DNA of 64,000 nucleotides, taken from Stentor roeselii (taxonomy: Eukaryota; Ciliophora; Heterotrichea; Heterotrichida; Stentoridae). Positions 1 through 64,000 of the stretch are shown piece after piece. The stretch is from positions 124,001 to 188,000 of the forward strand of contig RSEH01000004.1 in the NCBI GenBank assembly GCA_006503475.1, read 5' to 3'. The position numbers were made by a program, and so were the translations under genes. Numbering within the stretch: the first letter of the stretch is position 1; the number at the start of each line of letters is the position of its first letter. The notes beneath the pieces are model-generated. The model made no database searches. It was not told the DNA's origin and saw only the letters and a list, made by a program, of their open reading frames with translations.

Positions 1-778
1 CCATATCAAATTTAAACAAGTCATTCGCAGTTTTTTTCATTTCGACAAGTCCCCCAAACACAAACATGAACTGCCCGACACTAGCAGCACAATGCCAAGC
101 TCTTTTCGAAGGCGAATCACGAGCATTAAGTTTATTCCACTGCATATCCTTGAGATGTAGTACATAAAGATCAGAGAGTAAGGCAGTATATCCATAAATA
201 CCTCCAAAAACGACTAGTTCTTTAGTTTCACTGCAATAAACAGTTGAATGTCCACGTCTTGTTGAAGGGTTTTCCCCGAAGACTTCGCAAATTTGCCATT
301 TAAAGGAACTGTTGAGCTTCCATAACTTTGTGAAAGTGTCGCATGAGTTGTTCCATGCTAAGGAGTCCCAACCGCCTAGAAGGAAAATCTCGTTTTCAGC
401 TAATGTCAGGCTGTGGTCTCGTCTTCCTGCCGGGTAGTCCCAGTTTGAGGAACTTGTTCTTGTCAAGGCCTTGCTTGACTGGTCCAGAGGGTCGTATACA
501 AATACTTGGTCACTGTAGTCTTTTTCGCTCCACCCTCCAAATGTCACCATACGGCCTTCTATCTCGACTGAAGAGTGACCGACTAGACTGGTTTCACATG
601 TTTTTTCCAGTCGCCAATCTAAAGACTCCAGATTGAGCCTATAAATATTTCTACTTTCAGAGTCCCCAAATCCTCCAAAGATAAGAACACTAGAGTTATG
701 AGGTATATAAACTCCTGCAAAAGCACACAAGGGTTCAGGGATTTTGTTTTGAAGCTGAACATATTCAAAAGAACTCAT
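1..778 (-). CDS. kelch-repeat protein, C-terminus cut by window edge
   Basis: An uninterrupted frame reads leftwards from an ATG at 776-778 to base 1 with no stop, so only the N-terminal 259 residues are visible. The product starts MSSFEYVQLQ and contains kelch blades marked by hydrophobic strands ending in double glycine (VLIFGG, MVTFGG, IFLLGG, LVVFGG, MFVFGG) followed by aromatic and Trp positions (LDWRLE, MQWNKL). Kelch blades form beta-propellers that bind protein partners; no enzymatic domain is visible in this part. There is no signal peptide. It is divergent from the kelch gene at 790, with only 11 bp between the two start codons. Partner and process cannot be told from the sequence. 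The kelch call is firm; the full architecture is unknown because the gene runs off the window. Confidence 0.85.
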   Translation of the reverse strand, partial: MSSFEYVQLQNKIPEPLCAFAGVYIPHNSSVLIFGGFGDSESRNIYRLNLESLDWRLEKTCETSLVGHSSVEIEGRMVTFGGWSEKDYSDQVFVYDPLDQSSKALTRTSSSNWDYPAGRRDHSLTLAENEIFLLGGWDSLAWNNSCDTFTKLWKLNSSFKWQICEVFGENPSTRRGHSTVYCSETKELVVFGGIYGYTALLSDLYVLHLKDMQWNKLNARDSPSKRAWHCAASVGQFMFVFGGLVEMKKTANDLFKFDM

Positions 779-789
779 TTATTGTATTT

Positions 790-2139
790 ATGGACCTGAG
801 TCCAAGTCCCTTCGAAAGAAATCACCGAAAAATCCGTGATTTCGGAAGAACTTTGATGAAAAACCCAAGAATCAGATTCGGGCCATCAAGTCCCCTTCTC
901 TACACCAGAGACAATCACATGAATCCAAAAACCGAAAGACTTCAACTAAGTCCTTCCCCTGTTCTTCTATCATCATCAAGTCTATCCTTTTTTGACGAGC
1001 TAGTCAAAAAACACAATTCTTTAAAACCTGCAAACATGAAAATCGACCCTCAAATCCAAAGAAAAGAAACACTTTCTTACCACTGGAAAAAAATTCTTAC
1101 TAATGGAGCCAGTCCTGAATCACGATGCGGGGCTCATCTGGTGGCCTTTGAAAACTTTTTAATTCTTTACGCTGGTGAAAAGTCAGACCCTTCGATTGAC
1201 TTGCATAGATTGAACTACAACAGCCTTACTTGGGAAAGAGTTTCTTATGACCCGACTGAAGCTCCAACAGCTTTTCGAGGACATGTCGCTGTTTCTTATA
1301 AAGAATTTCTTATTGTTTATGGCGGGTATGACTTTTATAACGTCAAACTTAATATTCGCAGTTGTAGCAGCTCGATTTACTTTTACAATGTTTTGTTGAA
1401 TACCTGGAAATGTCAAAGAATCAATGGAAGTGGGCCTGAACCTCGCAGGAATCATGCAGCTTGTGTTGTGGGAGATTCACTTGTTATCTGGTCAGGGCAG
1501 AACTCAAGAGGCGACTACTTGTCTGACGTTTCTGTCTTGGACCTGAAAAGTCTTTCATGGATTCGATTTGATGTTGTTGGAGATGTTCCAAGTGCCAGGA
1601 TTAAATCTACTTTAACTTCTGTTTTTTCTGCAGAAAGTAAAGGATTCAATAATTTGAGTATTTTTGTGAGACCTGAACAAGAAGATCATTGTTATTATGG
1701 AGTTTATTTGTTTGGAGGAAGGGATGATAATGGAAGGTGTTTTAATGATTTGTTTATTTTGAGGAATAAACATTTTGGAAAAGTTGTTAAGTTTAAGTCG
1801 CTGTTGTGGAATCGGCTTGGAGGTACTGGAAAAGTCCCTTGTCCCAGGTATGATCATAGTGCTTGTGTTATTGGAAAGCATTTAATTGTGTTTTCTGGAA
1901 GGAATGATGATAATTTTTTACCTGAACTCTGTGATTTACATGTTTTTAATGTTGTTGAAGGTGCTTGGGTTGAAGTTAATGTTTTTGGAGAGATTCCTTC
2001 GGCTAGGTTTGCTGCGTCTTCTGCTGTCTTGGGGAATCGGGTTATTATTTTTGGAGGGAGGAAACTTACTGGGTTTGTTTCTATGGAAACTTTTGAACTG
2101 GAGACTAATCAGAAAAGGGTGATGGAATATAAGGTGTAG
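790..2139 (+). CDS. kelch-repeat beta-propeller protein
   Basis: This 449-residue frame ends in TAG. The first ~100 residues are Ser/Pro-rich and look disordered, with two SPSP motifs. From about residue 110 there are kelch blades: LILYAG, FLIVYGGYD, LVIWSG, VYLFGGRDDNG, LIVFSGRNDDN and VIIFGGRK, each preceded by R-x-x-H/A-type turns (PRRNHAAC, PRYDHSAC, SARFAASS). It is probably a cytoplasmic scaffold; the partner is unknown. The start at 790 lies 11 bp from the start of the divergent kelch gene, so the true start could be a later Met at residue 23 or 43. Sense-strand composition shifts from C-rich at the 5' end to G/T-rich at the 3' end. The blade pattern makes the kelch call secure, although the blades are not closely similar to those of the neighbour. 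Confidence 0.88.
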   Translation: MDLSPSPFERNHRKIRDFGRTLMKNPRIRFGPSSPLLYTRDNHMNPKTERLQLSPSPVLLSSSSLSFFDELVKKHNSLKPANMKIDPQIQRKETLSYHWKKILTNGASPESRCGAHLVAFENFLILYAGEKSDPSIDLHRLNYNSLTWERVSYDPTEAPTAFRGHVAVSYKEFLIVYGGYDFYNVKLNIRSCSSSIYFYNVLLNTWKCQRINGSGPEPRRNHAACVVGDSLVIWSGQNSRGDYLSDVSVLDLKSLSWIRFDVVGDVPSARIKSTLTSVFSAESKGFNNLSIFVRPEQEDHCYYGVYLFGGRDDNGRCFNDLFILRNKHFGKVVKFKSLLWNRLGGTGKVPCPRYDHSACVIGKHLIVFSGRNDDNFLPELCDLHVFNVVEGAWVEVNVFGEIPSARFAASSAVLGNRVIIFGGRKLTGFVSMETFELETNQKRVMEYKV

Positions 2140-2398
2140 ATACCATGATGAATAACTTTTGAAGTTCTAGAAATATAAAATATGGTCTCTTATATCTATC
2201 CTGAGTGATCTTAAATCTTAATCTAATCCTGGATGATTTTTTAATTTGAAGTGACTGATCTCTAAAATATGTATAAGATAAAAAGCCAAAACTCAAAAAC
2301 AAAATGATCTAATTTTCATATTCATATTGATGAGAAATCCACATTAATCTCTTATTCTGATCTTATCTTATCGAACAAATTTTCTAAATCTTATAAAA

Positions 2399-4303
2399 AT
2401 GTCAATTGGTTTCGCTATCACTCCAAGGACTGACTGCCCTCATACACCATCTCTACTCTACGATCTTCCTCCTCTAGACAGTTCTTTATTTACCCAAGTA
2501 TGTGAAGTGTGTTCAGATCCAAGAGAAAACTGGTTTTGCCTATCCTGTGGAAAAATAGAATGCTCAACATACATAAACAGCCACATGGCAGCGCATTCAG
2601 AAGAGTCGTCACATGAAATAGTCCTGAGCCTTGCAGACCTATCAATCTGGTGCTATTCATGCAAAAGTTACATAACAACTCCAGTTCTCTCAAAGTTCGT
2701 AAGAGACCTAGGAAATCTCAAGCACTTAGAAAGTAATGAAAATCTTTCACTTGACTCAGCAAGTGCGCGAGATCTTGAAAATATTCGACAAGACGACCTT
2801 CTCTCTGAGTTAAAAGCAGCTCAGAATGCGCGACAAGTGGGCGGAATGTATGCTGTTACTCCTAAAGACGACTGCCCACATGTGATATTAGAACATATCA
2901 ATGAAGATTTTTCGATATTTGAGTCGATTCAAGCTTCATCATCGTGCTTCGACTGTTCAAACACGTCAGAAAATTGGGTCTGTTTGAAATGTGGGGCAGT
3001 TAAATGTTCGCGTTATGTTAATGAACATATGATGATACATGCTTGTGAGACTTCACATGCCATATCGCTTAGTCTTTCAGATCTGTCCTTCTGGTGCTAT
3101 TCATGTGAAAGCTACATCGTCGACCTTGACCTAAGCGAAATATACAGAATCTTCTCAGACAAAAAATTCGGTAAGCAAATTCCCAGAAGCAACAACTCAA
3201 CCGCTCACGTGACCGAAGAAGAAAAACAAGAACATTTCGACAGCGAAGAAGTCCTCGACTCAAAAATCACAACATTAGCGGAATGGATCCAGCAATCAAA
3301 ATACTTCATCGGTTTCACAGGTGCAGGTATAAGCACAAGTGCAGGAATCCCAGACTACCGAAGCGGCTTCAACACTGTTTTGCCCACAGGAGCCGGCTGT
3401 TGGGAACGAAAAGCAGCGAAAGGCATAAAAAAAGAAAAACCAAAAATCCGAGTCGCAATAGAAAAAGCCCTTCCTACTTTCACTCACATGTCTCTTTACA
3501 AGTTATACGAAGAAGGACTGTTAAAATGTCTTCTAAGCCAAAACGTCGACGGTCTTCATCGAAAAAGTGGAATCGCACCAGAGAAACTTGCTGAGTTGCA
3601 TGGAAATGCAAATGTTGAAAAGTGCTTAAAATGCAAAAAGGAGTATTTGAGGGACTTTGGGGTCAGGAATAACCCGCATGTCCATATGCATGAAACTGGA
3701 AATCTTTGTGATGACCCTGAATGCAGAGGACCTTTGATTGATACGATTATTAACTTTGGAGAAAATCTGGATTCTGATGTGCTGGAAAATTGTTTTAAGG
3801 CTAGTGAAAATGCTGATCTTTGTCTTGCTATGGGGTCTAGTTTAAGGGTTAATCCTGCGGCTATGTTTCCTAAAACGGTTTCTGAACATGGAAAACTTGT
3901 TATTGTTAATTTACAGAAAACTCCACTTGATAGATATGCGCTCAAAATTAATGCTTTGTGTGATGTTGTCATGGAAAAACTTATGAAAAAACTTGGACTT
4001 GATGTACCTCAGTTTTACTTAAAGAGAAAGATTTCGTATGGAAGGCGTAATGGAAAGTTTTACTTGAAAGGAGTCGATTTTAATGGAGACCATTACTCTT
4101 TTTTGACTAAAGTTTGCTTTGATGACACTCAAGTCAAAAAAGAACCTTTTGTATTCGATCATCGATTTACTTCTATTGAATTGCATTTCCAAGGACACTA
4201 TGGGGAACCGCCATTAAAGATTGATATTCCCAGTGAAAATTTTGAAGAAAGAGAAAAGTCCATGTGTCTTACTTTCGATCCTTTATCTGGTAACTGGATT
4301 TAA
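2399..4303 (+). CDS. SIRT7/SIRT6-type sirtuin with two N-terminal UBP (BUZ) zinc fingers
   Basis: Predicted NAD+-dependent lysine deacylase of 634 residues. Two ZnF-UBP domains lie at ~13-100 and ~159-240. Each has the DCPH opening, ENWxCLxC, an H-rich centre (YINSHMAAH; YVNEHMMIH) and WCYSC, closely like the HDAC6 ubiquitin-tail-binding finger. The Sir2 core at ~298-532 shows GAGISTSAGIPDYRS (308-322), QNVDG (381-385), catalytic His in LHGN (401), a zinc site at C409/C412/C437/C442, INFGE and GSSLRVNP. The C-terminal VNLQKTP...CDVVMEKLMKKLGL resembles SIRT7/SIRT6 rather than SIRT1-3. A 100-residue tail follows. Finger 2 keeps the Arg (R205) that contacts the ubiquitin C-terminus in HDAC6; finger 1 has Thr there. 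Cellular location cannot be read. It is preceded by TTATAAAA directly before the ATG. Confidence 0.92.
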   Translation: MSIGFAITPRTDCPHTPSLLYDLPPLDSSLFTQVCEVCSDPRENWFCLSCGKIECSTYINSHMAAHSEESSHEIVLSLADLSIWCYSCKSYITTPVLSKFVRDLGNLKHLESNENLSLDSASARDLENIRQDDLLSELKAAQNARQVGGMYAVTPKDDCPHVILEHINEDFSIFESIQASSSCFDCSNTSENWVCLKCGAVKCSRYVNEHMMIHACETSHAISLSLSDLSFWCYSCESYIVDLDLSEIYRIFSDKKFGKQIPRSNNSTAHVTEEEKQEHFDSEEVLDSKITTLAEWIQQSKYFIGFTGAGISTSAGIPDYRSGFNTVLPTGAGCWERKAAKGIKKEKPKIRVAIEKALPTFTHMSLYKLYEEGLLKCLLSQNVDGLHRKSGIAPEKLAELHGNANVEKCLKCKKEYLRDFGVRNNPHVHMHETGNLCDDPECRGPLIDTIINFGENLDSDVLENCFKASENADLCLAMGSSLRVNPAAMFPKTVSEHGKLVIVNLQKTPLDRYALKINALCDVVMEKLMKKLGLDVPQFYLKRKISYGRRNGKFYLKGVDFNGDHYSFLTKVCFDDTQVKKEPFVFDHRFTSIELHFQGHYGEPPLKIDIPSENFEEREKSMCLTFDPLSGNWI

Positions 4304-4560
4304 TAGTTAAATTTTGAATGAAAGTGTTAATTTTAGTGATTTTAAATCAATTTTAATATTTTATATGGAATAAATTTTAAGATTCATTTAAGCTGCATGT
4401 TTTAAGTTTAATCTGATAGAAAATCATTGACATTTGCACTATTACAAAAAAATTATTAATTATTTTGAAGTTGGTAAAACCTTCAAATATCTCCATTTTC
4501 ATTATAATCTACTTAAATGTTTGTAACGGGTTAATATTATCTTAGAATAACTATAAAATA

Positions 4561-5877
4561 ATGGGATCATGTGTAATCAAGCAAGAAAAACCAAAAAAGT
4601 GCTCTCTAGTGAGTTCTCCCTTATCCTCTAAAGTTGAGTTCTCAAAAAGTAAAAAAAAGTTAGGTATTCATTCAGAGTACTCCTTTACCCAAATAATTGG
4701 TCACGGTCAGTTCGGCACAGTAAGAGCGGCAGTGAAAAAGTCAGACGAAGACAAAAAGACCATAGCAATAAAATCTATTCCGAAAAAAAACTTCACTAAC
4801 AACAAGCCCCTTCGAAGAGAGTTCAAGATAATGACAACAATCGACCACCCAAACATAGTCCGTCTTTTAGACGCTTATGAAGACCAGCTTTACCTTCATC
4901 TGGTGATGGAAATGTGCACAGGAGGAAACATTTTTGAAAGAATAGTCCAACAGGGTCCATATTCCGAAGTAAAAGCTTCAGTGGTCATGAAGCAGCTATT
5001 AGAAGCAGTCGACTATCTTCACTCGAACAATATCGCGCATCGTGACCTGAAGCCAGAAAACCTTCTTTACACCTCTCCAGACTCAGAAACAATAAAACTT
5101 TGCGATTTCGGCACTTCTATTAAATCTAGTGAAAAAAGACAGCTTATTTCATTAGTCGGGACTCCATATTATCTAGCCCCTGAAATCATTGAAAGGTCTT
5201 ATTCCAAGTCATGTGATGTCTGGTCTTTAGGAATCATTCTTTACTTCCTTCTCATCGGAAAGCACCCTTTTCGAGGAAAAACTGCAAAAACGGTCTTTCA
5301 AAAGGCTTCAGGTGGATTCACATCAGTTGACCTTAGCGAGTATTCACATCTTTCGCACCATGTCAAAGACTTACTGCAGAAAATGTTGAATCCTAATGAC
5401 CGCAGAAGAATCAGCTCAAAACTCGCCTTAGAACATTCATGGTTTTTGACTGAGGAGAGAAAAAGTGGAATTTTTGACTTTTCTTTAGACTTGTTGAAGA
5501 AAATAAATGCTGATCGTAAAGTTTGGAATATTTTTTTAGATGTTCTTATTAGAAACTTGAAGGAAGAACAGGTTGATGTTGTTTGTGAGGAGTTAGGGAC
5601 TATTAATCAAGATGGAGTTCAGGAGATTAATGCTGAAAAGTTAGCTTTTATTTTGAGGAAGTGTGGATTTGATAGGGTGGCTGATGATCTTGATGCTAAG
5701 GCTTGTGAGATTGAAGGGGGATTCACAGGAGAAGTTAATTTGAATGATTTTGGAAAAGTTTTGAAAGAAGTTAAAAAGTTGGATGTTGAGGAGTCTTTTT
5801 GGATAAAAAGTGAACAAGTTGGATTCAAAGGATTACCTGCTGAAGAAACTGAATGTCTTCCGATCAGAAAGAACTGA
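4561..5877 (+). CDS. CDPK-like serine/threonine kinase, likely lipid-anchored
   Basis: Complete CaMK-family kinase domain (~40-295): glycine loop GHGQFG (47-52), catalytic lysine K71 in IAIKS, HRDLKPENLL with D162, DFG at D182, GTPYYLAPEII and DVWSLG. The N-terminus MGSC suggests N-myristoylation on Gly2 and palmitoylation on Cys4, as in many calcium-dependent kinases. A C-terminal helical region (~330-425) sits where CDPKs carry EF-hands. Its loops (NQDGVQEIN and a GGFTGEVN segment) are degenerate and show no canonical DxDxDG loop, so calcium control may be weakened or lost. At 438 residues it is slightly shorter than a typical four-EF-hand CDPK. It ends with TGA. The kinase call is firm; CDPK versus a CaMK-like kinase is less so. 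Confidence 0.9.
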   Translation: MGSCVIKQEKPKKCSLVSSPLSSKVEFSKSKKKLGIHSEYSFTQIIGHGQFGTVRAAVKKSDEDKKTIAIKSIPKKNFTNNKPLRREFKIMTTIDHPNIVRLLDAYEDQLYLHLVMEMCTGGNIFERIVQQGPYSEVKASVVMKQLLEAVDYLHSNNIAHRDLKPENLLYTSPDSETIKLCDFGTSIKSSEKRQLISLVGTPYYLAPEIIERSYSKSCDVWSLGIILYFLLIGKHPFRGKTAKTVFQKASGGFTSVDLSEYSHLSHHVKDLLQKMLNPNDRRRISSKLALEHSWFLTEERKSGIFDFSLDLLKKINADRKVWNIFLDVLIRNLKEEQVDVVCEELGTINQDGVQEINAEKLAFILRKCGFDRVADDLDAKACEIEGGFTGEVNLNDFGKVLKEVKKLDVEESFWIKSEQVGFKGLPAEETECLPIRKN

Positions 5878-6832
5878 TTAATTCGTAGATTAATTAGTTT
5901 ACGATATTGTGATGATATCTAGTTGGTAGGAGGTATTTTAAATTTTTTAAAGATTATAGGAAAACAGCATTTTATATACTATTAAAAGATTGTAATCAAA
6001 CTAATTGTTTCTTAAAATTTATGCATCGAAAGTATCAAAATGAACTTTATTCTATAATAAAATAACTTCAATACTTCGTTTAGTGTCTATTGAATTTTAA
6101 TATTGTTTAATATGATCAAATGGTAGTATATTTAACTTTATATTATATGAAAATGTATTTAAAGTCTGTTTAGTGCATTTCTATATCAAATCAATTCTTA
6201 CTTGATTTTGAAATTGGGATTTGATAATATTATAAAATTAGAGAAATCATATGAGAGAAATTTCTTAGTAATAACCCTTAACTTTATTAATCTCATTAAT
6301 TTCAAGTTTTTAAAAGATCATTTCAAAGTAAATACTAAAGTTTATGAATTCTTTTTAGAGTTTGATTATAATACAGATTTTTCCTTTATCCTATATAAAT
6401 AGTTAAAGAAATTTTATATTTTACTATAAACTATTGAAGAATTTGATATTTCTGCGACTAATATAGTCTAATAGTATGATTTTTATTGATAGAAGGAATA
6501 AATTCATATAAAGTCTTCTGGCTAGTTTAAAAGAATATCAATCCAAGACTCTTTTCAGATTAAACTCCAATAGTTTTAATATTAGCAGAAAAACATTAAA
6601 TCATTATATACTGAATAGCTTTTCAAGTGAATATTGGGAACGAAGAAATTTGGATAAATTTACGAAACAAATAAAAAATGATAATCGGGAAAATTCTTTA
6701 GGAGTATTCTTATAAAAATTGTAAGTTGACTATCTTTTCATATATATTTTAGATTAGCCAAAGGGCCTCCTTTAATTAACTCTGATATGTATATGAAATA
6801 TTAAAGTAAATCAATGCATTTTTCCTATAAAA
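5878..6832. other. AT-rich intergenic DNA with short coding-like relics
   Basis: This stretch follows the kinase and precedes the chitin-synthase relic. It is very AT-rich. A short ATG frame at 6202-6402 (66 residues, rich in Phe, Ile, Asn and Lys) shows no domain and looks like chance. A stop-free, ATG-less stretch at 6512-6715 reads like protein and is listed separately. No RNA gene, repeat array or regulatory motif is recognised. Confidence 0.5.
6512..6715 (+). pseudogene. possible coding relic, 67 codons without ATG
   Basis: The frame starting at 6512 stays open for 67 codons to a TAA at 6713-6715. It has a mixed composition including Trp, Arg and acidic residues (for example SSEYWERRNL), unlike the Phe/Ile/Asn/Lys-dominated frames of random AT-rich DNA nearby. 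It follows an in-frame stop and has no start codon. It sits just upstream of a clear pseudogene, so it may be a fragment of another decayed gene. I do not recognise the family. Chance openness is quite possible. Confidence 0.25.
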
Positions 6833-7837
6833 ATAACTGATAATTTACTTATAGAGTTAGAGGGTGAACTGGAATATCATTGTTTATTTCTCAACCAAAT
6901 CACGGAATTCAAGATAAAAAGTTGCTCTTCAGTTATCGAAAGGAATAAATCACTATGGAATAATTGATAATAATCTTGGTGATTTTGCAGATTATTTTCC
7001 CGAGTTCAATTCTTATAGTTGTAACTATGTTTAACTAAGAGCCTCTGATGTTTGCAAAAACAATTTAGGCGATTCATAAAAATATAGAAGAATTTGATAG
7101 ATAAGGGTTGAGTAATGATGATATTATTACAATATTTATGGTTGATGCAATAAGCCTTTTTACGATGGGTTTTAGAAAATGAAAGAAAAAAATCATAGAC
7201 ACAGAAACTATTACGATAAAATATTTGAAATAGATGCAATCTATACAAGAATAAAATAAATTCAATTAAGATTAAATCTCTGAAGTTTGATTAATTTTTT
7301 ATTAAAATAAAACCATTATTTTCTATACATATTATCGAATCGTAAAAAATTTTAAAAAAGAAACAGGTCAAGAGCTCTCTTCTGATCAGAAATTCCAGGA
7401 ACTCTTAGAAACAAAGTATAAAATTGAAAAAATCAATTTCCTCAAAAGTTTAGCCTAAACCATTTAAAACGAATGATTAAAACCTTAATTAAAGACAGAC
7501 ACTGCGAGATGTCTAATTCCTTTAATTGTAAAGCAAAATTTTCTTATAACTCAAAAAATTATTTAAATCTTTACTTTTGCGTAAAACATGAGAAAAAAAA
7601 AATTTAATAGTCATCTGTGGTTCTTCGGAGGGTTTTGTAAGGTCATCAACCCTGAATACTGTGTCCTTATTGATGTAGGAACAGAACCTTAGCCAAATGC
7701 ACTTTTTTTACTTTATCGAGCATTAGAAAAAGATGCTCAAATAGCTGGAGCTTGTGGAGTTATCGTTCCAATCGAAGAAGATTCAGTTTTTATCTGTTTT
7801 ACTATGCTCAAAAATTTGAGTACAAGTTTGTCATGAT
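6833..7837 (+). pseudogene. decayed, 3'-truncated duplicate of the chitin synthase gene
   Basis: Aligns by eye with the 5' part of the intact gene at 8793. Shared stretches include 'gaatatcattgtt' near the start, the region around 7380 matching 9250 (amino acids SSDQKFQEL versus SNDQKFQEL), and ~7616-7760 matching ~9520-9670 almost base for base. The start ATG is ATA (6833-6835), although the CCTATAAAA immediately upstream is kept. A CAG codon of the parent has become TAG (7690-7692). Several one-base indels and an extra ~80 bp near 7255-7335 break the frame. Similarity stops around 7837, so the catalytic QRRRW region and membrane domain are absent. It cannot encode a functional enzyme. Confidence 0.9.
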
Positions 7838-8792
7838 TAATCAATATAATCAAAATCCAGCTATATAATTTACTTCGATTTTAATTAAATTGAAGAAATT
7901 TATTTTTAAAATAAACTTTGAAGCTTTTTAAATTAGCTTTCTTATTCTGGTACAATAATTTCTTAGAAATTAAATACATCTTACAATTAATACATTCTGG
8001 AAAGGTGTAAAATTTGATATATAAATAAAATGATTGTATAATTTATGAGTTTGATTCACTAAGAGACTATGCATTGTGCAATAATTAATATTATTTAATG
8101 AAAATCACATTTTTTAAAATAATTTAACTAGATTTATGATCAAAATTCATCAAAGTTTGTCAAAATTAATTTAAGTTAGTTTTTTTATCTATCTTTAGGA
8201 ATCTCTATCATTTTATATATAAATTATTTAAATAAAACAGTTTTTCTGGAAAAAAAGAAATATTGTGATCTTTTCTTGAATAATAATAATTTGAATTTAC
8301 CATAGTCCATAGTAAAATAATTTATTTTTTTCTAGCTCCTTAGTGTTAACATATATTTAATAAATTTTTAATGCATTCTTATTTTAGTTTCTACTTTCAC
8401 ATTATTGAATATATTAGTTCTGTGCGTACTTGTTCATATGTGAGTTAATATCAAAAGATAATACGACTGCTATTATTAGGTATACACAAACATCTAGACC
8501 CTAATTATAAAATCACTTAATGAATTCTACAGTATATTCATATGATATTTTTCGAAATCAATGAATTATATCTTAAACTTCTAATATTGCTTAAGCTTAT
8601 TTATTCAATTTTTATAACTTAAAACGAAAATTACAATCATCAATTGATATTGACTTAGATTACCTCATTTATTCTATGACTTTATGTGTTTATTCATAAT
8701 CCACTCAAGTATCTCTTCAAATTGTTAAAAACTATTCATATAAATGTTAATATTGAATTTACAATACCGCCATTTTAATTTATCCTATAAAA
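7838..8792. other. intergenic, AT-rich, nothing recognised
   Basis: No frame of coding character, RNA gene or repeat was seen between the end of the chitin-synthase relic and the intact gene. The last bases before the next ATG are CCTATAAAA, matching the bases kept in front of the relic's mutated start. This element was therefore part of the duplicated unit. Confidence 0.5.
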
Positions 8793-10937
8793 ATGACTGA
8801 AGCAATGAGGATAATTCTCGAGGGAAAACTAGAATATCATTGTTTGCTACTCAACCATGGCACCGAATTCAAATTTAAAACTGGGTTCTCAGTAATTGAA
8901 AGAAATAAAATCGCAAATGGTATAATTGATAAACATCTTGAAGAATTTCCAAATTATTTTCCTGAATTCAAAATTTTAATCGCAGTGACTATGTATAACG
9001 AAGAGCCTGAGCTTTTTGCAAAAACTATGAACGCGATTCATAAAAATATAGAGGTTATGATGACAGAAGGTTTAAGTGAGGATGATGTTGGAGTCGTTGT
9101 GATGGTTGATGGAATCAAGCCTTTTTACGATGGGATTAAGAAAATGAAAGAAAAAAATGATAGACATAGAAATTATTATGATTCAATTTTTGATATTGAA
9201 GCAATATATACATTTCATGAAATAGGAAAAAGGTTTAAAAAGGATACTGGCCGAGAACTATCAAATGATCAGAAATTTCAGGAACTTTTAAATAAAAAGT
9301 ATAAAATTGAAAGAAATTATAGTGCTGAAAGCTTAAAAATTAGTCAAATGTATGGGAAGCAGTATTATAATAGAATAATAAAAGAGAATACTAAGGATAG
9401 ATTTTGGGAAATTTCTCATTCCTTTCATTGTAAAGCAAAATTTTCTAATAACTCCAAAAATTACTTAAATCTTTACTTTTGCGTAAAACATGAGAATAAA
9501 AAAAAATTGCATAGTCATCTTTGGTTCTTCGGAGGGTTTTGTAAGGTAATCAACCCTGAATACTGTGTTCTTATCGATGTAGGAACAGAACCTCAGTCAA
9601 ATGCACTTTTTTTACTTTATCGAGCATTAGAAAAAGATGCTCAAATAGCTGGAGCTTGTGGAGAAATCGTTCCAATCAAAGAAGAAGATTCAGTTTTTGA
9701 TCTACTTTATTACGCTCAAAAAGTAGAGTACAAGTTTTGTCATATTCTTGACAGAGCCTTAGAAAGCATGATTGGTTACATTACAGTCTTACCTGGGGCT
9801 TTTAGTGTTTATCGATTCCAAGCATTACAGCCTAATAATATAAAAGGACCTTTATGGAAAGATTATTTCAAGCCTTTGATGAAACCATGGAAAATGAACT
9901 GTTATAACTCAAATATTTATTTAGCTGAAGATCGAGTTCTTTGTTTTTGTTTATTTACAGCAGAGGGGAAAAGAAACTTGTTGAAGTATGTCAGAAAAGC
10001 TGTGGCTTATACAGACCCACCACCTACCTATGATGCACTGATAAGCCAGAGACGAAGATGGTTCAACGGTTCATTTTTTTGTCTATTTAACACATTACTT
10101 AAAAGCCATAAAATATTTTGGACAGCTCACAATCCTTTAAGAAAAATCTTCTTTTTGCTTCAAATGTTATATTACCTGCTGAATTTAATTTTTTCCTTGA
10201 TTATCGTTAGTTTTTTTTTAATCGCTGTTAATTCCTGTATACATATCCTTTTTAGCAACTCTAATGTTCAAATTTCGAGTTTATTAACTTTTTATATAAT
10301 ACTTCTGGGAATAATATTAATCCTATCTCTTGGATCCGATGTGAAAAACATGAAGAATTTCTTTCAAGTGATTTCAACTTTCTTATCAATTTACATGTTT
10401 TTTGTAATGGTTCTTTTGGTTCAGATGATTTACGATTCCCTTTATTCCAAAGATCTGATTCTTCCAATAATTTTAACATTCTTCAGTTTTTTCATCATAA
10501 TCGTGCTAAACAAAGAACTTTGCAATGTTTCAATAGGAATTATTCAGTTTCTGTTTGTTACTCCAGTATTTTTAAACATTTTTACGATTTATTCGATTTG
10601 CAATATTCATGATGTCAGCTGGGGAAACCGAACATCTGAAATGAATAAAAGGGAAAAGGTTTTAATTCTTGATTTTGAGAAATATCGGACTTATTGCCTG
10701 CTTTTTTGGCTTTTTATTAACTCAGTATTTTTGTTTTTTTTTGGTGATGCTGATGGGAAGAGTGCGAATTACTTTTATTATATTGGAACTGTTGGTATGG
10801 GACTTATTTATGTTAGATTTATTGGAGGAATTGCACATTTAGTTAAACAGAAATGCTGCAAGTATACTTTTATTGAAAGGATTAGGAAATCAGGCGAGGA
10901 CTTTACAGATAAAAATACTATTTCTTATATTAGTTAG
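8793..10937 (+). CDS. chitin synthase (GT2 family)
   Basis: A 714-residue membrane glycosyltransferase expected to polymerise GlcNAc from UDP-GlcNAc. Family motifs appear in order: ILIAVTMYNE (~70), VVVMVDG (~108), VLIDVGTEP (~265), VEYKFCHILDRALES with GYITVLPGAFSVYR (~312-345, the EYK...LES...VLPGAF block of chitin synthases), LAEDRVLCF (~390) and SQRRRWFNGSF (~429, the QRRRW catalytic signature). At least seven hydrophobic segments follow in the C-terminal half (~450-690), as expected for the export channel. Chitin in ciliates is known from cyst walls and loricas; the use here is inferred. A decayed copy of its 5' half lies directly upstream. The gene is more AT-rich than its neighbours. 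The start at 8793 is supported by adjacent CCTATAAAA. Confidence 0.93.
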   Translation: MTEAMRIILEGKLEYHCLLLNHGTEFKFKTGFSVIERNKIANGIIDKHLEEFPNYFPEFKILIAVTMYNEEPELFAKTMNAIHKNIEVMMTEGLSEDDVGVVVMVDGIKPFYDGIKKMKEKNDRHRNYYDSIFDIEAIYTFHEIGKRFKKDTGRELSNDQKFQELLNKKYKIERNYSAESLKISQMYGKQYYNRIIKENTKDRFWEISHSFHCKAKFSNNSKNYLNLYFCVKHENKKKLHSHLWFFGGFCKVINPEYCVLIDVGTEPQSNALFLLYRALEKDAQIAGACGEIVPIKEEDSVFDLLYYAQKVEYKFCHILDRALESMIGYITVLPGAFSVYRFQALQPNNIKGPLWKDYFKPLMKPWKMNCYNSNIYLAEDRVLCFCLFTAEGKRNLLKYVRKAVAYTDPPPTYDALISQRRRWFNGSFFCLFNTLLKSHKIFWTAHNPLRKIFFLLQMLYYLLNLIFSLIIVSFFLIAVNSCIHILFSNSNVQISSLLTFYIILLGIILILSLGSDVKNMKNFFQVISTFLSIYMFFVMVLLVQMIYDSLYSKDLILPIILTFFSFFIIIVLNKELCNVSIGIIQFLFVTPVFLNIFTIYSICNIHDVSWGNRTSEMNKREKVLILDFEKYRTYCLLFWLFINSVFLFFFGDADGKSANYFYYIGTVGMGLIYVRFIGGIAHLVKQKCCKYTFIERIRKSGEDFTDKNTISYIS

Positions 10938-11236
10938 TTAATAAAGTCATTTAAAGTGATCATAACTTAATATTATGAGCTGTTTTATAGAGATCTTTGA
11001 TATATTTACTTATATTAAATACAGGAAATTATTGATTTAAGTGTGAATCATTCCAAATTGTTGTAAAAATATTCAAAAGGCAATTAATAGTTCAAGATCA
11101 GTTTTCAAGTAACTTATATAGAAATCAATTTTTGCTTAAAATTTATAATCAACCTTGAAATACATTCAATATTTAAACCTAAAAACCACCATCACTCCAC
11201 TCATCCAACAAAATCCATAACCTAAAACCTTAATAA

Positions 11237-12343
11237 ATGGGAAACAAGCAAAACATCTACGGAGGTCTAATAATAACGACAGAGACCTCCTACCTAAACC
11301 CGGGTGATACAGTGACAGGAGCAGTGCAAGTATCAGTTTTTCAGCCAACATCTCCAGGAGTTCTTTTCCTAACATTCCAAGGTTTAGAAAAGACCGCCTG
11401 GTCAACCCAGACGCGACACAAAGTAAAAGGAATCCGTTTCACAACAACAGACCATCACGGTGCTACTCACAAGATCTGCAAAGTATCCTACCCTTTATTC
11501 ACCATGCCCGAGGGTCTTCATCCAGGGGGCTACACCTTTCCCTTCACCTTCATCCTTCCCCAAAACGTGCCAAGTTCCTTATCCTACGACATAGGTTCAA
11601 CAAAAGCTTCAATAACTTACAAGTTCCTCGCAGAATTTAAAGCAAATAACGGGGAATTAATCAAAGGAAGCAAAGAAATCATGATTCGTCAGCCATTTCA
11701 CAGTTTAAAAACTGATCTTCAAGAAAAAACTCGAGCAAGACTAACGACTTGGTGCTGTATAAAGAAAGGAACTTGTGAAATCGATGTGGACTACCCTCAA
11801 GACACTTATTGTCCTTCGGAAAGTGCAACTTTTCATGTGATTACTAATAATTCTGAGTCTTTTCTCCCGATTACTGCGATTAAATGCGATTTTTCTTATA
11901 ATCTTAGGATTAAAGGAAATTATGGGGATAGTTATCTGGTTGGTGAAAATTTAATCACTCAGAAAGAGATTGTTAATATTCCTGCTGGAAGCTCTGAAAT
12001 GTTAAAACCTGTCGAGTTTTGCTTGAAGTTTGACCAGGTCAGGGAAAAACTGGAAAAAATGTTTAGTACTAAAGGGACTTTAATTGAATGCTTTTATTGG
12101 AATAAGATTGAAGCGGAAGTTGATGGAAATTGCATGTGTTGTGGAGAATATCCTATGGTTAAGTCTGCTATTAATATTGTTCCAAGTGTTAGGATTTTAG
12201 AGACTCTGCCTCAAAAACCGAATGGCTGGGACCCGAAAATGATGGATGTTGTTCATTTGGAATTTAATGAAAAGTTTGATGTGCCTTATGAAAAGAAAGA
12301 TCAGGATCTGAAAAATGAAAATTTTAATGATGATGAGAATTAG
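11237..12343 (+). CDS. arrestin-fold protein, likely N-myristoylated
   Basis: 368 residues with the two-domain arrestin layout. The N-domain (~1-150) contains PGDTVTGAV and GVLFLTFQGLEKT, typical of alpha-arrestin N-domains, and GGYTFPFTFILPQNVPSS, the arrestin FxLP block. A C-domain follows to ~310, then an acidic tail. MGN at the N-terminus is a myristoylation signal. Two cysteine clusters, C173/C174/C180 (TWCCIKKGTC) and C299/C301/C302 (NCMCCG), are shared with the paralogue at 15240-16295 and could bind a metal; this is inference. Arrestin-fold proteins act as trafficking or receptor adaptors; no PPxY motif is visible. The 5' flank is strikingly A/C-rich. Confidence 0.85.
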   Translation: MGNKQNIYGGLIITTETSYLNPGDTVTGAVQVSVFQPTSPGVLFLTFQGLEKTAWSTQTRHKVKGIRFTTTDHHGATHKICKVSYPLFTMPEGLHPGGYTFPFTFILPQNVPSSLSYDIGSTKASITYKFLAEFKANNGELIKGSKEIMIRQPFHSLKTDLQEKTRARLTTWCCIKKGTCEIDVDYPQDTYCPSESATFHVITNNSESFLPITAIKCDFSYNLRIKGNYGDSYLVGENLITQKEIVNIPAGSSEMLKPVEFCLKFDQVREKLEKMFSTKGTLIECFYWNKIEAEVDGNCMCCGEYPMVKSAINIVPSVRILETLPQKPNGWDPKMMDVVHLEFNEKFDVPYEKKDQDLKNENFNDDEN

Positions 12344-12700
12344 TTATTAGGTTTAGTATTAGGAAATTTTAATGATCATGAGAATTTTTTGATTAAAGAA
12401 TTTTAGATTGAGCTTGGGTTTTAATTAAATTGAGATTAATATTGGAGATTTGCAATAATTAATGGTTTTTCATGGGATTTTGATTATAAATCTTGGATGC
12501 AGTGGCCTAAAATTTAAATTACCTGATGATAATATTGATCTCGGAATTGAGGTTCGACTAATTAAATGAAATCTTTGAAAAGTTGCTTTAGATGTTGAGA
12601 GAAGTTATTGATTATGAAGAAAATAATTATGGTATTGAATTTAGTGATACTAGTAATTTTTTTTAGAATATATGAATTATAAGTCATATAATGAATCTAA
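12344..12700. other. convergent intergenic spacer
   Basis: Spacer between the arrestin-like gene and the minus-strand gene ending at 12701. It is T/G-rich on the plus strand in its first part, as expected for a 3' flank here. The last ~25 bases of the arrestin gene are partly repeated about 42 bp downstream (aattttaatgat...gagaatt). Nothing else is recognised. Confidence 0.5.
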
Positions 12701-13978
12701 TTAAGCTAACCTTCTAATCTCTTTCCTTTTAGTTTTTCCGAACTGTCTAACAAGCACTCCATATGGTACAATGCATCCTCTCTTAGCAGAGAACCATTCA
12801 ATTTCATTTTCGTTAATAATCGAATAATCATCAAAGATTTTCTTAGCTCCTCCTTCTGTTTCAGCTTGTTTTTGATAAATCCCTCTCCTAATTTTACAAG
12901 CAAGAACAACTTGAGCATATCTTTTTTTACCTCTTCTAGGTTCAATATCAGTAATATTGCTATACCAGGGATGAGAAGAATAACATATATGTGGAGATAC
13001 ATAATAATTGTTCCATTCTTCAGCAGAACACTTTTTTCCAATTCTAATCCCATCAGATTTTATGTCTTTGTTAATTAGTAGTGTTCTATGAGCTATTACT
13101 GACTTTGCTGCTGATGGGTTGGTTCCGTGGAAAACGTTGCACCAAGTATTCCAAATATCGTTTTGTTGAGATAAGATTATCGGAATTTTTAGTCCGAACC
13201 TGGTCCAGCCTCTTGGGATTATGTAGGTTTCTCCAGCTATTATTTGAGAGTCTATCCAATTATTGGGAAAACATTGACTACAATAACATCTATTGCCATT
13301 ACTATCAAAATACTTGAAATCAAAGTTATTCATGACTAAGATTTCATAGCATTTCTGCATTTTTGGACATAGATATGACACCAACATATTACTATAGTAA
13401 AATTGATGATTTCTGTTCTTTACAACTAAGTCTTTAACAATTCCTAATGTCAAATTTGGAGGTCTAATAAAAACCTTAGCATAATTAACCCTTTTCATAA
13501 TTCCATATATTTCTTTATTCCCTCTTCTGTCAGTGATCCTTCTACAACCACTAGAACTATAAGTTCCACTAAAAACACTAACCACAAGTACAACTTTATT
13601 CTCAGGAATATTTGATAGAGCGACTTTATTTTCATTATCATTAAATGAACTGTATTTAATCATTTTTCCCCTGAAATCTAAATCTCCAAGGATTTCATCA
13701 GATCTAAGGGCATCTATAATAGGAAATTCACTATTTTCATTATAGTAAAACGTGTATGAGTTATTTTGAAAGCTGTGAATCGGGAATTTCACGTAGATGT
13801 AGAATGAATTTTTATTACACTTCAGTTCGATGTCACAGTAATTTATGAATGATTCTGGGAAATTATAGGTTGTTAGTAATTTCAGTGCTTTTCTTTCAAT
13901 AAATTCATTTTGAAGATTAAATGAATCAATAGTCCCGAAAATTTTAACCGTATTTCTGATAGATTTAAAGGGATCCAT
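12701..13978 (-). CDS. putative ADP-ribosyltransferase-like protein (NEURL-like/HGT-motif family)
   Basis: 425 residues. The C-terminal ~200 residues contain a CYCSQC knuckle (231-236), an IPRGWTRFGLK block (254-264) and WCNVFHGTNPSAAKSVI (279-295). NYYVSPHICYSSHPWYS (324-340), AQVVLACKIRRGIY and an acidic segment ENEIEWF (390-396) follow. The order HGT (H284), YVSP (Y326) and late Glu (E394) matches the H-Y-E layout of PARP-like ADP-ribosyltransferases. Similar blocks occur, from memory, in NEURL-like invertebrate proteins. The N-terminal half is unrecognised. No signal peptide or membrane segment is visible. Codon use is markedly more AT-rich than the flanking arrestin genes and lacks their C-rich 5' end, which suggests different ancestry or relaxed selection. 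Enzymatic activity is inference. Confidence 0.55.
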   Translation of the reverse strand: MDPFKSIRNTVKIFGTIDSFNLQNEFIERKALKLLTTYNFPESFINYCDIELKCNKNSFYIYVKFPIHSFQNNSYTFYYNENSEFPIIDALRSDEILGDLDFRGKMIKYSSFNDNENKVALSNIPENKVVLVVSVFSGTYSSSGCRRITDRRGNKEIYGIMKRVNYAKVFIRPPNLTLGIVKDLVVKNRNHQFYYSNMLVSYLCPKMQKCYEILVMNNFDFKYFDSNGNRCYCSQCFPNNWIDSQIIAGETYIIPRGWTRFGLKIPIILSQQNDIWNTWCNVFHGTNPSAAKSVIAHRTLLINKDIKSDGIRIGKKCSAEEWNNYYVSPHICYSSHPWYSNITDIEPRRGKKRYAQVVLACKIRRGIYQKQAETEGGAKKIFDDYSIINENEIEWFSAKRGCIVPYGVLVRQFGKTKRKEIRRLA

Positions 13979-15239
13979 ATTTTATTAATAAATATAGAAT
14001 ATTGAAGCCATTTAAAAAAAATGATTTTAGTGTTTGATTCATATAGAATATGAATCAAAAATTATCATACGAGGAAAATAGGTTGTTTTTTAACCATTAG
14101 AATACTTGAATTTCACAAAAATATTATAGGAAAAAAAAAAACTGTTGAATAAGATAAAATTTAGTAATTCTATATTTTCTTCATTTTATAGAAAGCTACA
14201 AATAAAAAGTGTCGAAGATGAATAATAAAATCAAATATTAGGATTGTTGAAATATTGTAAATTCTAATGAATTATGGTTTAATTCAATATTATTACTTTA
14301 AAGATTCCCCAAGATATTGGCACAATTTGAATTCAAGTAGATTATCTAGGATATTAATTTGATTTATATAGACTATCTGCTAATATAATAGATAAATAAT
14401 TATGTTAAAGATATCGATAAAATATAGAGCTTAGAAGGTCCATTAGAGTGACTGAAGTTGACTATGAAATTTTGTAGTCTTCTCGCCACAGTACTTTCAT
14501 TATAAGATTTCAACCAAAGATCAATAGTAAATTTGAATCCTTTTCAAATAAATTAGTAAATATTTTTCATTCAATTAAATTATCAATCTTTTGGATTATA
14601 AAGTCAAAAGAGTGCGCTCTTAGTTGTGAGCTATTAATTTTTGTTTTCAATATTGTTGAAGATACTCACGTTGATAATTTTACAATCAATTATTTTTCTC
14701 TTTATTTTGCCAGACTGAAATATCTCTAGGAAGGCGGTATTGATGAAATTCAACTTTCACTGTTAAAATATTCTGAAGATTTATTAATTCACAGTTTCTA
14801 GTCTCTCATATAAATCTCCTCAATCAAAGTTTGTAAAATTTATTGAAAAAATTTACTAGTACTTTAATCTTCAACTTTTATTTCTCTTAAAGTAAAGATT
14901 TCAGGCTGAATTTTTAGAGTCGAATTAAATTTGCTTAGGAAGATATAGTTAAAATATAAGTCTGGTGTTATTTAATAGTTGAATTTAAACTCCTAAATAT
15001 TATATTACCTTATATTAGTCTAGATTAGATTTCAATATTTATAAGTAATATAACAATGTATAGGTCTTGAGAGAAAGCTAAAATTTGATAAGATGTCTAT
15101 TATAATTTGATTATACCTAATTTTTCTTTCATTTGCTTAAAATACAAAAATCCATAAAATTAGACAAATCTCTAAGCCCCCGCTATTCATTCTAACAAAA
15201 TTTTATAATTTTTATTAACTCATTATTTAATCTAAGAAA
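13979..15239. other. long AT-rich intergenic region, possible decayed gene
   Basis: About 1.26 kb between the ART-like gene and the second arrestin gene. No convincing frame is present. The segment ~14460-14900 is less AT-rich and has short open stretches (for example 14726-14800, plus strand) that read like protein but are broken by stops in all frames. This is compatible with an old pseudogene. No RNA gene or repeat array was recognised. Confidence 0.4.
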
Positions 15240-16295
15240 CTAATTCCTTTCAGTCAAAGGAATTTCATTTTTAGCATCGAAATGCAAATTAACACCTTGA
15301 AGAAAATGAGGAGCCCACCCATCTGGAATCTGTGGTTGCACAGGTAGTGATACGATATTAGGAACAATAGAAATATTTGAAGTGACTCTAGCATAATCAC
15401 CACAGCACATGCAGCATCCATCAGTTTGAGCTTCAATATCATTATTGTAAATGCATTCAATAAGATTGTTCTTCGTGGTAAACATATGAGCTAAAGTGCC
15501 TGCAACTGTTGAAAAATCTAGGTTAAATTCTATCTGATGACTTTTACCTTGCTGTCCAGGAGTCATGATAACTGGCGCTTTCGATTCAATCAAGTTGCAT
15601 TTAACAATATGACTTCCCATGAAGTTATCCTTCATCCTTAAAGTAAACCCAAACCTACAAGTGACTTCATTAACCGAAAGTTTCGATTGAGAATTATCAA
15701 CAATCGCATAAAACCTCGCATTTTGACTAGGATTATAAGTATCCTGAGGATAAGAAATGCTAACTTCACACGAGCCTTTATCAACACAGCACCAAGTTTT
15801 AAAGTTCGCTTTAATCTTTTGTTCTAAGGTCTTCTCACAAGAGTAACTCAAATGTCTGACAATGACTTCTTGCTTTCCCTTGATGAGTTCATTAGAAAGT
15901 CCTATAAACTTCCCAAAGAACTTATATTTGATATGTGCTTGAGTAGTGCCAGATTCATAAGAAAAAGAACTTGAAATATTTTCAGGAAGGTTAAAGCTGA
16001 AAGGAAGATAATAGCCTCCAACTTCAACTCCATGTTCAAAGTTGTAGACTGGGTAAGAAACATTGCAAATCTTATGTCTTCCCCCGTGACTCTCAGTGTA
16101 ATGAATCTTTCCTTGCTTTCGTCTTGTTGTCCAGTGAGTCTTTTCAACACCTTTGAACCGCAGGTAAAGGGTTCCAGGTCCTGATGGCTTCGTCACTGAA
16201 AGGTTTATTGTCCCTGTCACTACCTGACCTGCAATACAAGTTGAATTTTCGAATGAAAACGCGATTCCGCCATGAGTACTTGAATTTGATCCCAT
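15240..16295 (-). CDS. arrestin-fold protein, paralogue of the gene at 11237
   Basis: 351 residues, colinear with the 11237 product. It has MGSNSS (myristoylation signal), GQVVTGTINL, GTLYLRFKGVEKTHW, HKICNVSYP, GGYYLPFSFNLPENISSSFSY, the HxKYKF/IKYKF strand, ELIKGKQEVIVR, TWCCVDKGSC, YPQDTYNPS and a second cluster GCCMCCGDYA. Conservation of both Cys clusters between divergent copies argues they are structural. It is probably a membrane-associated adaptor. The copies are inverted relative to each other with the ART-like gene between them, so this is not a simple tandem duplication. The acidic tail of the other copy is shorter here. The 5' flank is plus-strand G/T-rich, that is, sense A/C-rich. 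Confidence 0.85.
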   Translation of the reverse strand: MGSNSSTHGGIAFSFENSTCIAGQVVTGTINLSVTKPSGPGTLYLRFKGVEKTHWTTRRKQGKIHYTESHGGRHKICNVSYPVYNFEHGVEVGGYYLPFSFNLPENISSSFSYESGTTQAHIKYKFFGKFIGLSNELIKGKQEVIVRHLSYSCEKTLEQKIKANFKTWCCVDKGSCEVSISYPQDTYNPSQNARFYAIVDNSQSKLSVNEVTCRFGFTLRMKDNFMGSHIVKCNLIESKAPVIMTPGQQGKSHQIEFNLDFSTVAGTLAHMFTTKNNLIECIYNNDIEAQTDGCCMCCGDYARVTSNISIVPNIVSLPVQPQIPDGWAPHFLQGVNLHFDAKNEIPLTERN

Positions 16296-16938
16296 TTTTA
16301 TATTGGGTTTTATTAGGTGATTAGTGAGAAGGAAGGAAGTGGGATTAAGGTTTGATTTTGAAATTTTTAGGAATTAGAAATTTTTTTTTTTTTTGGTTTT
16401 GGATTGGAATTTTTATTTTAGATGATTGAATAAGTGATGCTTTTTGGGATTTTCTATGGATTTTTGGAAGTGAGTTTTGGATTTTGGGTTTTATTATTTT
16501 TTGAGATTTTTGAATGAAGGTATATCTTAAGTATTTATTGATTTTTATGAATTAGGCTTCATGAATCTCAATATGATTAAGGAAAAATAGCTGGCTTATT
16601 AGGATGGTAATGTAATAAATTTCAATAATTTGGAATAATGGAAGAATTCTAGATTTGAAATCTGTAAGAAAGTTCAGGTCTAATCATATTTAACAAATTT
16701 GTTCCCTTATTCATTCTTCTTCTAATGAAGACTACCAATAACCACCATCCCAAAAACAATTTTTTGTATACTTAAACAGTGGCTTTCCAAATAACCAAAT
16801 TCTAAGGTAAAAAGCTTAGAATTCATTAAGCTTAACAAGTTTAAAATTCCATCTGAATCATTTTGTCCTCTGAAATTTTAGCATGTAACCTCCATTTTGA
16901 GTGACGTCACGAGTTAGATAATTCCTCTCCACAATATA
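16296..16938. other. divergent promoter region
   Basis: About 640 bp between two divergent genes. The plus strand is G/T-rich and C-poor next to the arrestin gene, then becomes C-rich toward the acyl-CoA oxidase start. The base skew thus flips between the two transcription directions. No small frame or RNA gene is supported. A 12-T run lies near 16379. Confidence 0.5.
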
Positions 16939-18996
16939 ATGTCGTCTCTAAAACGAATCCGTGTGATCGAATCTCACCTAATATCTCGTTTCCCCCCATC
17001 AACAGATGACAGCAGTCTCCGCTCCCACCTTTCGAAATTTTCTAATCTCTCCTCTGAGTTGCTTAGCCGTCATTATTTCGACACCTTCCACTCAGGAATT
17101 CAGTCCATTCGCAAGAAAATCGCTGATTCTAGTCTCTTTACACACGAAGAGGAACTAGTGACAGACCTGAACTTCACCCGTGGACGAGTAATCCAGCAAA
17201 TAAAATATCTTCTGAAAGACTACAACATGAGTTACGCGAAAGATCAAGAAGACCCGTCATTTAAAATGATCCCTGGGTACAGCCTAGCAGAGTACTCACT
17301 AGCCCTGACAACTCGAGTACTAGTCCACCTCTTTTTATACATCGACAGCATCCAAGACCTTGGCACTGAAAAGCACCGAAATTTAATCGACAAAGCCTAT
17401 CGTTTCGAAGACTTCGGGTGCTTTGCAATGACCGAGTTGGGGCACGGTTCCAATGTGAGCGGGGTAGAAACAACAGCGACCTTCGACTTAAAAACCAACA
17501 GTTTTCTTTTTAATTCTCCAAGCAGAACTGCAGCCAAATGGTGGGTGGGTGCTTTGGCCGACACTGCAAACATGGCAGTGGTCTTTGCCCAGATGATTGT
17601 CGAAGGCCAAAATAAAGGCGTTCATGCTTTTCTGATTCCTATTCGAGATCGACTCACTCATGACGTCCTTCCTGGCCTGGTCATCGGCGACTGCGGAAAA
17701 AAGCTGGCAAGTGACGGGATCGACAATGGCTTCATGCTTTTTTTTAACTACTCAGCGCCTTATGATTGTTTGTTGGACAAGTACAGTCAAGTGAAAGAAG
17801 GGAAGTTTAAGTCTGCAATTAAAAACAAGGACAAAAGACTGGCAGTTATGATGGCAGGACTTATTAGAGGAAGGTTCTCAGTGGTTTCAGGAAGTGAAAT
17901 TAATGCTAGGACTTGTCTTACTATTGCTTTGAGATATGCGGTTGTTAGGAAACAGTTTGGAACACCGGAACAGCCATTGATTAATTATCAGGTTCATCAG
18001 CATCGACTTATTCCTGGAGTCGCTTCGACTGTCGCTATGAGGTGCATTGGAAAAGTCTTTCATCGCATGTACCTCGAAATCATTCCTCTTATTAAGACTG
18101 ACCCTGAATGTGATGAGGTTAATGAATTGCATTGTTTACTTAGTGCTGCTAAAGTCTTATGCTCGTCACTTAGTATTAAAATCACTCAGGAATGTAGAAT
18201 GGCTTGTGGTGGACATGGATTTTCAAGCTATTCGGCAATTGGACGGTATAGAGGGTACCAAGACACGCATGCTACTTGGGAAGGCGACAACGCAGTACTA
18301 ATTCAACAAACCGGTAAATTCATCCTAAAAGTCCTCCAAAAGTCATTCAAAGGCCAAAAAGTCGCTCAAAGGACTTTAAATTTCCTAAAACTCGATTTCG
18401 ACGAAGTAAAAACAACTAAATTCGAATTTTCAAAACTCGAAGAAATCGACAGCAATCTCTTACAACACCTTTTCGAATTCAAAGTAAACTACCTAATGCA
18501 CTCATCAGCTTTAAAGCTCCAAGAAAACGCTGGAAAACTTTCAGAAATGTCAGAAGTTTGGAACAATTCCCAAGTATTCCTAATCCAAGACCTAGGTTTC
18601 GCCTACGGCGAGTTAATGATGATAAAAGAGTTCTTCTCTCTCTCAGCTCGAGTATCAAAAGACTGTTCAAAAACCGGTGAAATCCTTCAAAAACTCGCAA
18701 TTTTATTCAGTATCGACACAATAATCACCAATCCCTTAGTCTTCACAGAGCACGCTCTAAGCTCATCTCAAATAAAATTACTAAAAGATTCAATAATCGA
18801 CTTATGCCAAAATCTCGCATCTCCTTCAGTTTGGATTCTCGATTCTCTTTCAGCTCCCGACGAGGTATTCAGAAGTGTCATCGGTTCAAAAGACGGCCAA
18901 GTCTACAACCGACTGATCGAAGCAGTAGAAAAAGAAAAAAAATGTTATGAAAAACCGACTTGGTTAAAAGATTTACGAGAATTAAGAGGAAGTTAA
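16939..18996 (+). CDS. peroxisomal acyl-CoA oxidase
   Basis: 685 residues, the usual acyl-CoA oxidase length. It should catalyse the first, FAD-dependent and H2O2-producing step of peroxisomal fatty-acid beta-oxidation. Family signatures are FAMTELGHGSN (~162-172), SPSRTAAKWWVG, an IPIRD block, VRKQFG, RMACGGHGFSSYS and THATWEGDNAV, followed by the C-terminal oxidase domain. The N-terminus carries RIRVIESHL (residues 6-14), fitting the PTS2 peroxisomal targeting pattern R-[LIV]-x5-[HQ]-L. The C-terminus LRGS is not a good PTS1. The stop codon TAA lies in TTAA at 18993-18996, which is also used for the stop of the convergent PDE gene. Confidence 0.93.
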   Translation: MSSLKRIRVIESHLISRFPPSTDDSSLRSHLSKFSNLSSELLSRHYFDTFHSGIQSIRKKIADSSLFTHEEELVTDLNFTRGRVIQQIKYLLKDYNMSYAKDQEDPSFKMIPGYSLAEYSLALTTRVLVHLFLYIDSIQDLGTEKHRNLIDKAYRFEDFGCFAMTELGHGSNVSGVETTATFDLKTNSFLFNSPSRTAAKWWVGALADTANMAVVFAQMIVEGQNKGVHAFLIPIRDRLTHDVLPGLVIGDCGKKLASDGIDNGFMLFFNYSAPYDCLLDKYSQVKEGKFKSAIKNKDKRLAVMMAGLIRGRFSVVSGSEINARTCLTIALRYAVVRKQFGTPEQPLINYQVHQHRLIPGVASTVAMRCIGKVFHRMYLEIIPLIKTDPECDEVNELHCLLSAAKVLCSSLSIKITQECRMACGGHGFSSYSAIGRYRGYQDTHATWEGDNAVLIQQTGKFILKVLQKSFKGQKVAQRTLNFLKLDFDEVKTTKFEFSKLEEIDSNLLQHLFEFKVNYLMHSSALKLQENAGKLSEMSEVWNNSQVFLIQDLGFAYGELMMIKEFFSLSARVSKDCSKTGEILQKLAILFSIDTIITNPLVFTEHALSSSQIKLLKDSIIDLCQNLASPSVWILDSLSAPDEVFRSVIGSKDGQVYNRLIEAVEKEKKCYEKPTWLKDLRELRGS

Positions 18997-20726
18997 TAGT
19001 TAATCTTTTTTTCAAGCCAACTTTTCCGGTTTTCATTTAATTGGTCTAAGTTCTGTTGAACTTCTGGCAAAATCAAAAGTAATGCGCTGAAAGTCGGCTC
19101 GATGAACAAGTCGATGAAACTCACCTGGGACTTTGGAATAATTACTGTTAGACGGTCGCATAAATGGCTTATTGGAAGACCTTGCTCTCGCTCTTTGTCA
19201 CCTTGAAGGAAAAACTCGCTCATCACTCGCTCGGCCCAGGACTTTGCAAGGCTCCAGGGCCGGGAAGGGTTGCTTACGTCTGCTGTGTGCATCATCATCT
19301 CCATGCATAGACCTCGACTTTCTTCGTCTTCTACTTCGCCTGATGCTGCTTTTGATTTGAACTTACTGATGTCGGAGAAATGACGAGAAAAATCAGTCGC
19401 TAGGACACAGTTTATTATTTTGTTTCGGAGCTTTTTTAGGTTTTCTTTTGAGAAATTTTGGAATATCTTGTGATTTTGCATTAGGGTAAAGGAAGAGGCT
19501 AGGTGATGGTTTTCGAGAACTGACTTGTCGTTGTAACGGATTGCTAAGGGGTCTAATGTGTTTATTAGATACTGATTATTAACTCCAGGATGCTCAAAAT
19601 CGTGAATCGCAGCACTGACAAGGCAGCAAAGCACATCGCTATCTGACAAGGAACATAAAATGCGCGCTTTGCATGAAGTTAACAAATAAAAGTAGGCTTG
19701 AACAACATCTGCTGCGTGAAGATCGTTATGGTAAAGGTTAGTCTTCAGGTAGCCTGATGAAATTTCTTGGATAAAGCTTGTGAAGTTCGAGAGAGGAATT
19801 TCAAGTAATGCAAATAAGTTGAAGTAGGAGAAAAAGTGGATTGTTAAATGCTCCAGAACAGGGATTGTTGATGATTTTTCGAGTTCGAAAATATCGAAAT
19901 CCCAGTTCTGGCTTTTCTCGAGGTTATTGAGACTTGAGTAGTCGAGGGGATGAGAGGCCATTGGATTGGTTCCAATAAGATTTTCACTAACTTCTTCCTC
20001 CACAAGTCCCATTTTCGCGATTTCATTATTTTCCACATTTTCAGTGATAATATTAACTTCATAAATTTTTCGAGATTTGATGATTTCATAGCACCAAATA
20101 AGTTCATTTTTCAGATTTTCATTAAGAAAAACCCAGTCAAAGTTGATGAACTTCTGAAGAACCTTCAAAACAGTCTCACTTGGAGTGGAGACACTAACCG
20201 ACGAGTGAGTCTTCGAAAAGGCTCTTTTTGAGTTAATACTAAGTTCATTAACTTTTCGAACCATTATAAAAAGTCGAAAAATCCTGAGAATCTGAGCAAA
20301 TCTGAAAAAAGAAGATTTTCTTGCTTTAAGAAGGGAAAGGTCGATGACGATGACTAAAAAACAAGTAACGAGAATGAAGATATCGAAGTTATTAGTCCAG
20401 GATCGGAAGTAGTCCTTTTTAATGACAGAGATTTTCAGAAGGATCTCAATACTGAAAATCGTGAGGATAAAGAGCTCAGTTATGTCAAGAGCTTTGTAGT
20501 GTCTCTCAAGTTCTTGCTCAAATGAAATCCGAATCACTACTAAAAACGTGTAAAAGAAAACCAGTCCTATAAACAACGTTTGAGTTGTTTTTTTACGAAG
20601 AAATATCGCGATTCTACCTGAAAGTCCTATGTTTAACTTTTGTTGAGGGACTCTTTGAATTTCATTTGTAGTTATTGTAGTTTGGTCTAAAGCCTGTTTT
20701 CCAAGTTTTACCTTTTTCAATGACAT
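18993..20726 (-). CDS. voltage-sensor-domain/cyclic nucleotide phosphodiesterase fusion
   Basis: 577 residues. N-terminal four-helix membrane domain: S1 ~50-68, S2 ~82-101 with E94, S3 ~113-133 with D115, S4 ~140-160. S4 has basic residues R142, R148, R151 and R157 in a three-residue register, the layout of a voltage sensor. No pore helix follows. After a linker (~165-285) comes a class I PDE catalytic domain: YHNDLHAADV (H333, H337, D340), AAIHDFEHPG (H375, D376, H379), a conserved ENHHLASSF, and MMMHTADVSNPSRPW. All expected metal-binding residues are present, so it should hydrolyse cAMP and/or cGMP. Voltage control is inference from S4. It shares TTAA stops with the acyl-CoA oxidase and is divergent from the CNBD channel at 20932. 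Confidence 0.88.
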   Translation of the reverse strand: MSLKKVKLGKQALDQTTITTNEIQRVPQQKLNIGLSGRIAIFLRKKTTQTLFIGLVFFYTFLVVIRISFEQELERHYKALDITELFILTIFSIEILLKISVIKKDYFRSWTNNFDIFILVTCFLVIVIDLSLLKARKSSFFRFAQILRIFRLFIMVRKVNELSINSKRAFSKTHSSVSVSTPSETVLKVLQKFINFDWVFLNENLKNELIWCYEIIKSRKIYEVNIITENVENNEIAKMGLVEEEVSENLIGTNPMASHPLDYSSLNNLEKSQNWDFDIFELEKSSTIPVLEHLTIHFFSYFNLFALLEIPLSNFTSFIQEISSGYLKTNLYHNDLHAADVVQAYFYLLTSCKARILCSLSDSDVLCCLVSAAIHDFEHPGVNNQYLINTLDPLAIRYNDKSVLENHHLASSFTLMQNHKIFQNFSKENLKKLRNKIINCVLATDFSRHFSDISKFKSKAASGEVEDEESRGLCMEMMMHTADVSNPSRPWSLAKSWAERVMSEFFLQGDKEREQGLPISHLCDRLTVIIPKSQVSFIDLFIEPTFSALLLILPEVQQNLDQLNENRKSWLEKKINY

Positions 20727-20931
20727 TTATTAATGACCGGCAGTTAAATGAAGTCTCAGTGGTTTTATCTTAAAAGTTACTATTCACTTACTAAGATTTT
20801 TTTTAATTTTTAATGAATTTTTTTTGTCAAAGCTCGAAATTTTGAATCTTTTGAAATCAACAAAAAAAATTTTCTTAGACTTAATAAAAATCTTAGTATA
20901 GAAAAACTTAGACTTTCTAACTTTCTAATAA
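20727..20931. promoter_or_regulatory. shared divergent promoter of PDE fusion and CNBD channel
   Basis: A 205-bp interval separates the start codons of the two signalling genes, so both promoters must lie here or inside the frames. It is AT-rich with an A/T-tract core. Both genes have TAATAAATG-type start contexts (ATTAATAAATG on the minus strand, CTAATAAATG on the plus). No specific factor site can be named. Confidence 0.4.
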
Positions 20932-22941
20932 ATGAGCGACATCAGCCAATCTCGAGATTTTAAAGAAGATGATGAAGAAAAGTCCCTTCACTGGGAAAAG
21001 GTTGCAAAGGAACTATCCGCAGTCGAGCCCCTAACAAGAAACCTTCCAGAAAATAAAGAAGACAAGTTCTTAATCTACCCAGACGACACTTTTATAGACT
21101 GGTGGAACCTTCTGGTAATTTTACTGCTTCTCTACACAGCGACAGTCATTCCATATAGAATGATTCTGGAAGAGCCTGATGACTTAGGCTTCGTTATTTG
21201 GGACACTATTGTTGACGGATTATTCTTCATCGATATCATCATCAACTCTCTTTCATGTCACTATGATGAAGACGGCAACTTGGTGAAAAGTCGAAAGCTT
21301 ATCATGAAAAAATATGCAATGAGTTGGCTCTTCATTGATTTAGCTTCTTGCATTCCTTTGCAACTCATTCTGCAGACTGAGAAGAATTATTCAAAAGTCA
21401 TCAGAATTAGCAGACTTCCCAGACTTTATAGACTTATCAAAATGATTAAACTTCTTAGAGTCACTAAAATGCTGAAGTCACGGTCGCAGGTGTTGAAGTA
21501 TATTGGAGAGTTTTTGAAAGTTGATGCGGGAATTGAAAAATTGATCTGGTTTTTGATTACTTTTATGCTGCTTATTCATATTTTAGCTTGTCTTTGGATC
21601 TTTTTAGGGGTTTTTTACAAGTATGAACAATATGATAATTGGGTTATGAGCTCCTCACTTCTAGACGCAACATATTCAGAGCTTTACATAACAGGTCTCT
21701 ACTGGTGCGTGACAACATTAGCAACAGTAGGTTACGGCGACATCCACCCTTACAACACAGCAGAGCGTTTATTCACAACAGTAGTGATGGTGATCGGTAT
21801 CTTTTTATACTCTTACATCATCGGTTCCTTAACAAACATGATCTCAAACGCAGACAGTAAAAGAGCCAAGTTGACTAAAAAGTTAGAAATTCTTGACGAG
21901 ATGACTCAAGAATACGGGTTTAATCAAGAGTTTTACCGAAAACTAGTCAATGCTCTTGAAAGTCAACATCTAAACAACAAGCAAGAATTAAATGACCTCG
22001 TTGAAGACATTCCAACTCACCTAAAGACTCAGTTGATGATTTTAATACATCAAAATATGCTCACTGGGAATAAGTTCTTTGTTAGTAAACCACCTTATTT
22101 TGTTGCTTTTGTTGCACCTTTGTTGAGAAGTATGAAATTTGAGGACCAGGAGTATATTTATAAGGAAGAAGACTATGCAAAAGAAATGTATTTTATTGCT
22201 GATGGTGAACTTGATATGTTTTTTACGGCACCTACTACTCATGTCGAGGTACCTTTTAATCAACTGCCTTGTAGTTATTATTTTGGAGAGACGGATATCT
22301 TGTTTTCGGAGGGAAAACATCGGGAATTTGGAGTTAAAACGACTTCGAAGTGCCATTTGCTTTTGCTTGACCATCTAGACTTCGAAAATCTCCTAAAAAA
22401 ATTCGAAGAAGAAAGTCTCGAAATAATGACCCTTGCTCACGAAAGAAACAAACGTCTTCTAGAAAAAAAAGACTTAGCACTTCAAGCCTACGAGCAGCAG
22501 TTAGACTACAAAAAGTTAAAAAGCATGCCATCTGAAAAAATGCCAGAACTTCTAAAACTCTCCGACGTGATAGGCCAGAGCCGAAGTAACTCTCTAATAA
22601 GCGACAACGCCGAAGAAAACGATTTAAAATTCCTATCAACAGGAGAAGAGCCAGTTTTATTAAACAATCACAGCGCTTGTGAAGATCATTCAAATAAAAA
22701 AGTCGAAGACGAAAAAATCATCAACAGTAAAAATCTTTACAAAGCAGTCATCGAGGACAAGCTTGTAAAAGAAGAAGACAATTTAAAAGTCGCGAAAAAA
22801 AAAATCTCGAACATTGAAAAAGACGTTCAAGAATGCATGAGGATCTTAAAAAACATCACAGATTTCTTCGCTGATATAAATGACGACATGAGTTCCTTAA
22901 AAGTCTCAGCGAATTATAACAGGTTAAAAAGTAGTAATTAA
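20932..22941 (+). CDS. cyclic nucleotide-binding-domain K+ channel (EAG/HCN/CNG superfamily)
   Basis: 669 residues. It has six-transmembrane topology with S1 at ~62-80 and S4 rich in Arg/Lys (RISRLPRLYRLIKMIKLLR). The pore is LYWCVTTLATVGYGDIHP with the K+ selectivity filter TVGYGD, followed by S6 and a C-linker. A CNBD spans ~385-500 (FIADGELDMFF ... YYFGETDIL ... LLLLDHLDFENLL). The usual RxA[ST] phosphate-binding motif is replaced by HREFG: the Arg is kept but the next residues are not. Direct ligand gating is therefore uncertain. A charged coiled-coil tail follows. It is divergent from the voltage-sensor PDE, suggesting joint control. Codon composition resets abruptly near 21650 and 22378. 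Confidence 0.93.
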   Translation: MSDISQSRDFKEDDEEKSLHWEKVAKELSAVEPLTRNLPENKEDKFLIYPDDTFIDWWNLLVILLLLYTATVIPYRMILEEPDDLGFVIWDTIVDGLFFIDIIINSLSCHYDEDGNLVKSRKLIMKKYAMSWLFIDLASCIPLQLILQTEKNYSKVIRISRLPRLYRLIKMIKLLRVTKMLKSRSQVLKYIGEFLKVDAGIEKLIWFLITFMLLIHILACLWIFLGVFYKYEQYDNWVMSSSLLDATYSELYITGLYWCVTTLATVGYGDIHPYNTAERLFTTVVMVIGIFLYSYIIGSLTNMISNADSKRAKLTKKLEILDEMTQEYGFNQEFYRKLVNALESQHLNNKQELNDLVEDIPTHLKTQLMILIHQNMLTGNKFFVSKPPYFVAFVAPLLRSMKFEDQEYIYKEEDYAKEMYFIADGELDMFFTAPTTHVEVPFNQLPCSYYFGETDILFSEGKHREFGVKTTSKCHLLLLDHLDFENLLKKFEEESLEIMTLAHERNKRLLEKKDLALQAYEQQLDYKKLKSMPSEKMPELLKLSDVIGQSRSNSLISDNAEENDLKFLSTGEEPVLLNNHSACEDHSNKKVEDEKIINSKNLYKAVIEDKLVKEEDNLKVAKKKISNIEKDVQECMRILKNITDFFADINDDMSSLKVSANYNRLKSSN

Positions 22942-22948
22942 ATAAAAG

Positions 22949-23020
22949 GTCAGAAGCCAGGGTTCGAACCTGGGTTAATCGTTGTGAAACTCGATAGCCT
23001 GTCCGCTCGGCCACTTCTGA
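22949..23020 (-). tRNA. tRNA-like gene with aberrant anticodon arm, identity uncertain
   Basis: Reading leftwards from 23020, the 7-bp acceptor stem TCAGAAG/CTTCTGA is perfect. Box A TGGCCGAGCGG and box B GGTTCGAACCC match Pol III consensus. The T-arm has a CCAGG/CCTGG stem and a 7-nt loop. TTTT at 22944-22947 can terminate transcription. The D-arm resembles Leu/Ser types, yet there is no long variable arm. The anticodon arm pairs only as ATCG/CGAT, leaving a 10-nt loop AGTTTCACAA. Read as a tRNA-Glu-like loop (TTTCAC) the anticodon would be UUC; UCA is the alternative. The discriminator base is C. It lies 8 bp from the channel stop and 16 bp from the receptor gene. It may be a divergent tRNA or a tRNA pseudogene. 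Confidence 0.7.
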
Positions 23021-23036
23021 TAAAACTATCTAAATT

Positions 23037-24416
23037 TCAAATATTTTCTATTCTAAACTCCAGTTCTTTCAACAATTCCACAAACTTCTGAGAGATTATT
23101 TTCGAGTCATCTAAATTTTCCTTAAGTTCTTTGAATTTCAAATTAAAGTTGTTTTTCGAGCTTCCTAAAAGACACTCAAATTTTATCATCATGTTCATGA
23201 ATTCAAGGATTTCCTTCTCAGCTTCAGCTCCTATCTTCGAGTTGTCTTTCACAACCATTTTTCCCTTAAACAATTTTTTTCTAAAGAGAATAAAAAAAGG
23301 AACAGTAAAAATCAGCACAGTTGCCGTATAAGCAAAACAAGAAGCTACAAGTTCGACAGGTAATGGAAAGTCAAGCCCATCATTGCACTTTTTAGAAGAT
23401 GTTAACAATAGATGCTTATAAAGCACTTTTTTTACCAGTTGTTGGTCAAGCAAGTCATGAAGACTTGCTTGAAAAGTGTTCATCAAAGTTTGATTAGAAG
23501 TAGGTCCTAAATGAGCGAAGGCCAAATACGAGTCAACAAAAATCGACCCGATAAGTGTCAGTTCACAGTACTCAGAGTTAAGCAGCAAGGCCTCTGAATA
23601 AGGAAAAGCTCCAGCTGAAAGCCGCTCGTCAAGTATATCAGCGACTATCTCCTTATAAGGCTTATTCGTTGAAGGCGAATAAATCCGTGAATTAATTCCA
23701 AGAGTTTCAAGAGACGATGAAAATTCCGAGTAAGTTCCAACAAGTCTATCTTCTAAAGACTGAAAATGGTCAACTTCCACATAACGTGAAAATTTCCCGA
23801 TTCTTGATGCGAGGGTTGAAATGTAACTCGCTGATGTCATGAAAATTAGGAACCAGTAGGATAAGATTATCAATCTTGTTGATATTTTTCTTGTTGGCTC
23901 GCGACGCAAACTGAAAAAACCTAAAAAAACTTGCCAAAAACTGGAGAGGATTCCTTTTTTATAAGACATCTCGATTTCTCCTTCTCGACTTCTCTCGAAG
24001 AACCAGAAAATGTGACTGATGATTAATGGAAGTATTAGTAAAGCAATCCAGAGTTTCCATTCAATCGGCTCGTAAATTAGGAAAAATAAGGACTTTTGAT
24101 GGTTTTTTACTAATAAAACCAAACCGTTGTTTAGGAAAGGAACGGAAAAAGAACCTGATTCGTAGTACTTTGGAATCATTGGTAAAAAAGTTGCATCGAC
24201 TTCTTTTTTCTTTAAAGCTTCATAGGCAGTGTCGTAGTTTTCATAGCAAATGTAATTAATTTCTTCGAGTTTCACTCCGGAGTCCTCGATAAGCATTCCG
24301 ATTAGCTCTGGAACGAAACCTGAGGAGTTTTTTGTTGAACAGTAGCTTATTGGGGCTTTATTTACAAGTCCGATATTAGCACTGAAGGATGACTGAAAAA
24401 TGAGAAAAAAAAACAT
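23037..24416 (-). CDS. ionotropic glutamate receptor-like ion channel subunit
   Basis: 459 residues. Signal peptide ~1-14; S1 ligand-binding half ~15-105 (FVPELIGMLIEDSG, and a DATFLPMIP block typical of periplasmic-binding folds). M1 is at ~118-137, a re-entrant pore loop at ~150-172, and M3 at ~183-208 with SYISTLASR in place of the animal SYTANLAAF gate. The S2 half spans ~210-345, M4 ~362-385, and a charged cytoplasmic coiled tail follows. There is no large amino-terminal domain, so it resembles minimal prokaryotic GluR0-like receptors. The ligand cannot be assigned. It sits between a tRNA-like gene and a p24 gene on the same strand. The fold call is good; glutamate binding is not established. 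Confidence 0.82.
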   Translation of the reverse strand: MFFFLIFQSSFSANIGLVNKAPISYCSTKNSSGFVPELIGMLIEDSGVKLEEINYICYENYDTAYEALKKKEVDATFLPMIPKYYESGSFSVPFLNNGLVLLVKNHQKSLFFLIYEPIEWKLWIALLILPLIISHIFWFFERSREGEIEMSYKKGILSSFWQVFLGFFSLRREPTRKISTRLIILSYWFLIFMTSASYISTLASRIGKFSRYVEVDHFQSLEDRLVGTYSEFSSSLETLGINSRIYSPSTNKPYKEIVADILDERLSAGAFPYSEALLLNSEYCELTLIGSIFVDSYLAFAHLGPTSNQTLMNTFQASLHDLLDQQLVKKVLYKHLLLTSSKKCNDGLDFPLPVELVASCFAYTATVLIFTVPFFILFRKKLFKGKMVVKDNSKIGAEAEKEILEFMNMMIKFECLLGSSKNNFNLKFKELKENLDDSKIISQKFVELLKELEFRIENI

Positions 24417-24481
24417 TTTGTTTAAGTTTATCAGAAGATTGAAATATTTTAACTTTGAAAATTTAAGATTTTTTACTTTTA

Positions 24482-25066
24482 TTAAACTGAAACCTTACCA
24501 TCATTAAAAATCTTTAACACCGAGTAAACCTGAAGACAAAAAACCAAAATAATGCAAAACATCTTGAAACTCGCTCCTTTTAACACCAATGAAGTGATTT
24601 TTTCACTGAGTTCAGCGTAAACATTTTCCCTGATCATGTAAAATTTGACATTTTCTAGAACTTTCTCAAGTAATTCTCCTAAGGTTTCAAAGGTGTTGCA
24701 GAGACTATGAGCATGGCTGAGGTTTTCAACGTCGTTTAAAAGATTTTTTCGCTTTGCCAGGTCGAAAGTTACTTTTTTAGTTGTAGGGTCTTTGTTGTAG
24801 AAGCACATTTTGAAGTAGCCTTCAGAAGATGCTTTGAATGAACGAGTCGCTTCTCTTGTTCTTGGAGGACTTGTGTAGATGATTGAACCACTTGGAGTTA
24901 AAAGAACTACTCGCACGTTGTAGTCTTTGGAACCTGAGATTAGATAGTTGAAGATAAAAAGTTCGTCTTGGATCACGTAGAGACTGAAACAGGAAGGGTC
25001 GGCTTTTGTTGATAGGTCGAATGAAAATGAATTGACTTGGATTAGAAGCAGGATGAATGGATTCAT
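24482..25066 (-). CDS. p24/emp24 (GOLD domain) cargo receptor-like protein
   Basis: 194 residues with type I membrane layout: signal peptide (~1-14), a GOLD-like beta domain (~25-95) with a pair of conserved cysteines (CFSLYV and FKMCFYN), a helical lumenal region (~105-160), one transmembrane helix (~167-187) and a short cytoplasmic tail. This matches p24 proteins, which cycle between ER and Golgi in COPI/COPII vesicles. The tail (KIFNDGKVSV) lacks a clear KKxx retrieval motif. The upstream 43 bp, beginning at the start codon, are tandemly duplicated (25067-25161). The assignment rests on layout and motif spacing rather than close identity. Confidence 0.7.
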   Translation of the reverse strand: MNPFILLLIQVNSFSFDLSTKADPSCFSLYVIQDELFIFNYLISGSKDYNVRVVLLTPSGSIIYTSPPRTREATRSFKASSEGYFKMCFYNKDPTTKKVTFDLAKRKNLLNDVENLSHAHSLCNTFETLGELLEKVLENVKFYMIRENVYAELSEKITSLVLKGASFKMFCIILVFCLQVYSVLKIFNDGKVSV

Positions 25067-25161
25067 TATTAAACAGGTTAAAGTTTTTTAAATTAGAGGT
25101 TATTGAATTTAGATTTATTATTAAACAGGTTTAAGTTTTTTAAATTAGAGGTTATTGAATT
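25067..25161. repeat. tandem duplication of the p24 gene 5' flank
   Basis: Two ~43-bp copies, 25067-25109 and 25119-25161, period 52 bp, with one mismatch, each starting TATTAAACAGG and ending GTTATTGAATT. Similarity extends into the start codon of the p24 gene, whose complement CAT is TAT in the second copy. The core promoter or leader therefore appears to have been duplicated. Confidence 0.85.
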
Positions 25162-25949
25162 GTTAATTTTTCTTTATAAACAATAAACCTTTGTAATTAT
25201 AAAGCTTTCAAATGCATATTAGTGTTTTCATAAAGCATTTTAATAATCAAGTCCCAAAGTCGACATCATAATCATCTCCATTATCCAAAACATGGAAAAT
25301 AAGGAGTTAACACCCTAGATAATTTGAAACAGCAAGTAAGCTGACGATAGAAAACCTAGAAAATGTAAAAAGGACTCGACACTGAGATTTCATATTAAAG
25401 TTACAGGACCTAATTTGAAACCATTTGGCTGAATCAGTAGAAATCCTGAACGAAAAGGAAAATCAACACAAAAGAATTCAAGCGCTCAGTTTATCTCATA
25501 TTTAAAAATTAATGAATAATCATCAAGATAGCTAAACTCGAACAATTTAAGTAAATGAAGCAGGGCAATAATTTGGGATATGTATTAAAGAATAATCTAG
25601 GTTCTTGCCAGTAGCAATATAAAAAATTTATACAAAACTTTAATCTTTTTCTATATTAGTTTAAGAATTTAAGTATGAATGGAATTCAGTTTGGGTAGCT
25701 TAAAAAAAAAACAGAGAAAGGATTATTTGGAAAGCTGGAGTTATTAAATTAATTCGAGGAACACTAAATATTAACATAAGTTTTTATTATAGCTTTGAAA
25801 TAAACTTACGGACAATGGTAATGTCGTTTGTGATGAATAAAAGATTTATTTGCTTAAAACTCACGATTTCTTAAAAATATTCAAAATTTATCCTGGTAGC
25901 ACCATTTTGGATAAATGATCATATTATTACTCTAGAATGATCTATAAAT
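25162..25949. other. intergenic, nothing recognised
   Basis: About 790 bp of AT-rich DNA between the p24 and WD40 genes, which are divergent. No protein-like frame, RNA gene or array was found. The ATCTATAAAT just before the WD40 start matches the TATAA-like start context seen elsewhere. Confidence 0.45.
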
Positions 25950-28238
25950 ATGATTTTTGATTTCCCATATCAGAATAACCTTGCCTCAAATAAAAATTTA
26001 AAGAGAATAACCGACCGTTCGATATTTCAGGGATGGATCAAGCACCTATCGGAAAAAATCTTATATTATGAATTGCTGATGAATAAATCTAACAATTTAG
26101 AAGGTGAAAGAAGTCTCATAATAACAGAAAAGGAAACAAAAATCCTTATTACAAGTTTGGAATTTAATGAGAATATTTACATCAAGCAATTTGCTGAAAA
26201 CTCTATCCTTCAATCGTATGAAAGAATTTTTGGTCAAGTCGAGAGCCAAGTATTGTCTAATGGTCTAAATATTTATATATCGATAAGAATGAAGAATTTT
26301 GACTCAAACAGAAAGCCTATTATCTTCCAAAACTTGTTATCACTGCAGAGACTATTGAAGAAAGATAAAAAAATACTCCTTAGTACAGGATATAAGTTAA
26401 ACTCAAGACAAATTAAAGTTTATAACAAAATTATTAGAATGAGAATATCATTTATTCAAGAAGTGATTAATTTTCTCGAATATGCCATGGCTGAAGTTGA
26501 TTATTTTGATTCGGAAAAAGAATTTGATTGTCCTGATATTTTTCTTAAGTGTTCTGACGAACATGAGAATCCTGATGATATTTTCCCATTCCTTGTTGAA
26601 CGACCTTCATATGAGTATCAAAGATATGAGCTTATATATAAGAACCATACAGGATCATTTGAAATTGCTGTCTTGAGTAACTCAGAAAAGTATATAATAA
26701 TAGGGAGTAATGATTGTGCCATAAGATGCTACAAAATTTCAGATCATACTTTAAAGTTTATTCTATTTGGGCATCAGAGTAAAGTTAATTGCCTATATCT
26801 TTTCAAAAACGGAACCAAACTGATTTCTGCAGGATATGATAGGACAATTAGAGTATGGAGTCTTAGTTCTAAAACTCATAAAATTTTAAAATTTTCAAGA
26901 GATTCTCCAATAGTAAAAATTTCTGTAAATTCAAATGAACAATATTTAGCAATAGGAACCTCATATCCAAAAATTTACGTTTACAGTTTTTCAAATAAAA
27001 GTATCATTTTTACTTGCACATCAAGTCCCAGGTTAAAATATTTAAAACTATTGACTTACAAAATTAAAAAAAATGTGATCATCACACAAGATATTGACCT
27101 TAAATTCAAAATAAGAAAAATTGAGAAAAATTCTGAAATTTTTTTTATGTCAGATGTTAAACTTACACACATCACAAAAGATAATAAAATTTTAATTCTA
27201 GTTTTTCGCGATCACATAGAAATTCGGAAACTTGACAAATTTTCAAAACGAAGTATGAGAAGCAGTTTAATAGCCGAGAAAGATATTACAGATATCAATT
27301 ATGTGGTAACTTATAATAATAATCAAATCATTTTTGTGATATATTCATCGAATTGTTTTAAGATGTTCATCTCCGATGACCAATATCAGGACATTCATAG
27401 GGCCCAATTTACCTCGAAATCGAAAGTTATTAACAGTGATCAAATCATGTTTCTTGAAGGAAAAAATTCAAAAATTTACCTCATTGATTATACAGCTAAT
27501 GTTTGTGAAATTGTAGTTCAGACTGATAGCATTTATCGCAATGATTTAATGGAGATGATTTTTTTTCATCAGAAAAACATTATTTTTGATTGTGTAAGAA
27601 ATAAATACCTTTCATCAGGATATCGTAGTTTTTTCTCATTTGAAAATGGATACATAAATAAGTACTCAGACGGGTTCATCAATAGTTTAAGTAGTTCATC
27701 AGAACTTTTATGTTACGGGTTGTTAAACATTGCGACTATCTCAAGACTATCTGACCTAAAGAACTATATATACAATATACATGTTCAAGAGAAATGTATT
27801 TCCTCAGCTATTTCAAGAGATAGTCATTGGATTGCATTTTCAGATCCGAAAGAGAATTTACTTATTCTTGAATACGATGGAGAGACAGTCCGGCTTGTTC
27901 ATACTTTAAATAAATTCGAAAATGAAAATATTTTATATTGCAATTTTTCTTTAGATTCTGATATTCTATTTGCTGGTGGCAACCATTTATCAATTTTTCT
28001 TATTTATTTCAATAAATCACCTCCTATCATTAAAAAAGTCTTTAAAACTGATTCGATGATTTTAAAGATGTTGACTTTACCTCGTAATTGGTTACTTGTT
28101 GCTTGTGAATATAACGGTGTTATAAGTTTACGTCTTGAGGGGGAAACTTTAAAAAAAGAAGTATTGGATACAATGTTATTAGATGTAATAAGAACTTATG
28201 GGCTCTGTGAGGCTTATAAGTTTAGGACTTTAGTTTAG
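25950..28238 (+). CDS. WD40-repeat protein
   Basis: 762 residues. The first ~220 are helical and unrecognised. From ~225 WD40 blades are visible: IAVLSNSEKYIIIGSNDCAIRCYKI, FGHQSKVNCLYLFKNG with LISAGYDRTIRVWSL (~275-310), and later degenerate blades up to ~740. This could make two propellers. WD40 proteins are scaffolds; no enzymatic domain is present and the process is unknown. The gene is distinctly AT-rich with Asn/Lys/Ile-heavy codons and lacks the C-rich 5' segment common to other genes here. In this it resembles the chitin synthase and ART-like genes. The start is supported by the TATAAAT just upstream. Confidence 0.8.
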   Translation: MIFDFPYQNNLASNKNLKRITDRSIFQGWIKHLSEKILYYELLMNKSNNLEGERSLIITEKETKILITSLEFNENIYIKQFAENSILQSYERIFGQVESQVLSNGLNIYISIRMKNFDSNRKPIIFQNLLSLQRLLKKDKKILLSTGYKLNSRQIKVYNKIIRMRISFIQEVINFLEYAMAEVDYFDSEKEFDCPDIFLKCSDEHENPDDIFPFLVERPSYEYQRYELIYKNHTGSFEIAVLSNSEKYIIIGSNDCAIRCYKISDHTLKFILFGHQSKVNCLYLFKNGTKLISAGYDRTIRVWSLSSKTHKILKFSRDSPIVKISVNSNEQYLAIGTSYPKIYVYSFSNKSIIFTCTSSPRLKYLKLLTYKIKKNVIITQDIDLKFKIRKIEKNSEIFFMSDVKLTHITKDNKILILVFRDHIEIRKLDKFSKRSMRSSLIAEKDITDINYVVTYNNNQIIFVIYSSNCFKMFISDDQYQDIHRAQFTSKSKVINSDQIMFLEGKNSKIYLIDYTANVCEIVVQTDSIYRNDLMEMIFFHQKNIIFDCVRNKYLSSGYRSFFSFENGYINKYSDGFINSLSSSSELLCYGLLNIATISRLSDLKNYIYNIHVQEKCISSAISRDSHWIAFSDPKENLLILEYDGETVRLVHTLNKFENENILYCNFSLDSDILFAGGNHLSIFLIYFNKSPPIIKKVFKTDSMILKMLTLPRNWLLVACEYNGVISLRLEGETLKKEVLDTMLLDVIRTYGLCEAYKFRTLV

Positions 28239-28512
28239 AGATAATAGGAATTTATTTAGGATGATTTAGTTAGTACTAATGAAAGATTAGAGTAATTGTT
28301 GCACCCCTCAGTTAACTGCATTTATTAGCTGAACTTTTCATCTAGATGCTGATAACCAATGAATTATTTCCACTTTCCCAAAAAATCTTAATTATAGTCC
28401 CATAAATAAACCACTAACTTCATATTAAAATAATTCAACTTCAGAAAAACCAACTCTCTTTCTTAATATTCCTTATTATTAAATCTATCATAACCCGAAT
28501 CATTATAAAATT

Positions 28513-29391
28513 TCACAAATTTGTTCTATAACTAATCTCCAAACTATTCTTCGAGTCAATCTCCTCACTAATCCCTAAAGATGACCTAAACTCAAACCGT
28601 TCACTCACAAGACATCTTCGAATCGACTTACTTCTAAAAAAAACACAAGAATTAAAAAATCCTTGAAGAACAGCGACATTCAAAAGACTTTTCAAAATTT
28701 CCCCCACCCAGCAGCTCTCAACAAAAAACTGAACAATCCTAACAATCATCAAAGGAAAGAAAAAACAAGCTACAATCAAAGCATAAATGAAAGCCCTATC
28801 AAAAACCATAGTTTTTAAGGCATGAGAGTCCATCAGTTTGATTTTCGCGTAAATCTTACAGAAGAGAACTGTGATAAAAACAAAAATCAAACAGCCAGGA
28901 ACATAAATAATTCCGAATCTCCAAATGTTTCCAATAGTGTCTTGCTTTATTTCACAAAATCCTTCACTTTTGGTGTAACTCGAGGTGATAAAAGGGAGAC
29001 TATTGAGAGAAAATACGAAAATATTTGAACTTAACACCCAATATTTGTGAAGCTTTTCAAAGTTCGTTTTTTCTAAGACTATTATTTGGAATATCGTCAG
29101 GGTCAGACAAGCTGACCATAAAAGATTTGAGGCGAATACTGATATTGACATGTATAGGGTTATTATGCACGCTAATTCATTTGAACGGAGGAAGAAATCT
29201 ATTATTTTTGATGTCGCTCGTAGGATGTCGTTCATTGAGATGTAGAAGAGAATTTTGTACGCGTAGGCTTTGTAGAGCTTTCGAGAGAGGATGAAGAAGA
29301 TCACTAGACTACTACCGATTAGTGAGAGGATTGAAGCGGTGAGGTTGAAGAAATAATTCACGTTTTCTATTTCTGAGATTGGGCAAGTCAT
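28513..29391 (-). CDS. seven-transmembrane receptor, cAMP-receptor/secretin-like class
   Basis: 292 residues with seven hydrophobic helices (approximately 10-33, 45-63, 75-96, 118-140, 160-182, 198-220 and 230-250), a short extracellular N-terminus with an N-glycosylation site, and a Ser/Glu-rich cytoplasmic tail. Helix spacing, a Cys in the first extracellular loop region paired with one before helix 5 (GFCEI), and LWSACLTLTIFQ in helix 3 resemble the Dictyostelium cAMP-receptor-like family. The ligand and coupling are unknown. The Ser-rich tail could be phosphorylated and recruit arrestins; two arrestin-fold genes occur in this window, but that link is speculative. Confidence 0.75.
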   Translation of the reverse strand: MTCPISEIENVNYFFNLTASILSLIGSSLVIFFILSRKLYKAYAYKILFYISMNDILRATSKIIDFFLRSNELACIITLYMSISVFASNLLWSACLTLTIFQIIVLEKTNFEKLHKYWVLSSNIFVFSLNSLPFITSSYTKSEGFCEIKQDTIGNIWRFGIIYVPGCLIFVFITVLFCKIYAKIKLMDSHALKTMVFDRAFIYALIVACFFFPLMIVRIVQFFVESCWVGEILKSLLNVAVLQGFFNSCVFFRSKSIRRCLVSERFEFRSSLGISEEIDSKNSLEISYRTNL

Positions 29392-29900
29392 TTTGTTTAA
29401 TTAAATGGACCGATTTTAAGATAGATTTAAGATTTAATGAATTTATATGTGTCTGTTAGTGGGAAGTAATAAAGTTAGAGTATTATTCAATTTTAGGGTA
29501 TTAAACATGTACTTCTTAGTTAAAATTAACTTTCTAAGTATCAATGTAAAATAAATAAAATAAGTTCTATTCAAATTTAACCTCAACACAATCAACAACA
29601 AGAAATTACAATTACAAATTAAACCAAATCCTTCTTTCAATGATATACTTCTAAAAGCATAATTAGGAATAAACAATACTTCATTCATTGAACAACCCAA
29701 TTATCATCATGAAAATTTCTTAGAGCTTTAACAATATTTCAAGATAAAGACCAAGAGAAAAAAAATCCATGAAAAAAATATAAAAAAACACCAAACATTC
29801 AAAAATCAACAAAAAAACCTTCAACCATTCCTCTAAACAATTCAACTATCTTAATTAATCCTCAACACTTTTAATAAAAAATTATTTATGATTAAAACTC
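29392..29900. other. intergenic, strongly skewed
   Basis: About 510 bp. The segment 29700-29900 is very A/C-rich and G-poor on the plus strand, which is the expected sign for the 3' flank of the minus-strand repeat gene. An 85-codon minus-strand frame (29443-29700) has low-complexity hydrophobic composition and no family features; I regard it as chance. Confidence 0.45.
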
Positions 29901-32900
29901 TTAATTGCCTGTACTTCTCGGCACTTCTCTGACTTCACATCCGTCTTCATCACAGAATACCTGCAGAGTGTATTCAGTAACACAATCATTTCCTACATCA
30001 CCAAGGTCAACTTCTCTTGTTCCATTTTCATCAGTCACTTTGCATTTCGAATGCTCACAAACAAGTTTTACAATAGGGAAGTCACATTCACCTGACGATG
30101 ATTCAATAATTTCACTTGAAATTTCACTTTCTTCTGATTGAATAGATGAAAGTTGACTTTCGATTGAGTCAATTTCAGATTCGACTGAGTCTAAATCTGA
30201 TTCTTCTGAAGAGATCTCTGATTCAAGAGAATCCTCTTCTGACTCCAATGAATCAATCTCACTTTGAATAGAATCTTCTTCAGAAATCAAAGAATCTTCT
30301 TCTGAATCCAAAGATTCTATTGAGCTTTCAATTGAATCCTCTTCACTTTCGATTGACTCTAAACTGCTTTCGATAGAATCTTCTTCACTTGTGACAGAAT
30401 CTAAATCGCTGATAATTGAATCTTCTTCACTTTGAACAGAGCTAAGTTCACTTTCAAGACTGCTTAATTGACTTTCTAAACTGCTTTCGGAGCTTTCAAG
30501 ACTTGAAAGTTCTGATTCAAGACTGCTCAGTTCTGACTCTAAGGAACTTTCCTCACTTTCAAGAGATGACAATTCTGACTCTAAAGAACTTTCCTCGCTC
30601 TCAAGAGATGACAACTCTGACTCTAAAGAACTTTCCTCACTCTCAAGAGACGACAACTCTGACTCCAAAGAACTTTCCTCGCTCTCAAGAGATGACAACT
30701 CTGACTCTAAAGAACTTTCCTCACTTTCAAGAGATGAGAGTTCTGACTCTAAAGAACTTTCCTCACTTTGAAGAGACGACAACTCTGACTCTAAAGAACT
30801 TTCCTCACTTTCAAGTGATGACAACTCTGACTCTAAAGAACTTTCTTCACTCTCAAGTGATGACAACTCTGACTCCAAAGAACTTTCCTCACTTTGAAGA
30901 GATGACAACTCTGACTCCAAAGAACTTTCCTCACTTTCAAGAGACGACAATTCTGACTCTAAAGAACTTTCCTCACTTTCAAGAGATGAGAGTTCTGACT
31001 GTAAAGAACTTTCCTCACTTTGAAGAGATGACAACTCGGATTCCAAAGAACTTTCCTCACTTTCCAAGGATGACAACTCTGACTGTAAAGAACTTTCCTC
31101 ACTTTGAAGGGATGAAAGTTCGGACTGAAGTGATGATTCTTCAGATCTTAAAGATGAAATTTGACTGTCGATGTCGCTGGCTTCAGAACTGGTTGCACTG
31201 TCGAGGTCACTTATAAGAGAAGAAATTTCTGACTCGATTGATGAAATTTCGCTTTCGATGCTATCTTCTTCTGAGTTAATTGAGCTTATTTCACTTTCAA
31301 TTGAATCTTCTTCTGAGTTAATTGAGCTGATTTCGCTTTCAATTGAATCTTCTTCTGAGTTTATGGAACTTATTTCACTTTCAATTGAATCTTCTTCTGA
31401 GTTAATAGAACTTATTTCACTTTCAATTGAATCTTCTTCTGAGTTAATAGAACTTATTTCGCTTTCAATTGAATCTTCTTCTGAGTTAATAGAACTTATT
31501 TCACTTTCAATTGAATCTTCTTCTGAGTTAATAGAACTTATTTCGCTTTCAATTGAATCTTCTTCTGAGTTAATAGAACTTATTTCACTTTCAATTGAAT
31601 CTTCCTCTGAGTTAATTGAACTTATTTCACTTTCAATGCTATCTTCTTCTGAGTTTATAGAACTTATTTCAGATTCAAGAGAATCTTCCTCTGAGTTGAT
31701 TGAACTTATTTCAGATTCAAGTGAATCTTCTTCTGAGTTGATTGAACTGATTTCAGATTCAAGAGAATCTTCCTCTGAGTTGATTGAACTGATTTCAGAT
31801 TCGATAGAATCTTCTTCTGAGTTGATTGAGCTCAGTTCAGATTCGATGCTATCTTCCTCTGAGTTGATTGAGCTAAGTTCAGATTCAATGCTATCTTCTT
31901 CTGAGTTAATTGAGCTAATTTCAGATTCAACACTGCTAATTTCACTTTCAACGCTGCTAATTTCACTTTCAACACTGCTCAATTCACTTTCTACCGAACT
32001 AATCGAAGATTCAATGCTATCTTCCTCACTTTCAACACTATCCAATTCACTTTCAAGGCTACTTTCCTCACTTTCCAAACTACTTAACTCGCTTTCCAAG
32101 CTATCCTCTTCACTTTGAAGGCTGCTAAGTTCACTTTCTAAGCTAGATTCTTCACTTTCCAATGAATCCAGTTCACTTTCAATAGAACTTTCCTCACTTT
32201 CCAGGCTTGAGACTTCTGATTCAATGCTATCAACTTCCGACTCAAGAGAACTTATATTGCTTTGAAGGCTTGATTCTTCAGAAATCAAGCTATCCAATTC
32301 GCTCAGTAGACTACTCTCCTCAGACTCAAGTGAATCAAGTTCGCTCTCCAAGCTGCTTCTAGTCTCACTTGAATCACTTCTAATCGAATCAATTTCTGAT
32401 CTTAAAGAGTCAATTTCGCTTTCAATACTATCTTGCTCAGACTCAACGGAATCCTGCTCAGACTCAAGGGAATCTTCTTCAGAAGCCAAAGAGTCAGCTT
32501 CGGACTCGAGTGAATCTTCTTCAGACTGAAGACTGTCGTATTCGCTTTCAACTGAATCTAATGATGACTGGACACTGTCTTCCTCACTGCGGACTGAGTC
32601 TAACTCACTTTCAACTGAGTCTAATTCACTTTCTAAGGAACTTATTTCGGATTGAAGGGAGGAAAGATCGCTTTCTAAACTGGTTATATTGCTTTCGATT
32701 GAACTTAGATCTGACTCTAAGCTGCTGATTTCGCTTTCGATTGAACTTACTTGGGACTCTAAGCTGCTGATTTCGCTGATTTCTGAACTGATTTCACTTT
32801 CAAGGCTGCTTATGCTGCTTTCTAAAGAACTGATCTCACTTTCTAAACTGCTTTCCTCACTTTCGAGGGAACTTAATTCACTTTCAAGAGAACTAATTTC

Positions 32901-35900
32901 ACTTTCTATTGAACTGATTTCTGATTCTAGAGAACTGATGTTGGAGACTAGACTGCTGGACTGGCTTTCTAATGAACTTGATTCGCTTTCAAGAGAGCTT
33001 AACTCACTTTCCAAACTGCTTAACTCAGATTCAAGAGAACTTAGTTCAGATTCGAGAGAATCGATTTCTGACTCGACGCTGCTGAGTTCGCTTTCAAGTG
33101 AATCCTCTTCAGAATGAATACTACTAAGTTCAGATTCTAAACTGCTTTCATGAGACTCTAAAGAACTCAATTCACTTTCCAATGAGCTCTCCTCAGACTG
33201 CAGACTACTTAACTCACTTTGCAATGAGCTTTCCTCACTAATAAGACTAGACAATTCTGACTCAGCACTCGAAATATCACTAATAAGGCTGCTAATTTCA
33301 CTTTCAACTGAAGAAATTTCAGATTCAACTGATGAAATTTCAGAAAGAATCGAACTTACCTCGCTTGATGTTGCACTGTCTAAATCGCTCTCAAGAGAAG
33401 AGAGTTCACTTTCAAGAGACGACAACTCACTTTGATAAGAGTCCAAATCACTTTCCATGCTCGAAATATCAGATTCCAATGAATCTTCTTCAGAGTTAAG
33501 ACTCGAAATTTCTGATTCAATTGAATCTTCTTCGCTATTTATACTTGAAATTTCAGATTCAACTGAAGAAATCGAGCTTTCCACAGATGAGAGTTCTGAT
33601 TGGATCTCTGAGCTTTCGCTTTCTAAAGAAGAAAGTTCTGATGAAATTTCAGACTCTTCGCTTTCAAGGGAAGAAATTTCTGATTCGATTGAAGAAATCT
33701 CTGACTCGATTGAACTTATTTGGCTTTCAATAGATGACTCTTCTGAGTGAACTGATGAGAGATCACTTCTGACTGATGATAATTCTGATTCTAAAGATGA
33801 TACCTCACTTTCTAGAGATGATAACTCACTTTCAAGAGAATCGATTTCACTGGCGATTGAATCTTCTTCTGAATTTAAGCTGCTGATTTCGCTTTCTAAA
33901 GATGAAATTGAGCTTTCATGTGAAGATATCAAGCTTTCTTCGCTAGAAATGGAAGATTCAATAGAGGAAATCTGGCTTTCAATTGAACTTTCCTGTGATT
34001 CCAAGCTACTAATTTGTGAACTGATGCTATCCTCTTCACTTTCATAGCTATCGATCTCACTTTCAATAGAATCTTCTTCACTTTCCAAACTATCGATTTC
34101 ACTTTGAAGGCTATCAGCTTCACTTTCAAGACTTTCTTCACTGCTTTCAAGACTATCCAATTCTGACTTGATGCTGTCCATTTCGCTTTCAAGGCTGTCT
34201 TGTTCACTTTCAAGACTACTAATTTCACTTTCAATGCTAGAAATTTCGCTTTCAATGCTATCCTCTTCCGAGTCAAGACTATCTTCTTCACTTTCAAGAC
34301 TATCAAGTTCGCTCTGTAGATCTGAAATAGAAGAATGAATTGAATCAACTTCTTCATCAGAGTCATAACTATGAATAGAATCTTCCTCTGACCTCAAACT
34401 ATCCAACTCAGACTGAAGACTATCAAGTTCAGACTCAAGAGAATCTTCTTCTGATTCCAAAGAGTCGATATCAGATTCAAAAGAATCAATGTCGCTTTCA
34501 AAATCGTCTTCTTCAGATTCAAGAGAATCTAATTCACTTTCAAGAGACTCAATGCTACTTTTAATTGAATCTATTTCACTGTCAATGTCATCGATAGAGG
34601 ACTCTTCACTAGAAATTTCAGATTCAATGCTGCTGATGCTTGATTCAACTGAACTGATTGAGCTTTCAACACTATCGATTTCTGATTCAATTGATGATAT
34701 TTCACTTTCTAATGAGTCGATTTCTGATTCAACAGAGCTCAGTTCACTTTCAAGAGAACTTATTTCGCTGGAAATATCGTCTTCTTCGCTGTTGATGCTT
34801 GAAAGTTCTGATTCAAGACTTGAAATTTCGCTTTCTTCTGAACTGATTAGGCTCGAAAGGTCGCTTATTTCACTTTCAATACTCGAAATTTCTGATTCTA
34901 TTGAACTTTCCTCGGATTCTAAACTACTGATTTGGCTTTCAATTGAACTTTCCTCTGATCGAACACTGCTTAATTCAGACTCGATGCTGCTTTCTTCACT
35001 TTCTAAACTGCTCAGTTCTGACTCGAGACTGCTTAATTCTGATTCATGAGATTCGATGCTGCTTTCAATGCTACTGATTTCACTTTCAATACTAGAAATT
35101 TCGCTGTCGATATCAGATATTTCACTTGAAATTTCACTTTCTTCTGATTCAATACTGCTTAACTCACTTTCAGCTGATGATAAACTGCTTTGAAGGCTGC
35201 TCAGTTCACTTTCAATTGAATCTTCTTCGGATTGCACTGAGCTGAGTTCACTTTGAAGAGAATCGAGTTCAGAGACTAAAGAACTTAACTCGCTTTCTAA
35301 ACTGCTTCTAAGACTTGATTCTTCACTAGTTAAACTTGAAAGTTCGCTTTCAATACTGCTGATTTCGCTTTCAAGAGAAGAAATATCACTGAGAATACTG
35401 CTTTCTTCTGATTCAAGTGATGAAAGAGTAGATTCTAGTGAAGAAATTTCACTTTCAAGACTACTGATGTGTGATTCCAATGAACTTTCTTCTGATTCTA
35501 AAGAAGATAATTCGCTTTCAAGGCTGCTTAAATCACTTTCTAAAGATGATAGTTCTGATTCAAGACTACTTTCCTCAGACTCTAAACTGCTGATTGTACT
35601 TTCTTCTGAAGTGATGTTGCTTTCCACGCTGCTGATTGATGATTCAAGACTACTAAGTTCAGATTCCAAGCTGCTTTCTTCACTTTGTAATGAACTTAAT
35701 TCACTTTCCAAGCTACTCAGTTCAGACTCGATGCTGCTGAGTTCTGACTCAAGACTGCTTTCTTCACTTTCAAGTGAACTGATCTCTGACTGTTGAGAGC
35801 TGATGTCAGATTCCAAACTGCTTATCTCAGATTCAATGCTGCTTTCTTCACTTTCCAAAGAACTCAATTCAGATTCAAGACTCGAGATAGAAGACTCAAT

Positions 35901-36623
35901 ACTGCTTTCTTCAGACTCTTCACTTTCCAAAGAACTTTCCACTGAGTCCAGCTCAGACTCAAGTGAAGACAGTTCACTTTGCAAACTACTTAACTCACTT
36001 TCAAGACTTGAAAGTGAATCTTCTTCAGATTCGATACTGCTTTCAATAGAATCAATGTCACTTCGAAGACTATCGATTTCAGACTCTAGACTATCGATAG
36101 AACTTTCAATACTGCTTTCTGAACTTTCATGTGAGTGTTCGTGACTGTGGCAATGATGTGATCCACTTTCTAATGAACTGATTTCAGAGTCAATACTGTC
36201 AATTTCTGAGTTGATGCTGTCAATTTCTGATAAGATACTGTCAATCTCTGATTCAATGCTATCCAGTTCACTCAATTCACTCGAAGTGAGACTTTCAGAG
36301 CTTTCAGGGCTTGACTCAACGACTTCCCCACAACAGGCACCGTTGTCGCTTTCAAGGGTTTCCATTTCGAAGGCGAGTTCGAAATCTTGTGTTTCTGAGG
36401 TATCAGTGACTTTACAGATACCATTCTTGCATTCTACTTTCACTTTAACATGTCCCAAACAATTATCTTTATCTACACATTCGCAGTGTTCCTCGTCTTC
36501 TATCGACTTTTGTATAAAACTTCCGTCTACTATGCCCGGGTGACCAAGTATTGACTGCGGGGCAACTTGGCTTGCACTGATCATACCTATAAGGAGCGCG
36601 GCGATTAAACTCTTTAAAACCAT
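29901..36623 (-). CDS. giant secreted Ser/Glu heptad-repeat protein
   Basis: 2,240 residues, ending in TAA. Signal peptide 1-18 (MVLKSLIAALLIGMISAS). A short Cys-rich N-terminal module (~45-98) contains VECKNGICKVTD. About 2,060 residues follow of near-perfect seven-residue units of the type S-S-[LIV]-E-S-E-[LIE], then a Cys-rich C-terminal module with VCEHSKCKVTD and VFCDEDGCEV. Hydrophobic residues recur at 3/4 spacing, so a Ser/Glu coiled coil is possible where position seven is L/I/V. Serines sit in S-x-E context, the motif of secretory-pathway Fam20C-type kinases, so heavy phosphorylation and calcium binding are plausible. I do not recognise the family. A matrix, granule, mucus or cyst component is inference. 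A T/G-rich, C-poor upstream region of ~600 bp on the plus strand precedes it. Confidence 0.85.
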   Translation of the reverse strand: MVLKSLIAALLIGMISASQVAPQSILGHPGIVDGSFIQKSIEDEEHCECVDKDNCLGHVKVKVECKNGICKVTDTSETQDFELAFEMETLESDNGACCGEVVESSPESSESLTSSELSELDSIESEIDSILSEIDSINSEIDSIDSEISSLESGSHHCHSHEHSHESSESSIESSIDSLESEIDSLRSDIDSIESSIESEEDSLSSLESELSSLQSELSSLESELDSVESSLESEESEESSIESSISSLESELSSLESEESSIESEISSLESDISSQQSEISSLESEESSLESELSSIESELSSLESELSSLQSEESSLESELSSLESSISSVESNITSEESTISSLESEESSLESELSSLESDLSSLESELSSLESEESSLESHISSLESEISSLESTLSSLESEESSILSDISSLESEISSIESELSSLTSEESSLRSSLESELSSLVSELDSLQSELSSVQSEEDSIESELSSLQSSLSSAESELSSIESEESEISSEISDIDSEISSIESEISSIESSIESHESELSSLESELSSLESEESSIESELSSVRSEESSIESQISSLESEESSIESEISSIESEISDLSSLISSEESEISSLESELSSINSEEDDISSEISSLESELSSVESEIDSLESEISSIESEIDSVESSISSVESSISSIESEISSEESSIDDIDSEIDSIKSSIESLESELDSLESEEDDFESDIDSFESDIDSLESEEDSLESELDSLQSELDSLRSEEDSIHSYDSDEEVDSIHSSISDLQSELDSLESEEDSLDSEEDSIESEISSIESEISSLESEQDSLESEMDSIKSELDSLESSEESLESEADSLQSEIDSLESEEDSIESEIDSYESEEDSISSQISSLESQESSIESQISSIESSISSEESLISSHESSISSLESEISSLNSEEDSIASEIDSLESELSSLESEVSSLESELSSVRSDLSSVHSEESSIESQISSIESEISSIESEISSLESEESEISSELSSLESESSEIQSELSSVESSISSVESEISSINSEEDSIESEISSLNSEEDSLESDISSMESDLDSYQSELSSLESELSSLESDLDSATSSEVSSILSEISSVESEISSVESEISSLISDISSAESELSSLISEESSLQSELSSLQSEESSLESELSSLESHESSLESELSSIHSEEDSLESELSSVESEIDSLESELSSLESELSSLESELSSLESESSSLESQSSSLVSNISSLESEISSIESEISSLESELSSLESEESSLESEISSLESSISSLESEISSEISEISSLESQVSSIESEISSLESDLSSIESNITSLESDLSSLQSEISSLESELDSVESELDSVRSEEDSVQSSLDSVESEYDSLQSEEDSLESEADSLASEEDSLESEQDSVESEQDSIESEIDSLRSEIDSIRSDSSETRSSLESELDSLESEESSLLSELDSLISEESSLQSNISSLESEVDSIESEVSSLESEESSIESELDSLESEESSLESELSSLQSEEDSLESELSSLESEESSLESELDSVESEEDSIESSISSVESELSSVESEISSVESEISSVESEISSINSEEDSIESELSSINSEEDSIESELSSINSEEDSIESEISSINSEEDSLESEISSINSEEDSLESEISSINSEEDSLESEISSINSEEDSIESEISSINSEEDSIESEISSINSEEDSIESEISSINSEEDSIESEISSINSEEDSIESEISSINSEEDSIESEISSINSEEDSIESEISSINSEEDSIESEISSINSEEDSIESEISSINSEEDSIESEISSIESEISSLISDLDSATSSEASDIDSQISSLRSEESSLQSELSSLQSEESSLQSELSSLESEESSLESELSSLQSEESSLQSELSSLESEESSLESELSSLESEESSLESELSSLQSEESSLESELSSLESEESSLESELSSLESEESSLESELSSLQSEESSLESELSSLESEESSLESELSSLESEESSLESELSSLESEESSLESELSSLESEESSLESELSSLESEESSLESELSSLESELSSLESSESSLESQLSSLESELSSVQSEEDSIISDLDSVTSEEDSIESSLESIESEEDSIESSIESLDSEEDSLISEEDSIQSEIDSLESEEDSLESEISSEESDLDSVESEIDSIESQLSSIQSEESEISSEIIESSSGECDFPIVKLVCEHSKCKVTDENGTREVDLGDVGNDCVTEYTLQVFCDEDGCEVREVPRSTGN
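30500..31140 (-). repeat. 42-bp tandem repeat array encoding S/L/E 14-mers
   Basis: Within the giant repeat gene. The units encode LESEESSLESELSS, two heptads, in ~15 nearly identical 42-bp copies. Substitutions are mainly synonymous or Q/E swaps. High nucleotide identity compared with the rest of the gene points to recent unequal exchange or slippage. Confidence 0.85.
31262..31925 (-). repeat. 42-bp tandem repeat array encoding INSEEDSIESEISS
   Basis: About 16 copies of a 42-bp unit inside the giant repeat gene, encoding the 14-mer INSEEDSIESEISS with I/L and L/I variants at one end. Central copies are almost identical at the DNA level while the outer copies (31660-31920) diverge. This is the pattern of an array growing from its centre. 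Confidence 0.88.
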
Positions 36624-37617
36624 TATAAAAGTTGGAAACGGACACCGCCTTTTATCTTTGAAAATATGGCAGTTTTTGAAAATTGGGTTTTGGGTTTAAT
36701 GGAAAATCTAGGTTTTCATGATTAGGAAGTTAAGGAAAGGAGGAGTTTTTTAAGGTTTTAGCAGGATTTGAAGGATTTCTTGGTATCTGGGGAAGGGTTT
36801 TTTAGAGGTTTTTTTAGATTATAGGTTTTTTTTTAGAGAAGAAGATCTTGAAGATGATCTTGAAGATCATTCAGTATTTAAGTGGTTTCGAATGATTTTC
36901 TGGAAGGTCTGGTGATTTTTCTAGGGAAATCAAGGGATTAAAAAGGTCTGATGGTTACGAGAAATACCTTTTTTTTAGAAGAGTGAAGAGAAGTTAGGGG
37001 TTTTAAAGGGAATTTTAGAGGATTTTAGGAGTTTTTAGGATTTGATTGAGGAGATGGCTTTTTGAGGTGATTTGGTATTTTTTTGGATTTTTTTGTTTTT
37101 AGGGTTAGAGGATGGGATATGGCCTGAGGAAGTTTGATTAGCACTGAATATTGCTTAGGAATAGTTGTTGTTATTTTAGGAGTTAAGTTTAGCTCAACAG
37201 AATTGATTTGAAAGGTTTGGATGGAAGATTGCAAAAAAGAGAATAACTTTCTAGGAAATACGAAAACTTGTTAACATCAGAAAATCAATAGAAGATGAGA
37301 TGGACCCTAGGTGGATATAGAAGTGACTTAAGTAGCGATTTATGATAGAGTTTAATTGATTATCTAAGGTGAATCTGATTGATGATGACAACTCAAGCTA
37401 TAAATTTTGCAGTTCTACTAGAAATCCTCTAAGCTGAATAATCTGAAAGTTGAACATTCCCTCAAGCTTTCCAAGATTTAGCTGATCTGGAATCCTTCTA
37501 ATTTTTGAATAATTCGACTGGGAAATTTTTTATGCTTAGGACATGCAAGTTTTATACTTTCCTCTCAATAATCGAATAAACCTGGCTAAGTAGATATCAA
37601 GCATTAAAGAGATTAAA
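36624..37617. other. long C-depleted upstream region of the repeat gene
   Basis: Roughly 1 kb between the repeat gene and the FYVE-like gene. 36660-37130 is rich in G and T and poor in C on the plus strand, so A/C-rich on the sense strand of the downstream gene. Direct CTTGAAGAT repeats occur near 36845-36875. A 69-codon minus frame (37025-37234) is a by-product of the C-depletion and shows no family. No RNA gene is seen. Confidence 0.5.
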
Positions 37618-38448
37618 TTAGTTATCAACAGACAAGTAGATGTGCGAGTTTTGGTAAAGGTCTTTCTTTAGACTCAGCTCAATCCTTTTCTCCTGAACTT
37701 TTTTTTCGAGATCTTTGACTTGGACAGTTAGAAATGCAATGTCGGAATTAAATGATTCAATGTTTCCTAAAGTTTTTCTATGAAACTTGTCGATTCTCTT
37801 CTGTAAAAATTTTCCTTTTATAGAAAATTCAGTAATTTCTTGATTGACCACCTCATGAAGAGTTTCATTTTCATTCATAGTTTTACAAAGCATCTCCTTA
37901 GTCTGATAAATCCGATCATCCAGCTGTGACTGGTCCTGATTAACTTGAATAAGAATTTCATTATATTCCTCAACTTTTAATCTCAAATTTTTGATTCTCT
38001 CCATCATGATCCCTTCAGACTCTTCTATATTTCTCAAGCTTTCATTTAAAACTTGAAGACTTTCTTCGAGTTTCACTCTTTTTTCTCTAATCACGTTGAG
38101 TTCTTTGTTGTGTATTCCTCGGATTTCGCTTATATGCTCCTTAGTCAGCGACAAGTCTTTTTCTAACTCGGCTATCTGAAGGTCCAAAGACGACTTTTCA
38201 GCTTTTTTGAGATTTATCACATCTAAAAAACCTTGAAAAGAGGATGACTTGTTTGAAAGAAGAGATTTTTGAAGGTTTACTTGAAAACACTTCTCGCAAA
38301 TACGCTTTTTGGATGAGTTTTCTTGGTGTTTTATTGTAGAGCATTTCTGACAAATGACCTTTCCACAGAACCTGCAGATTTTTTTTGGCTTACTGAGAGA
38401 GTTGAAGGATTTTTTGCAGATTGAGCAAGATGATTCATCGGTGTTCAT
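37618..38448 (-). CDS. FYVE-like zinc finger with long coiled coil
   Basis: 276 residues, taking the ATG at 38446-38448 because the zinc finger starts seven residues later. A longer in-frame extension exists to 38532 but is hydrophobic and unlike a leader. Eight cysteines (C8, C11, C25, C28, C33, C36, C51, C54) are spaced as in FYVE fingers, with KKICRFCGKVICQKCS resembling the RHHCRxCGxxxCxxCS core. The basic His residues that contact PI3P are mostly replaced (KKIC for HHC), so lipid binding is uncertain. The remaining ~200 residues form a charged coiled coil. This suggests an endosomal tether or adaptor, by analogy with EEA1-type proteins. Confidence is good for the fold, low for the membrane target. 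Confidence 0.78.
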   Translation of the reverse strand: MNTDESSCSICKKSFNSLSKPKKICRFCGKVICQKCSTIKHQENSSKKRICEKCFQVNLQKSLLSNKSSSFQGFLDVINLKKAEKSSLDLQIAELEKDLSLTKEHISEIRGIHNKELNVIREKRVKLEESLQVLNESLRNIEESEGIMMERIKNLRLKVEEYNEILIQVNQDQSQLDDRIYQTKEMLCKTMNENETLHEVVNQEITEFSIKGKFLQKRIDKFHRKTLGNIESFNSDIAFLTVQVKDLEKKVQEKRIELSLKKDLYQNSHIYLSVDN

Positions 38449-38863
38449 GTTTTGATTAATGAGGATAACTTTAATTAGATGATATTTACAATATGAGATA
38501 TTCATTGAATGATAAGAAATTTCTGTTTGCAATAAAAAATTCGAAGATCATTCACAGATCTCCACTCCAATCCTTACAATCTCATAATAAAGGTAGATTT
38601 TTATTAAAATTATTGATTGGTTAAATAAACCATATCATTAAAAGTCAGCCGAAATCTTAACTATTGTAAAAAATCTATCAAAAATTAAACCAGTTCCTAA
38701 AAAATATCCCATATCATCTCACAAACAAACCAAATAATTCCAAATCACAGCTTATCAATTTCCAAAATCTTGAAAAACCAAACTCTAAATCCATTCCACA
38801 TGCCACCAATAATAATCTCGAACTAAAATTCCTAAAAAACATAAAAAATTAATAAAAACAGAT
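38449..38863. other. intergenic
   Basis: The plus strand of 38690-38860 is A/C-rich and nearly G-free, the sign expected downstream of the minus-strand gene start-to-stop layout here. No coding or RNA feature is supported. Confidence 0.45.
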
Positions 38864-39835
38864 CTATTCCATATACTTGTTAATCTCCTCCAAAACCTCT
38901 CCAAACTCCCTCTGAACATCATCATCAATTTCCAAATTCACATCCTGCGACCATTGACTCCAAAGTTTCGCCTGCCAGTCTTGTTTCTCCTGACTTTCCC
39001 TAATAGCCTGGTCATCAGTCTGACTAACAATTCCATCATAACTTTTCAAATCAGTATCATTCTCAACCTCAACCTGTTTAGCCGCTTTTCTTACAATTTC
39101 CGTTTTTCTTTCTTTCAAAGTACTGATTTCCTGTTGAATATCAATTAAAATACCTTCAAGACTATGAATTTCAGCGAGTAAGACCTCATCAGTATTATCA
39201 TAAACCATTTTCTCACTTTTCACATACTGAGGACAAGAGGTGTTTCCCTGAGAATGGTAAAAATATTGAAAGTCGCATTCGCCGATGAGGACTTGACTGG
39301 CTTCATAGCAGACATGCCCGATGTTGCACCATCCGCAGACAGGGTCAGAGATGCAAGTGTTGCAGTCTTGATACTCTTCACACCCTGGATAGCTGCATTC
39401 TTTATACAAAAAATCCGCGCAATCCGCTTCAGCAGGGCCGAATTCGTCTCCATTCACACATTTTGACTCAATTGTGCACCAAACACAACTGCTGGACTTG
39501 CTGCATGACTCACATGAAAGGTGCTCTTTACAGTTCTTTGATGCGATTTGGTAAAGATTTAACAATGGCTGTAGTTTTGACTCGATTTTTTTGTATTCTG
39601 TTTCAAGTTCTGTGATTTTTGAAGAGATTAATGATTCTGATGTTGAACTTGTGAAATTCTGCTCGGATTCTAACTTTTTGTTTAAAGAATTGAAAGCGGA
39701 AGAAGCTTGGGAAGAAAAATCTGATGTTTGAGCACCGATTGCTTCGATTTCAGAAGCGAGGAGGCCTTGGCTTGTTTGTTGTTGAAGGGAAAAGATTTGA
39801 GGTATGAGGAGATTGAGGTAGATGATTGGATTCAT
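38864..39835 (-). CDS. secreted protein with two PSI-type cysteine modules and coiled coils
   Basis: 323 residues. A signal peptide (~1-17) is followed by a Ser/Gln-rich helical region to ~100. Two PSI (plexin-semaphorin-integrin-like) modules follow: the first ~104-150 with CKEHLSCESCSKSSSCVWC and a downstream C..C pair, the second ~150-205 with CEEYQDCNTCISDPVCGWC. Both share the CxxCxxxxxCxWC core. A C-terminal acidic coiled coil (~215-323) has no membrane anchor. PSI modules are small extracellular spacers. The protein is probably a secreted or granule protein; it is divergent from the pepsin-like pseudoprotease at 39972, which is also secreted. The function is unknown. Confidence 0.78.
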   Translation of the reverse strand: MNPIIYLNLLIPQIFSLQQQTSQGLLASEIEAIGAQTSDFSSQASSAFNSLNKKLESEQNFTSSTSESLISSKITELETEYKKIESKLQPLLNLYQIASKNCKEHLSCESCSKSSSCVWCTIESKCVNGDEFGPAEADCADFLYKECSYPGCEEYQDCNTCISDPVCGWCNIGHVCYEASQVLIGECDFQYFYHSQGNTSCPQYVKSEKMVYDNTDEVLLAEIHSLEGILIDIQQEISTLKERKTEIVRKAAKQVEVENDTDLKSYDGIVSQTDDQAIRESQEKQDWQAKLWSQWSQDVNLEIDDDVQREFGEVLEEINKYME

Positions 39836-39971
39836 GTAAGGTTGGGTTTATTATGGAAGGATTATTATGGTTTGGAGTTTTACTTGATATTTATAATAGA
39901 ATGAGGGGTTAACAGAAATGAATAGGTGAATTATATGGAGACAATTTTAAGGACTACTATGGGATATAATT

Positions 39972-41186
39972 ATGATTGTTTCTTGGTTAGTGTTGTTTAG
40001 AATTGTTTGTTTCGCCCACCAGCTTGAAGTCATACATCTTAACCGGTCGAATGTATTTGGGAAAGATGTTGCTGTGTTTGAAATTGAGCATGTATTAGTT
40101 ATGTAGGCTGTCTACGCAGCTCAAGTCTACATCGGTAACCCATCTAAAATTTTCAACCTAGTTGTCGACCTCTACCGCAACGTAAATTCTAAAAAGGGAG
40201 TATGGCTGGAGCGAAAAAACTGCAACACATGCGCAAATTTTAAAAACCAATACAATCCAAAATCCTCCAGCACTTACAAAAAAATAGCGAATTATTCATC
40301 AGGATCAGTAAGATTCATTAAGAGTTTCAACACCTGCCGATATAATGGAGAACTGGCCTCAGACTTTTTAATGCTCAATACTTTTTCAGGTTTATCTTCA
40401 GTTCGATACAACTTGACTTTGGCTTCTTCGGACACCAGCTGCTCGAATTATTCTGTTGACGGAGCTTTAGGACTGACGCATAAAATCGATGATTTTCATG
40501 TTCCTTTCGTGGTAGCTTTGAAAAATTCAGGGGAAATCGATTCAGCAGTGTTTGCTTTGTATGTTAACAACTTTTCTATGACTAATAAAGAAACATACCC
40601 GAAACCGTCTTTGGAAGTTGGAGGATTCAACTTGCAGCATTATAGCTCGGCGCCGGAAGAGTTGGTTTATATGAAGGCTTCACAGGAAATGCATTGGGAA
40701 GTCATATTTGATACTTTTAGATTTGGAACTTGGTATTCGACTGGGAATATTTCAGTTCAGTTTTCTTCGACTATTAGATATGTTTTTGGAGATTTGAATG
40801 AGTATTTTAGGTTTGTTCCTTATTTGGTATTGCAAGGGTTGACTTGTGAGCAGATCCCTAAGAATTTCGTTATCAAGTGTCTCAGAGAAAAAAACCACCC
40901 TTTACCTAGCCTTGAGTTCAGCTTAGGTGATTTCAAAGTTGTTTTAAGCAATAACACAATCTGGGAATGTGAAAAAGAATGGTGCACCCTTCTGATTCAA
41001 TTCAACAGAGCAGGCTCATGGATATTCGGGCAAGTATTTTTAGAGAGTTACTTCACTATATTTAACTACGAAAACTCAAGCATTGGTTTCGCCCCAGCAG
41101 CCAAGTCAAAAATTCGAGAAAACCACGAAGATTCATTTGGAACCTTTCAGGTCTTATCTTTCATATTTATAGTTAATTTGGTCTAA
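39972..41186 (+). CDS. secreted pepsin-fold aspartyl protease homologue, probably inactive; one 15-nt intron
   Basis: Exon 1 is 39972-40091 and exon 2 is 40107-41186, joined in phase 0 across a 15-nt GT...AG intron, giving 399 residues. Signal peptide MIVSWLVLFRIVCFA. Pepsin-family features are AQVYIGNPSKIFNLVVD, C..C with YNPKSSSTYKKI, LGGF-like EVGGFN, and SWIFGQVFLESYFTIFNYENSSIGFAPA near the C-terminus. The first catalytic DTG(S) is DLYRN and the second DTG region reads SSTIRY, so both active-site loops are lost. It is probably a pseudoenzyme or binding protein. The hydrophobic C-terminus (FQVLSFIFIVNLV) could be a GPI signal. Without the intron an in-frame TAG would interrupt the conserved region, which strongly supports splicing. 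Confidence 0.85.
40092..40106 (+). other. 15-nt intron
   Basis: Begins GTATT and ends GTAG, exactly 15 nt, phase 0, between codon CAT and codon GCT of the pepsin-like gene. It contains an in-frame TAG. Removal joins a signal-peptide exon to the conserved AVYAAQVYIGNP strand. The length is the one reported for Stentor introns. Confidence 0.88.
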
Positions 41187-41506
41187 ATTGCATGTCTCAA
41201 TTTAATAATCCGAAGTAGGTAGATGAGAAAGTCACATTATGAATATTCTAAAAGTATTCCACTAATTTAAATCAATCAATTCTAAATTTTCCTTTTAGCC
41301 CTAAAAACACGAAAAAAAAAAAATCAAATTTCAATCTAAGAATGAAAAATAATATTGAAACCAATCAATCCAATTATATCAACTTTACGATCTTAAAAAA
41401 ATTCTAATACTACCCTAATAAATAACTCTTTTATAAATCTAGAGGGATATAAATATGGAAGGTATGTAATCATCATTTAGATTCCACTAAACTTCAGCAG
41501 TCAATC
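41187..41506. other. intergenic
   Basis: AT-rich spacer of 320 bp upstream of the DNA ligase gene. It contains a 12-A run near 41313. The 5' flank of the ligase is C-richer than its surroundings. Nothing else is recognised. Confidence 0.4.
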
Positions 41507-43666
41507 ATGAAATTCTGTTCAGCTCCAACGCCCAAAAGATCGGAAATTCCTTCAAGTGAATCAAATCCAAACAAATCATCTCAACCAGTTCCCGCGGTCG
41601 ATGCTGCAAAAGTTCCAATCAAAAACTCTGCATCTTTTACGAAGAGTCAATCAAGTCAGCCCTCATTTGAAAGTCATTCCTATTCTCTTAACCCAGATCC
41701 TCGAAGTCTTTCATCTGAAAGGTTTGATATCATCCTTGACGCGAGATTTAAGGTGCAAGAACCTGTTCCTTTCAAATGTTTAACAGGAGCTTTTGAAGAA
41801 GTTGAATCTTCAAAGGGAAAAAACTCGAAAAATATTCAAAAGGAAATCATGAGCAACTTATTTAGATCTATTATTGTACTGAATCCTGCGCATTTAGTAA
41901 AATGTTTTTATCTCTGCATTGGAAGACTCTGCCCCGAACATCATGGAACTGAATTAGGAATCGGAAATGAAATGCTTTACAAAGCAATAGCCAAGACCGT
42001 TGGACAGACCCCAAAATCAATAAAAGCTTCTGAAAATAACATCGGAGATTTGGGGACTGTCGCAGGGAATGGCAAGGCAAGTCAGAAAAATTTGACCAGT
42101 TACTTCAGCAAGCAGACAAAAAAGGTTCCTCTGACAATAGAAAGAGTTTACGATTCCCTTTGGAAAATCGCGACAACTCATGGAAATAATTCAGTTGCCT
42201 TAAAAGAAGACGAACTCATCAAACTTATGCAGCAGGCTGACTCAGAAGAGATAAAATATTTGGTCAGAATTGTTCAAAAGTCGTTGAAAATAGGAGCCTC
42301 TGAGCTGACTATGATAAGCGCTTTAGCAAGAGCTGCTTCACTTACACCTCCTAATCAGTCCTTCCCGCCACAGGTGGTCAAAGCGGAAGTCTCGAGTCTT
42401 TCTGAAGCTTTTGAGGAATGTTTAAGTAAAGCTATTAACGAGTGCCCAGATTATGATAAGGTTATTGGCGAGCTTCTGAAATATAGTCCAGGCGACGACA
42501 TCACTTCAATCTTCAAAGAATGCAGAATCACTCCAGGGACCCCAGTAAAGCCAATGTTAGCCCAGCCAACAAAAGGAATCAAGGAAATTTTAAAGCGATT
42601 CACAGACATCGAGTTCACCTGCGAGTTCAAATACGACGGTATGCGCGCTCAGATCCACATATTGCCAGACAGAACAATCAAGATATACAGCAGAGGTGCA
42701 GAAGACATGACAGGTATGTACCCAGACATAATTCAGTTCTTACAGCAGCACATCAATCCTGATTCAATCAGCGACTGTATAATCGACTCGGAAGTAGTGG
42801 CCTTTGATAGCAGAACCAACAGGATCAAGCCCTTTCAAGAGATCCAGCACCGAAGTCGCGTGAACGTCGACATCCACAGCATTGAAATTAATGTCTGTGT
42901 ATTTGTTTTCGATATTTTATATCTTAATGGACGAAGTCTGCTTGACTTGAACTTGAATGACCGGAGAGAGGTTCTGTTCAAGTCGATTCAAGAAGAAAAA
43001 GGGAAATTGCAGTATATTGAGTTCAAAAATGTGACCTTGTTTGAAGATATTGAAAGTCTCCTCGTCGAATCAGTGAGAATCGGCTGCGAAGGACTCATGG
43101 TAAAAACTCTTGTCTCAAACGCTCAATACGAGCCAGCTCGTCGTTCATTTAACTGGCTCAAACTAAAAAAAGACTACATCACAGAAGACAGTGGCCAGAA
43201 TAAAATGACTGATTCAGTCGACCTGATCCCCATCGGGGCTTACTTCGGGACTGGAAAAAGAACTGGAGTCTATGGGTCATATTTACTCGCTATTTATGAC
43301 CCTGATAACGACGAGTATCAAACTGTTTGTAAAGCTGGAACAGGATTTAAAGAAGAAATGCTTCAACTCATGTTTAGCACTTTAAAAGACTTGGAAATTC
43401 CGAAGCCTCTCAGTAATTTCAGGTCTTTGCATAATGATATTGATGTCTGGTTCCAACCTGAGATTGTTTGGGAAATTCAAGGTGCTGACCTTTCGATTTC
43501 ACCAAAACATACAAGTGCTTGGGGCAGAGCTGCTGAAAATAAAGGAATTAGTATCAGATTTCCAAGATTTGTTAGGAATCGACCTGATAAAAAACCGCAT
43601 GATTCTACATCGCCTGAGCAGATTTTGAAAATGTTTTATGACCAGTCTTGTATACAAGATTTTTAG
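41507..43666 (+). CDS. LIG1: ATP-dependent DNA ligase I
   Basis: 719 residues. The enzyme seals nicks in DNA replication and repair. After a ~65-residue disordered tail, the DNA-binding domain (~70-330) has LGIGNEMLYKAIA and KIGASELTMISALARA. The adenylation domain has FKYDGMRAQIH with nucleotidyl-transfer lysine K375, IIDSEVVAFD, LKLKKDYI and LIPIGAYFGTGKR, and the OB domain has CKAGTGF and PEIVWEI. A PIP-box-like QKNLTSYF (193-200) lies in the variable loop of the DNA-binding domain rather than at the N-terminus as in animal LIG1. It could recruit PCNA. The start at 41507 begins MKFCSAPTPK; the tail is Ser/Pro-rich. The enzyme assignment is firm; the gene symbol is by homology with the eukaryotic replicative ligase. 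Confidence 0.94.
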   Translation: MKFCSAPTPKRSEIPSSESNPNKSSQPVPAVDAAKVPIKNSASFTKSQSSQPSFESHSYSLNPDPRSLSSERFDIILDARFKVQEPVPFKCLTGAFEEVESSKGKNSKNIQKEIMSNLFRSIIVLNPAHLVKCFYLCIGRLCPEHHGTELGIGNEMLYKAIAKTVGQTPKSIKASENNIGDLGTVAGNGKASQKNLTSYFSKQTKKVPLTIERVYDSLWKIATTHGNNSVALKEDELIKLMQQADSEEIKYLVRIVQKSLKIGASELTMISALARAASLTPPNQSFPPQVVKAEVSSLSEAFEECLSKAINECPDYDKVIGELLKYSPGDDITSIFKECRITPGTPVKPMLAQPTKGIKEILKRFTDIEFTCEFKYDGMRAQIHILPDRTIKIYSRGAEDMTGMYPDIIQFLQQHINPDSISDCIIDSEVVAFDSRTNRIKPFQEIQHRSRVNVDIHSIEINVCVFVFDILYLNGRSLLDLNLNDRREVLFKSIQEEKGKLQYIEFKNVTLFEDIESLLVESVRIGCEGLMVKTLVSNAQYEPARRSFNWLKLKKDYITEDSGQNKMTDSVDLIPIGAYFGTGKRTGVYGSYLLAIYDPDNDEYQTVCKAGTGFKEEMLQLMFSTLKDLEIPKPLSNFRSLHNDIDVWFQPEIVWEIQGADLSISPKHTSAWGRAAENKGISIRFPRFVRNRPDKKPHDSTSPEQILKMFYDQSCIQDF

Positions 43667-43985
43667 ATAAATTAAAATGGTTTTGATTAGAGTTTGAGGA
43701 AGAGGATTAGTTATTAAAATTTTTGTTTTGATGATTATTGTATTATAATAAGTAAGAGATTTTATTGGAAGTGGGATTTTTTAGGTGTTGGTTCTAAAAT
43801 TTTTACATCCTGGTTGATCTTTTATTAAGATATTTAAAAATTTTAAAGTATGAGAGTTTAGGATAGTCATTTGAATTGTTAGGATTAGCATCTTAAGAAT
43901 ATTTATAAAAACTCTAATGCTTTTTAGATAAAATTGCTCTCTAAGCCAAGATCCTAACCTTAAACCTCATCCTAAAAACAATTCA
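43667..43985. other. convergent spacer with a base-skew flip
   Basis: Between the ligase stop and the TXNDC9 stop. The first ~120 bp are G/T-rich and C-poor, the last ~60 bp C-rich and G-poor, so the skew changes sign between the two 3' ends. No gene was found. Confidence 0.5.
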
Positions 43986-44606
43986 CTAATTATCATCACT
44001 ATCAGAGCCACTTTCATCCTGATTTTTCGGCGTAATCATTCCAGACCTAGCAAGTCTTTTCGCAAGAGCAGCAGTAGGAAAGTTATCCTTATTCGAAATG
44101 CCATCAAATCCTAAAACCCTTTCAAAATTGATTCCATCTCTAAAAAACAATATAGTAGGAAGTGTTCTAACATTAAGCCTCTCCACAAAAAAGGGTGCTT
44201 TTTCAGCATTAATAAACACAAACCTAGTTTCGACATGACTTCTCGCAAGAAGTTGCAAATGTTTATCAATAATTTTGCATCTCTGAAAGTCCTGATGATA
44301 AAAATGACAAATCACCTGTCGACTAGCAGTAACAGCCGGCAAGAACTCATCTTGAGTGATTTCAGTATACTGTCCATGTCCTCTGACAGTAACATTTTCA
44401 ATCTGTTCTTTTCTTGAATTTTTCAATTCAGCCATTCGCTTTTGCCGGAGTTGTTCCAAGTCGTCATCCTGATCTTCTTCTCCAGTTCTGACGTCTTCTT
44501 GTTGCATGGCAACAAGGTGCTCTGTGGCTTTCTCAGCGATGACTGAAGTCGTGATGTCTGATAGAAGCTGGTTGGTCTTGCCGCCACCGATGCGTCCTCC
44601 TAGCAT
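43986..44606 (-). CDS. TXNDC9: TXNDC9-like phosducin/thioredoxin-fold protein
   Basis: 206 residues from the ATG at 44604-44606 (MLGGRIGGGK). An upstream in-frame Met at 44651 would overlap the divergent gene and adds no conserved sequence. An N-terminal helical region contains EQLRQKRMAELK, followed by a thioredoxin-like domain: VICHFYHQDFQRCKIIDKHL, a VETRFVFINAEKAPFF block, LNVRTLPTILFFRDG and an acidic Ser-rich tail (SGSDSDDN). This order closely matches human TXNDC9/yeast Plp1, which modulate the CCT chaperonin in actin and tubulin folding. There is no CxxC redox motif, as in those proteins. Its start codon lies 27 bp from that of the plus-strand gene at 44634. Confidence 0.9.
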   Translation of the reverse strand: MLGGRIGGGKTNQLLSDITTSVIAEKATEHLVAMQQEDVRTGEEDQDDDLEQLRQKRMAELKNSRKEQIENVTVRGHGQYTEITQDEFLPAVTASRQVICHFYHQDFQRCKIIDKHLQLLARSHVETRFVFINAEKAPFFVERLNVRTLPTILFFRDGINFERVLGFDGISNKDNFPTAALAKRLARSGMITPKNQDESGSDSDDN

Positions 44607-44633
44607 TTTTATGAGGGACCTTTGTGATAATAA

Positions 44634-46220
44634 ATGGGGAACAAAAGTCAAAGGTCATCTTCAGTCACCCCTGTAGGTGGAAGGGGTCCTGAACCTTTTA
44701 TTTATTATTTTCATAGGAAGACTGGAGAGGTCTTTTTCTTGAAAGATTTGAAAATTGAGAAGAAAACATTTGGTAAAGATCTGAAAATTCCGAAAGACTC
44801 AGGGATTGGGTATTTGAATGACTTTTCTATTATCACTGTCGGGGGATCGAAAGATTCAGGAAGTCTGAAAAAATCGAGCTTTATTATTGATATGGATCAA
44901 ATGTTCATCAGAAATATTCACCCTCCACCCGTCAGATGCAAACTAGGGTCCATTCATTCGTATCGGTCTTTTCTTTACTTCGCTGGAGGCTGTCGGAAAA
45001 ATGAAGACCCTAGTGTTGGAAGTGAATTTTTAAGTCTTCCTTTAATGAGGTATAAAATCTTGGAAAATTATTGGGAAGTTTTTGATGGTAGCACTTTTGG
45101 ACGGGCTTTTAATTATAATGTGTCAAGATATGGATTTAATGTTGATACTTTGATGGAATCTGCAAGTTTTATTTATAATGGTAAATTTTTTTACTTTGCT
45201 GGAAGGTTTTTAAATGGAGAACCGAATTTTGAAGTGTTTTCTCTGGACTTGTCAGGTGATTCAGAATTTTTAAAGGAAAGTTTTCGGTTAAGTGAAGCAC
45301 TTTTCTCGCCTATTTGTTTGAGTAACAATTCCAAGGTGTTAATTTATGGAGGAAAGAATCTTGAAGGCAGTAACTTGAATATCTTGCAGTTTAATTCGCA
45401 GTTTTTGATACTTGAAGGAAGAGGACTGGAAAGTTCTGAAAATTATCCAGGAAAGTTGACTGATTCTTATATTATTCAAGTTGCATACCCGAAGTTTGCT
45501 ATTCAAACTGCAGGTCAACATGATTGGACTTTTTTTAACCTCTCTGGGTCTAATTTTGTTGTCTCATCAACGACGGTTAAGGCTCCACTGGCGAAAGGGC
45601 TGCCACCTGCCACTCCGAGAGGACGGCTTACGAATTCTAGAAGATTTGAGCAAGCTTTACCTCTTTCGCCCTCTTCACAGTTGAACCGGGTGAATAGTCC
45701 AACTTTGCATATCTCGTGTATGACTGTTCAAGAAAGAAGTGTGGAAAGTAAGAAAAATAACTCACCAATAAAAAATTCAAATAAAGAGGAATCGGAAGTT
45801 ACTATAGAGGAGGTTATTTCAAAAAATTCTGATTGCGTTTTTAAAGTAACGAAAAAACTTGCTGTGAGAGTTGTAACTTTACTCTTAAGCCACTTAGACC
45901 ATCGAGAAATAAACGCCTTAGCTTCAAATGCGATCTGGAGCAGTTTCGGTATGGTACTCGAGGTGACTATCGAAGAACTAAGCAACCACCTAATAAACTC
46001 ATTAAAACAAACCGAATACGAATACCAACAAGTAAAGCGATTGACTAAAATAATCTACAAAAACAGTGAACACCCAAAGGTAAGAACTATTTTCTTAAAC
46101 AACCTTCTCGAAGCAATGCAAGTTCCAGAAAAAGTCTCAAACGTTTCTAAAGAAACAGCAATTTTCATCTTAACTCGAATGGTGAAGGCGATCGCATCTT
46201 CAAGTGAAGTAAAATCCTAA
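44634..46220 (+). CDS. kelch-like propeller protein, likely N-myristoylated
   Basis: 528 residues. MGNKSQRSS is a myristoylation signal. The central region to ~330 has kelch-like strands (FSIITVGGSKDSG, FLYFAGGCRKNED, FFYFAGRFLNG, VLIYGGKNLEGS), although the propeller is degenerate. A low-complexity Ser/Pro linker (~330-395) precedes a helical C-terminal domain (~400-528) that I do not recognise. It is probably a membrane-tethered scaffold. The sense strand switches from T/G-rich to C/A-rich codons abruptly near 45880. Its stop is 21 bp before the next gene on the same strand. Confidence 0.7.
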   Translation: MGNKSQRSSSVTPVGGRGPEPFIYYFHRKTGEVFFLKDLKIEKKTFGKDLKIPKDSGIGYLNDFSIITVGGSKDSGSLKKSSFIIDMDQMFIRNIHPPPVRCKLGSIHSYRSFLYFAGGCRKNEDPSVGSEFLSLPLMRYKILENYWEVFDGSTFGRAFNYNVSRYGFNVDTLMESASFIYNGKFFYFAGRFLNGEPNFEVFSLDLSGDSEFLKESFRLSEALFSPICLSNNSKVLIYGGKNLEGSNLNILQFNSQFLILEGRGLESSENYPGKLTDSYIIQVAYPKFAIQTAGQHDWTFFNLSGSNFVVSSTTVKAPLAKGLPPATPRGRLTNSRRFEQALPLSPSSQLNRVNSPTLHISCMTVQERSVESKKNNSPIKNSNKEESEVTIEEVISKNSDCVFKVTKKLAVRVVTLLLSHLDHREINALASNAIWSSFGMVLEVTIEELSNHLINSLKQTEYEYQQVKRLTKIIYKNSEHPKVRTIFLNNLLEAMQVPEKVSNVSKETAIFILTRMVKAIASSSEVKS

Positions 46221-46241
46221 CATTAATAACTAAACCTTATA

Positions 46242-48605
46242 ATGGATCAAGAAAGGCTCTTATTTCGACACCGCAGACATCACGCGACTTCAAAGCAAAT
46301 AAACAAAAAAAAAGTAAACAGAAGTCTTTGTATTCGAGGAAGTGCTTCACAACAGTTAGTCTTTTTAAAGCCTTTGGTTCAAACTGCGCCTTTTCCAGAA
46401 CTGAATAAAACTCAGGCGATTTTGACTTATATGGACACTTTCAAGAACTTGGAAAAGGTTCTAGATAAGAGAAAACATGAAAAAGCTGCTGATTCACCGG
46501 TTTGTGCTTATTTAACTAAGGTCAAGGAAAATCGACTTGTACCTGGAACTGTCGGAATGCTTAGCAAGTGTCGCACGCAACAGTCACTTGATTTGAGTCA
46601 TTATTCGATTGGGAATATTTATGCTGATGCCTTGGCTGAAGGTATTCGCCTTGTTAAACTTAGCAGAGCTGTATTTAAAAACAACCGTCTTAGTGATCAA
46701 GGCGCTTTTGACTTGGTTAATAAAATTAACCCTCGGTATTTGAATGAGTTGGATCTTTCTGAGAATTTAATTGGGTTGAAAACTATTAGCAAGATTTGTG
46801 CTATCATTGAACTTAATTTCGCTAAACTCACTGTTTTGAACTTGGATAGTAATAATTTAGGAGACAGATCAACAGTATTAATGTGTTCAGTCCTCAGCAA
46901 CTTCGACAAACTGACAAGTCTCGGTCTAGCAAACAACCAAATCACAGAATACGGCGCATCAGCTCTAGGAAAGTACCTAAAACAGACCCACACCCTTGAA
47001 AAACTCGACCTTCACTGGAACTCAATAAAAGGTGAAGGCGCGCAAGTCCTTGCAGAAGCATTGTCAGACAACAACTCTATAAAAGTGCTCGACCTTTCTT
47101 TTAACTCCTTCAGCAGCCCAGCAGGAGTCCCAGTAAAAAGTTTAGCGAAAGCCATTCGTCAAAATATAAAAATTTATCATCTTGACTTGTCCAACAATGG
47201 TTTCAATGAAAATGACTGCAAAGTACTTGCTGAAGCACTTTCATTTAACACTACTATCATCGGGCTTCATATGGAGGGCAATGGAGCAAGGATTGACGAG
47301 AAAGGATTTTTAAAGATTGATGTTTTGAGCTGCAGGGCAAGAAATTTGCATATTTATAAACCGTTGATGAGCCAGAAAAGAAGAAAAGATCCTAACTGCT
47401 GGGTTTGTCAGAAGTGGAATGAAGTTACTATTGTTGTTAGAGGTGGATTCAAAACTGTTTTTCTGCATCTTGAACTTTATGGGTTTGAAAAAGATGAAAT
47501 GGAAAAAATTAATGATGGGAATTTTAAAGCTTGTAAAATATGTCCTCCTGGAAAGGTAAAGTTTTTTTTTTCAAGCGAATCCCGACAAATCTTTACCACA
47601 GACTACCCAGCAGACATCCTTCAAAACCCAATATGCCTAAACGAAATGATAATAACAGAGCAAAACTACTTAATAAACAAAGAATGTAGCCAAATAATGT
47701 GGCGTGATTTTTTCCCACGTGCTCATCCACGTTACCAAGTAAACAACCTTTCATCCTTCTCATGGGAGTCAAAAACATCGATATTCCGAGACTACCAGTC
47801 AGACACTTCAAAGCTATTAGACCATTGCTTCGACTACGACATGAGCCTTTCTAATTCCGCATCTCTTCTAACCGAGTCAAAAGACCACAGCCTTCGACTT
47901 CTAAAGCAAAACTACCCAATAATCAAAGATCTTCACAAATACCTCTACTCACTAAGCTGCTCTTCTTGGAAGGCCTGGCAAGAAAACATCTGTGAAGCCT
48001 TTTCAAGTCGGGCGATTTTAGACGGCTCTGTCTTGAAGACGAATGATTTAATTGCAATGATCAAGTTGGTTAAAACGAGTAATTCTGAAGTGCAGTCTGA
48101 AATGGCACGTTTTCAGTTTTTGGAATTAATTGTAAGGGTTGCTCTTGTCAGGTATCATCGAGGTGGACTTATTTCGCAACTTGAAGCGATTGAAAGTATT
48201 GCTAAGGAAATCGCTTTGATTGGAGGGACTGCTGAAAGTAATGAGTTTCGAAATAAAAAATATTGGAATTTCGCTGTTGATAAGGTATTGAAAAAACATC
48301 GAGAATGGATTTTGAATTGTTTTTCTTCGGTTGAAAAAGATGGGGTTGTTAGTTTTAAGGATTTTGCAAAGGTTGTTGCGAGGTATTCAAGGAATGATGA
48401 ACTTGCTTTTAAGTGCTGTTATTTGGCCAAGGAGACTAAGAGGTATGCAAAGTATATTGAAAGTTTCTTGAAATTTGCTGAGTTTTTAGAAGCTTTTTGT
48501 AGGTTTGTTGATTGTGAGAGAGTTGATCATGATTTGAAGAAGTTGAGTCTGGATGTGTTGATGGATATTGTGATTAATGACTATTTCAAGAATAAAAAGA
48601 ATTAG
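46242..48605 (+). CDS. leucine-rich repeat protein (ribonuclease-inhibitor type)
   Basis: 787 residues. After a basic N-terminus, ~115-345 contains RI-type LRRs of about 28-29 residues (LNELDLSENLIG, LTVLNLDSNNLGD, LTSLGLANNQITEYG, LEKLDLHWNSIKGEGA, IKVLDLSFNSFS, IYHLDLSNNGFN). Then comes a WVCQKWNEVTI block (~387) that recurs, from memory, in protist LRR proteins, a ~200-residue region of unknown fold and a helical C-terminus with weak EF-hand-like shape (EKDGVVSFKDFAKV). No enzyme domain is present. It is likely cytoskeletal or a scaffold. Its sense-strand composition alternates sharply: C4/G15 at 46741-46800, C22/G5 at 47581-47640 and C2/G17 at 48481-48540. Confidence 0.85.
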   Translation: MDQERLLFRHRRHHATSKQINKKKVNRSLCIRGSASQQLVFLKPLVQTAPFPELNKTQAILTYMDTFKNLEKVLDKRKHEKAADSPVCAYLTKVKENRLVPGTVGMLSKCRTQQSLDLSHYSIGNIYADALAEGIRLVKLSRAVFKNNRLSDQGAFDLVNKINPRYLNELDLSENLIGLKTISKICAIIELNFAKLTVLNLDSNNLGDRSTVLMCSVLSNFDKLTSLGLANNQITEYGASALGKYLKQTHTLEKLDLHWNSIKGEGAQVLAEALSDNNSIKVLDLSFNSFSSPAGVPVKSLAKAIRQNIKIYHLDLSNNGFNENDCKVLAEALSFNTTIIGLHMEGNGARIDEKGFLKIDVLSCRARNLHIYKPLMSQKRRKDPNCWVCQKWNEVTIVVRGGFKTVFLHLELYGFEKDEMEKINDGNFKACKICPPGKVKFFFSSESRQIFTTDYPADILQNPICLNEMIITEQNYLINKECSQIMWRDFFPRAHPRYQVNNLSSFSWESKTSIFRDYQSDTSKLLDHCFDYDMSLSNSASLLTESKDHSLRLLKQNYPIIKDLHKYLYSLSCSSWKAWQENICEAFSSRAILDGSVLKTNDLIAMIKLVKTSNSEVQSEMARFQFLELIVRVALVRYHRGGLISQLEAIESIAKEIALIGGTAESNEFRNKKYWNFAVDKVLKKHREWILNCFSSVEKDGVVSFKDFAKVVARYSRNDELAFKCCYLAKETKRYAKYIESFLKFAEFLEAFCRFVDCERVDHDLKKLSLDVLMDIVINDYFKNKKN

Positions 48606-48713
48606 GATGTTATTATAGGTTATTTATAGTGGGTTGTTTGATTGAGGTATTTAAATCTTATCTTTATTATTACTTAAGTCCTTCATATACCATCTATTAA
48701 ATATCCTAACATT

Positions 48714-50288
48714 CTAAAAATACTTTTGAGGTTTTTTCTCAGGCACAACAAGTTCCTGAAGCCTCTCATTAATTTCCTCTCTCTGTTTTTTTATTTTACT
48801 GAGCTCTTCTTTTTTCTGTTGTTTGACACTTTTAAGCTGTGCAGTGAGCAAAGCTTTATTCTTAGTAATTTCAGTGAGTTCATCATTAAGTGCTTCTCTC
48901 TCTTTCAAATACTTAGCTTCGAACTCTTTAGTAAGTTGTGCTTCAATTTCCTTCTTATTCCTTTCAAGCTGCCTTTTATAGTCAGCCATGAGTTCTTTTT
49001 CTCTTTTTGCGACGATTTCAGCGACCTGTTGTTCAATTTCACTTCGAAACTGCTCATTAAGTCTATCTTCAGCATTTTTTAGCTTATTTTTCATATCTTG
49101 CCTGAGCTGTTTCTGCCTATTTTTATACAATTCAGCAAGTTCACTTTTAACTTTACTCCTTAAATTAAACTCCGCTTCTTCATAAAGTTCTTTTTCCAAC
49201 TTATCTGTAAGTTCTTTCCTCAAATCCTGTTCAATCGCTTGTTTTTGACGAGGATCAAGAAGACTTCTATAAGAACTATCCTGTTCCGCTCTTAACTTCG
49301 CTTTAAACTCTTCCTTAAACCTTTCCTTAATCATTTCCAAGTCTTCCTTACTTGTCTCACTTTTATAAGCAGCGATTTTTTGATCTGCTTCTTTTTGAAG
49401 TTCTGCGATTTTTCGATTAATCTCTTCAGAGGCTTCACTTTTCACTTTTTCTTCAATAGCCTCTAGTTTTTGTTTCAAGCTGAAATCATTTTTCTTTCGA
49501 AGTTCATGCATATAAGTCGCTTCAATTTCAGACTGCCAGGCTTGTTTCTCATCCCTGAGTCGTTGTTGAAAGGCGAATTCCATTTCCTGTCTGATTTGAT
49601 TTTCAGTTTCAAAGTCCAAACCTGAATTATTTTCCATTTCCATCTGAAGTAAATTTTCGTATTTTTCCTTGATTTTCGCTTCAAGTTCTTCAGCGAGTTC
49701 TTCTTTTGACTTCTCAAGAAGGTCGTCGTAGTAACTTTGGAACTTTTTTTCTAAGTCTTTGCTGTTCTTCGGCTTGCTTTCTTCCAAGGCTCTGATTTTT
49801 TCCTCAAGTTCTTCGGCCCGGGATTCCCAGTATTGATTGAGTTTGATTTCGACTTCTCTTACTGCGGCTTCCATTTTTTCTTCGTATTCTTTGACGAGGG
49901 CTTTTTCAGTGCGAATGAAGTCGTTTTCCATTTCTCCTCTTATGCGGGCTTCCATGTCGGAAGCGTCTTTTGACTCGTCCATGCTTATTGATGTCCAAGG
50001 CTTTCCTTCTTCTTCTAAAAGACTTGAAGGGTCTGCGAATAAGGACTGGGGACGAGAGTTTAAAAGAGCAAGTTTTTCTTCTTCGGGGAGAAGGGAAAGA
50101 AGCTCGGTTTCTTTTTCTAGGTACTCTGAACGGAGCTTTAGGATCTGGTCTTCGGTTGATGCTCGAAGTTTCTCGATTTCAAGACGTAGGTTGTCGGGTT
50201 CTTCAATAGATGATGTTTCGTAGTTGTTTTCCAGCTCTTCTATAGCTCCAGCCAACGACGGTCCAAGGTTCGTGAAAGGTCTCGACAT
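48714..50288 (-). CDS. long coiled-coil protein
   Basis: 524 residues, almost wholly predicted helix with heptads and very rich in Glu and Lys from ~25 to ~510 (for example EKEYEEKMEAA-type runs). One short non-helical stretch (~75-105) contains EEGKPWTSIS. There is no membrane segment or catalytic motif. The layout suggests a rod-like cytoskeletal or basal-body protein, but no family is recognised and coiled coils match many proteins non-specifically. It is divergent from the F-BAR-like gene at 50389 across 100 bp. Confidence 0.75.
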   Translation of the reverse strand: MSRPFTNLGPSLAGAIEELENNYETSSIEEPDNLRLEIEKLRASTEDQILKLRSEYLEKETELLSLLPEEEKLALLNSRPQSLFADPSSLLEEEGKPWTSISMDESKDASDMEARIRGEMENDFIRTEKALVKEYEEKMEAAVREVEIKLNQYWESRAEELEEKIRALEESKPKNSKDLEKKFQSYYDDLLEKSKEELAEELEAKIKEKYENLLQMEMENNSGLDFETENQIRQEMEFAFQQRLRDEKQAWQSEIEATYMHELRKKNDFSLKQKLEAIEEKVKSEASEEINRKIAELQKEADQKIAAYKSETSKEDLEMIKERFKEEFKAKLRAEQDSSYRSLLDPRQKQAIEQDLRKELTDKLEKELYEEAEFNLRSKVKSELAELYKNRQKQLRQDMKNKLKNAEDRLNEQFRSEIEQQVAEIVAKREKELMADYKRQLERNKKEIEAQLTKEFEAKYLKEREALNDELTEITKNKALLTAQLKSVKQQKKEELSKIKKQREEINERLQELVVPEKKPQKYF

Positions 50289-50388
50289 TTATGAAATCAA
50301 GGAAAAACAATGAAATTTGAACATAATTCAACATCAATAATCAAAAAAGATAAAGTTCTTCGAATAAACATTCCAGATCATCGTTAAT

Positions 50389-52038
50389 ATGAAGGACATC
50401 CTAAACACCTTAAAAGAAAAAAAGAAAAAATTCAGTCAGTCTTTGACCAGCTTCACCCAGTTCCTCAGAGACTGGTCAGGGGTGGAACACGATTACTCAA
50501 AAAAGCTTTCTTCTCTGCTTGACCCAAGTCAGAGCTTAAGCCGAATAGAAAAAATTTCCAGCAACTTTTTAAAAGAAGCAGTTCAAATGATCAAAAACTT
50601 CTTGACAGGCTCTTCTTTGATACACAGCCGCTTCTCTAAAACAATCGAAGTACTTTCAACAAGCGAAATTCCAAGAGTCAAGTGCGAGTTACTTGAAAGT
50701 TACAAAGTATTGGTCGACTCTTGCAAACTCGCAGGACAAGAGTATCGAAAAGACCTGACGGACTATGCTGCTGTACTTGTCGATTCAGAAGTTGTTTTGA
50801 CTAATACGATTGATTTTTCAAAGACGAATATTAAAGAAGTGCAGGTTAAGCATCGCTCTATGTTAAAAGAGATTTTGTCTTCTCTTTCTAATCACCTGCA
50901 CGAAAGTGAAGACGCGATCAGAAGGAAAGTCTTCGACCTGATCGACCACTTCGACCGAACCCCGAAGATAATCGACGAAAAAGTCCTAGACAGCATCTTC
51001 AACAGCGAGACATCCGGTGAAAAAATCCTAAGCAACTGGGTATCTCCACGTTTCAAGCTAGTCTTCCACAAAATCGACTCATCTCTAACAGAAAACCTGT
51101 GCATTGCTGAAGACTTCATAATTTCTCTCGAATCCAGCATCAAAGAAATAATCTCTTCTCTTTCCTCAAAATGCAAGAACTCATCAGAGGTCTGGACTCC
51201 TCAAGTCTGCCAATTTTTAATAGGAGTTTGTGATAAAATCATTGAAAAGTCACATCTTCGAGTAGAAGTTTGGAATAATTTACCTGAGATTCAAGATTTT
51301 TTAAATGAAAACGAAGAAAAATGCATTGAAATCTTTGATAAGTACTTCTGCGCTGTTGAAATAAAAGATAAGGTCTGGGTAAGTCGTATTGTGAACCGAA
51401 TTTCACTTTTACAAAGACTTGACTTTTCGATTTTCAATCTTTTTAACCTGCTTCAAAATTCTGAGTTTTTTCTAGAAAAATGCAGGAAAAAGTTACAGTT
51501 AAAAATGGATTCCTTTCTTCAAGGCCTTGCCCTGCAAGTAATCCGAGGTGAATTTTTTCATATATTCCTGACACTTTACAACCCAAAAAGTCTCAGTTCA
51601 TTTCAACCCGTAATTCGAAGTTACTTTGACTGGCTTTTCTCATTAATCTCTTCTGAAATCTCTCAGAAAATCTTCCAAGTACTCTTTGAAAAATTCATTG
51701 AGTACTGGAAAGTCGCGATTTTAAAAGCAGACTGTAAGAAAACCGCTGAACTCCGCGAAGAAGAACTAAAAAACGACACCCGACTTCTTTCCATTCTCTT
51801 CGAAGGCAAGCAACCCGACGGTACCATCCTCGGAGTTCCTCGAGAGTTACAAAAAATCCATCTTCAACAGCACTTCGACAGTATTTCCCTATCATTAAAC
51901 CCTTCCAAAGACCTTCTTCATCTTTTTCTATCCGATTCTGATTCCCCTGACCGAAAATCAATCGCTTTTATCCTAATCTGCAGAAGTGATCGAGATATTT
52001 TAAAAGAGCTTCTAAAAAATCGTGAGCTAATTAATTAA
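50389..52038 (+). CDS. F-BAR-like membrane-remodelling protein (tentative)
   Basis: 549 residues. The N-terminal ~250 look like an F-BAR helical bundle: FTQFLRDWSGVEHDYSKKLSSL follows the typical F-BAR opening (hydrophobic-x-x-F-x-x-x-x-IE-x-x-Y-x-x-x-L), and long amphipathic helices follow. The C-terminal half (~280-549) is helical and unrecognised; its spacing is reminiscent of tethering-factor helical bundles, but I cannot name one. No SH3 domain is visible. A role in membrane curvature or trafficking is inferred. The stop codon shares TTAA (52035-52038) with the stop of the convergent gene. Confidence 0.6.
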   Translation: MKDILNTLKEKKKKFSQSLTSFTQFLRDWSGVEHDYSKKLSSLLDPSQSLSRIEKISSNFLKEAVQMIKNFLTGSSLIHSRFSKTIEVLSTSEIPRVKCELLESYKVLVDSCKLAGQEYRKDLTDYAAVLVDSEVVLTNTIDFSKTNIKEVQVKHRSMLKEILSSLSNHLHESEDAIRRKVFDLIDHFDRTPKIIDEKVLDSIFNSETSGEKILSNWVSPRFKLVFHKIDSSLTENLCIAEDFIISLESSIKEIISSLSSKCKNSSEVWTPQVCQFLIGVCDKIIEKSHLRVEVWNNLPEIQDFLNENEEKCIEIFDKYFCAVEIKDKVWVSRIVNRISLLQRLDFSIFNLFNLLQNSEFFLEKCRKKLQLKMDSFLQGLALQVIRGEFFHIFLTLYNPKSLSSFQPVIRSYFDWLFSLISSEISQKIFQVLFEKFIEYWKVAILKADCKKTAELREEELKNDTRLLSILFEGKQPDGTILGVPRELQKIHLQQHFDSISLSLNPSKDLLHLFLSDSDSPDRKSIAFILICRSDRDILKELLKNRELIN

Positions 52039-52586
52039 AATAAAAAGCAACCTGTGCACCTCAGGTCGACTGAGTCTTTTTCAAGTCGAATTTTTTGGAG
52101 TTTTTCGAAATTTTCTTGTAATCTTGCCAGTTCTTCCTGCAAAGAAGAAAAGTCCCGAGATGCGTTTGAGACTTGAAAGTCTTGCGGGTGGTCATGACTC
52201 GGAACTTTCAAAGACTCGACCATACTGCTGGAGTAAACCCGGCGAGTCTCCTCGAAGAAGGACTGACTGGACTTCACCAACTTTTGAGTTGTTCGAAGGT
52301 AGCTCCGAGCTTCTTGCCTAAGGTCGTAAAAGGCTTCTTTTGCTAAAATCACATCAAAATTCGCAACAAATGAAGATTTTTCAACGTCTGAAGCATCTTC
52401 TAAGAAAGGAGTACTTGAATTCGTTTGGTTCTCAAGTCGTTGTTTTTCTTTCAGGTCTTCTTGACGTGAGGTTGTTTTACCTGATGAGAAGTCTTCAAAT
52501 TGCACTCTTTTAAAGAATTGGCTTCTGGTTCTTTTTCGTTTCAACTCTTTTGAAGTTGATGCGTTTTGGATGCGATGTGAATTCAT
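52035..52586 (-). CDS. small coiled-coil protein with C-terminal prenylation motif
   Basis: 183 residues from the ATG at 52584-52586 (MNSHRIQNAS). A longer in-frame extension to 52757 would overlap the divergent eIF4E gene and is rejected. It has a basic N-terminus (KELKRKRTRSQFFKR), helices and a short coiled coil (~145-170), and ends CTGCFLF. CFLF is a CaaX box, and Cys three residues upstream could be palmitoylated, so it is probably membrane-anchored. The family is not recognised. Its start lies 9 bp from the eIF4E start, and its stop overlaps the F-BAR-like stop. It is thus wedged between two genes with almost no free DNA. Confidence 0.72.
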   Translation of the reverse strand: MNSHRIQNASTSKELKRKRTRSQFFKRVQFEDFSSGKTTSRQEDLKEKQRLENQTNSSTPFLEDASDVEKSSFVANFDVILAKEAFYDLRQEARSYLRTTQKLVKSSQSFFEETRRVYSSSMVESLKVPSHDHPQDFQVSNASRDFSSLQEELARLQENFEKLQKIRLEKDSVDLRCTGCFLF

Positions 52587-52595
52587 TATAACAAA

Positions 52596-53174
52596 ATGGA
52601 CGAAGAAAGAAGGTATCCTCTTCAGCGCAAGTGGAAGATCTGGGAGATGTGGGAACAAAATAAGCAGAGTAGTGCCACGTTCACTGAAAAAATGCAAACA
52701 GTAGGCGAGTTTGACACGATTTTTACTTTCTGGCAACATTGGAACTACTTTCCTCATTCAGACCCGAGCAAGTTGTTTGAAGACCCTGAGACGAAAATTC
52801 AGTTTATTGTAGAAGGACTCAATCGGTCTATTGAAGCTATTGGAGTCTTTGCTAATGGAGTCAAACCGGCGTGGGAAGATGAAATCAATGTGAAAGGCTC
52901 TGACCTTTGTGTTAGAAGAGCTCCTGCTGAATATAAAAGATTGAAAGAATATTGGGATCAACTTGTTATTAGTGTCATTGGAGAAAATTTACCTTTTAGT
53001 GAAGAGATTGTTGGGTGTCGAGTTGTTGATAAGAAAAACAATTTTAAATTTGAACTTTGGCTTAAATTTGATGCGAATTCTAATGATGCTAAAACTGCTG
53101 AGTTGAAAAATGCTTTTGGTAGGATTTTCGGGGTTGGAGCTGCTGGGATTAGTGTTGCTTCTCATAAGCATTGA
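52596..53174 (+). CDS. EIF4E: translation initiation factor eIF4E family (cap-binding)
   Basis: 192 residues. It binds the mRNA 5' cap and recruits the ribosome via eIF4G. Family features are W-rich strands (QRKWKIWEMWEQN), TVGEFDTIFTFWQHWNYF, GVKPAWEDEINVKGSDL with the cap-stacking Trp and the Glu that pairs with m7G, YWDQLVISVIGENLP (the dorsal LLxxIGE helix for eIF4G) and GCRVV. It ends in TGA. An insertion at ~65-85 (KIQFIVEGLNRSIEAIGVF) lengthens the loop before the WEDE block, suggesting a divergent class or paralogue. It is divergent with the CaaX gene, starts 9 bp apart. Confidence 0.9.
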   Translation: MDEERRYPLQRKWKIWEMWEQNKQSSATFTEKMQTVGEFDTIFTFWQHWNYFPHSDPSKLFEDPETKIQFIVEGLNRSIEAIGVFANGVKPAWEDEINVKGSDLCVRRAPAEYKRLKEYWDQLVISVIGENLPFSEEIVGCRVVDKKNNFKFELWLKFDANSNDAKTAELKNAFGRIFGVGAAGISVASHKH

Positions 53175-53243
53175 TGATAATTGATATTGTTTTTAGATTG
53201 ATTAAGTTTGAGGGTTTTTTATGTTTAACTAGAATCATTAAAA

Positions 53244-55385
53244 ATGCTCAGTCCACCGCCCAACAAAGCCACCCTTCACCTAAAGCCATCAAATATCCCA
53301 AGATTCCCAAGAAGTCTAAACACATCGCCTCGAAACCTAGCATCACTCGAAACCTCAAACAACGAAAGTGCGATATCAACCCAATCCTCGATGAACAGGT
53401 CAACCTACATCTTCCTATTAAAGAACATAAACGACATCGGGTCGAACCTGGACATCGCGAGCCGAAGATGCAAGACAGTCGATCACGAGCTGGGAGACCT
53501 TCTTCAAAATTGCAAAAAATCTTTAAAAGCCGTGAAAGAAAAGGTCCAAGAACTGAATCCTGAAGAAGAAGCTAAAAGTTCTGAATGTTTAAATGAAAGT
53601 TCTGTTGTAATTCGTCCTGATTTGAATGAATATTGCTCGTTTTTAGAGTTTTTAGTGGAGTATGAACAGGGCAAGTCGGAGATGATCATTCAGAAGACTA
53701 AGTTTCCTAAGAGTCGTGTTAAGGAAATTGATAAGAATCTGACTGAAGAGTTTTCGTTTAAAGGCTTGTCGCCTGGCTTTCAGAATTTAAAATCTCTTCC
53801 TGTTTTACATAAGAACTGTGAAAATGTGTCACTTGGGGAGAAGTGTGTTAAGGAATGTAAGAACATTGTTAAGAGGATTAAACAGTCACTTTTAACACGT
53901 TCATCGATACTTCCAGAAATTGAGAAGATTTTAGAAGTTTCTACTTCTAATGAAGAACTTATTTCAATTTCTAGTCTTGAAGGGCAAAGTTTTATAGATT
54001 CACGTTCTTACCTTGATGAAAGTCATCAACTCTTAGAAGAAAAGAAGAAAATTCAGGAATTATATGAGAGTCTTTCAATGGATCATAAGAAGTTAACTGG
54101 AAAGTATTCCTACTTGATAACGCGCTTTAACAAGCAAGACCAGGACCTAAAGTTTCAAGCGAAAAAATTGAAACAACTTTCAACAAGTCTTTTCGACTTG
54201 CGTTGCATTTTCTTATCTTTTTCTCAAGAAATTCAGGTAATTTTGCAATCCTTATCCTCAAAGCTCTTCCCTTCAAATTCCCTAAGCCCCTCACGTTATC
54301 TGATCCTAACACCCTCATCATTTGATTTAAAATCAAATCGTCTCCAACAAGAAAACTCAAAACTTTCCTCAGAACTAAAAGACCTTCAAAAGAAACTAGA
54401 CTCAACAACAGCTAAACTTTACTCAGCCCAAGAAAAACTCGAAGATTTGGAAAATTGTAAAAATGAAGAATCCGACTCTTTAGACTTAGACTCTAACATG
54501 AACGACCTTCTCGAAATGCAGAAATTAAGAGACCAGGTACGTCTTTTAAACTTCAAGATATACGAAAACTCAAACAGCTATTCAAAAGAACTCGACAATT
54601 ACAAGTCACAGATTTCAAAACTACGTTCTCAGAATTTCGCTCAAGAAGAGAGAATCCGAGTCGTTAACAAAAAAATTTCAGATCTTTTCGAGGAAAAAGA
54701 AAAACTTTTAGAAGAAATTTCTAGATTTCACTGTTTTCCTGATGTAAAAACTGAAAATATTATTTATGATCGAATTGAAGAGTCTCATGAAAAAATAAGC
54801 TCTGTTCAGCCTTCTGATGTTTTAGCGATTTTTTGTGATGAGGTTGAAGATATTGTGAATATTTTGAAAAATCATGGGTTGTTTGTCAGGTTTCATGATA
54901 ATAATGTTGGACTTTTAAGGAAAGCTGTTGAATTCTTAGCTGGACTTAAAGATGACTTGATGGATGAAAGTAAGTACTTTGAAGAGATTTTAGAAACTTT
55001 GGTTAAGGACAGGCGAAGTCGTGGCTTGTCTGAAAAAATTGACTTTGAAATTGGAACTGATTCGTTTTTGAAGGATAAACAAGTCGAGATTTATAAAATT
55101 AAAATCAAGGATAAAAAGGGGCAGATTGAGTTGTTGAAACAACAGAATAATTTTCTTAAGAGGACTGTTAAGGATCTGCAGATTGAACTTGCGAAGGAAA
55201 ATCCGGTTGATGGAGAATGTGTTAGAGGACTTTTTGTTAATATTGTTAAGGAAGTACCCCCACTTAAGGTTGATGCTGAACAGATGCTGCTGGTTTTTAT
55301 GAAGAATTTAGGACTTACACAAGGGGATATCAATAGGGTTAATTTAGAGAGAAGGGTTAAACCTTCTGGTAATTTTAAGTTTTAA
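53244..55385 (+). CDS. coiled-coil protein
   Basis: 713 residues. A Ser/Pro-rich basic N-terminus (~1-50) is followed by mostly helical, coiled-coil sequence (~60-110, 195-330, 350-500, 600-670). A disordered Ser-rich patch (LSPSRYLILTPSS) lies near 350. The C-terminal ~60 residues (VPPLKVDAEQMLLVFMKNLGL) look globular. No known domain is recognised. Length and composition fit a centrosomal or basal-body type protein, but this is a weak inference. The start is placed at 53244 because the sequence immediately after it is C-rich as in other gene starts here. Confidence 0.7.
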   Translation: MLSPPPNKATLHLKPSNIPRFPRSLNTSPRNLASLETSNNESAISTQSSMNRSTYIFLLKNINDIGSNLDIASRRCKTVDHELGDLLQNCKKSLKAVKEKVQELNPEEEAKSSECLNESSVVIRPDLNEYCSFLEFLVEYEQGKSEMIIQKTKFPKSRVKEIDKNLTEEFSFKGLSPGFQNLKSLPVLHKNCENVSLGEKCVKECKNIVKRIKQSLLTRSSILPEIEKILEVSTSNEELISISSLEGQSFIDSRSYLDESHQLLEEKKKIQELYESLSMDHKKLTGKYSYLITRFNKQDQDLKFQAKKLKQLSTSLFDLRCIFLSFSQEIQVILQSLSSKLFPSNSLSPSRYLILTPSSFDLKSNRLQQENSKLSSELKDLQKKLDSTTAKLYSAQEKLEDLENCKNEESDSLDLDSNMNDLLEMQKLRDQVRLLNFKIYENSNSYSKELDNYKSQISKLRSQNFAQEERIRVVNKKISDLFEEKEKLLEEISRFHCFPDVKTENIIYDRIEESHEKISSVQPSDVLAIFCDEVEDIVNILKNHGLFVRFHDNNVGLLRKAVEFLAGLKDDLMDESKYFEEILETLVKDRRSRGLSEKIDFEIGTDSFLKDKQVEIYKIKIKDKKGQIELLKQQNNFLKRTVKDLQIELAKENPVDGECVRGLFVNIVKEVPPLKVDAEQMLLVFMKNLGLTQGDINRVNLERRVKPSGNFKF

Positions 55386-55505
55386 TGTAAAATAGGTGAT
55401 GGAGTTGAATGGGTTATTTATAATTTACTATATTTTAAGTGCTTATATAACTAATTTAATCAAAGATAAACAGATCACATATCGTTTAGTTTCTCTAATA
55501 AAAAT

Positions 55506-55769
55506 ATGGGATATGATATTCAAAGCTTTTTCAGCCTGGTTGACCGAATCCCTAAATTGCAGCCAGGCACAGACGGTAAAAAATTCTTAGATCAAGTCTT
55601 AGAATCAGAAAAAAATCGATCTATTGTTGAATCCTTCATAGGGATGAAAATCGAATCCATAATTACTAAGCTCGCTTTGAAACCCGTGATTTATCTAGAC
55701 ATGTACACAAAGTATAAGTCAATTGTCAAGGATATTGAAAAGCAGTATTTCGAGTCAATTAAATCATAG
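55506..55769 (+). CDS. small hypothetical protein
   Basis: 87 residues, beginning MGYDIQSFFSLVDRIP; MGY could permit N-myristoylation. The composition is mixed and amphipathic helical with no low complexity, so it reads like a real gene. It is preceded by TAATAAAAAT, the start context seen for other genes here. It lies between the coiled-coil gene and the XK-like gene. No family is recognised. An overlapping frame from 55396 in another register is hydrophobic and is not taken as a gene. Confidence 0.55.
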   Translation: MGYDIQSFFSLVDRIPKLQPGTDGKKFLDQVLESEKNRSIVESFIGMKIESIITKLALKPVIYLDMYTKYKSIVKDIEKQYFESIKS

Positions 55770-55938
55770 CTAATAGTTTATAAATTTTTTCAAATTATTC
55801 AAATTATCTAAAGATTTTCCACTAAAGTCTTTAATTTTTTCAACTTATCAAAATCTAACTTAGATTAAAGCTCTATAATCGATTACTTAAACTCTTTAAA
55901 ATCTTAAATATCAAATCTTTACAATTAATAATTTAATC

Positions 55939-57435
55939 CTATCTTATCTCAGCTTTATCCGAATTCAAACTATTCTCTAAATTGAAAGTATTATTCGATT
56001 TTATCTTATTATCAACCCCCGAGCTCATAATATCAGGTTCAACACTCGAGTCACAATAAAATTTTCGAATTAAACAATCTAAAATTCTGAAACACACAAT
56101 GACCAAATTATAAGAATTCATCACAATAACAGCCAAATAAATTCCGCTACCCTTTCCAACAGTTTTATTGTTACTACCTTGAATAGCTATAAGAGGCATC
56201 CAACAAAACAAAGCAACCAAAAATTCCTTAAACACAGGAAAAGAAGTTTTAACTTTCTTATCAAACAACGAGCTCATAAAATAGTCAAAATGTGAGACAA
56301 GACAAAGTTTAAACAAAATAAGTCTCTTAAAATTAACCCCATCTACTTTATCAAACTTTCCTGCAATAGACCCAATATATCCAAATCCAAGAAAAAGCAA
56401 GCAAGCGAATCTTAGTGACTCGTTTTCAAAGCGAGCGATAACAAGATATAAAAAATTGCAGAACCAAGCGATGAACATTAGAATAAATTCTAAGATAATG
56501 AAAAATTCGTATGGATTTGTAAGTCTTTCACAATACCCTGATTTTTTGAAATGAAGTTTGAGGTATTTTTTTTTGTAAGATTTTAAGATTTTTTCTAGTT
56601 CTTCAGAAAGTTGGGGATTTTTGAATATTGGCTTGTCTGGAGGTATTTTAAAGATACTTCCTGTCAAGAATTTTTCTTCGATTTTGAATTTTATGAAGTA
56701 GCTGAGATCTTCTTGTGAGTATTTTTCAGTAGTCGAAGGGTTTTCAGTGATCTCATTTTTGGTGAATGTATTAATTTGTGGCTGGATTATTGAGATTTTA
56801 AGAGTTTCTTGAATTTCTGATAATTTTTCATCTGAAAATTTTTTTATGTAGTCCTCAAATTGTCTTCGGTAAAAGGTAGTGGAGAGGACATAGCAACCTC
56901 TTATTAAACTTATCATGCTTAATACGAATGAGAATTTTGTCAAACCTGTCCAGTTGTTAGTAAGTGAGTTGTTACTGCCTTGAATGATAAGTTGAGGTAA
57001 AGATTCAAAAAGAAATTCGATTGTCGCCAATTGAAAGACTATTTTCAATTTATCTGGTGCAAGCATATCAAACTTTTCAAGAGTCGGGTAAAGAATACTG
57101 ATTGTTGGTCCGATGATCGCCCAGAAGAAAGTGAGGCAGTAAAGGTATTTTGACTTGTTGCTGTTGTTTTCTCTTTCTTTCTTAACTTGTTTAAGCAATA
57201 TTATTAGCGTTGTTGAGTAGATTATCACAGGAATGATCAAGATGAAAAATATGCAAGCTCCTTTTAGACCTTCATTGTAAAATTCAACTTTACTCACATA
57301 CAAAAAGTCGCTAATGATGTCAAGGAGAACTAGAACTGTGTGAAAAATGATTTTCAATAAGGAGTAAATCTTATAAGCCAGTCTTCTTTTTTTTTTGTCT
57401 TGCCTTATTTTTCTAAGCGCGGTTAAAATTTTCAT
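55939..57435 (-). CDS. multi-pass membrane protein resembling XK-family proteins, internally duplicated
   Basis: 498 residues, about 8-10 hydrophobic helices in two halves. Each half has a helix pair, a short loop and a signature: FLFESLPQLIIQGSNNSLTNNW (~141-162) and LFCWMPLIAIQGSNNKTVGKGS (~410-431). The E-x-x-PQL-x-IQ pattern is typical of XK-related (XKR) proteins, some of which scramble phospholipids. Scramblase activity here is inference. The cytoplasmic linker (~195-300) is charged. The QGSNN-containing duplication suggests an ancient fusion of two XK-like halves. The start ATG follows CTTTATAATG, matching the TATAA-ATG context. Confidence 0.65.
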   Translation of the reverse strand: MKILTALRKIRQDKKKRRLAYKIYSLLKIIFHTVLVLLDIISDFLYVSKVEFYNEGLKGACIFFILIIPVIIYSTTLIILLKQVKKERENNSNKSKYLYCLTFFWAIIGPTISILYPTLEKFDMLAPDKLKIVFQLATIEFLFESLPQLIIQGSNNSLTNNWTGLTKFSFVLSMISLIRGCYVLSTTFYRRQFEDYIKKFSDEKLSEIQETLKISIIQPQINTFTKNEITENPSTTEKYSQEDLSYFIKFKIEEKFLTGSIFKIPPDKPIFKNPQLSEELEKILKSYKKKYLKLHFKKSGYCERLTNPYEFFIILEFILMFIAWFCNFLYLVIARFENESLRFACLLFLGFGYIGSIAGKFDKVDGVNFKRLILFKLCLVSHFDYFMSSLFDKKVKTSFPVFKEFLVALFCWMPLIAIQGSNNKTVGKGSGIYLAVIVMNSYNLVIVCFRILDCLIRKFYCDSSVEPDIMSSGVDNKIKSNNTFNLENSLNSDKAEIR

Positions 57436-57657
57436 TATAAAGTAATAATCTAAAAATCTACAAATTTAATATCTTCATAGACTTTATTGTTAATTTTAGT
57501 AAAATTCTTTAGAACTACCTCAAAAATATTATCTAAAAATTTATATTTAACATGTTTAGATTCAAGTTAAATGAAAACTCTAAGAATCCAATTCATATAA
57601 AATAAATCATCACTTCTAAAAAAATTCCTCACAATTCAAATACCATCATAATCCAAT

Positions 57658-58239
57658 TCACAAAAACAAAACTAAACTTTTAAATACCCCATCTCCAATC
57701 TTATTCAAGTCAGGTACAAACCTCCTACAAAAGACCAAAACTTTTCTACGATCCCAAAGAGCCTTCTGCCTAACAACTATCTTCAACTTTTCACTTGAAG
57801 AGTTTTCTAAAACAGTTTTATTATTGTTTTCCTTTACCAAAAACGCTTCAGGGCTCTTGGAGTAGAAAAAAAGGACAAGTTCTTCAAAGTTTTCCTTCAC
57901 CGCAATTCCCACAGGTGTTTGATTTCTGACATTTTTATGTGAAATGCTTGCACCTTTGTCGAGAAGTACTTTGCACATCTCCAGGTCTGCATTTCGCACT
58001 GCCAGGTGAACAGCCGAGTCACCGTTGCTGTTTATGAAGTGAGGATTCGCTTTGAAGGACAATAGAAGAGAGACTAGGTCGTAATGACGATTTTTTACTG
58101 CGTTGTACAGGATTGAGTTTTCTTTTTTGTCTTTGTGGTTTGGGTCAACTCCTGCTTTTAGAAAACATTCCAGTTGTGATCGGTCTCCTTTGGATAAAGC
58201 TCGCTCTAGAGGAGTTGTTTCTTCGCTGAAGTCAGACAT
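57658..58239 (-). CDS. ankyrin-repeat protein
   Basis: 193 residues with about four ankyrin repeats between 10 and 130: TPLERALSKGDRSQLECFLKAGVDPN, SILYNAVKNRHYDLVSLLLSFKANPH, SAVHLAVRNADLEMCKVLLDKGASIS and TPVGIAVKENFEELVLFFYSK. The C-terminal ~50 residues are not an ankyrin repeat. There are no enzymatic domains, so it is a protein-interaction module. It is compact, uninterrupted and ends in TAA. Confidence 0.88.
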   Translation of the reverse strand: MSDFSEETTPLERALSKGDRSQLECFLKAGVDPNHKDKKENSILYNAVKNRHYDLVSLLLSFKANPHFINSNGDSAVHLAVRNADLEMCKVLLDKGASISHKNVRNQTPVGIAVKENFEELVLFFYSKSPEAFLVKENNNKTVLENSSSEKLKIVVRQKALWDRRKVLVFCRRFVPDLNKIGDGVFKSLVLFL

Positions 58240-58640
58240 TTTGTTTGGAAGAGTTTTGGATTGTTGATTTTTGATTTGAGACTTAGGATTTTTTTTTTAA
58301 TCAGAGTATCACTGAGTTTTAGTGGAATTTATAATGAAGAGGCTATTATTTGATTAATTTAGATGAAGGGTACAGCACGACTTAATCAATAGGTGATTAT
58401 CATAAACGATATCATTTTAATAAATTTTTTAATTCCCTTTGCTTCACTCTCCAATTATACTCCCTCAAACTCCATAAAGCAACCGAAATTATAACATGAA
58501 AAAAAAATTCAAATCATCTCAACCTAAAACTCCAGTAAACCTAAAAAAATCATCACTCTACTAAACCCTATTCAAATCCCTTCAATCCATTCCACCCACG
58601 ACCTTCAATCATCCCACCAGCATTCCATGATAATCCAAGA
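58240..58640. other. divergent upstream region with almost no G
   Basis: Near the plus-strand gene start the sequence is extremely C-rich and G-free: 58501-58560 has about 15 C and 1 G, and 58561-58620 has 26 C and 2 G. Nearer the ankyrin gene the plus strand is instead G/T-rich. A short upstream frame (58627-58647) overlaps the start of the next gene but may not be transcribed. Confidence 0.6.
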
Positions 58641-59123
58641 ATGCTAAACTTAAAAAAGCCAGAAGAGTTCATCGGTAGTCCATGGAAGTACTACACATTC
58701 CGTTTCTTATCACTCCTTCAAGTGCTACTAGGTCTCGGAGTGTTAATCCTCGGAATCCTGATAACGAGCGAAGAAGGTTTCGTTGACTGGTACAGCATGG
58801 GATACATGGTCTCAGGTCTAGTCACTTTGATCCTTGCGCTTTTCAGTCACGCGACTTACTCGTCAACTTGCCGTTTAGGAGCCTTTCTCTTCATCCTTTT
58901 TCTTTGCTTTTGCGCAGTCCTCGGCCTGAGCCTTGCAGTTTCCCTTCTCAAGTCCTCCATCGATCTCTACGGGTCTGAAAACGGAGAAATCATCGAATAT
59001 TCTTTATTCGGGGCAAGTGGGTTACTTTTCCTCGAGTTCATCTTTGGAAGTTGGTACTTTTCTTCAGTGAAGGACTTTGAAATCGAAAAAGAAAACATGA
59101 ACCTTCTGACGAGAAGTCACTGA
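58641..59123 (+). CDS. four-transmembrane protein
   Basis: 160 residues with four hydrophobic helices at approximately 20-43, 52-68, 80-105 and 122-142, short loops and charged ends, like MARVEL/tetraspan-type proteins. No family motif is firm. The short extracellular loops contain few cysteines, arguing against a true tetraspanin. Start at ATG 58641. A six-codon upstream reading frame at 58627-58647 overlaps this start. It is followed after 44 bp by another gene on the same strand. It ends in TGA. Confidence 0.65.
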   Translation: MLNLKKPEEFIGSPWKYYTFRFLSLLQVLLGLGVLILGILITSEEGFVDWYSMGYMVSGLVTLILALFSHATYSSTCRLGAFLFILFLCFCAVLGLSLAVSLLKSSIDLYGSENGEIIEYSLFGASGLLFLEFIFGSWYFSSVKDFEIEKENMNLLTRSH

Positions 59124-59167
59124 ATCGACATTTCTTTAGATTTGAATAATTCAGTTAAAGTTAATTA

Positions 59168-59593
59168 ATGAATAACTTCGCACAAACACGGTCTGAAGCC
59201 GCTGGATTGATGGAAAACATGGGAAGTACTTTTAAAAAACATTGGGAAGCTCATAAGAAACTCATGAATTGGACTCCTCGGGTGCAAATTGAAGATTTAC
59301 AGGAAAATGTGGGCCTAACTCCTTGTTTGCATTCGAATTCGATTAGGGCGGACAAGAAAAAGTCTTTTCGGATAAAAATTCCTTACTTTCCTAAAAGACC
59401 TTTCGGAAAACCTGAAAGTTTCAATAACATTGAGTTAAACTTCGTGGAAATTGAATGTAAGGATAAATGTCACAACTTGTATCAGAAACAGTCAAAGTTC
59501 TTTAAAATTGCATGTGGAAGGGCATTGTCTGTTAGTGGTAGGAGGGATAGGACTAAAGTTGCTTTTAGGACACCTTTAAGAGGGGTTAATTAA
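59168..59593 (+). CDS. hypothetical basic protein
   Basis: 141 residues. The N-terminus is helical (TRSEAAGLMENMGSTFKKHWEAHKKLMNW). The rest is basic with a PYFPKRPFGKPESF stretch and a Cys pair (CKDKC). There are no membrane segments, signal peptide or recognised domain. The base composition shows the usual 5' C-rich to 3' G-rich gradient, supporting that it is a real gene. It lies 44 bp downstream of the tetraspan gene; the two could be co-expressed by proximity, but separate transcription is the rule in ciliates. Confidence 0.6.
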   Translation: MNNFAQTRSEAAGLMENMGSTFKKHWEAHKKLMNWTPRVQIEDLQENVGLTPCLHSNSIRADKKKSFRIKIPYFPKRPFGKPESFNNIELNFVEIECKDKCHNLYQKQSKFFKIACGRALSVSGRRDRTKVAFRTPLRGVN

Positions 59594-60157
59594 CCTGATG
59601 TTTTAAAGAATTTTGTGGGATTTTAGGGACTAGGTTTTTGGATTTAGGCTTGATTAGTTATTTATGGAAAATTGTAATGATATTTTGATAATAACGATTT
59701 TTCAATTTGTTTGTGTGTTGAGTTCCTTGATTTAGTTTTTTTGATTAGTTCAATTTGTGTTGGACTATAATATTCTTAAATTTATCCTGCTATTCTTTTA
59801 ATTCAGAGTAATTAAAAATTCAACTTTCATTATTTTTTTATGTTCATTTATGATATCTTTCATTAACAATTAAACCATCAAATAAATTCACTGATAATAA
59901 ATGCACTTCAAAATTCAAACTTCCAAATCATTTCAACTTTTTTTAGTAGTCAAAACGATTTAATGAATTTTATATAATTAATCAATTTAATGCCTTGCTA
60001 ATCGTATTCAGAATTCAATCCTTGAATTTTTCCTAATTTTTAGACATATACATTAAAATAATCGATACTAAAAAAAGCTCAAATTTATGTCAATATGGAA
60101 AAACTTAAATTCAAAAAATTTCTAGAATTGCTACAAAATGGATCCAAATAAACAATA
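59594..60157. other. intergenic
   Basis: The first ~150 bp are G/T-rich (59581-59640 has about 17 G and 3 C) as a 3' flank; the rest is AT-rich. No gene was found. AATAAACAATAATG precedes the next start. Confidence 0.5.
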
Positions 60158-61435
60158 ATGCCAAACCTATGTAAAAAACTCGGTATCTTTGCAGCAACAG
60201 CCTTCGAATCCTTATCATTAACAGGAATCGCTCCATTTTACCCGAGCATTGCAGAATCCCGAGGAATTCCGACAAAGTTAATCGGGTTGATTTTCAGTGC
60301 AGCTCCGTTGATGTCACTTCTGTGGTCTCCCTTTGTGCCAAGAATAATGGAGCGCTTCGGAAGACGTTTTGTTTTGTTGATGGGTCTTATTTGGATGGGT
60401 TTAGGCGACCTTCTGATGATTTTTGTAATCATGACTCCTCCTGTTTCAAGCATAATTGTCAGTTTTTTAGGAAGAATGTTTATCGGAATGGGTTATTCTT
60501 GGACGATGACTTCAAAATACGCGATCCTTACAAGTGACTTTCCTGATGAAGCTGCTAAAATGGTTGCAATTATCGAAATCTCTTCTTCACTTGGACTGAC
60601 TATGGCGCCTAGTTTCGGTTCTCTCATGTATGGACTCACTAACTACAGCTTTGCATGTTTGAGCTTCACAGTTTTCATCATTCTGACTATTCCTCTTCTG
60701 TTCATCTTGTTAGGAAAAATGAGAAAATATGAAATTCTAAGAGAAAAAAAAATCTCTTTATTGGAAATTCTGAAAAAACCTGTAAAAAACATTTAGAAAA
60801 TTGGAATGGACTTTGGAGTTCAGGTGATGATGATGTTTTCCTATGGTTTTATCTTACCAACTACTGAATTTCACCTGAAAAGCTACTCGATTGATGCTTC
60901 AAAAGTGGGTTACTTTCTTTCCATCTGTTCTTTTTGTTATCTGTTATCATCTCTGGTAGTTTCTTTTCTGCCTTCAAAGTGGAATAAACCAAGAGTGATC
61001 TTCTTTGGAATTTTTTTTATGGCCTTCGGGTTTTTATTGATTGGACCTTGCAAGATTATCTTTCCTGACTCGTTGATTGTTGTTGTTTTCGGCTTGGTTG
61101 TGCTTGGATTGGCTGGAGGGTTTATGTATGTCTTTACTTTTCCCCATATGCTTGAAGTTGCTATTAAGGAATACAAGTACCCCAGGGATGATCGACTTCA
61201 TGATGCTCTTTCAGGACTTACTAGTGCCAGTCTTTGTCTTGGGGAAATACTTGGATACACCTTTTCAACTTTTTTGTACTCGAGTCTTGGATTTTCGGAT
61301 TCTGCGAATATTGTCTTCTTGATCCTGGGTTTATGTGCCTTGGGTTATGGAGTTTTTAGTGATGCTTTTGGGTTTATAAAATGCTCGAAAAAAGAAGAAA
61401 TGGATACTAATTCTGAAGAATCTAGTAAATTATGA
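60158..61435 (+). CDS. major facilitator superfamily transporter; one 15-nt intron
   Basis: Exon 1 is 60158-60781 and exon 2 is 60797-61435, joined in phase 0 across a 15-nt intron, giving 420 residues with 12 hydrophobic helices, six per exon approximately. Motif A appears as PRIMERFGRRFVLLMG between helices 2 and 3. Helix 5 has SSSLGLTMAPSFGSLMYG, resembling the motif C region of drug/proton antiporters and SLC18 vesicular amine transporters. The substrate is unknown. Unspliced, the frame would stop at TAG in the intron, and the downstream frame would lack its first half. Joining restores a full-length MFS protein. The C-terminal tail is acidic and Ser-rich. Confidence 0.9.
60782..60796 (+). 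other. 15-nt intron
   Basis: Begins GTAAA and ends TTTAG, exactly 15 nt, phase 0, between codons CCT and AAA of the MFS gene. It includes an in-frame TAG. Removing it fuses two half-transporters into one 12-helix protein, which is the main evidence. Confidence 0.9.
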
Positions 61436-61978
61436 TTATTTAGAATTTTTTAGTTATTTTTAAGGGATGTATAGGAAGGCTTGAGTTTTGAATTTTTAGA
61501 GAGAAAATGATTAAAGGTGGTAGTTTAATAAAGAATTACATACTAATTAATTAAAAACTGGTTTCGGGCAATTAAGATAGTTCAAAAGGTAGAAATTTTC
61601 ATGTTTTAAAAAATTATTTTATTCTAATACTTGAAATTTTAATTAATTAAAGCTTATTAAGTTGCATTTGAGGTAGTTTGAGTCGTGATATTTTAATTAC
61701 TTTGCTTCTGATTCAAATATTCTTTAATCATATCAAGTTTATCTTAAAAAAGGCAGTGATATTCTGAATAGCTTTAATATTCTTACCAATTATCATAAAA
61801 AATTAAAACTAGCTATCAAATCAATGATCGGCCCCTATAAAACCCAAAAAAATTTAAATCTTAAATAAATCCTAATCCAAATTATTATCATAAAAGTGAA
61901 AACTAACTATCAAATCAATGATCATCCCATATAAAACCCAGAAAAATATGAATATTGAATAAATCCTAATCCTAATTA
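61436..61978. other. convergent spacer containing a tandem duplication
   Basis: Spacer between the MFS stop and the TPR stop. It is T/G-rich at first. A 94-bp tandem duplication occupies its right end and is listed separately. No gene was found. Confidence 0.5.
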
Positions 61979-61989
61979 TTATTGCTCAT
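61805..61989. repeat. 94-bp tandem duplication at the 3' end of the TPR gene
   Basis: The unit starting AAAACTAGCTATCAAATCAA at 61805 recurs at 61899 with scattered mismatches. Both contain TATAAAACCCA and AAATAAATCCTAATCC. The second copy includes the TPR gene's stop codon (61979-61981), so the duplication involves the 3' end and flank of that gene. Confidence 0.85.
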
Positions 61990-64000
61990 CATTCAAAGCA
62001 TTTGGATCAATAGCCAAAATCTTGACCCGAACCTCTTGATACTTTGTTAGATTTTTCTTATAAAAGTAAATATTCCTCAAGCCCATATAATTTTTCACCA
62101 GTTCTTCTTTGAATTTTTCCTCATGTCCCTCAATATACCTCAAGTTCTTCAAACAATGAGTTTCACAGAGATCATACTCACAATATTCCAGACACAGATG
62201 AATAAGTGCAAGTCGGGTATGAATAACTATTCGAGGATCGACACTCCAAAATAATTTTTCATTAATTTCCACACTTTGACTGAAATAACTTATAGCTTCA
62301 GCAGATTTTTCTAATATATTGCAAATATGACCAAGGTGAAAGTAAACAATAGCCAAGGCTGCCTGGTTGTTTCTTTTTGAATAAACTTCGATAGTCTTAG
62401 TCAAAAGTTGTTCTGCTTCAGAAATGCAAGGGTTATATCTTTGAGAAAGTTCAGCAGAACTTGAAGCTGAGACATAAAGAATTTCTGCATATGTCACCTC
62501 AGCATCTGAAATTTCTTCATCATAATTCCCAACCGCTAGTTTCCGAGCATTTAAACAATGCGAAATAAAAACAATGCTACTTTCAAAGTTTTTTTCTTTC
62601 AGTTCCAACGACGCAAAAGAAACCCAAGCATCAGCAAGGATTAAATTAGGTGTTGTAAAAAACGAGTTAAAAATCGATAAACAAAACTCCAAATATATTC
62701 TACAATTTTTTAAATCATTGATCTGCAAGTACAACTTTCCAATAAAAAGACAAACCTCTGCGATTTCCAAGCTTCTTTCTCCAAAAATCAAATGTCTTAT
62801 TTGATAACACTTCTGAAAAACCTCTAAACACTCATCATTTCTTCGCCCTTTCAAAAAAAGTTTCCCTAGTTCAAAGAAAATTTCATCAACTTTTAAATGA
62901 TTCTCAGAAAAACTCTCTATTCTGCTATTTTTACATCTTCCAAGAAAATCTAAAGATTTTTCAAACATGTTAAAATCTCTGTAAAACAACCCAAGAGTCA
63001 TCAAAACAAAGTCTTTACTAAAGTAAGAATCTTGAAAATCTTTTTGAATTTCAAGAGCTTTCAAATAAAAACTTTCACTAAACTCGAAGTTGTTGATTGC
63101 TGAGTAGTATTCTCCGAATTTACAGTAAAGTGTGATGAAATCTGGATGATTTTCTTGGAAGTAAAGATTTATTATTCGACTGCTGTTTTCGAGGTAGGTT
63201 AAAATTGAATCTAGATTATTTTGATCCAGTTCTAAATCACCTAGTGAGAGGTAAATTTCAGAGAATAGCAAGTGGTTCTCATTTAGGGACTCTTGAAAGA
63301 TTTTTAGAGATTTTTTCAGAAGGATTGAAGACTGGTGGTAGTTTTTTAGACTTTTTAAAAAGTTACCTGCTGCAAAATAAACTTCGGCCATTTCGATGTG
63401 GAATGGGTCGTAAACGCTTTCTCTTATTGATGCAGATTTTAAGTAGAATTCTTGAGCTTTGGCTAAGTCTTTTGATTTTAAGGACAGGTTGCCTAGTAGA
63501 ATATAGGTTTTTGATAATTCTAGGTCGATGGGATCAGAAAGGGTTTCACTTAGATCAATACTTTCAGTGAGATAGCTCTTGCCATGGTCTAAGTTTCCTG
63601 ATTTTAGGTTAAGCATCCCATTTTTCTGATGAATTATTTTTTGTAATACTTTCCCATTAGAACTCACTTCAGGTAACAACTTCAAGCACTCATTTATATT
63701 CGTGAGACATCCAAAAAAGTTTCCAAGGTCAAAATTATAGTCAATCTGATACAAGTTCAACAAAAACTTCTGCGAATGAGTTCCTTGCTGTTCAAATTCA
63801 CTATGAACAAACTTAAAAAACTCAGAGGAATAATTGTAATCCCCAACAATTCTACACAGCTGTGCATATTGAAGATAAAACATTGCAGAAAATACTTGCA
63901 ACTCCTGATGATTCTGCATAAGTTGACTACATTCAAAAAAATATTTCTTTGCTTGATTCAACAGCTTCATGTTTAACAGCAAGCAACCAATTTTAAACAT
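61979..64000 (-). CDS. tetratricopeptide repeat protein, N-terminus cut by window edge
   Basis: The frame is open to the right edge. The Met at 63998-64000 coincides with the last bases and may be internal, so at least 673 residues are present and the true N-terminus is probably beyond the window. TPRs of ~42-residue period, kinesin-light-chain-like, are visible: LSKTYILLGNLSLKSKDLAKAQEFYLKSASI, AEVYFAAGNFLKSLKNYHQSS, SEIYLSLGDLELDQNNLDSILTYLENSS, AEVCLFIGKLYLQINDLKNC and VYFHLGHICNILEKSAEAISYFSQSVEI. About eleven or more repeats are present and no other domain. It is a protein-binding scaffold; the partner is unknown. Confidence 0.85.
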   Translation of the reverse strand: MFKIGCLLLNMKLLNQAKKYFFECSQLMQNHQELQVFSAMFYLQYAQLCRIVGDYNYSSEFFKFVHSEFEQQGTHSQKFLLNLYQIDYNFDLGNFFGCLTNINECLKLLPEVSSNGKVLQKIIHQKNGMLNLKSGNLDHGKSYLTESIDLSETLSDPIDLELSKTYILLGNLSLKSKDLAKAQEFYLKSASIRESVYDPFHIEMAEVYFAAGNFLKSLKNYHQSSILLKKSLKIFQESLNENHLLFSEIYLSLGDLELDQNNLDSILTYLENSSRIINLYFQENHPDFITLYCKFGEYYSAINNFEFSESFYLKALEIQKDFQDSYFSKDFVLMTLGLFYRDFNMFEKSLDFLGRCKNSRIESFSENHLKVDEIFFELGKLFLKGRRNDECLEVFQKCYQIRHLIFGERSLEIAEVCLFIGKLYLQINDLKNCRIYLEFCLSIFNSFFTTPNLILADAWVSFASLELKEKNFESSIVFISHCLNARKLAVGNYDEEISDAEVTYAEILYVSASSSAELSQRYNPCISEAEQLLTKTIEVYSKRNNQAALAIVYFHLGHICNILEKSAEAISYFSQSVEINEKLFWSVDPRIVIHTRLALIHLCLEYCEYDLCETHCLKNLRYIEGHEEKFKEELVKNYMGLRNIYFYKKNLTKYQEVRVKILAIDPNALNDEQ

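Follow-up and report, generated by a model that had tools for sequence, protein, structure and literature searches.

The window analysed here (the whole stretch of 64,000 nucleotides of contig RSEH01000004.1 from Stentor roeselii) holds a gene that joins a putative voltage-sensor domain (VSD) to a cyclic-nucleotide phosphodiesterase (PDE) and, divergent from it, a gene for a K+ channel with a cyclic-nucleotide-binding domain (CNBD). This raises the question whether such a fusion exists, whether membrane potential could control the hydrolysis of cAMP or cGMP through it, and whether the two neighbours form a circuit from voltage via cyclic nucleotide to K+ conductance, as a preliminary description of the locus had proposed. 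The VSD-PDE gene comprises the following features:

18993..20726, minus strand: VSD-PDE gene, a single ORF of 577 amino acids (ORF list and Pfam)
20238..20585, minus strand: S1-S4 voltage-sensor-type domain, residues 48-163 (Ion_trans profile positions 4-116 of 241, profile search and model)
20208..20312, minus strand: S4 helix and its continuation, residues 139-173 in the model (register R142, Q145, R148, R151, I154, R157)
19944..20207, minus strand: linker, residues 174-261 (predicted helices 182-194 and 203-217; 220-261 of low confidence)
19038..19733, minus strand: core of the class I PDE catalytic domain, residues 332-563 (PDEase_I positions 1-238 of 238)

The reading frame is free of in-frame stops, is preceded by TAA TAA in frame before the ATG and ends with TAA. 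Pfam scanning led to a PDEase_I match over the full profile length at residues 332-563 (E 2.3e-83), and the HNxxHxxDV and HDxxHPG motifs reported for a complete class I PDE were recovered as HNDLHAADV and HDFEHPG. The metal-binding and catalytic residues H333, H337, H375, D376, D483 and Q534 are kept, with roles that we assume by assignment from PDE4. Residues 48-163 matched Ion_trans with 42.3 bits (cut-off 25) in its S1-S4 half only, and the pore half of the profile (S5-P-S6) was absent from the protein, in agreement with the four-helix N-terminal membrane part without a pore that had been described. Apart from these two families none was found by Pfam at E<=1, and neither a PTEN-type phosphatase domain nor a Guanylate_cyc match could be detected at that threshold.

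A profile search of the genome (44.4 Mb, 522 contigs) located PDEase_I at 56 places, and protein models were made for 41 of these, all of which were scanned with Pfam. Ion_trans exceeded its cut-off in five of the 41 proteins (the window protein, L002, L003, L044 and L045), with the same S1-S4 half in each, and gave no match at E<=0.1 in the remaining 36. The ORFs were of full length under standard stops, and in eight of the 41 models a single in-frame stop falls within a GT...AG segment of 15 nt, which was taken as an intron from the DNA only; for Stentor coeruleus the standard code and introns of 15-16 nt are reported in the accessible part of PMC9505925, which points to a Stentor-like heterotrich. 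One model (L030) is truncated; for L036, L041, L042 and the beginning of L045 the model depends on an intron that was guessed. As the two-domain order recurs on four other contigs, an assembly or ORF artefact is ruled out, and from profile, model, conservation and recurrence the fusion of VSD and PDE is real, as the preliminary description had it. Since a whole-genome search with residues 1-249 (E<=0.1) returned, besides ORFs of the size of four-domain channels, the five fusions and only L004 in addition, the count of at least five predicted VSD-PDE genes is perhaps near the true number.

A profile built from the five VSDs matched the sensors of CaV/NaV channels, which were closest, and the sensor of Ci-VSP. 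When the model of the whole protein was used for a structure search, the matched rows spanned residues 256-577 only; the VSD was therefore modelled separately, and this model matched VSD proteins, Ci-VSP and SLC9C1 among them, as expected for the proposed voltage-sensor fold. The full-length fold model was made from an alignment without channel rows. The charged residues on which the proposal had been based (R142, R148, R151 and R157 in S4, E94 and D115 in S2/S3) are all in place, and the three-residue register claimed for S4 holds in part: the four arginines are in step, but two of the six positions are uncharged (Q145 and I154). Positions 142-145-148-151-154-157 read R-Q-R-R-I-R in the window protein, and in the alignment the same positions read K-K-R-R-L-R in L002/L003 and A-R-R-R-I-R in L044/L045. 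F91, E94, N112, D115, R148, R151 and R157 are invariant in all five sequences. We take F91, E94 and D115 to correspond to Shaker F290, E293 and D316, the S2 aromatic cap, S2 Glu and S3 Asp of the charge-transfer centre, and R148, R151 and R157 presumably correspond to S4 gating charges in Shaker numbering.

The arginine register was also considered as stand-alone proof of a sensor and was rejected, as it does not exceed chance: among 20000 shuffled versions of the S4 stretch 1636 attained four of the register, and among 5000 shuffled versions of residues 41-200 the best 16-mer score was attained by 180. Beyond chance at the sequence level are the homology to VSD families and the fact that four paralogues have kept these residues. 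The fused VSD is thus a candidate sensor that probably works, with a gating charge movement that we infer from these residues.

From the presence of both domains, the lack of a pore half and the retention of gating-charge machinery and catalytic residues in at least five genes, as judged by sequence and model, we favour with some confidence the reading that S4 of a pore-less S1-S4 voltage sensor is joined by a short linker of helices to a class I PDE in the cytosol. The four helices would place both ends of the protein on the same, presumably cytosolic, side, and S4, helical linker and PDE would follow each other in the order known from Ci-VSP. A voltage-driven movement of S4 would then change the rate of the PDE, and the predicted hydrolysis of cAMP/cGMP may in this way come under voltage control. 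As a guess, depolarisation might raise hydrolysis, opposing the hyperpolarisation-linked cAMP production of the ciliate K+-channel/adenylyl-cyclase fusions, and the PDE4/7-like match might point to cAMP as the substrate.

The weakest point of this coupling, as far as the alignment can tell, is the poorly conserved linker, with an identity of only 19-23% between the window protein and L002/L003. Such a linker would also suit a former voltage sensor that now serves only as membrane anchor or dimerisation module of an enzyme free of voltage control. Anchoring alone seems to be a common solution in this genome, where many other PDE proteins have predicted TM helices without an Ion_trans match (no such helix is predicted for L005 and L006), and two further proteins without such a match look like decayed sensors in which hydrophobic stretches and PDE are kept: in L004 the charge set is lost in part (I91, K94, E115 and P151, with R142, R148 and K157 kept), and in L008 the S4 and S2/S3 charges, judged by eye, are lost wholly. 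As L004 and L008 illustrate, an anchor needs none of these charges, and their retention in five genes, despite an overall identity of family members to the window protein of 27-44%, therefore speaks against it. The comparison of L002 with L003 points the same way, with a sensor that appears to be held as tightly as the enzyme: amino-acid identity is 0.74 for the VSD, 0.71 for the PDE, 0.60 for the linker and 0.44 for the N-terminus, with dN of 0.19, 0.21, 0.28 and 0.58 respectively. We therefore consider a mere anchor unlikely, though it is the more serious rival. That the VSD itself conducts (a proton or omega current) or responds to a stimulus other than voltage, with the PDE setting the local messenger environment, has a precedent in VSD-only proteins such as Hv1, which conduct (PMC10651576, accessible part), and appears very improbable to us.

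For the history of the fusion, a PDE tree was made of 41 of the 56 PDEs, midpoint-rooted for drawing and with loose domain limits for several rows. The window protein, L002, L003, L004 and L008 were found on one side of a branch with 98/95 support, with L005 and L006 next (96/85); L044 and L045 lie inside the same larger group, their pairing being weakly supported (87/53), and L044 and L043 form long branches. The fusion label (window protein, L002, L003, L044, L045 and L004, with L008 outside the labelled group) requires three changes on this tree, at least two of them forced by the supported branches, and a single change was obtained in 0% of 200 bootstrap trees. Judging from this topology, the fusion may have originated by one gain with losses or by two gains. 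The proteins L044 and L045 are longer at the N-terminus by roughly 300-330 residues, in which additional TM helices are predicted. Outside the genome, prokaryote and viral collections were searched, with one match, L052, spanning 51 residues of the PDE, in the former and no relatives in viral contigs.

The proposed circuit depends on the divergent neighbour, for which the following features were assigned:

20727..20931, no strand: shared 5' intergenic region of 205 bp, 22% GC
20932..22941, plus strand: CNBD K+ channel gene, 669 amino acids (Ion_trans, Ion_trans_2 and cNMP_binding, Pfam)
21730..21738, plus strand: GYG selectivity filter, channel residues 267-269
22135..22401, plus strand: cyclic-nucleotide-binding domain, channel residues 402-490 (FGE and the following Arg kept)

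Both the distance of 205 bp and the domains of this channel agree with the preliminary description. It is a 6TM protein with GYG and cNMP_binding, and its best solved relatives are an LliK-like bacterial channel (5v4s, which we take to be LliK), HCN and plant AKT, which it resembles over membrane part and CNBD, including the GYG filter. It is one of a large family, with at least 66 genome places matching the channel, 60 of them through the CNBD; the count of 66 is a lower bound, and in two of the candidate lists used to seek neighbour pairs 150 of 344 and 66 of 202 candidates were scored.

In the circuit, VSD-PDE and channel would be co-expressed and the channel would read the substrate pool of the PDE, as may be suggested by two real genes with a common AT-rich 5' region and by the FGE and Arg kept in the CNBD. 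Adjacency of this kind has been reported from Euplotes, where PDEase_I and Ion_trans are always adjacent among four subgroups, as gene pair or fused gene (PMC8670190, accessible part). A second neighbour pair was also found in the present genome, at C54, but it is unlike the window pair in orientation and PDE type: there a PDE lacking an Ion_trans match and a CNBD K+ channel lie in tandem, the PDE 28 bp upstream. In addition, no channel could be detected within about 1.4-1.5 kb on either side of the two closest paralogues, L002 and L003. The 5' neighbour of L002 is a protein kinase with EF-hands and its 3' neighbour a VWA protein; for L003 these are ribosomal protein S11 and an ORF that has no Pfam match, respectively. 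A conserved gene pair of VSD-PDE and CNBD channel was therefore rejected on the evidence of these two loci. With PDEs at 56 places and channel matches at 66 or more, chance neighbours are fairly frequent: the two PDE/channel pairs among 56 PDEs compare with 0.30-0.93 expected, with P(>=2) of 0.036-0.24 in a Poisson test that assumes 66-150 channels and 18000-25000 genes and uses neighbour pairs picked by eye from partly scored candidate lists. The two pairs are thus not clearly above chance, and a chance adjacency of the window pair is plausible. Of the circuit proposed earlier the channel is real, but its pairing with the VSD-PDE is absent at L002 and L003, and we regard the circuit as improbable. 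The same doubt applies to the broader picture of a ciliate family of voltage-gated PDEs, some of them extended by another membrane region at the N-terminus, which would erase cAMP/cGMP according to membrane potential. In this picture the window member would form a loop with the CNBD K+ channel, transcribed from the shared 205 bp, and the channel would in turn set membrane potential.

Among known systems, the voltage-sensing phosphatases Ci-VSP/TPTE are alike in that a pore-less S1-S4 sensor precedes a soluble enzyme, and the VSD of Ci-VSP is matched by profile and model, but their enzyme is a PTEN-type lipid phosphatase, whereas the window protein carries a class I cyclic-nucleotide PDE. In rhodopsin phosphodiesterase (Rh-PDE) a membrane sensor is likewise fused to a PDE, the sensor being rhodopsin and not a VSD. 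SLC9C1 (sNHE) shares a VSD outside a channel and the match to the model, but is a Na+/H+ exchanger without PDE (accessible part of PMC10651576). Apicomplexan membrane PDEs are alveolate PDEs for which as many as six TM helices are predicted, and in the accessible part of PMC5746546 a voltage sensor is not mentioned for them. A 2023 review of VSDs covers channels, sNHE, protozoan adenylyl cyclases, Ci-VSP and Hv1, and 'phosphodiesterase' is absent from its main text as far as accessible (PMC10651576). Phrases such as 'voltage-sensing phosphodiesterase', or any description of a VSD/PDE fusion, were not found in the full-text literature searched, domain databases and most subscription papers aside; the architecture may be listed uncommented in domain-architecture databases.

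If the protein works as proposed, voltage control would act on the breakdown arm of cyclic-nucleotide signalling, for which no earlier case was found in the same full-text literature, and a single protein would link membrane potential to messenger decay in an excitable single cell. A genetically encoded voltage-to-cAMP tool could be modelled on the VSD-PDE. L004 and L008, in which the charge set is lost partly or wholly, are ready natural controls. Adenylyl cyclase/K+ channel fusions have been described in Paramecium, Tetrahymena and Plasmodium (ACalpha) (Weber 2004, cited in the accessible parts of PMC10651576 and PMC5746546). These alveolate proteins are alike in joining a voltage-channel-like membrane part to a cyclic-nucleotide enzyme, but they have a K+ pore and make cAMP, whereas the VSD-PDE has no pore half and is predicted to destroy cAMP/cGMP; if it works as proposed, it would add another kind to the voltage-controlled enzymes, next to the lipid phosphatase VSP and the channel-cyclases of alveolates.

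Two of the S. roeselii proteins that join a voltage-sensor-type domain (VSD) to a class I phosphodiesterase (PDE), at least five in number, are larger forms:

L044:36-2936, plus strand, VSD-PDE of 967 aa
L045 (C48), minus strand, VSD-PDE of about 918 aa

In both, additional predicted transmembrane helices and a cysteine-containing stretch lie N-terminal to the VSD, and a Pfam scan of L044 gave no family over cut-off for the part preceding this domain. The CNBD channel gene of the window (20932-22941, plus strand), divergent neighbour of the VSD-PDE gene there, lies directly ahead of a tRNA gene with an unassigned four-base anticodon (ttca), which a ligand-gated ion channel ORF adjoins on its far side:

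22948-23020, minus strand, tRNA gene (Rfam, 37.8 bits; ARAGORN)
23037-24416, minus strand, Lig_chan ORF of 459 aa

A second PDE/CNBD K+ channel pair is arranged in tandem, the PDE end being followed after 28 bp by a channel of 729 aa, and Pfam scanning of this PDE gave no Ion_trans match:

L051:500-4634 (C54), same strand, PDE and CNBD K+ channel

Several families are large in this genome: PDEase_I has 56 places, Guanylate_cyc has 77 matches (many of which lie in pairs on ORFs of about 2000 aa), and the window CNBD channel is matched at 66 or more places. As GAF domains were detected in 4 of 31 other PDE proteins, GAF-type PDEs are also present.

For Euplotes, PDEase_I and Ion_trans are described as always adjacent in one report (PMC8670190), and this adjacency possibly reflects the same VSD-PDE fusion annotated as two.
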